Source: a virus. Taken from it: DNA of 21,397 nt. The notes beneath the pieces are model-generated. The model ran no database searches. It was not told where the DNA came from and was given only the letters and a program-made list of their open reading frames with translations. Of this stretch, positions 1-21,397 are shown piece by piece. The stretch lies in the IMG/VR virus record IMGVR_UViG_3300006846_000064, positions 1 to 21,397 of that record. The stretch is one strand, 5' to 3'. Position 1 is the first letter of the stretch. Each line of letters begins with the position of its first letter. Position numbers and translations under genes: made by a program.

Positions 1-1179
1 GCCAACTTCCCCGGCTTCCTCTACAATAAAGGACTAGGCCGCCAACTCACCAATCAGTTTCGTGTCCCGCCCGGAGGTGGCGTGCCTATCGAGATAGGCC
101 CACAGGGCGATATCCGCACGCAAGTCATGCCGCTGCCCTACAAAGAGCCGGGCGCTGGCTTCATGAGTTTCGTAAAGGAAGTTGAAGAGGGCGGAAGGCG
201 GCTTGGCGGTGCAGCGCAGATCACCATCGGAGAAGGCAAGCAGGATGCTCCAGTCGGAACGACTCTGGCATTGATTGAGCAGGCTACTAAGGTCATCAAC
301 AGTGTTCACAAGCGCCTTCATGCAGCGCAGGCGGAAGAATTCAAGCTTCTGAAGGAGAGATTTCGTGAGGACCCCGAAGCCTTCTGGCGGCACAACCGGC
401 GGCCTACCTTGCCTTGGCGCAAGGAGCAATTTGTTGCCGCTCTGGAAGATAACGATCTTGTCCCGGTTGCCGACCCCAACAACCCGACCTCGCTCCACCG
501 GATCGCCAAAGCCGTTGTCATCAAGGAACTCCAAAAAGGCAGCCCAACGCTCTACGACAGCAAGGCGGTAGACGAGCGTATCTTCCGTATCGTCGGGATC
601 GATCCAGAGGGTCTGTTCCTGCCAGAGCCTGCACCGCCGCCGCCTGACCCGAGGCTTGAGGCAGTCAAGGAAAAGGCCAAGGCCAACGAGGCCACGATTG
701 CGGCGCAGCGTCAGCAGCAGATGATTGATGCACAGATTTCTCTGGCGCAGCTTCAAGACAAGTCGCTGGATCGTGAGTCCAAGGAGCGGATTGAGAACAT
801 CAAGGTTGAGATTGAGAAGATCAGGCTGATCGATGCTCAGATCACGCACCAGAAGAATTTTGATGCCGAGCAATCGGCTTTGGCCAATGAGATGCTGGCC
901 AAGCAGCTAGACCAGATTTCCGAACTCAAGATGAAGCATCTCGACAAGAATATGGAGCAGGAGCGGTTGGTCAGTGAGCATGTGCTGGAGCAGGAGAAGG
1001 CCCGCGATCAGCACGCTCAAGATAGTGATCGTGCAGAGCGAGAGCACCAAGACAGTCTGAGGCGGATTCAGGAGATGCACAACCTGAAGCTTGAGAACGA
1101 GCGTAAGCTAGGCGATGCCAAGGCAGAGGCGGCGCGCAAGGTGGCTGCGGCCAAGCCGAAGGCAAAGAAGGCAAAGTGA
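1..1179 (+). CDS. Phage portal protein, C-terminal part (5' end outside window)
   Basis: The frame is open from the first base, so the 392 visible residues are the C-terminal part of a longer protein. The stretch around residues 66-105 (ITIGEGKQDAPVGTTLALIE, then a helix with HKRLHAAQ) matches my memory of P22-type podovirus portals. Portals form the dodecameric ring at one capsid vertex through which DNA is packaged and to which the tail attaches. From about residue 215 the chain becomes a long charged, Gln/Glu/Lys/Ala-rich helix, probably coiled coil, ending in a Lys/Ala-rich tail. The long C-terminal helix fits the 'barrel' of P22-like portals. A GTG at 82 could start translation, but the family is much longer, so I treat the gene as cut by the window edge. 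Family call fairly sure; exact subfamily is inference. Confidence 0.82.
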   Translation, partial: ANFPGFLYNKGLGRQLTNQFRVPPGGGVPIEIGPQGDIRTQVMPLPYKEPGAGFMSFVKEVEEGGRRLGGAAQITIGEGKQDAPVGTTLALIEQATKVINSVHKRLHAAQAEEFKLLKERFREDPEAFWRHNRRPTLPWRKEQFVAALEDNDLVPVADPNNPTSLHRIAKAVVIKELQKGSPTLYDSKAVDERIFRIVGIDPEGLFLPEPAPPPPDPRLEAVKEKAKANEATIAAQRQQQMIDAQISLAQLQDKSLDRESKERIENIKVEIEKIRLIDAQITHQKNFDAEQSALANEMLAKQLDQISELKMKHLDKNMEQERLVSEHVLEQEKARDQHAQDSDRAEREHQDSLRRIQEMHNLKLENERKLGDAKAEAARKVAAAKPKAKKAK

Positions 1180-1180
1180 C

Positions 1181-1372
1181 ATGGCTCATCCCTACAAAGG
1201 TCATAAGCAGAATATCGTTGGTCATCGCCGGGTAAAATCCATCGCGCGCCAGTCTGGCGGCGAGGTGCCTTCTCTAAGATCGCCGCGTGGCAATCTTACT
1301 GCTCCGGTGAGTCCTAATACGGACTTCTATGTGAGAGGTTCGGAATCCAAGCGCGGAGGAAAAGTGAAATGA
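1181..1372 (+). CDS. Small basic HPYK/GG-V family protein (63 aa)
   Basis: The ATG lies one base after the portal stop, so translation is probably coupled. The 63-residue product begins MAHPYKGHKQ and holds two Gly-Gly-x-Val sites, SGGEV near residue 28 and GGKVK at the very end. It is rich in Lys, Arg, Ser and Gly and has no hydrophobic segment, so it is likely a small soluble or DNA/virion-associated protein. It resembles the products at 1369-1611 and 1840-2037 at the N-terminus (HPY) and at the GG-x-V site, which suggests old duplication. Small GG-x-V proteins are common in phage head regions; I know of no assigned function. An upstream in-frame start at 1115 would overlap the portal and was not chosen. 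Confidence 0.6.
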   Translation: MAHPYKGHKQNIVGHRRVKSIARQSGGEVPSLRSPRGNLTAPVSPNTDFYVRGSESKRGGKVK

Positions 1373-1611
1373 CACACCCATATGCTAAACAGTCGAAAGA
1401 CTTTCGCGCCAAGGCATACCAATATGGTGGTCGAGTCATTGATCAGCCAGCACCTAGGTTTTCTGCTCCCGGCGTTAGCTCCGCTCCGGCTGTGAGGGCT
1501 GGCACTCCACAGCCGCTTGCTGATAGCAGCGCGGTGCGCAGTCGGGGTATTGAGAGTGGAATGCGGGTGCGTAACGAGCAAATAGCACAACAAGCGCGAC
1601 AGGATGATTAG
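1369..1611 (+). CDS. Small HPY/GG-V family protein (80 aa)
   Basis: The ATG overlaps the preceding stop in an ATGA junction, a usual sign of translational coupling. The 80-residue product begins MTHPYAKQSKDF and carries AYQYGGRV near residues 17-24, close to AQTYQHGGGV in the gene at 1840. The rest is Pro/Ser/Ala/Arg-rich and likely disordered, ending in a Gln/Asp-rich tail. There are no transmembrane or signal sequences. Function unknown; its place right after the portal suggests a head-associated or assembly role, which is inference. Confidence 0.55.
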   Translation: MTHPYAKQSKDFRAKAYQYGGRVIDQPAPRFSAPGVSSAPAVRAGTPQPLADSSAVRSRGIESGMRVRNEQIAQQARQDD

Positions 1612-1614
1612 ACA

Positions 1615-1836
1615 ATGACACAGAACACCGAAAAGTGGGGCCGCGCTCAGGCCAAGTCACGTTATGGCGACCACACCACGACGAAGAAAACTCCCGAGAG
1701 TCGATCCGCTCCACAGGACCCGGAGTGCAAGCACGGCCCCGACTATGACAACGATTCGTCTGGTTGGGTTCGTGGGATGCCGAACGAGTCTGCGGAAGGC
1801 AATCCCTGTTTCGTTCCGACGCGAACTCGGAGATAG
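1615..1836 (+). CDS. Hypothetical small hydrophilic protein (73 aa)
   Basis: The ATG is three bases after the previous stop, and the ORF fills the space before the next gene exactly. The 73-residue product is very polar (Lys, Arg, Asp, Thr, Pro). It has a Cys-x-His pair (ECKHG, about residue 38) and one further Cys near the C-terminus (NPCF), too few for a clear zinc finger. It lacks the HPY and GG-x-V motifs of its neighbours. I do not recognise it. Support comes from packing and lack of competing frames rather than homology, so confidence is moderate. Confidence 0.45.
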   Translation: MTQNTEKWGRAQAKSRYGDHTTTKKTPESRSAPQDPECKHGPDYDNDSSGWVRGMPNESAEGNPCFVPTRTRR

Positions 1837-1839
1837 GCC

Positions 1840-2037
1840 ATGCACCCATACAAAAAATATGAAGAGAATCGCCATGGCCGTGCGGTCGCGCAGAAGCGCG
1901 CACAGACTTATCAGCATGGCGGTGGCGTGAAGAGCGAATCACCCATGCCGGGTGGCGGTTCCAAGAAACTTACCGGCGGGGCCGAATCAGGTGTCGGGCG
2001 TATGCAGCTTGCCAAGCGGGCGGCCCGCAAGTATTAA
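1840..2037 (+). CDS. Small basic HPYK/GG-V family protein (65 aa)
   Basis: The product begins MHPYKKYEENRHG and contains AQTYQHGGGV (about residues 21-30), aligning with AYQYGGRV of the gene at 1369 and with the HPYK start of the gene at 1181. It continues through a Gly/Ser-rich stretch to a basic helix ending LAKRAARKY. The net charge is strongly positive, which would suit nucleic acid or capsid-surface binding, though that is inference. It is the third member of a three-paralog set interrupted by the unrelated ORF at 1615. The stop lies inside a 12-bp palindrome at 2033-2044. Confidence 0.55.
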   Translation: MHPYKKYEENRHGRAVAQKRAQTYQHGGGVKSESPMPGGGSKKLTGGAESGVGRMQLAKRAARKY

Positions 2038-2044
2038 CGTTAAT
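2033..2044. other. 12-bp perfect palindrome at a gene junction
   Basis: ATTAACGTTAAT reads the same on both strands. It covers the stop codon of the gene ending at 2037 and the first two bases of the start codon at 2043. It could be a protein-binding half-site pair or chance in an AT-rich junction; there is no second copy nearby to support an operator. Confidence 0.3.
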
Positions 2045-2228
2045 GGCTACTATTCATTATTTTAGCGTCCTGCGTCAGAAGGTGCAGGAGGAAGTAGCCG
2101 CTGAGAGAGACCGGATGGCCAGCGGCCAATACAAGGATTGGCCCACCTATCGTGAGCAGGTCGGCTATCTCAACGGTCTGAAGGCGGCTCTGGATATCGT
2201 GGATGAAATCGAAAAAGGGCTGACATAA
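2043..2228 (+). CDS. Hypothetical small helical phage protein (61 aa)
   Basis: The 61-residue product begins MATIHYFSVLRQKVQEEV and reads as mostly helical and charged, with a central GQYKDWPTYREQVGYLNGLK segment and a final helix ALDIVDEIEKG. The pattern (a helix, then W-x-x-Y-R-x-x-x-G, then a second helix) is one I associate with very small proteins lying between portal and scaffold genes in podovirus-like phages, none with a known function. No strong Shine-Dalgarno is seen upstream, so expression may rely on the preceding gene. The stop is followed directly by the next ATG. Confidence 0.6.
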   Translation: MATIHYFSVLRQKVQEEVAAERDRMASGQYKDWPTYREQVGYLNGLKAALDIVDEIEKGLT

Positions 2229-2630
2229 ATGCCGGTGGTTACTTCAAAGAAACTTGTCGAGATTTCACAGGCAGCCAATCCAAAGCTGGGACTTATCAAC
2301 GCATTAGGCGACATATCCGGCATTACGGTGTTGCGGGATCAGGTTCTGATCGCCGTCTATATCCGTCCCGAGAAGACCCCCGGCGGGGTGTACCGTCCAG
2401 TGGACAACATCAAGGAAGACGAGCTTCAGGGGAAAGTTGGCCTGATCGTGAAGGCTGGCTTGGAAGCCACCGAATATGGCGATGACACGCCCCCATCCTG
2501 CGGGGTGGGCGATTGGGTGGTCTTCACCACGAATCAGGGCGCAGCCATGACCGTCAACGGCGTGGCCTGCCGCCTCGTGGCCTATTCCCTTCTCCGCATG
2601 AAGGTATCCAGCCCCGACATGGTGTTCTGA
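2229..2630 (+). CDS. GroES-like co-chaperonin (Cpn10 family), 133 aa
   Basis: The core resembles Cpn10/GroES: a strand VLRDQVLIAVY (residues 34-44), a loop PEKTPGGVYRPV (48-58) where GroES has its GG-I-V-L mobile loop, then GKVGLIVKAG (68-77), a GVGDWVVF (92-99) equivalent to the conserved VGD-x-V-x-F strand, and a closing strand. GroES-type proteins cap the GroEL folding chamber; phage versions such as T4 gp31 help fold the coat protein. The approximately 30-residue N-terminal addition and the C-terminal tail are extra compared with the usual ~95 residues. The gene begins immediately after the preceding stop and overlaps the scaffold candidate by one base (TGATG), so coupled expression with capsid assembly genes is likely. 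Family assignment good; coat protein as client is inference. Confidence 0.8.
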   Translation: MPVVTSKKLVEISQAANPKLGLINALGDISGITVLRDQVLIAVYIRPEKTPGGVYRPVDNIKEDELQGKVGLIVKAGLEATEYGDDTPPSCGVGDWVVFTTNQGAAMTVNGVACRLVAYSLLRMKVSSPDMVF

Positions 2631-3682
2631 TGGCCAGACGACCACTCAAGACTAAAGAGCAGATCGCAGCGGTTCCGCTCGATCAATCCGTAGAGCTTGA
2701 TATGACCCCCGACGATCCGGTGGTCGAGATTATCCATGATATGGAACCGCCGACCAATGGCGTAGCCGCCGAGGCCCGGGTTCCCGACCCGACTCCTGAA
2801 CCGATCAAAGAGCCGGAAAATGACAGGCTGGCGCTCAAGAAGCAGGCCGATGATCTGCGGGCCGCCGAAGAGGCGCGGGCAGCGGGTGAGCGCCAGCGTC
2901 AGGAGCTAGAGGCGCTTCAGAAGCGCAATCAGGAACTTGAGGACTGGGCTCGTCGGTCTCAGGCATCCGAGGTCGGCAATGATTATGATCGCATCGTAAG
3001 TGCGCTGGAGCGTATGCAGGCTGAATCACGGGCGGCCGAACTGGAGTATCAGAATGCTGCTGCCGTTGGCGACCACAATGCCATGGCGGAAGCCAATCGA
3101 AAGTTTATCAGGGCTGAAACCAGAATCGCCACTCTAGAGGACGGCAAGACCGATCTTGAAGAGAAGATCGACCAGTGGAAGCGGCAGCAGGCTCAACAGC
3201 CGCCGCAGCAGCAACAGCCTCAGATGACGCCGGATCAGTTGTTTGAGGCGCACATCCAGCAATTCCCGGACCTTGTAAAGGATTGGACAAGAAAACATCG
3301 TGACTACATGGAGTATGGCAGCGCCAAGAATAAGAAACTCCAGCGCGCTCATCTCGATGCCGATATTTCCGGGATTGCGCTTTATACGCAGGATTACCTT
3401 GACTTTATTGAAAAACAGATTGGCCTTCGTCCCAATGACGAGGACGAGGCCCCCGATCTTGAGCCCGTAAGGAGAACGCCTGTGAGCGCACCCGTGAGCC
3501 GCGAATCAGTGTCGCCATCGACCGGGCGTCCGACCACGCAAAAAATCACGCTATCGGCAGAAGAACGGTCATTTGCGCGCGATCTGCAACCGGGCATGGA
3601 CCCCGGAGAAGCTGAACGAATCTATGCTCAGAACAAGCTGAGACTGATGGAAGCCAAGAAGAACGGTCAATACAAAGAATAG
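2630..3682 (+). CDS. Probable scaffolding protein (350 aa)
   Basis: Start chosen at the ATG overlapping the co-chaperonin stop; an upstream in-frame extension would run through the previous gene. The N-terminal 65 residues are acidic and Pro-rich. Residues 65-180 form a long charged coiled coil rich in Ala, Glu, Arg and Gln. A Gln/Pro linker follows (about 185-200), then a smaller folded part (MTPDQLFEAHIQQFPDLVKD) and a disordered Pro/Ser segment. The C-terminus is a basic helix ending ENKKNGQYKE-like (AKKNGQYKE). Acidic coiled coil plus a basic C-terminal helix just before the coat genes is the usual build of phage scaffolds, which template procapsid assembly and then leave. No protease motif is seen. 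The role rests on architecture and gene order, not on a signature motif. Confidence 0.72.
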   Translation: MARRPLKTKEQIAAVPLDQSVELDMTPDDPVVEIIHDMEPPTNGVAAEARVPDPTPEPIKEPENDRLALKKQADDLRAAEEARAAGERQRQELEALQKRNQELEDWARRSQASEVGNDYDRIVSALERMQAESRAAELEYQNAAAVGDHNAMAEANRKFIRAETRIATLEDGKTDLEEKIDQWKRQQAQQPPQQQQPQMTPDQLFEAHIQQFPDLVKDWTRKHRDYMEYGSAKNKKLQRAHLDADISGIALYTQDYLDFIEKQIGLRPNDEDEAPDLEPVRRTPVSAPVSRESVSPSTGRPTTQKITLSAEERSFARDLQPGMDPGEAERIYAQNKLRLMEAKKNGQYKE

Positions 3683-3693
3683 AGGATAAGATC

Positions 3694-4356
3694 ATGGCAT
3701 GGCCTCGTGGAGTCTCGCGCAAGGAGCGGATGGCGGAGATTGCGAAAGACAGGGAAGCGCAAAGACTTGGGCAAGTCTGGGTCGAAGAGCCGCTGACAGA
3801 CAAGGTTGATGCCGCTCCTGTGCCGCCGCCCGCGAACAAAACTACAGACCATCCGGTGAGCCCGCCAAAAAAGCCCCTGATGAAGGCGAAGCCGAACTGG
3901 GAAACCTACGATCCATCTGAGGAAAGCGAAGATCGCCTATATATTCCGCCGTCCATGATCCCGGCTGGATATGATCTACAATGGATTACATCCACTGTTC
4001 TTGGGATGGAGTTCGGGCAGTTGCGGTCCCGATTTGAGCGGACGGGCTGGACTCCTGTTCATCAGGAGGACTTCAACGGAATCTTTGATGGCAAGTTCAT
4101 GTCCCGTGGGGCGTCCGGGGAGATTACCGTTGATGGGCTCGTGCTGATGGCGCGGCCACTGGAGCTATCGATTCGGGCAAGGAAGGAAGATCAGCGCAGG
4201 GCGCGCGAGGTTGTTTCCATCAAGCAGCAGCAGTTGACGGGTGGTGATCTGCCGGGCGTGACCTTGGACACGCGGCACTCATCGGCATTATCATCTAACA
4301 GGATTAACAGGACGATTGAGGCGGTTGAGATACCGAAAGACAGCGAAAGTCATTGA
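3694..4356 (+). CDS. Conserved head-region phage protein, function unknown (220 aa)
   Basis: A good ribosome site (AGAGGATAA) precedes the ATG. The first 65 residues are basic then Pro/Lys-rich and probably disordered. The folded part includes AGYDLQWIT (about residues 92-100), then FERTGWTPVHQEDFNGIFDG and GEITVDGLVLMARPLEL, followed by a basic helix RARKEDQRRAREVV and a Ser/Thr-rich tail. I recall the GYDLQW and GWTPV-H-x-(D/E)-(D/F) pattern from uncharacterised proteins lying between scaffold and coat genes in podovirus-like phages. It may be a head assembly or decoration factor; no catalytic motif is visible. The stop codon lies inside the TTGACA of a candidate promoter. Confidence 0.7.
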   Translation: MAWPRGVSRKERMAEIAKDREAQRLGQVWVEEPLTDKVDAAPVPPPANKTTDHPVSPPKKPLMKAKPNWETYDPSEESEDRLYIPPSMIPAGYDLQWITSTVLGMEFGQLRSRFERTGWTPVHQEDFNGIFDGKFMSRGASGEITVDGLVLMARPLELSIRARKEDQRRAREVVSIKQQQLTGGDLPGVTLDTRHSSALSSNRINRTIEAVEIPKDSESH

Positions 4357-4382
4357 CATAGCATTAGGTCTGACCGTAGAAG
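4353..4382 (+). promoter_or_regulatory. Candidate sigma70-type promoter for capsid genes
   Basis: TTGACA (4353-4358) is a perfect -35 box. After 18 bases comes TAGAAG (4377-4382), four of six matches to TATAAT. The predicted start, near 4389, falls at the foot of the first of four hairpins leading to the capsid genes. It lies at the end of the upstream CDS, in the only long gene-free gap of the head block. The -10 match and 18-base spacer are ordinary, so this is a candidate only. Confidence 0.45.
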
Positions 4383-4389
4383 CAGGTTG

Positions 4390-4470
4390 TGTCCCTGATA
4401 AAGGGACAGGTCGCGCCGACCACATCTTCCATCAGGCGCTCTGATGGGTCCACCGGCAACTCACTGTTGC
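4390..4470 (+). promoter_or_regulatory. Structured leader: four adjacent hairpins before the capsid genes
   Basis: Four perfect inverted repeats follow each other in the gap at 4357-4487. The first, at 4390-4408, has a 7-bp stem TGTCCCT/AGGGACA and a GATAA loop. The second, at 4409-4421, has a 5-bp stem GGTCG/CGACC and a three-base loop, and directly abuts the first. The third, at 4429-4447, has a 6-bp stem CCATCA/TGATGG and a seven-base loop. The fourth, at 4456-4470, has a 5-bp stem GCAAC/GTTGC and a TCACT loop. None is followed by a T-run, so they do not look like ordinary terminators. A likely role is a 5' leader that stabilises or tunes the mRNA for the most heavily translated virion genes. 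The ribosome site AGGGG (near 4474) sits just after the last hairpin. Confidence 0.5.
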
Positions 4471-4487
4471 AATAGGGGCCTGTCATT

Positions 4488-5105
4488 ATGGCTAACACCT
4501 TCGCTCCCTTTGGACTGACGCCTTACGGGCACCGTGATGGCTCTGCCCCAACGATGGGCATGTCCAAGTTCACGATGGATTCGAGTTACGCAACGAACGT
4601 CTTTACCGGCGATCTGGTTGCGTTCTCATCCGCTGTTCCCAACAGGATCGTTCAGTATAGCTCTGTTGCTGTTGAACCTCCGCTTGGGGTCTTTCAGGGC
4701 TGTTCATTCTATCACCCGACCGTCAATCGCGTGGTCTGGTCAGCCTACTTCCCGGCTTCGGTTGGTTCATCCAGCCCGGTGACGGCCTACGTCATCGACG
4801 ATCCCGAAATGACGTTCCTTGTTCAGGCATCCACCACCGCTGTCGTCGGGTCGAGCAATACGGGTTATTTGTTCGGTGCCCATACGACTGGCTCTGGCAA
4901 CACGACGACTGGCCGATCAGGAACATACGTTGATGCCACCGTCACCAGTCTGTCGTCGGGGTTCCTGCGCATCTGGGGTGCCTATGCTGGCTCTGCACCG
5001 CCCGGTGCTAACGGCACCGACACGACTGTCGCTGGTCAGATTATGATTGTGCAGCCCAATGGATGGGTCCGCAATACGGTCACAGTGACCGGCATCACGA
5101 GCTAA
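4488..5105 (+). CDS. Capsid-associated / decoration-type protein (205 aa)
   Basis: The protein begins MANTFAPFGLTPYGHRDGS, a start pattern (APFGL-x-P-x-x-H-x-DGS) I recall from structural proteins encoded immediately before the major capsid protein in several podovirus-like groups. It is rich in Ser, Thr, Gly and Val with short beta-prone strands, and includes DDPEMTFLVQAS (about residues 104-115) and a C-terminal QIMIVQPNGWV. No coiled coil, signal or membrane segment is seen. Placement between the structured leader and the coat gene suggests an abundant virion protein, such as a head decoration or stabilising protein. The specific role is inferred. Confidence 0.65.
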   Translation: MANTFAPFGLTPYGHRDGSAPTMGMSKFTMDSSYATNVFTGDLVAFSSAVPNRIVQYSSVAVEPPLGVFQGCSFYHPTVNRVVWSAYFPASVGSSSPVTAYVIDDPEMTFLVQASTTAVVGSSNTGYLFGAHTTGSGNTTTGRSGTYVDATVTSLSSGFLRIWGAYAGSAPPGANGTDTTVAGQIMIVQPNGWVRNTVTVTGITS

Positions 5106-5117
5106 GGGAGCATATAA

Positions 5118-6032
5118 ATGCCCGTCGCACTCGCCCAAATTCGCGACTTGCTGCTCCCCGGCCTGTGGGGAATTTCTGGCAAGTATCCAATGATCGAGCG
5201 GCAATGGCCGAAGCTGTTCCGCAAGACTTCCTCGAACATGGCTTTGGAGCGTCGTGCTGCGGTTCGCTTCCTTGGCCTTGCTCAGTTGAAGCAGGAAGGC
5301 GGCCCCACCTCGTTCGACAATGCGGCGGGCCAGCGGGCCGTCTACAACGCCGAGCACTTCGAGATCGGGCTGGGGTACGCAATCACCCGTAAGGCGATTG
5401 ACGATAACCTCTATAAGTCCGAGTTCGGGCCGAGCAATGATGGCCTCATGGAATCCTTCAAGGAGACCGAGGAAATCTATTCGGCCAACGTGTTCAATAC
5501 CGGCGATGTGTATAACGCCGCCATTGGTGGTGATGGTGTTTCGCTGTTCAGTACAGCCCACCCCATTGACAACGCCACCATCTCCAATGTGGCATCGCCT
5601 GCCGTGGGCCTCAATGAGACTTCTCTGCTCAATGCTCTGGTCGCGATCAGGACCGGATGGCGCAACGAGGCTGGTCTCAAAATCTATGCTCGCGGCAAGA
5701 AACTCGTCGTACCACCGGCTCTGGAGCCAGTGGCGCTGCGCCTGTTCCGGTCGGAACTACGGCCCGGCACGGCCACCAACGATGTGAATGCGATCCTTGG
5801 GATGAACGAATCACTCAAGGAAGGCTTCATGACCTACGACTACCTGACGAGTTCATTTGCGTGGTTCGTCACCACCAATCAGGATGGTCTGATCTTCTTC
5901 GACCGAAAGCCTTATGAGACCGACATGTCGGTGGAGTTCACCACTGACAACCTACTCGTGAAGGGCTACCAACGTTACGTGCCGACCTACTATGATTGGC
6001 GGGCGGCATGGGGAAGCTTCTCGACCAGCTAG
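5118..6032 (+). CDS. Major capsid protein, HK97-fold type (304 aa)
   Basis: A strong AGGGAG site lies ahead of the ATG. The length (304) fits a compact coat protein. The central and C-terminal stretches match the HK97-fold coat families I know: FKETEEIYSANVFN, then FSTAHPI, then SLLNALVAIRTGW with KIYARGKKLVVPPALEP (about residues 190-210), then LRPGTATNDVNAI and a late strand motif GLIFFDRKP. The 'LVVPP-LE-A-L...S' and 'G..ND.N' pattern is typical of coat proteins related to Mu gpT-like heads. It assembles into the icosahedral shell around the scaffold. No long N-terminal delta domain or protease gene is visible, so maturation without proteolysis is possible. Confidence 0.85.
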   Translation: MPVALAQIRDLLLPGLWGISGKYPMIERQWPKLFRKTSSNMALERRAAVRFLGLAQLKQEGGPTSFDNAAGQRAVYNAEHFEIGLGYAITRKAIDDNLYKSEFGPSNDGLMESFKETEEIYSANVFNTGDVYNAAIGGDGVSLFSTAHPIDNATISNVASPAVGLNETSLLNALVAIRTGWRNEAGLKIYARGKKLVVPPALEPVALRLFRSELRPGTATNDVNAILGMNESLKEGFMTYDYLTSSFAWFVTTNQDGLIFFDRKPYETDMSVEFTTDNLLVKGYQRYVPTYYDWRAAWGSFSTS

Positions 6033-6041
6033 GGATGAACG

Positions 6042-6170
6042 ATGGTTCAGGCGACATATCCTCCGGTGGTTCAGGCGGGTCTTGCGGTATCCGTGGTGTT
6101 GCCGTCCTATACCGGATCGTCACTGGCCAATGCCATAGCGTGGCAAAGCTATAATGAGAGGAACGACTAA
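6042..6170 (+). CDS. Very small hydrophobic ORF between coat and decoration genes (42 aa)
   Basis: An AGGG site at 6031-6034 is seven bases before the ATG, and the stop shares bases with the next start in a TAATG junction, so both ends fit a real coupled gene. The product begins MVQATYPPVVQAGLAV, is hydrophobic to about residue 34 and ends NERND. A Pro breaks the hydrophobic stretch, so a transmembrane role is doubtful. It fills an otherwise empty gap between the coat gene and the next ORF. I do not recognise it. A competing frame starting at 6035 gives a Gly/Ser-rich peptide with no coupling to the next gene. Confidence 0.5.
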   Translation: MVQATYPPVVQAGLAVSVVLPSYTGSSLANAIAWQSYNERND

Positions 6171-6496
6171 TGGCTCAGGTAACATCCCTTTCCTCAACTG
6201 GCACCGCTGCCATCTACCTGAATCCAGTTCCGCGCACGACCTCGCTGCTGCTGTCGGCTGCTGCTGGCTCTTCTGGTGGCGTCGTTACGCTTGAGGTTAC
6301 GCTGGACGACCCATCAACCACTCCCGCCCCAACCATAACATGGAGTCCGATTAGTTCTGGCGCAGCCATGCTGTCCTCGAACGTAACGGGTCTCCTTTAT
6401 ACGGTGCTTTCGCCTATTGGTGGGGCGCGTATCAACTCGACTGCGATTGGCAACGCCACGTTTACGCTCAAGGCGCACCAATCAGTCACTGGTTAG
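6170..6496 (+). CDS. Small beta-rich virion-type protein, RINSTAI paralog 1 (108 aa)
   Basis: The start overlaps the previous stop (TAATG). The product is Ser/Thr/Ala/Val-rich with alternating hydrophobic strands, begins MAQVTSLSSTGTAAIYL, and ends with SPIGGARINSTAIGNATFTL. The gene at 6822-7151 shares the start (MAQ-x-x-x-LSS-x-GT), the length, and the C-terminal P-I-x-G-x-RINSTAI followed by a beta strand and A-x-Q-x-x-x-G. The two are clear paralogs. The composition suggests a small beta-sandwich, perhaps a capsid decoration or neck protein; this is inference, as no named family was recognised. Confidence 0.65.
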   Translation: MAQVTSLSSTGTAAIYLNPVPRTTSLLLSAAAGSSGGVVTLEVTLDDPSTTPAPTITWSPISSGAAMLSSNVTGLLYTVLSPIGGARINSTAIGNATFTLKAHQSVTG

Positions 6497-6504
6497 GAGC
6501 GAAC

Positions 6505-6738
6505 ATGGCTCGCAACGCACAGAAACGTGCCGCTGGCGGTAAGGTCTACTATGCTGGCGGAGCCAGCAACGTCGCCAAGGAAGCGAAGGGCAAGACCTCC
6601 GGCTTCAAGTCTGGTGGCAAGGTTGGCGGCGAAATGTGTGCCCCGCGCATGGATAAGAGGGCTCGTGGTGGAAGCGTCAAATCCAGTGCCGGGGGTGGGT
6701 CAGCCGACAAGAAACCGTTCTCAAGCGCAAAGTGCTAG
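6505..6738 (+). CDS. Basic Gly-rich GG-K-V phage protein (77 aa)
   Basis: An AGGAGCGA site precedes the ATG. The product begins MARNAQKRAAGGKVYYAGG, then has a repeated SGGKVGG and RGGSVKS, and ends KKPFSSAKC. Lys, Arg, Gly and Ser dominate and the chain is likely mostly disordered. The GG-x-V theme recalls the small proteins after the portal gene, but the length and the SSA end differ. Basic proteins with this ending (a short segment followed by (F/L)SSA) recur in phage structural clusters without a known role. A DNA- or capsid-binding function is plausible but unproven. Confidence 0.62.
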   Translation: MARNAQKRAAGGKVYYAGGASNVAKEAKGKTSGFKSGGKVGGEMCAPRMDKRARGGSVKSSAGGGSADKKPFSSAKC

Positions 6739-6746
6739 GCGTCGAG

Positions 6747-6806
6747 GATGGCCTAGATGACTTGAGGGGGCCATCAGCATGAAGGCTGTAGGTCTCCTTC
6801 TTTTTT
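6747..6806 (+). terminator. Candidate weak terminator / paired hairpins in an 83-base gap
   Basis: The gap 6739-6821 holds two inverted repeats. GATGGCC (6747-6753) pairs with GGCCATC (6769-6775). GAAGG (6781-6785) pairs with CCTTC (6796-6800), followed at once by six T residues (6801-6806). The second resembles a short intrinsic terminator, but its 5-bp stem and ten-base loop are weak, so partial termination is the most that can be claimed. A GGAG ribosome site for the next gene follows at 6807-6810. Confidence 0.35.
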
Positions 6807-6821
6807 GGAGCGAGCGACTGA

Positions 6822-7151
6822 ATGGCACAGTCTGTGACCCTTTCTTCGGTTGGCACCTCCAGCCCCCTTATTCTTGATTATCTGGGGGCGAAGGCCACGA
6901 CTGCGCGGATCACGCTGGCGTCCACCACGATGACGGTGAATGCCGTTGTTCAGGCCACGTTGGATAGTTCTGCCATCACAGGTTCTTCGGCCGCTTGGTA
7001 TGCCGTATCCAGCATTGCGGTCACATCGGCAGTGGCGGACACGGGGGTTACTTATACCTTTGAAACCCCCATTGCCGGGCTGCGAATCAACTCGACTGCT
7101 ATCTCATCTTCCTCATTGAGATTGACGGCCTTGCAGAATGCGGGTGGCTAG
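6822..7151 (+). CDS. Small beta-rich virion-type protein, RINSTAI paralog 2 (109 aa)
   Basis: The start is preceded by GGAGCGA. The product begins MAQSVTLSSVGTSSPLI and ends with a TPIAGLRINSTAISS stretch and LRLTALQNAGG. Length, start, end and strand pattern parallel the protein at 6170-6496, and a 14-base DNA run (ATCAACTCGACTGC) inside the RINSTA codons is identical in both. The middle sections have diverged strongly, so the duplication is old. The two copies are separated by the GG-K-V gene and the hairpin gap. It is likely a structural protein; function not recognised. Confidence 0.65.
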   Translation: MAQSVTLSSVGTSSPLILDYLGAKATTARITLASTTMTVNAVVQATLDSSAITGSSAAWYAVSSIAVTSAVADTGVTYTFETPIAGLRINSTAISSSSLRLTALQNAGG

Positions 7152-7156
7152 ATGCC

Positions 7157-7540
7157 ATGGCGGTTACTTATAGCCTTGCTGCTATTAACGCGCGTTTACA
7201 GGGAGTAGCGGACACAATTGATGGCGGTGGTGGTCCGGGGAATCTGGTATTGAGTGCCGGTGGCACTACAGTTGTGTCGATTACATTAGCCGTTCCTTGC
7301 GGTGTTGTTTCTGTTGGTGTATTGACGTTTTCAGGTACGTTACAGGAGTTGGCGACAGGAACCGGGAATGTGGATACGTGCATCATCACTGATTTTACGG
7401 GAGCGACCGTTGTGAGCGGTTTGACGGTTGGAATTCCGTTTTCGGGTGCTGATGTGATTATCGCCAATATCCTCAACAGCACGCTTATCACTGTGGGACA
7501 GGTCGTGCAGGTTACATCCGCAACAATTACGGGAAGCTAG
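7157..7540 (+). CDS. Small structural-type phage protein (127 aa)
   Basis: The product begins MAVTYSLAAINARLQGVADTI and then has a Gly-rich turn (GGGGPG) before a run of beta-prone strands with little charge. The opening AINARLQGV...ID-x-G pattern is one I recall from uncharacterised proteins near coat genes of phages of alphaproteobacteria and others. Of the two nearby ATGs, 7157 was preferred because the one at 7152 leads to a very short peptide. No catalytic residues, signal or membrane segment. A small head or neck protein is the likeliest role, by position only. Confidence 0.6.
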   Translation: MAVTYSLAAINARLQGVADTIDGGGGPGNLVLSAGGTTVVSITLAVPCGVVSVGVLTFSGTLQELATGTGNVDTCIITDFTGATVVSGLTVGIPFSGADVIIANILNSTLITVGQVVQVTSATITGS

Positions 7541-7544
7541 GTGA

Positions 7545-8408
7545 ATGGGAGCCTTGACGCCTACATTTGCAGATCAGTTCAAGGGCAACGGCAGCGCCGC
7601 TCCTGTGCCTTCACCCATGCTGAATATTCCGATTTCCGGGCCGGTTGTATCGGTGAGTGTTAACGAGACTATCACCGAGCCACCCAAGGAGCCGGAACCC
7701 TTGAAGGTGGCGCTGATCGGGACCGCTCCATCCTCGCGGATGCTGGCCCCGTTCAACGATCTGTCATGGAAAATCTGGGTTTGCTCTCCGGGCAACATGA
7801 ATGTTGTCCCGCGCGTGGATGTGTGGTTCGAGATTCACGGCAATCTGCTCTGGCCGGAATGCAAGGCTTATGGTGAGCCCTACATCGAATGGCTCAAGAA
7901 GCAGCCGTTTCCGATCTACATGCAAGACCAGTCACTGGTCCCGAATGCGCTGAGCTTCCCGGTTGATGAAATCGTCAAAGAGTTCGGGCGAGATTTCTTC
8001 ACGTCAAGCTTTGCATGGATGCTGGCCTTTGCCATGCACAGTGGCGCAAAGGAGATTGCGCTGTTTGGCATCGATATGGCGTCCCGTGAGGAATACATCC
8101 TGCAACGTCCGGGATTCTTCTTCTTCCGTCACATTGCGCATATGCGCGGCATCAAGGTCTGGGCTCCCAACGAATCCGATATCATGCAGTCTCCGGGTCT
8201 CTATGGTTACTCGGAGATGAAGCCATTCGGCCGCAAGATTCTTGCTCGCAAGCAGGAACTTAAGGATCGGATTGCTCAGATGGAGCAGCAGCAGCTTCCT
8301 CAACTTGAGCAGCAGGTTGTGCAGACAAAGCACAACATCTCGTATCTAAAGGGTGCGCTGGAAGACCTTGATTACATGGAATCCATCTGGATTGGCCAAG
8401 GAGACTGA
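7545..8408 (+). CDS. GT42/DUF115-like (Rossmann-type) protein with C-terminal coiled coil (287 aa)
   Basis: After about 50 disordered residues comes a strand-loop VALIGTAPSS (55-64), like the nucleotide-binding start of sialyltransferase family GT42 and of DUF115/Maf-type flagellin glycosylation factors. Residues 153-177 hold TSS...A-x-A-x-x-SGAKEIALFGID, very like their 'TSG...A...G-x-KEI-x-L-x-GID' segment. Between them, PRVDVWFEIH suits the substrate side, and FFFFRHIAH supplies His residues. Residues 234-282 form a Gln/Leu-rich coiled coil, which would allow oligomerisation or attachment to the virion. Family members transfer sugars from CMP- or nucleotide-activated donors; activity here is not proven, and the domain may have become structural. 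It sits inside the structural cluster, starting four bases after the previous stop. Confidence 0.6.
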   Translation: MGALTPTFADQFKGNGSAAPVPSPMLNIPISGPVVSVSVNETITEPPKEPEPLKVALIGTAPSSRMLAPFNDLSWKIWVCSPGNMNVVPRVDVWFEIHGNLLWPECKAYGEPYIEWLKKQPFPIYMQDQSLVPNALSFPVDEIVKEFGRDFFTSSFAWMLAFAMHSGAKEIALFGIDMASREEYILQRPGFFFFRHIAHMRGIKVWAPNESDIMQSPGLYGYSEMKPFGRKILARKQELKDRIAQMEQQQLPQLEQQVVQTKHNISYLKGALEDLDYMESIWIGQGD

Positions 8409-8410
8409 AA

Positions 8411-8896
8411 ATGTCGCTTCCAAGTTATGCCATCACCAACGGGTCTTCGGCTGGGTCGGGTACTCAGCAGGCGACTGCCACCACCTACACTGGCGCGGTC
8501 TTGGGGGTGAATAGCTCTCAATCCACGCCGAGACGTGGGCAACTCTATGATGTGTTGATCGGCACCAACGGAACCCCTGCCGACAACTTTATCGAATGGG
8601 ACATCTCGCGGGTTACTGCGTCATCGACATCAACGATTGTTGTGCCGTTGCCGCTGGACTCGGCAGATGCTGTGGCCGCGACTGTCGTAACGGCCAACTC
8701 GTCCACTCACGCCACTATTTCGGTCCCGAACCTGTTCTACGTTGGCGTGAACCAGCGTGCATCGTATCGTTGGGTCGCGGCACCGGGCTCTGAGTTGGTG
8801 TGGCCAGCGACTTCCTCCAACGGCCTCCAGCTTCGCCAGCGTTCCGGCGGCTATACCGGCACCGTGACCGGTACTTGGCTCTTTCTGGAGCGGTAA
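8411..8896 (+). CDS. Structural-type phage protein, beta-rich (161 aa)
   Basis: An ideal AAGGAG ribosome site is positioned before the ATG. The product begins MSLPSYAITNGSSAGSGTQQ and is dominated by Ser, Thr, Ala and Val. It contains RRGQLYDVLIGTNGTPADN (about residues 41-60), FIEWDISRVT, and a C-terminal GSELVWPATSSNGLQLR with a final strand GTWLFLER. The 'YD-x-x-x-G-x-x-G-x-P-x-D-N-x-x-x-W-D-x-(S/Q)-R' motif is familiar from small proteins of phage head clusters, where the N-terminus probably decorates the virion. No enzymatic motif is seen; role by context only. Confidence 0.62.
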   Translation: MSLPSYAITNGSSAGSGTQQATATTYTGAVLGVNSSQSTPRRGQLYDVLIGTNGTPADNFIEWDISRVTASSTSTIVVPLPLDSADAVAATVVTANSSTHATISVPNLFYVGVNQRASYRWVAAPGSELVWPATSSNGLQLRQRSGGYTGTVTGTWLFLER

Positions 8897-8901
8897 AACT
8901 T

Positions 8902-9210
8902 ATGTGGCTGCGTCCACAGGGCTATGCGGTTATTACGTCGCCAACTCAGGCTCCGGCGAGTCTGGATGGATTCCAGCGCGTAGAAACGAGAGAAGGTGCC
9001 AACGAGTTTGACACCATGTCCTGTGGCCACTGCAATCGCATCATCCATGTAAGAGCCCGCCAGCGGCCGGAAGATATTGGCGGCCTTTGTAAGCAGTGTA
9101 TGCGTCCAATATGTCCGCAATGTACCGATGCTGGTCGTTGTGATCCGTTGGAAAAGAAGCTGGCCCGTTGGGAAGATCGGGAAAGGACGCTACGATCTTA
9201 CGGGCTGTAG
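8902..9210 (+). CDS. Cys-rich zinc-binding phage protein (102 aa)
   Basis: The start at 8902 was chosen over an upstream in-frame ATG that lies deep in the previous gene; GGAG at 8887-8890 could serve as ribosome site. The product has paired cysteines: C41/C44 (CGHC), C63/C66 (CKQC), C71/C74 (CPQC) and C80, with H49 available, enough for two zinc sites. The order SCGHCNRIIHV, then GGLCKQCMRPICPQC, then C-D-P-L-EKKLARWE and a terminal RSYGL is a combination I recall from uncharacterised proteins in many phage structural clusters. It probably binds zinc and helps virion assembly; DNA binding is a less supported alternative. Confidence 0.7.
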   Translation: MWLRPQGYAVITSPTQAPASLDGFQRVETREGANEFDTMSCGHCNRIIHVRARQRPEDIGGLCKQCMRPICPQCTDAGRCDPLEKKLARWEDRERTLRSYGL

Positions 9211-9225
9211 TAGAGGCTCAGGATC

Positions 9226-10716
9226 GTGGCAACTCTCTTTTTCAACAGGGTCATGTTTCGGGCCGCCTCTGGTGGGGTTGGTGACTTTGTTGTTTCCGCA
9301 GCGATCACTGGCTATCGCACCCCCCTCGATGCCAGTATTCCAGATACTACGATTGTCAGCTACACCGCTGAAAGTGACGACAAGACTGAGTGGGAAACCG
9401 GGCTTGGTACTTATGCCACCGGCACGGTCACGCTAGATCGCACCACCGTCTACGAAAGCAGCAACGCCAACGCTCTGGTCAACTTCAGCGCCGCACCCAA
9501 GGTGTGGGTGGACTGGTTTGCTCAGAACGTCGCGGGCGACAGCCTATCAACAGAAGTCTTGTTCAATGCTGGCGGTACTCCGGCCACGGTGGCTGGTGAC
9601 GCAACGTTCTTTTTCAATAGCACCACTAACCTGCTCAGGGGTGGCGATAGACTTTTTGTCAATAACAGCACCGATCCAACGGTGGATGGATTTCCGGCGA
9701 CGGTTCAGGCAGCGTTCAATCCAAATACCGATTGGGGGGCTCTGTTTTATGGCTTCGGAGCTAACACGTCAGGAGTCTCAAATGTTTTTGCTAAATCAAG
9801 AGGCGTGAACGCTGCCACCCCTGCTGATGTAGTGACGAACGATAATCTTGCTGCCATCTATTTTTATGGATTTAAGAACACACTCTATCGTTTTGGTGGA
9901 AACCTTGAAGTAAAAGCATACAGTGTTGCTGGAAATGTTGTTGCTTCAGAGTTTAGGATTGGTCTTACTGATACAGGGAACAACAGCAGGGTCACAGGAT
10001 ATTTTTATCCTGAGATAGGCTCAGGGGCATTGGGAGTTGGCGCAAATAACTCTAATCCACCCTCGCGGACCTTCAATCCGATCTATTGGCTGGCCAACAC
10101 AAATACCGTAGAACCAGTCATCCGTCTTGGGCAGTGGACGACTGGAACGCCAGCCGCTGGTTTGGGTGTTGCTATCGAGTTTGAGGTCCAGACCGCAGCC
10201 GGTGGGCCGGGAAATCGGGAGGTTGGGGTCAGGCTCGATGCCGTTACCACCAATGTTGGGGCCGGTACTGAAGCCTTCGATTATGTCATGAGCACCATGG
10301 TCGCTGGCGTTCTGGGTGAAGCTGCAAGATTTACATCGAACAAACGCCTTCAGTTCATCAACACCTCCAATACGGATGGCCGGGACGAGAATCTTGTTAC
10401 GTTGACTGATGGCGCTACTGTTCCTTTGGATGCTTCTTTGGGGCGAACTTTCAAGCTGGTGAGCACCACCAATCCAACGATCCTAACGCCAACCAATCCT
10501 CCTGCGGCAGGCATTGCTCAGAAACTTGTTATTATCTTTGAGGCATCGGGAGCCAATCGCACGCTCGCCCTTACAACAGGTGCGGGGGCTTTTCGCTTCG
10601 GAACCGATATTACAGGATTGACGGTCACGTTATCAGGGACTGCCGACTACATCGGCTCGATCTGGAATCAAGCTGATAATAGTTGGGATGTGGTCAGTTA
10701 CGTTAAAGGATTTTAG
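9226..10716 (+). CDS. Tail-fibre-like receptor-binding protein (496 aa)
   Basis: Translation starts at GTG 9226, with GAGG at 9213-9216. The first 110 residues match a widespread phage fibre anchor pattern: NRVMFRAASGGVGDF, then a strand pattern with VSYTAESDDKTEWETGLG, TLDRTTVYESSNANALVNFS. The middle is a beta-rich Gly/Asn/Ser shaft, and the C-terminal 100 residues (from VTLTDGATVPLDASLGRTFK) resemble a recurring fibre C-terminal domain, ending SWDVVSYVKGF. Such proteins bind the host surface and may carry a polysaccharide-binding site; no depolymerase residues are evident. Base composition changes inside the gene: bases 9421-9480 are 63% GC, while 9841-9960 are about 36%, suggesting a swapped central segment. 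The final seven codons are duplicated at the end of the next gene. Confidence 0.75.
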   Translation: MATLFFNRVMFRAASGGVGDFVVSAAITGYRTPLDASIPDTTIVSYTAESDDKTEWETGLGTYATGTVTLDRTTVYESSNANALVNFSAAPKVWVDWFAQNVAGDSLSTEVLFNAGGTPATVAGDATFFFNSTTNLLRGGDRLFVNNSTDPTVDGFPATVQAAFNPNTDWGALFYGFGANTSGVSNVFAKSRGVNAATPADVVTNDNLAAIYFYGFKNTLYRFGGNLEVKAYSVAGNVVASEFRIGLTDTGNNSRVTGYFYPEIGSGALGVGANNSNPPSRTFNPIYWLANTNTVEPVIRLGQWTTGTPAAGLGVAIEFEVQTAAGGPGNREVGVRLDAVTTNVGAGTEAFDYVMSTMVAGVLGEAARFTSNKRLQFINTSNTDGRDENLVTLTDGATVPLDASLGRTFKLVSTTNPTILTPTNPPAAGIAQKLVIIFEASGANRTLALTTGAGAFRFGTDITGLTVTLSGTADYIGSIWNQADNSWDVVSYVKGF

Positions 10717-11241
10717 TCCCACATGAGATATCCAAAACTATATCTAAATAAAACGTGCGAGACGTGCGGCAACGTTTTCGAGCGCAAGCCAAAAGTGACT
10801 TATAAGCAATGGGCGACCACAAGGTTTTGTTCGCCTGCCTGCGTAAGCAAATGGAGATTCGGCAACAAGATCAAACATCCCCGATGGAAGGGCGGTCCAG
10901 TTGAGAAAGAATGCGCCATATGTAGCAAAATGTTTATCGTATCTCGCGCTCGCTCTAATACAGCGCGATTTTGTTCATATGCTTGTAAGGTTGCCGCGCA
11001 AGATAACAATGTTTCGACCGAGAATGAAAAGGTCCGTAAAAGCAATCGGTATAAAGAATGGCGCAAGGAAGTATTTCAGCGTGACGATTATATGTGCCAA
11101 ATATGTGGCGAACGCGGAGGTCATTTACATGCAGATCATATCCAGCCATTTGCTGTCTTTTATGAATCTCGATTTGATCTAGATAACGGCCGAACGCTTT
11201 GCGTGACATGCCATAAGTTAACGCCGACTTATGGAAAGCCG
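10693..11241 (+). mobile_element. HNH endonuclease cassette inserted at the 3' end of the fibre gene
   Basis: The unit runs from one copy of the codons for VSYVKGF (10693-10716, with stop) to the base before the second copy (11242-11265). Its length, 549 bases, is a multiple of three, so both copies lie in the same frame. Outside the HNH ORF there is no space for a group I intron core. The simplest reading is a homing cassette that entered just before the last seven codons and brought its own recoded version of that end. Confidence 0.6.
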
Positions 11242-11265
11242 GTGAGTTATGTGAAGGGGTTCTAA
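10723..11265 (+). CDS. HNH homing-type endonuclease with two zinc modules (180 aa)
   Basis: The C-terminal part is a classic HNH/McrA-type nuclease: EWRKEVFQRDDY, C125-x-x-C128, HADHIQPF with D138/H139, N155 (LDNGRTLC), then C160-x-x-C163-H164. The N-terminal half has two probable zinc modules, C12/C15 with C36/C40 and C64/C67 with C84/C88, likely for DNA recognition. These enzymes nick or cut DNA at a long site and drive their own spread. The last seven residues, VSYVKGF, are the same as the fibre protein end next door, so the enzyme is fused to the former fibre terminus. The ribosome site AAAGGA (10705-10710) lies in the K-G codons of the upstream fibre copy. Base composition is lower in GC than most neighbours (42% in 11041-11100). 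Confidence 0.85.
   Translation: MRYPKLYLNKTCETCGNVFERKPKVTYKQWATTRFCSPACVSKWRFGNKIKHPRWKGGPVEKECAICSKMFIVSRARSNTARFCSYACKVAAQDNNVSTENEKVRKSNRYKEWRKEVFQRDDYMCQICGERGGHLHADHIQPFAVFYESRFDLDNGRTLCVTCHKLTPTYGKPVSYVKGF
11242..11265 (+). repeat. Second copy of the fibre 3' end (VSYVKGF plus stop), recoded
   Basis: Encodes the same seven residues and stop as 10693-10716, in the same frame. Six of seven codons differ, all synonymously: GTC/GTG, TAC/TAT, GTT/GTG, AAA/AAG, GGA/GGG and TTT/TTC, while AGT is shared; the stops are TAG and TAA. The AAGGGG here is the ribosome site for the gene at 11268, so this copy is probably the original fibre end. Confidence 0.8.
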
Positions 11266-11267
11266 AG

Positions 11268-11465
11268 ATGTGTGATCCACACATCGAATCTCTTCGCGCC
11301 AACCGCATTGCTGACGCTGCTCGTATCCGGCGTCTGGAAAAATGGGTTGATACGGTTTCATCTCCACTCTGGAAGCGACTATGGTTTGTTGTGAAAGGCT
11401 ATCGCTTCCACCAACTCGGTGTCTGGTATCACGCCGAGTGGAATCGTGATGGGTGGGACTACTAA
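11268..11465 (+). CDS. Small hypothetical phage protein (65 aa)
   Basis: The AAGGGG in the preceding codons is a well-spaced ribosome site (eight bases before the ATG). The product begins MCDPHIESLRANRIADAARI, forms a charged helix, then a short hydrophobic/aromatic stretch (PLWKRLWFVVKGYRFH), and ends in a Trp/Tyr-rich NRDGWDY tail. The aromatic stretch is too short and too basic for a confident membrane helix. I do not recognise it. It was likely directly downstream of the fibre gene before the HNH cassette arrived. Confidence 0.55.
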   Translation: MCDPHIESLRANRIADAARIRRLEKWVDTVSSPLWKRLWFVVKGYRFHQLGVWYHAEWNRDGWDY

Positions 11466-14400
11466 ATGACCGATCTATACCCCTCCAATAGAACCCTCAA
11501 TGGGATTGGCAACTTTTTCGATCTTCTAAGCAATCCGCAAGGGACTGCCACTCCCGGCGAATCAATGACCGGAGTGGTCAATGCCGTATCCAGCGGCACC
11601 AACATTCAGTGGACGCAAACAGCAGGAGGAACAGTTCTAGAATTCATCTCCGGTCGATCTCCGGCGGGGGGTTGGACACTCGATGGCACCATAACTTTTG
11701 CAATGCCCGCGCAAGAAAGCCTGATGACGACCAACATCGGGATGCGCGCTCGGGTTTATCGACGCACCGATGCTGGTGTTGAAACCGAGGTCGGTGGGTC
11801 TCCATTCGATGACGGCATAGAACTGACGCAGGGCGGGTTCACCCTTATGACGTGGACCGGCAATCCGACCGCTATTGCCTTTGCCGAAGATGATCGTCTC
11901 GTCGTCCGGTACTTCATCACTAACATCGGCACGATGGGGACCGGAACTGGCACTTTGCGGTATAATGCTCTCTTAGGTGCTGGCACCGAAGCGCAGGTCA
12001 CGATCACTGAAACCGTCGCCTTCAAGTCTGATGCAACCAATTTTGGCGATATTGTCGGAACGTCAATCAAAGGTACCGCCGCGATTACGGACCCGCTCAG
12101 TCCATCGCGCCCTATCACGATTTCGGTTGGCGACTTGGTTTTTGTTGCGGTGTCGGAGAGTGGGGGCAATACCTCGGTCGCCTGTACCGACGACCTCGGC
12201 AACAGTTACACCGCGCTCAATGGCGGAACGAACGGCATCGCCAATGTAAAGGCGTTTTTCAGCGTTGCCACGACCGGCGGCGACTGCACCCCGGCGGTTG
12301 ATACGACAGCCAGCGCCAATAACTCGGCGCTTGAGGTCACGGTTTTCAAAGGACCATTTGCGTCGTCACCGCTCGATATCAATACGACTTCCGCATCCGA
12401 TAGTGCGGAACCCTATACCGCGACGGCAACCGGCACCTTGGCACAATCCGACGAATTGATCGTCGGATACTTTGGTGGTGCCGCCGCTGCCGCGCAAGAA
12501 GCCTACATCTCGGCAACGCCATCCGGTGCCTATATCGCCTGCAGCAATCCTGGGCTGATTAGTGCGGCCGTTTCCCTTTGTGTCACCAGCTTGGTCGTTG
12601 CTTCGACCAGTTCGGTGACGATGGGGGTCAGCGCCGAGCCGGGCGGTGCTCGTGCAACAGCCTGTGTGGTCGCGACATTCAAGCGCGAGCCGACACCAGC
12701 GCCGTCTGCTGATTCTTGGTTCCGACTTCTTACCGATCCGCCACCGCCGCTTCCCGGTCTTGGCGCTGCTTGGCAAAATCAGTTTGGATACGGTCACTTC
12801 ACTCCGCCCCCCGAGGAAGTCACAGTCGATAAGTGGTTTGCTGAACTTTCTGGGCCAACGCCACCGTTGCCCGGTCTGGTTGCTGCTAATCAGATTGATG
12901 TTGTCGAACTACCGTTCATTGAGACGATCTTTCCTGATATGTGGTTCATGCCATTCTCGGACCCCACGCCGAGTTTGGCTGGCTTGCTTGCTCCATATCA
13001 AGAAGAGTTTGGAATTTCATATTTTATTGTAGAAGAAGTCACTGTTGATAAATGGTTTGTTTCTCTCTCTGAGCCGCTCTACGCGCTTTCCGGTCTGGGT
13101 GCTTCCTATCAGGTTGAGTTTGGTGAAACACCAGTCGAGGATTCTGACGCTCAGGGTTGGTTCTATCCATTCTCTGAACCAACGCCGCCACTATCGGGGC
13201 TCGGTTCACACCAGCAACTGACTCTCACAGACGTTCCGTTTGTTGAGGACATCTTTCTGGATATGTGGTTTGCGGCTCTCTCGGAGCCAACACCGCCGCT
13301 GTCTGGGTTGCTGGCTCCATACCAAGCGGAGTTTGGTCCGGCAATATTTGTTGAAGAAGAGGTTACGGTCGATAAGTGGTTTGCCGCTCTCTCTGAACCG
13401 CTTTATGCCCTGCTTGGTCAAGCAGCCCCATATCAGGACGATCTGGCGGCAGTCCCATTTGAGGACTCTGATATTCAGGGCTGGTTCTATCCATTTGCAG
13501 AGCCCACTCCACCTCTGTCTGGTTTGCTGGCTCAGTATCAGGAGCAATTTGGACAGACATATACTGTTGTTGAAGAAGTCACGGTTGATAAGTGGTTTAT
13601 CGAACTCTCAACGCCAACTCCACCACTTCCGGGCTTAGATGCCAGCCAGCAGTTGGCGCTGACTGACGTTCCATTTGAGGAAGATATCTTCGTTGATATG
13701 TGGTTTGGCTATCTGTCCGAACCACCGCCTCCACTTGCTGGCCTGCTTGCTCCATATCAGGAGGAAGGTGGTTATTCACCATTCTTTGCTCCAGAAGTCT
13801 CGGTCGATATGTGGTTTGAGGCTCTATCAGAGCCGACGCCGCCTCTCTCCGGTCTGGGTGTTGCCAGTCAGATCGATGTTATAGAAATCCCATTCATCGA
13901 AGATACCTTCGTTGATATGTGGTTCGAGGCGTGGTCTGATCCGACCCCGCCATTGTCCGGGCTGTTGGCGGCCTATCAAGAAGCGTTTGGGCAAAACTAT
14001 TTCATCTTTGAAGAAATCACTGTCGATAAGTGGTTTACTGAACTCTCGACACCTACGCCTGCATTGTCCGGTCTGGGAGAGAGTCAGCAACTTGCTTTGA
14101 CGGATGTACCGTTCGAGGAAGATATCTTTGTCGATATGTGGTTCGCGCCATTTGCGGACCCAACGCTACCGCTGGCTGGGCTGTTGGCCCAATATCAGGA
14201 GGAGTTTGGCTATTCTCCACTCTTTGAGCCGACCGTCTCGGTCGATATGTGGTTTGAGACTCTTGGTGAGCCGACGCCACCGCTGTCTGGATTGGGCACT
14301 GCTAACCAAATCGATGTTATCGAGGTTCCGTTTGTCGAGAGCATCTTCGTTGATATGTGGTTCGAGGCTTATTCAGAGCCGACGCCACCATTGGCCGGGC

Positions 14401-14711
14401 TGCGGGCGCAATATCAAAGCGAGCTTGGTCAGTCCTACTTTGTTATAGAAAACATTACTGTTGATAAATGGTTCTCTGACCTATCCAAACCAACGCCGGG
14501 ATTTCCCGGCTTGGGTGCAGAGTTCCAGTCAGCCCTATCTGTCGTTCCATTTATCGAAACCATTACTGTCGATATGTGGTTCTCGGCATTCTCAACCGTG
14601 CCTCCAGCGATGGCAGGCGCGTACTATGCTGCCCAACAAGAGTTTGGCAGTTCACCGTTTGTCGCTCCCACCGGGTTCAATCGGGCGGCAAACTTCTTCC
14701 CTGTAATGTAA
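11466..14711 (+). CDS. Giant repeat protein: beta N-terminus plus 18 Trp/Pro repeats (1081 aa)
   Basis: The ATG follows the previous stop directly. Residues 1-190 are beta-rich and fibre-like. Residues 195-412 form a second beta-rich domain (SVGDLVFVAVSESGG, TDDLGNSYTALNGG, with several Cys) of a kind seen in extracellular and phage adhesins. From residue 416 to about 1068 the chain consists of 18 units of 35-39 residues, each starting (D/Q)-x-W-F, then about six residues to a P-T-P-P-L-x-G-L-x-x-x-x-Q core. The protein ends NRAANFFPVM. There is no signal peptide or membrane segment. Position between fibre genes favours a virion surface fibre or adhesin. The repeat is not one for which I know a function, and similar W-F...L-S-x-P...Q segments occur in the protein at 14925. 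Structural role is inferred, not demonstrated. Confidence 0.75.
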   Translation: MTDLYPSNRTLNGIGNFFDLLSNPQGTATPGESMTGVVNAVSSGTNIQWTQTAGGTVLEFISGRSPAGGWTLDGTITFAMPAQESLMTTNIGMRARVYRRTDAGVETEVGGSPFDDGIELTQGGFTLMTWTGNPTAIAFAEDDRLVVRYFITNIGTMGTGTGTLRYNALLGAGTEAQVTITETVAFKSDATNFGDIVGTSIKGTAAITDPLSPSRPITISVGDLVFVAVSESGGNTSVACTDDLGNSYTALNGGTNGIANVKAFFSVATTGGDCTPAVDTTASANNSALEVTVFKGPFASSPLDINTTSASDSAEPYTATATGTLAQSDELIVGYFGGAAAAAQEAYISATPSGAYIACSNPGLISAAVSLCVTSLVVASTSSVTMGVSAEPGGARATACVVATFKREPTPAPSADSWFRLLTDPPPPLPGLGAAWQNQFGYGHFTPPPEEVTVDKWFAELSGPTPPLPGLVAANQIDVVELPFIETIFPDMWFMPFSDPTPSLAGLLAPYQEEFGISYFIVEEVTVDKWFVSLSEPLYALSGLGASYQVEFGETPVEDSDAQGWFYPFSEPTPPLSGLGSHQQLTLTDVPFVEDIFLDMWFAALSEPTPPLSGLLAPYQAEFGPAIFVEEEVTVDKWFAALSEPLYALLGQAAPYQDDLAAVPFEDSDIQGWFYPFAEPTPPLSGLLAQYQEQFGQTYTVVEEVTVDKWFIELSTPTPPLPGLDASQQLALTDVPFEEDIFVDMWFGYLSEPPPPLAGLLAPYQEEGGYSPFFAPEVSVDMWFEALSEPTPPLSGLGVASQIDVIEIPFIEDTFVDMWFEAWSDPTPPLSGLLAAYQEAFGQNYFIFEEITVDKWFTELSTPTPALSGLGESQQLALTDVPFEEDIFVDMWFAPFADPTLPLAGLLAQYQEEFGYSPLFEPTVSVDMWFETLGEPTPPLSGLGTANQIDVIEVPFVESIFVDMWFEAYSEPTPPLAGLRAQYQSELGQSYFVIENITVDKWFSDLSKPTPGFPGLGAEFQSALSVVPFIETITVDMWFSAFSTVPPAMAGAYYAAQQEFGSSPFVAPTGFNRAANFFPVM
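12711..14669 (+). repeat. 18 tandem 36-37 residue coding repeats (about 110 bases each)
   Basis: Unit starts, read from the D/Q before W-F, are spaced by 39, 36, 37, 35, 36, 37, 35, 37, 36, 37, 36, 37, 36, 37, 36, 37 and 36 residues. From unit 8 onward two unit types alternate strictly: a 37-residue form usually with a Q-x-x-x-G core (YQEEFG...) and a 36-residue form with Q-x-x-x-x-x-x-x-P-F. A four-unit (146-residue, 438-base) superperiod links units 9-12 to 13-16. Units 4-5 resemble 7-8 (SEPLYAL, then QGWFYPF). DNA copies differ mostly at third codon positions. Confidence 0.85.
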
Positions 14712-14721
14712 GAGGAAGGTC

Positions 14722-14925
14722 ATGGACGAAAAGATCAGAATTGAGTTTGACAGCATACAAGAGGCCAACGTGATGTTGCAGCTTATCGACATAGCTGTAC
14801 GGGCACGCGGGCTTGAGGTTGCTGAAGTCGGACTTGTTTTCTCACGCAAGGTTACTGAGGCCATAAGAGGGGCGCAGTTCAAAAAGCCAACAATCGTGCC
14901 ATCATCGGAGGTAGCTAACAACTAA
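14722..14925 (+). CDS. Small hypothetical protein between repeat genes (67 aa)
   Basis: A strong GAGGAAGG site precedes the ATG. The product begins MDEKIRIEFDSIQEANVMLQ, with a beta strand then two helices and a polar tail (PTIVPSSEVANN). The 'F-x-S-x-Q-E-A-N-x-x-(L/M)' opening resembles small uncharacterised phage proteins of tail clusters. Its stop overlaps the next start (TAATG), so it is coupled to the second repeat-bearing gene. It contains none of the repeat units itself. Function unknown. Confidence 0.62.
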   Translation: MDEKIRIEFDSIQEANVMLQLIDIAVRARGLEVAEVGLVFSRKVTEAIRGAQFKKPTIVPSSEVANN

Positions 14926-15467
14926 TGCTTGGGTTCCGACCACTTGCTGCTGGGCCGCTTGCCTCTGGAGCATTCGGAGAGGCTGCGATCAACTTTGAGT
15001 GGTTTGCGCACCTATCAGAACCATATCCTTTTGTCCGTGGCTCACGTCCAGAATATCAGGCGCAGTTCTGGTGGCCATCGCATGAACTTGCACCATCGGC
15101 TGCTTCATGGTTCATGGAGTTGTCTCGGCCAACGCCGCCTTTGGCTGGTCTTCAAACAATCTATCAGGCTCAGTTTCAGTGGCCATCACATATCATTCCT
15201 CCAAGAGTGGATTGGTGGTTCTGGCCACTGTCTGAGCCGCCACCGCCACTGCCGGGCCTTGGCGTTGTCTATCAATTGGCGTTTACATCACCGCCAAGGG
15301 TAATTCCATCTGCCAACGTCATTACGATAGCGGCGATTGAGACCAACAATGATATCTTCAGGGCCAGCATTGACGTTGGTGGTGCTGGGCCGCCTGTGAG
15401 AGCAGTCGTGAGTATCGAGGAAATTCCAGCCATCGGTGATGCTGCAACATCAATTAGGGAGCCATAA
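14925..15467 (+). CDS. Three-repeat W-F protein with C-terminal SI-EI module (180 aa)
   Basis: The start overlaps the preceding stop by one base. Three copies of the Trp/Pro repeat begin near residues 25, 61 and 97, with the W-F pairs spaced exactly 36 residues apart (EWFAHLSEP, SWFMELSRPTPPLAGL, WWFWPLSEPPPPLPGL). In the first two units FG is replaced by FWW or FQW plus PSH. The last 50 residues (131-180) form a separate strand-rich module: VITIAAIETNNDIF, a Gly/Pro turn, then VVSIEEIPAIGDAATSI. A related module is the main body of the protein at 17539. I would guess a minor fibre or surface protein built from the same unit as the 1081-residue neighbour. Confidence 0.7.
   Translation: MLGFRPLAAGPLASGAFGEAAINFEWFAHLSEPYPFVRGSRPEYQAQFWWPSHELAPSAASWFMELSRPTPPLAGLQTIYQAQFQWPSHIIPPRVDWWFWPLSEPPPPLPGLGVVYQLAFTSPPRVIPSANVITIAAIETNNDIFRASIDVGGAGPPVRAVVSIEEIPAIGDAATSIREP
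14997..15317 (+). repeat. Three more copies of the Trp/Pro repeat
   Basis: Three 36-residue units spaced W26, W62 and W98 in the protein. They share W-F-x-x-L-S-x-P and, in units 2 and 3, the P-P-L-x-G-L core with the giant array, but carry aromatic-rich F-(W/Q)-W-P-S-H ends in units 1 and 2. The array therefore spans two genes with a small unrelated gene between them. Confidence 0.8.
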
Positions 15468-15468
15468 A

Positions 15469-17514
15469 ATGGCAATCACGATAACCCACACTAAAGTCGC
15501 TACTACACCGGATGATCCGACTGCGGAAGTAGGAACAAATGAGTGGAACGCTGCCCACACTGTTACAGGCTCGATTGTTGGTGGGTCTGATGGTCAGTTT
15601 CAATATAACAATAATGGCGAAGGTGCTGGCGCTGTAAAACTGATCTACGACGATACCCTTAATGTCACAAAGATGACAGCCGACAGCGGACTTGGCGGAG
15701 GATTCATAGCCAATCTAGACAACCCGTTCTGTGTCAATGACGATAACTATCATCGGGGGTATGAGTTTCGGGCTGACTGGGTTGCCCCAAGCGGAACCAA
15801 TGTCGGCTTCACGACCCAAATGACAGTCGCCATTCCGGGGCGCATCATGGAAGGTGAAAACCTTCATGGTGGCGGCACCAACGCAAAATGCACGTTCACG
15901 AATCTCGGGATTTCTGTCGATGCTTATGGCGCTGGTCAGCGCATTTTGACGCAACAGACGATCAACGCCTATGGCATGGGCGACGCCTGTTTAGAAACGC
16001 GTCGGGTCAGTTTCTCATCCGGCAACATATCCGGCGATGAAGGCGTTGGGTTTTCTCTTGTCAATACGCTGATGCAGGCTGAGTTGTTTGTGAAGGCAAA
16101 CATCACCAGCATTCCGACGCAAGCCACCATCAACACGACAACAACGCAAGTCATCACTGGCGACAAAGACCCGCAGACCGTCACCGTCGCAAATTCATCG
16201 GGCGTGGTGGCCGGTCAGTGGGTGGTAGTCGAGCAGGCACCATCGACTCACCTGATCAATATCGAGGCCGTTCAGGTTACGGCTGTTCCAAACGGCACCA
16301 GCATCACTGGCATATTTCGCGCCAACCACGGCCTTGGCGTCAAGGTCACCCCCGCCACGGTACTCGGACTCGCGGCCAACTTCATGGGCGAACAACGGGT
16401 TGTCGTCAACTTGAGTGCAACGCCGTACACGACCGGAACAGTTGCGTCTATTTCCGGCGCTGCGTTTACCGGCAGCGGTACGACATGGGCGAATAACATG
16501 GTCGGCGGCAACGCTGACAATGTTGGCGCAATCTCGTTGACATCCGATGACTACACCGGTTTGCCGTACTCGACAGCGCCCAATCAACTGAAATCATGGT
16601 ATCAGATCACATCGGTCCCGAGTACCACGCAGGTAGACATTCATACCACATCAGTTGCGGGTGACGCCGCCTATCGCGGCAATGGTGTTGCTGTATCGGG
16701 GGCGTACACAATCCGCCCTGCAATGCGGATTCTGAGGATACCGAATTTGTCTACCATTGTCTGCGAAACCAGCACCCACACGTGGGCGGTCAATGATATT
16801 ATCGAATGCGCGATTTGTCCTTATCCCGATATGACCGCGTTCCGATATCATGTCGGTGCGTTCACGCCGGGCGGCACCTACCGTAACTTCCAGGCGGTGC
16901 TCAATCTTGGCTCGCGCAAGATCGAGTTCGGATATTTCCTCGGTTTCTATGGCAACCCAAAATGTGACGGCACAAATGGAGCGTCCACTGGCAGTTGGGG
17001 AACGTGCTACGCAGCACAGCATTGCGACGTTGCCTTCGCCCATTATGGAACCAATGGGTATACTGATGCCAAATGCTCACTGCTATTGCCGCGCGGCGGC
17101 GATAACTCCGGGGGCACCGATCAGGGCGGTGCTATTGTCTGGTCTCCAACGACACAAAATGTTACGGCGAGGCTCCCGCAAATTCGCCCCAACGAAGGCA
17201 ACGAGGGACTTGATATTATCGGGACCGGCGTGGCGGCGACCCTCACCGGAGCGTTGCGGTTTATTCTTCACGGTAAAGGCATCAACACCAGTTCGGCAAC
17301 TACTGGGGCGGAGCTACTAACCTTCGGCGGGCAATTCAAAGTCGGTACCTCCACGTTTGCCAATATTGCGACGGCGGCAGCAAATCTAGTCGGCACGATG
17401 ATTGTCATCACAGACAGCGACACGGCCACCGTAGGTGCGACCATAGCAGGTGGCGGAGCTAATACCGTGATGGCGTGGTGCGACGGGGCCAACTGGAAGG
17501 TGATGGCTGCATAA
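15469..17514 (+). CDS. Second tail-fibre/tailspike-like protein (681 aa)
   Basis: Start chosen at ATG 15469, preceded by AGGGAG and two bases after the preceding stop; an in-frame ATG further upstream lies inside the previous gene. The first 45 residues (MAITITHTKVATTPDDPTAE, then NEWNAAHTVTG) match a common phage fibre N-terminal pattern (T-H-x-K-V-x-x-x-P-D...WNA-x-H-x-V). The remainder is beta-strand and Gly/Thr/Asn-rich, including many Cys near residues 450-570, and the C-terminal motif GTMIVITDSDTATVGATI plus GGGANTVMAWCDGANWKV is typical of fibre tips. No depolymerase catalytic residues could be placed. It likely forms a trimer that binds the host surface; anchoring to the tail through the N-terminal domain is inference. 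Confidence 0.72.
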   Translation: MAITITHTKVATTPDDPTAEVGTNEWNAAHTVTGSIVGGSDGQFQYNNNGEGAGAVKLIYDDTLNVTKMTADSGLGGGFIANLDNPFCVNDDNYHRGYEFRADWVAPSGTNVGFTTQMTVAIPGRIMEGENLHGGGTNAKCTFTNLGISVDAYGAGQRILTQQTINAYGMGDACLETRRVSFSSGNISGDEGVGFSLVNTLMQAELFVKANITSIPTQATINTTTTQVITGDKDPQTVTVANSSGVVAGQWVVVEQAPSTHLINIEAVQVTAVPNGTSITGIFRANHGLGVKVTPATVLGLAANFMGEQRVVVNLSATPYTTGTVASISGAAFTGSGTTWANNMVGGNADNVGAISLTSDDYTGLPYSTAPNQLKSWYQITSVPSTTQVDIHTTSVAGDAAYRGNGVAVSGAYTIRPAMRILRIPNLSTIVCETSTHTWAVNDIIECAICPYPDMTAFRYHVGAFTPGGTYRNFQAVLNLGSRKIEFGYFLGFYGNPKCDGTNGASTGSWGTCYAAQHCDVAFAHYGTNGYTDAKCSLLLPRGGDNSGGTDQGGAIVWSPTTQNVTARLPQIRPNEGNEGLDIIGTGVAATLTGALRFILHGKGINTSSATTGAELLTFGGQFKVGTSTFANIATAAANLVGTMIVITDSDTATVGATIAGGGANTVMAWCDGANWKVMAA

Positions 17515-17538
17515 TAAGCGTTCATACTAAGGTGATGG

Positions 17539-17766
17539 ATGCCTAATGTATTCCAGCCCAGTGTCTTTCAGGAGCCGCCAGCATTTCAGATGTTGCCGGA
17601 TGCCGATGTAACTGGAGTCATGAGTGCGACAGAGGTAAACGCCGATATGGCTCTTGTTCTTGTGGACCTTCCACCAGAGCAGCTTCCTTCCCAAGAAGGC
17701 GCATCTGTGGTTATTACTGAGATTCAGGCGCAGAGTGCAGGAGCCATATCAATCGAAGGGGACTAG
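17539..17766 (+). CDS. Small protein with FQ repeats and SI-EI module (75 aa)
   Basis: AAGGTGA precedes the ATG. The start MPNVFQPSVFQEPPAFQ repeats the F-Q element at three places. The remaining ~50 residues (SATEVNADMALVLVDLPPEQ, then GASVVITEIQAQSAGAISIEG) match the C-terminal module of the protein at 14925 in layout: a short strand with E-x-N-x-D, a Pro/Gly linker, then V-V-x-I-x-E-I and a terminal (I/T)SI. It has no Trp/Pro repeat. Its place between the fibre and neck genes suggests a small virion component. Function unknown. Confidence 0.6.
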   Translation: MPNVFQPSVFQEPPAFQMLPDADVTGVMSATEVNADMALVLVDLPPEQLPSQEGASVVITEIQAQSAGAISIEGD

Positions 17767-17769
17767 ATC

Positions 17770-18078
17770 ATGCCTGTTAATCTCAGCCCGGTTAACATTG
17801 ATTACCCAAACACGGCACGATTTGTGGTCGAGTTCTTCGATGCTGATGGTGCCCTGACGGTCCCATCATCGGGGACGCTCACAATCTCCTACACGGATCG
17901 TGCTACTCTCACGGCCACGAGTACCGATATCAGCCTTACGCTGACAGACAGCTTTTTTCTTGGTACATGGTCATCCAGCGGGGCTGTGATTGGCTTGGCG
18001 TCGTGGAGCGTGACAGGGGCTGGATTGGCGAGTCCGGCCGCCACCGGAACGATCAGAGTCATCAACCCGGATGATTAA
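17770..18078 (+). CDS. Ig-like beta-sandwich phage protein (102 aa)
   Basis: Starts just after the previous stop, with AAGGGGA before it. The product begins MPVNLSPVNIDYPNTARFVV, followed by alternating short strands (GTLTISYTDRATLT, ISLTLT, LGTWSS) and a final strand TGTIRVINPDD. The strand order and lack of charge suggest an Ig-like sandwich, a frequent decoration or adhesin unit in phages. No active site is present. Short-range co-transcription with the adaptor gene downstream is likely; specific role unclear. Confidence 0.6.
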   Translation: MPVNLSPVNIDYPNTARFVVEFFDADGALTVPSSGTLTISYTDRATLTATSTDISLTLTDSFFLGTWSSSGAVIGLASWSVTGAGLASPAATGTIRVINPDD

Positions 18079-18080
18079 CA

Positions 18081-18782
18081 ATGTTTAACACAACGCAAAC
18101 CTATAGCGGCAGCTTCAACTTCGCTCCCAGTGCGGGCGAGGTCATTATCAATGCTTTTGGAAGGATTCAGGTCTATCCCACGGAGATTCTAGCCAGCCAT
18201 ATTCAGCAGGCGACCATGGAAATGAACCTACTGCTGGCCAAGTTCAACAATCAGACCCCGAATTTGTGGGCAATAGACCTTGAACCGATGCCGCTGACCC
18301 AAGGTGTGGCCACGTACTCGCTGCCAAACCCGACCATCCAGATTCTGGACGCCTTTCTGCGTACAAACAATCCCGGCACGGATATCCTGATCTATCCCAT
18401 GTCCCGCACAGAGTATGCGGCGATGGCCCAGAAGACGACGCAGGGGCCACCGAATCAGTTCTGGTTTAATAGGGCCATCTCACCGGAAATAACGCTCTAT
18501 CCGGTCCCGGACGGCAATGGGCCGTATACCCTATATCTTTATATTGTCCGTAATATTCAGGACGCCTACACGGCCGGGGGCCTGAACGTCGAAGTCCCGA
18601 CACTCTGGTTAGATGCGTTAACCGCCGGGCTATCACACCGGTTGGCGCGCATCTATCGCCCCGAGATGGAGGATCGCCGCAAGGCGGACGCTGATGAGGC
18701 TTGGAATATTGCTGCAACGCAAAACGTCGAGAATGTGAATATGTACCTCAGTCCCAGTGTCGGGGGGTACTATACGCGATGA
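18081..18782 (+). CDS. Neck adaptor / gp4-like head-completion protein (233 aa)
   Basis: The N-terminal half has helices (QQATMEMNLLLAKFNN) and LPNPTIQILDAFLR. The middle holds DILIYPMSRTEYAAMAQKTTQ, then GPPNQFWFNRAISPEITLYP and a strand YLYIVRNIQDAY; the end carries PTLWLDALTAGLSHRLARIY-PE and a helical C-terminus closing with YYTR. The 'SR-x-E-Y-x-x-x-x-x-K...G-x-P-x-x-(F/Y)W-x-(N/D)-R...P-x-x-(T)-L-Y-P-x-P' pattern is typical of head-tail adaptor proteins related to P22 gp4 and the SU10 adaptor. These bind under the portal and seal packaged DNA. A second adaptor-like gene lies 770 bases downstream. Confidence is good for the family and lower for the P22 versus SU10 subgroup. Confidence 0.75.
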   Translation: MFNTTQTYSGSFNFAPSAGEVIINAFGRIQVYPTEILASHIQQATMEMNLLLAKFNNQTPNLWAIDLEPMPLTQGVATYSLPNPTIQILDAFLRTNNPGTDILIYPMSRTEYAAMAQKTTQGPPNQFWFNRAISPEITLYPVPDGNGPYTLYLYIVRNIQDAYTAGGLNVEVPTLWLDALTAGLSHRLARIYRPEMEDRRKADADEAWNIAATQNVENVNMYLSPSVGGYYTR

Positions 18783-19555
18783 GACCAACCGGCAGAGCCC
18801 GCATCGATATGAGGCGGCCAGAGGCTCTGGCCGAGTGCGACAGGTGCGGATTTCTCTACAACCACAACAAGCTCTCTTGGCAGTCCGACTGGGATGGCAT
18901 GAACCTTCACGAGAACGGCCTTCTGGTCTGCGATACCTGTATGGACACGCCGCAGGAAAACGGCCAGCGCACGGTGATCCTTCCACCCGATCCTGATCCC
19001 ATCAAGAATGCGCGTCCACGTAACTACCTGAACGCGAACAATCCCATGTCCGGGATTGGTCTGACGCTGACAGACGATATTTATTCTGGTGGTTTTTTCG
19101 GGACCATGACGGGCGGGGCTGGTGTGGCTTCTGCCTTTGATGGCAACACCAATAAGACGTGGCTTCACTCTGCCTATATCAGCGTGTCTGATTCCAGTTT
19201 TGGAAACTACATTGCCAAGAACTGGTCGCCATACATTGGCAGCATAAGGACTCCATCGAGTCTCACCGCTCCTGTTATCACGCATTCGTTGTCAAGCTTC
19301 ACGGCGACTGCTCCGAATGACCGATCTTTTCTCAGCAGCGGCCCGACCACATGGGCTGTGCGCGGCTCCAACAATGGCGTGAGTTGGACCACGCTTTTGT
19401 CCGGCGTAACGACAGGATCGGCCGGGGAGTCCGTAGGTGGGGAGCCTCCGGGCTCAAACTACAGATTTCATAACTTTTCTCTGCTTGGAGACGGCGTGTC
19501 CACGCTAACCGTGGCTCAGGTGAGTTTTAGCGTGAATCAGGTGTCGTCATCATGA
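18779..19555 (+). CDS. Zinc-binding protein fused to F5/8C-like sugar-binding domain (258 aa)
   Basis: The ATG overlaps the previous stop (ATGA). Residues 1-80 form a zinc-binding unit with C20-x-x-C23 and C51-x-x-C54, along with LSWQSDWDGMNL and a LPPDPDPIKNARP end, a pattern I recall from small phage proteins near the neck. Residues 85-258 look like a galactose-binding/F5-8 type C fold: AFDGNTNKTWLHS, WSPYIG, WAVRGSNNGVSWTTLLSG and YRFHNFSLLGDG, closing with TVAQVSFSV. These domains bind sugars or lipids on cell surfaces. The fusion suggests a short tail-attached receptor-binding part. Sugar binding is inferred from the family, with no ligand residues verified. It is coupled to the next gene through another ATGA overlap. 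Confidence 0.68.
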   Translation: MRPTGRARIDMRRPEALAECDRCGFLYNHNKLSWQSDWDGMNLHENGLLVCDTCMDTPQENGQRTVILPPDPDPIKNARPRNYLNANNPMSGIGLTLTDDIYSGGFFGTMTGGAGVASAFDGNTNKTWLHSAYISVSDSSFGNYIAKNWSPYIGSIRTPSSLTAPVITHSLSSFTATAPNDRSFLSSGPTTWAVRGSNNGVSWTTLLSGVTTGSAGESVGGEPPGSNYRFHNFSLLGDGVSTLTVAQVSFSVNQVSSS

Positions 19556-20262
19556 TCAACTACACAACATACGTTTCGCAAATATCGAATCTCTTGGTGA
19601 TCGGTTCGACCGACTCAAACTTCATGACGATGCTCCCCGGCATGATTGACTATGCGGAGGGTCGTGTTTATCGCGAACTCGATCTGCTGGCGACAAGAGT
19701 AACCACGACTGTCACGCTTAGCTCAGGAAATCGCAATGTAACGATTCCCACCGTCTCTGGAACGTATCGTGTCATTGAGACCGTCAATGTCCTTACTACG
19801 GTGGGTCAGGGCAGTTCCAATGGCACGCGCTCTCCGGCAATGGCTACCAGCCGTGATTTCATTGACGCGACCTATCCATCGGGGCAGTCCAATACGGGCC
19901 TCCCACTGTTCTGGGCCATGAACTCTAATACCAATCTGATTCTCGGCCCATCACCCGATGCCGCCTACACAACAGAGATTGTTGGCACGATCCAGCCAAC
20001 GCCATTGTCATCTGCAAACGCAACGACATTCCTGACCGATAATCTTCCCGATGTGTTCATTGCGGCGAGCATGGTGTTTGGATCGGGTTATATGCGTGAT
20101 TTTGGTGCTCAGGCTGACAATCAGCCCATGGCCGGGTCATGGGAGATGCAATATAAAACCTTAGTGCAGTCAGCCAACATCGAAACGCTGCGCCAGAAAT
20201 ACCAGTCTGGTGGCTGGACCCACGCGCAACCGTCGCCCATTGCAACGCCACCGAGGGCCTGA
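19552..20262 (+). CDS. Second adaptor-like neck protein (236 aa)
   Basis: The start overlaps the previous stop. The first helices (LPGMIDYAEGRVYRELDLL) and a strand pair (TVTLSSGNRNVTIPTVSG), followed by ATSRDFIDATYPSGQSNTG-LPLFWA, NLILGPSPDAAYTTEIVG and a helical end with LRQKYQSGGWT, match adaptor-type (SU10-like) proteins I know from podovirus-like and related phages. These link the portal or gp4-like ring to the tail. It differs in detail from the protein at 18081, so it is at most a distant relative and may sit as a second ring. It lies directly before the gp10-like gene, as in the usual neck order. Confidence 0.68.
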   Translation: MINYTTYVSQISNLLVIGSTDSNFMTMLPGMIDYAEGRVYRELDLLATRVTTTVTLSSGNRNVTIPTVSGTYRVIETVNVLTTVGQGSSNGTRSPAMATSRDFIDATYPSGQSNTGLPLFWAMNSNTNLILGPSPDAAYTTEIVGTIQPTPLSSANATTFLTDNLPDVFIAASMVFGSGYMRDFGAQADNQPMAGSWEMQYKTLVQSANIETLRQKYQSGGWTHAQPSPIATPPRA

Positions 20263-20264
20263 CG

Positions 20265-21397
20265 ATGCCCATGGGAAGCGTTTTGCTCAAGCCCGGCGTC
20301 AATACGCAGGTGACTTATGCGTCTAACGAAGCTGGAGTCTCTATCTCGCAGTTGATCCGCTATGATGCGGGTATTATCCAGACTTATGGTGGGTGGGAGA
20401 ACTTCAACGGAATCACGGTTCTTTCAACGGTGCGTGACTTGCATCCGTTCAAGGGTATTTTCGAGACCGAGTATCTGGCTATCGGGGCAACACAATCGCT
20501 AAGTGTCTATAACTCTGACAATGTGGCGCTTGTCGATATCACGCCGCAGACTCATATTTCCAATCCGCCGCCAAACTTCTCTATTTCGTCTGGAAGCGAT
20601 ATCGTCACGGTTGTCGATGGCAACAGCAGCGCATCGATCTACAATACGGTATTTTTCAATACTCCAGTTGCGATTGGAAACCTGCTTCTCAATGGTGCCT
20701 ATCATATCGTGTCGGTTTTGGGATCGAGCGTCTACACGATCCAATCCAGTGTTGAGGCGTCAACGACAATCGCCAGTAGCGGAATTCTTCCAATATTCAA
20801 TACGTCATCCGGCAGCGCAGTTATCACAACTACATTGCCGAACAACAACTTCCAGATGATCACTGGGTTGTTCTATGACTTCATCGCGACGACAAGTGTG
20901 GGTGGTCTGACAGTTCAGGGTCCATACGAGATTTCCTCGATCATTGATTCGACCAACTTCACCATCAATGCGACCGAGCAGGCGACCGCGACCGCCACAG
21001 CAACGATGAATTCTTCGTTGGCCCAGCTTCTTTACTACATCACGCTGGGGCCGCAGCCTGCTGGAGGTGGGTTTGGTAGTGGTGGTTTTGGTGACGCCGG
21101 ATTTGGATCAGGCAGTGGAGCAACGGGCGGAACCGGCACTCCTATCACGGCAGAAGACTGGACGATGGATAACTGGGGCGGTGTCCTGATTGCCTGTCCC
21201 AAGGATGGCCCGATCTACACATGGGCTGAGAACAGCGGATATACAAACGCGCAGGTGATCCACCAAGCGCCGTTCTTCAATGGCGGAATCTACGTTTCGA
21301 TGCCACAGCAGATTTTGGTGGCATGGAAATCCTGCCAGAGTACGGGTGTGCAGGCCCCACTGGTTGTGCGCTGGAGCGATGCCGGTAATTTCGAGAA
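20265..21397 (+). CDS. gp10-like tail stabilisation/nozzle protein, N-terminal part (runs off window)
   Basis: The ATG is two bases after the previous stop; the frame stays open to the last base, giving 377 complete codons. The opening VLLKPGVNTQVTYASNEAG, then QLIRYDAGIIQTYGGWENFNG, resembles large podovirus tail proteins of the P22 gp10 (packaged-DNA stabilisation) type, with beta-rich strands behind it. Near residues 300-320 a WTMDNWGGVLIACPKDGPIY segment fits the 'D-N-W-G-x-x-L-x-A-x-x-x-(x)-G-x-(I/L)Y' motif of that family. A Gly-rich linker (GGGFGSGGFGDAGFGSGSG) precedes it. These proteins form the tail nozzle or hub below the adaptors. Subfamily placement is tentative because the C-terminus is missing. 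Confidence 0.72.
   Translation, partial: MPMGSVLLKPGVNTQVTYASNEAGVSISQLIRYDAGIIQTYGGWENFNGITVLSTVRDLHPFKGIFETEYLAIGATQSLSVYNSDNVALVDITPQTHISNPPPNFSISSGSDIVTVVDGNSSASIYNTVFFNTPVAIGNLLLNGAYHIVSVLGSSVYTIQSSVEASTTIASSGILPIFNTSSGSAVITTTLPNNNFQMITGLFYDFIATTSVGGLTVQGPYEISSIIDSTNFTINATEQATATATATMNSSLAQLLYYITLGPQPAGGGFGSGGFGDAGFGSGSGATGGTGTPITAEDWTMDNWGGVLIACPKDGPIYTWAENSGYTNAQVIHQAPFFNGGIYVSMPQQILVAWKSCQSTGVQAPLVVRWSDAGNFE

Follow-up and report, generated by a model that had tools for sequence, protein, structure and literature searches.

Gene arrangement at the fibre locus

The stretch of DNA analyzed here, called the window, comprises 21,397 nt (positions 1 to 21,397 of the IMG/VR virus record IMGVR_UViG_3300006846_000064). 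It contains, on the plus strand, a tail-fibre-like gene (9226..10716; 496 aa), the last ~110 aa of which form a C-terminal domain that is widespread in phage fibre and tail proteins, followed by an ORF for an HNH endonuclease (10723..11265; 180 aa) and by a small gene, orf11268 (11268..11465; 65 aa), whose ATG lies 2 bases past the HNH stop codon. The HNH protein consists of an N-terminal zinc-finger-like CxxC part and a C-terminal HNH domain (PF01844, residues 125-165) that scored 32.1 bits against a curated cut-off of 21.4, and it is also matched by PHROG HNH families, down to 2.7e-25. Its zinc cysteines and the catalytic His, Asn and His residues are all present (CQIC...HADH...NG..LC..CH) in the alignment with its relatives. 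The GC3 of the HNH gene is 0.43, making it AT-richer than most phage genes, and the fibre gene is intermediate.

The fibre ORF has its own stop codon before the HNH gene, and there is no intron or intein around the latter; neither a group I intron nor any other Rfam RNA was matched in the window or in the 12 case loci described below. Recoding of TAG, by which the fibre and HNH genes would be read as one frame, was ruled out, as TAG ends 10 of the 27 window genes checked.

Homologues of orf11268 were sought in every collection tried, and none was found; its first residues, MCDPH, resemble the MCESH of the gene that follows the fibre gene of L104, but the likeness did not extend and was dropped. 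Positions 11466-14711 encode a 1081-aa protein composed of numerous imperfect WF..LSEPTPPLSGL.A.YQ-type repeats, and related repeat proteins are present in the capsid relatives L046, L021, L073 and L030. A Pfam match of the repeat protein to Med12 looks spurious.

The duplicated fibre end

The fibre ORF ends in the codons GTC AGT TAC GTT AAA GGA TTT TAG (10693-10716, plus strand) and the HNH ORF in GTG AGT TAT GTG AAG GGG TTC TAA (11242-11265, plus strand), so that both ORFs finish with seven codons for VSYVKGF and a stop, 549 bases apart. Six of these codons are not the same in the two copies, the changes being confined to third bases and all silent, and the stops are TAG and TAA, respectively. 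The identity breaks off sharply to the left of the V, where the fibre (...NSWDV) and HNH (...PTYGKP) sequences are unrelated. The initial annotation of this DNA, made without database searches, had described the shared end with its six silent codon changes and differing stops, and a direct reading of the sequence confirms that description. The annotation also held coincidence to be implausible, and this is borne out: among 154,368 pairs of same-strand ORFs within 3.5 kb of each other, drawn from the window and 200+ phage loci, the VSYVKGF pair is the sole one with more than five identical terminal residues. That the two copies lie in the same frame, which it pointed out as well, carries no weight, as the other fused cases found below are 602, 595, 556, 838 and 983 bases apart from stop to stop. 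Chance or convergence of two short C-termini could be entertained insofar as the match spans just seven residues, but that match is unique among the pairs compared, it equals the conserved end of a protein family, and longer copies recur elsewhere; this explanation is effectively refuted already, and we accord it practically no weight.

VSYVKGF is the conserved terminus of a widespread phage fibre domain, W-x-V-[VI]-[SAG]-Y-x-K-G-[FY]-stop, whose members were gathered by an IMG/VR pattern scan and a profile scan. Across 23 aligned members this end never varies at its W, V, Y, K and G, an invariance that is partly built in because the pattern scan demanded part of the ending; the upstream part of the domain is independent of the scan pattern, and there are 12 invariant columns in all. 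Pfam and PHROG models gave no match to this domain in the window protein. A member in GenBank is gp21 of Streptomyces phage Kromp (L002). Relatives of the HNH protein, for their part, usually stop soon after ...CHKxTDTxG, with unrelated tails, and do not carry a tail of the VSYVKGF type.

When two ends are drawn independently with the codon usage of this phage, a mean of 4.3 of the seven codons differ (P = 0.16 for six or more), and among natural ends of the fibre family 52% of the shared codons differ, with 3% of pairs reaching six of seven. For random changes in the window, the probability that all are silent is about 2e-5 with six changes and about 0.006 with three. Since all six coding differences are silent, both copies probably served as working fibre ends throughout the time in which they diverged.

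The surroundings of the two copies indicate which may be the older. All 40 distinct HNH-free family members (IMG/VR, L083-L205) have AAAGG or AAGGG at the K-G codons, and the next ORF starts -4 to +10 bases from the fibre stop in 38 of them; the last fibre codons thus likely serve also as the ribosome-binding site of the next gene. At the end of the HNH ORF, the junction with orf11268 reads AAGGGGTTCTAA AG ATG, with an offset of +2 that matches the family junction and equals the usual spacing between the fibre end and the next gene in HNH-free relatives, and the AAGGGG within the HNH tail is likely the ribosome-binding site of orf11268. The fibre end in use sits at +6 from the HNH start, and the AAAGGA inside it can act as a ribosome-binding site for the HNH gene. 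The HNH tail, with the normal next-gene junction of the family, therefore appears to be the original fibre end, still at its first position. Weak support comes from DNA similarity, by which the tail is, over 21 nt, nearer than the end in use to 27 of the 40 family ends and farther from eight, none of these being close relatives. Base composition was considered as a sign of cassette origin and set aside, because the two ends score too similarly in codon likelihood to be told apart.

The annotation had proposed comparing the junction in relatives with an uninterrupted fibre gene. This comparison was made with the same 40 family members lacking an HNH gene at the fibre end, none of which is a close relative of this phage, and in them the next gene comes almost directly after the conserved end. 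With the fibre gene itself, tblastn against phages detected only Kromp gp21 (44%, in the C-terminal domain), and two IMG/VR single-protein scans with the fibre protein gave no close relatives. The relatives of the major capsid protein (80 loci) have other fibres at this place; the fibre of L073 shares only its first 102 residues with that of the window and ends differently. A cassette-free close relative of this exact fibre gene was accordingly absent from the phage tblastn search, the IMG/VR scans and the 80 capsid-relative loci.

Duplicated gene ends at other HNH loci

Two profile scans yielded about 150 further HNH loci (HNH genes were identified by profile, a regular-expression finder being too strict), and 130 distinct HNH ORFs were tested by translated comparison of both flanks, with swapped flanks as the null. 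The window proved to be one member of a set. A diverged copy of the terminus of the neighboring gene was found on the far side of the HNH gene in 10 clear and four weaker cases, a count of 14 in 130 that is approximate, as candidates with lower scores were assessed by eye and by whether the match was anchored at a gene terminus. The three-frame null reached a score of 38 (one of 554), whereas five of the real cases scored 49-78; the six-frame null reached 59, through low-complexity matches. L288, L289, L321 and several low-complexity matches were judged false or doubtful. About 90% of the surveyed HNH genes show no such duplication.

The target genes, named from Pfam or, where this was weak, from sequence, are diverse. 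Clear copies of a 3' end occur at a glycosyltransferase gene (L232; WHRENIDHVLREKIFVTSNGI / WHRDNVSKLPEEKVFITSNGL), at DNA methyltransferase genes (L269, L243 and L298; e.g. TGKNAILESTGETFEEVKNERK / TGKQATHIETGKTYDELKKERE) and at another methyltransferase gene (L285; TAVERIRQELDGALL / TACDRIAHELDGALL), where the old end is not fused and follows shortly after the HNH stop; weaker ones occur at ParB-like (L242), capsid-like (L251) and portal-like (L320) genes. At 5' ends, the arrangement of L286 is the mirror image of that in the window: the HNH ORF starts with the displaced start MKIAHISGIHWRG, and the SbcD/SbcC-like gene behind it starts with MKIAHISDIHWRG. Other clear 5' cases are a methyltransferase (L136), a 5'-3' exonuclease (L296) and a DUF5131 gene on the opposite strand (L293), and a weaker one is a terminase (L278). 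In the homologous methyltransferases of L243, L269 and L298, related HNH genes stand at nearly the same codon near the 3' ends, which suggests a shared site specificity of the enzymes.

Uninterrupted homologues were found for two of these targets, all of them distant homologues and not near-identical alleles. The glycosyltransferase of L297 (MW202524), which reads ...DEKVFITANGI...IYASSPDRG..., is unbroken through the position at which that of L232 is broken, as is that of L299, and L295 has an uninterrupted SbcD-like start (58% identity) that corresponds to the empty state of the L286 target. Ordinarily, then, the targets in L232 and L286 are undivided genes in which the stretch concerned occurs once. 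No DNA-level relatives of L251, L232 or L286 were found among GenBank phages, nor were any relatives found of the capsid-like protein of L251.

Probable insertion with a substitute end

The duplication, the conservation of the end throughout the fibre family, the architecture of the junction, the recurrence at other genes and the uninterrupted homologues of two such genes are direct observations. Taken together, they make it probable that an HNH cassette entered the fibre gene near its stop codon and supplied the present end of the gene (10693..10716), while the old end was kept as the tail of the HNH protein (11242..11265). The annotation had outlined such a history, and its core, namely insertion just inside the 3' end of the fibre gene, an end brought by the cassette and conversion of the old end into the tail of the enzyme, is upheld by the family end, the junction, the recurrence and the uninterrupted homologues at the two other targets; fusion in frame, however, is not required (L285), and 5' ends are replaced as well.

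The following course of events may be envisaged. A free-standing HNH homing-endonuclease cassette would have been inserted a few codons ahead of the fibre stop, on DNA that comprised the terminus of a diverged fibre homologue and, behind it, the HNH gene. To the left of the break, repair by homology with the donor fibre gene would have copied in the donor end together with the HNH gene, and to the right the product would have been joined to the recipient's own last codons, giving fibre body, donor end, HNH gene and old end in this order. The fibre protein would thereby be kept whole without splicing, and the old end would be read as the HNH tail while still providing the ribosome-binding site of the following gene. 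The same repair logic could yield replacement of a 5' end, with fusion to the HNH frame being optional. Homing by cleavage at the fibre end, the one-sided route of repair and the greater age of the HNH tail are what we infer from the arrangement of the sequences. Homing endonucleases do spread through break repair with co-conversion of the flanks, and in the T4 system breaks are documented to be repaired on one side only, with the other side joined at microhomology (PMC2988022). The duplicated stretch in the window is just seven codons long.

The copies are also direct repeats flanking an insert, and they are short (about 7-35 codons), as would be expected if the insertion had duplicated its target, in the manner of a transposon, and the identical copies had then diverged in place. 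Yet of 126 HNH loci only two, both at conserved termini, have an identical flanking repeat above chance (20 and 17 nt, with a null of up to 17), and this near-absence means that no recent target-site duplications are seen. Moreover, a detached tail should drift, whereas the six differences in the window are all silent. The 12 pooled cases, which differ at 107 of 186 third bases versus 90 of 372 first and second bases, are only supportive here, since they were found through protein similarity, an ascertainment that favors protein-conserving divergence. Duplication of the target by the insertion is thus improbable.

The annotation had suggested that silent recoding would destroy the cutting site and reduce the recombination that could remove the cassette. 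Such selection, by which the cassette's fibre end would have been driven apart so that its own enzyme spares it and no recombination occurs with the old end, would add to the insertion model and not replace it. It is in keeping with the observation that six of seven codons lies at the upper edge of natural variation, and with the general principle that intronless homing, as practiced by the free-standing endonucleases of T4, requires a donor allele resistant to cleavage. However, ordinary divergence between unrelated fibre ends suffices: such ends differ about as much, so that a donor from a different phage explains the changes, and silent changes among identical residues are fewer elsewhere (3/12 in L286, 3/10 in L243 and 4/11 in L232). 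Special recoding is thus not needed, and we consider it rather unlikely, although selection to destroy the cut site or to block recombination is possible, and the changed end may protect the cassette.

The peptide is 100% identical in the two proteins, and one might therefore suppose that the HNH protein borrowed its tail from the fibre as a functional tag, for instance to dock the enzyme on the virion. The tails at the sister loci, however, match a methyltransferase, a glycosyltransferase or a capsid-like protein instead, the copy in L285 is unfused and other copies are at 5' ends, so that a tag is very improbable.

Comparison with known homing systems

The closest known system is that of the mobile ORFs (mORFs) of fungal mitochondria, in which C-terminal duplications accompany endonuclease ORFs in atp6 of Allomyces and in atp6, atp9, cox2 and nad3 of Glomus/Rhizophagus (PMC3630166), and near which C-terminal duplications of atp6 and cob are known in Endoconidiophora (PMC6279837). 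In both the mORFs and the window, an endonuclease ORF lies near the 3' end of a gene, the inserted C-terminus is in phase with the gene body, and a diverged native C-terminus, with largely synonymous differences, lies downstream of the ORF; the inserted end of the fungal genes is thought to come from a different donor, as is proposed here for the window. The window and its sister loci share this layout, the insert carrying a diverged terminus that reads on from the gene body and the native terminus lying beyond the endonuclease ORF. The mORFs differ in being mitochondrial, in encoding LAGLIDADG or GIY-YIG enzymes and in having longer duplicated ends, at 3' ends only according to PMC3630166 and PMC6279837, whereas the phage cases involve HNH enzymes, short ends at both 3' and 5' termini, and an old end that is often fused to the frame of the enzyme.

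Among phages, the seg and mob genes of the T-even group are likewise unspliced endonuclease genes located beside conserved genes, with break repair and co-conversion (PMC2988022). The free-standing genes of T4, however, are intergenic and often cut in the neighboring gene (PMC2988022), while the window cassette lies inside the end of its target gene and has left the old end behind; the text of that review contains no word with "duplicat". Phage reviews and surveys treat free-standing HNH genes, gene splitting and exchange boundaries (PMC2988022, PMC10448857, PMC12724721, PMC7344957). The open-access papers searched do not describe the replacement of gene ends in phages.

It is possible, and we propose it only tentatively, that the phage HNH genes of the window's family are a general class of splice-free homing cassettes that enter the 5' or 3' ends of important genes with a substitute end, forming a natural cleave-and-rescue system in which this end would preserve the function of the gene as well as withstand the enzyme. 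Selfish endonuclease genes in coding sequences have been thought to need an intron or intein in order to be harmless, or else to occupy intergenic sites. Bringing a replacement for the broken end would constitute a third way in phages, and would account for the short, otherwise puzzling repeats found in gene termini next to HNH genes. Such repeats may then provide a genome signature for the insertion (and probably cut) sites of uncharacterized HNH enzymes, homing could exchange gene termini between phages, as for fibre, capsid, methyltransferase and terminase genes, and engineered cleave-and-rescue gene drives would have a counterpart in nature.

The mobE gene of Aeromonas phage Aeh1, as far as it is mentioned in PMC7344957, resembles the window in being an HNH gene within a phage coding sequence without splicing, but it splits nrdA into two working polypeptides, whereas in the window the fibre end is replaced and the gene is whole. 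L232, with a split glycosyltransferase and a duplicated junction, is nearer to Aeh1 mobE. A second HNH gene (5080-5646) is located just downstream in the same region of L232, and L277 carries three HNH ORFs within about 2.5 kb.
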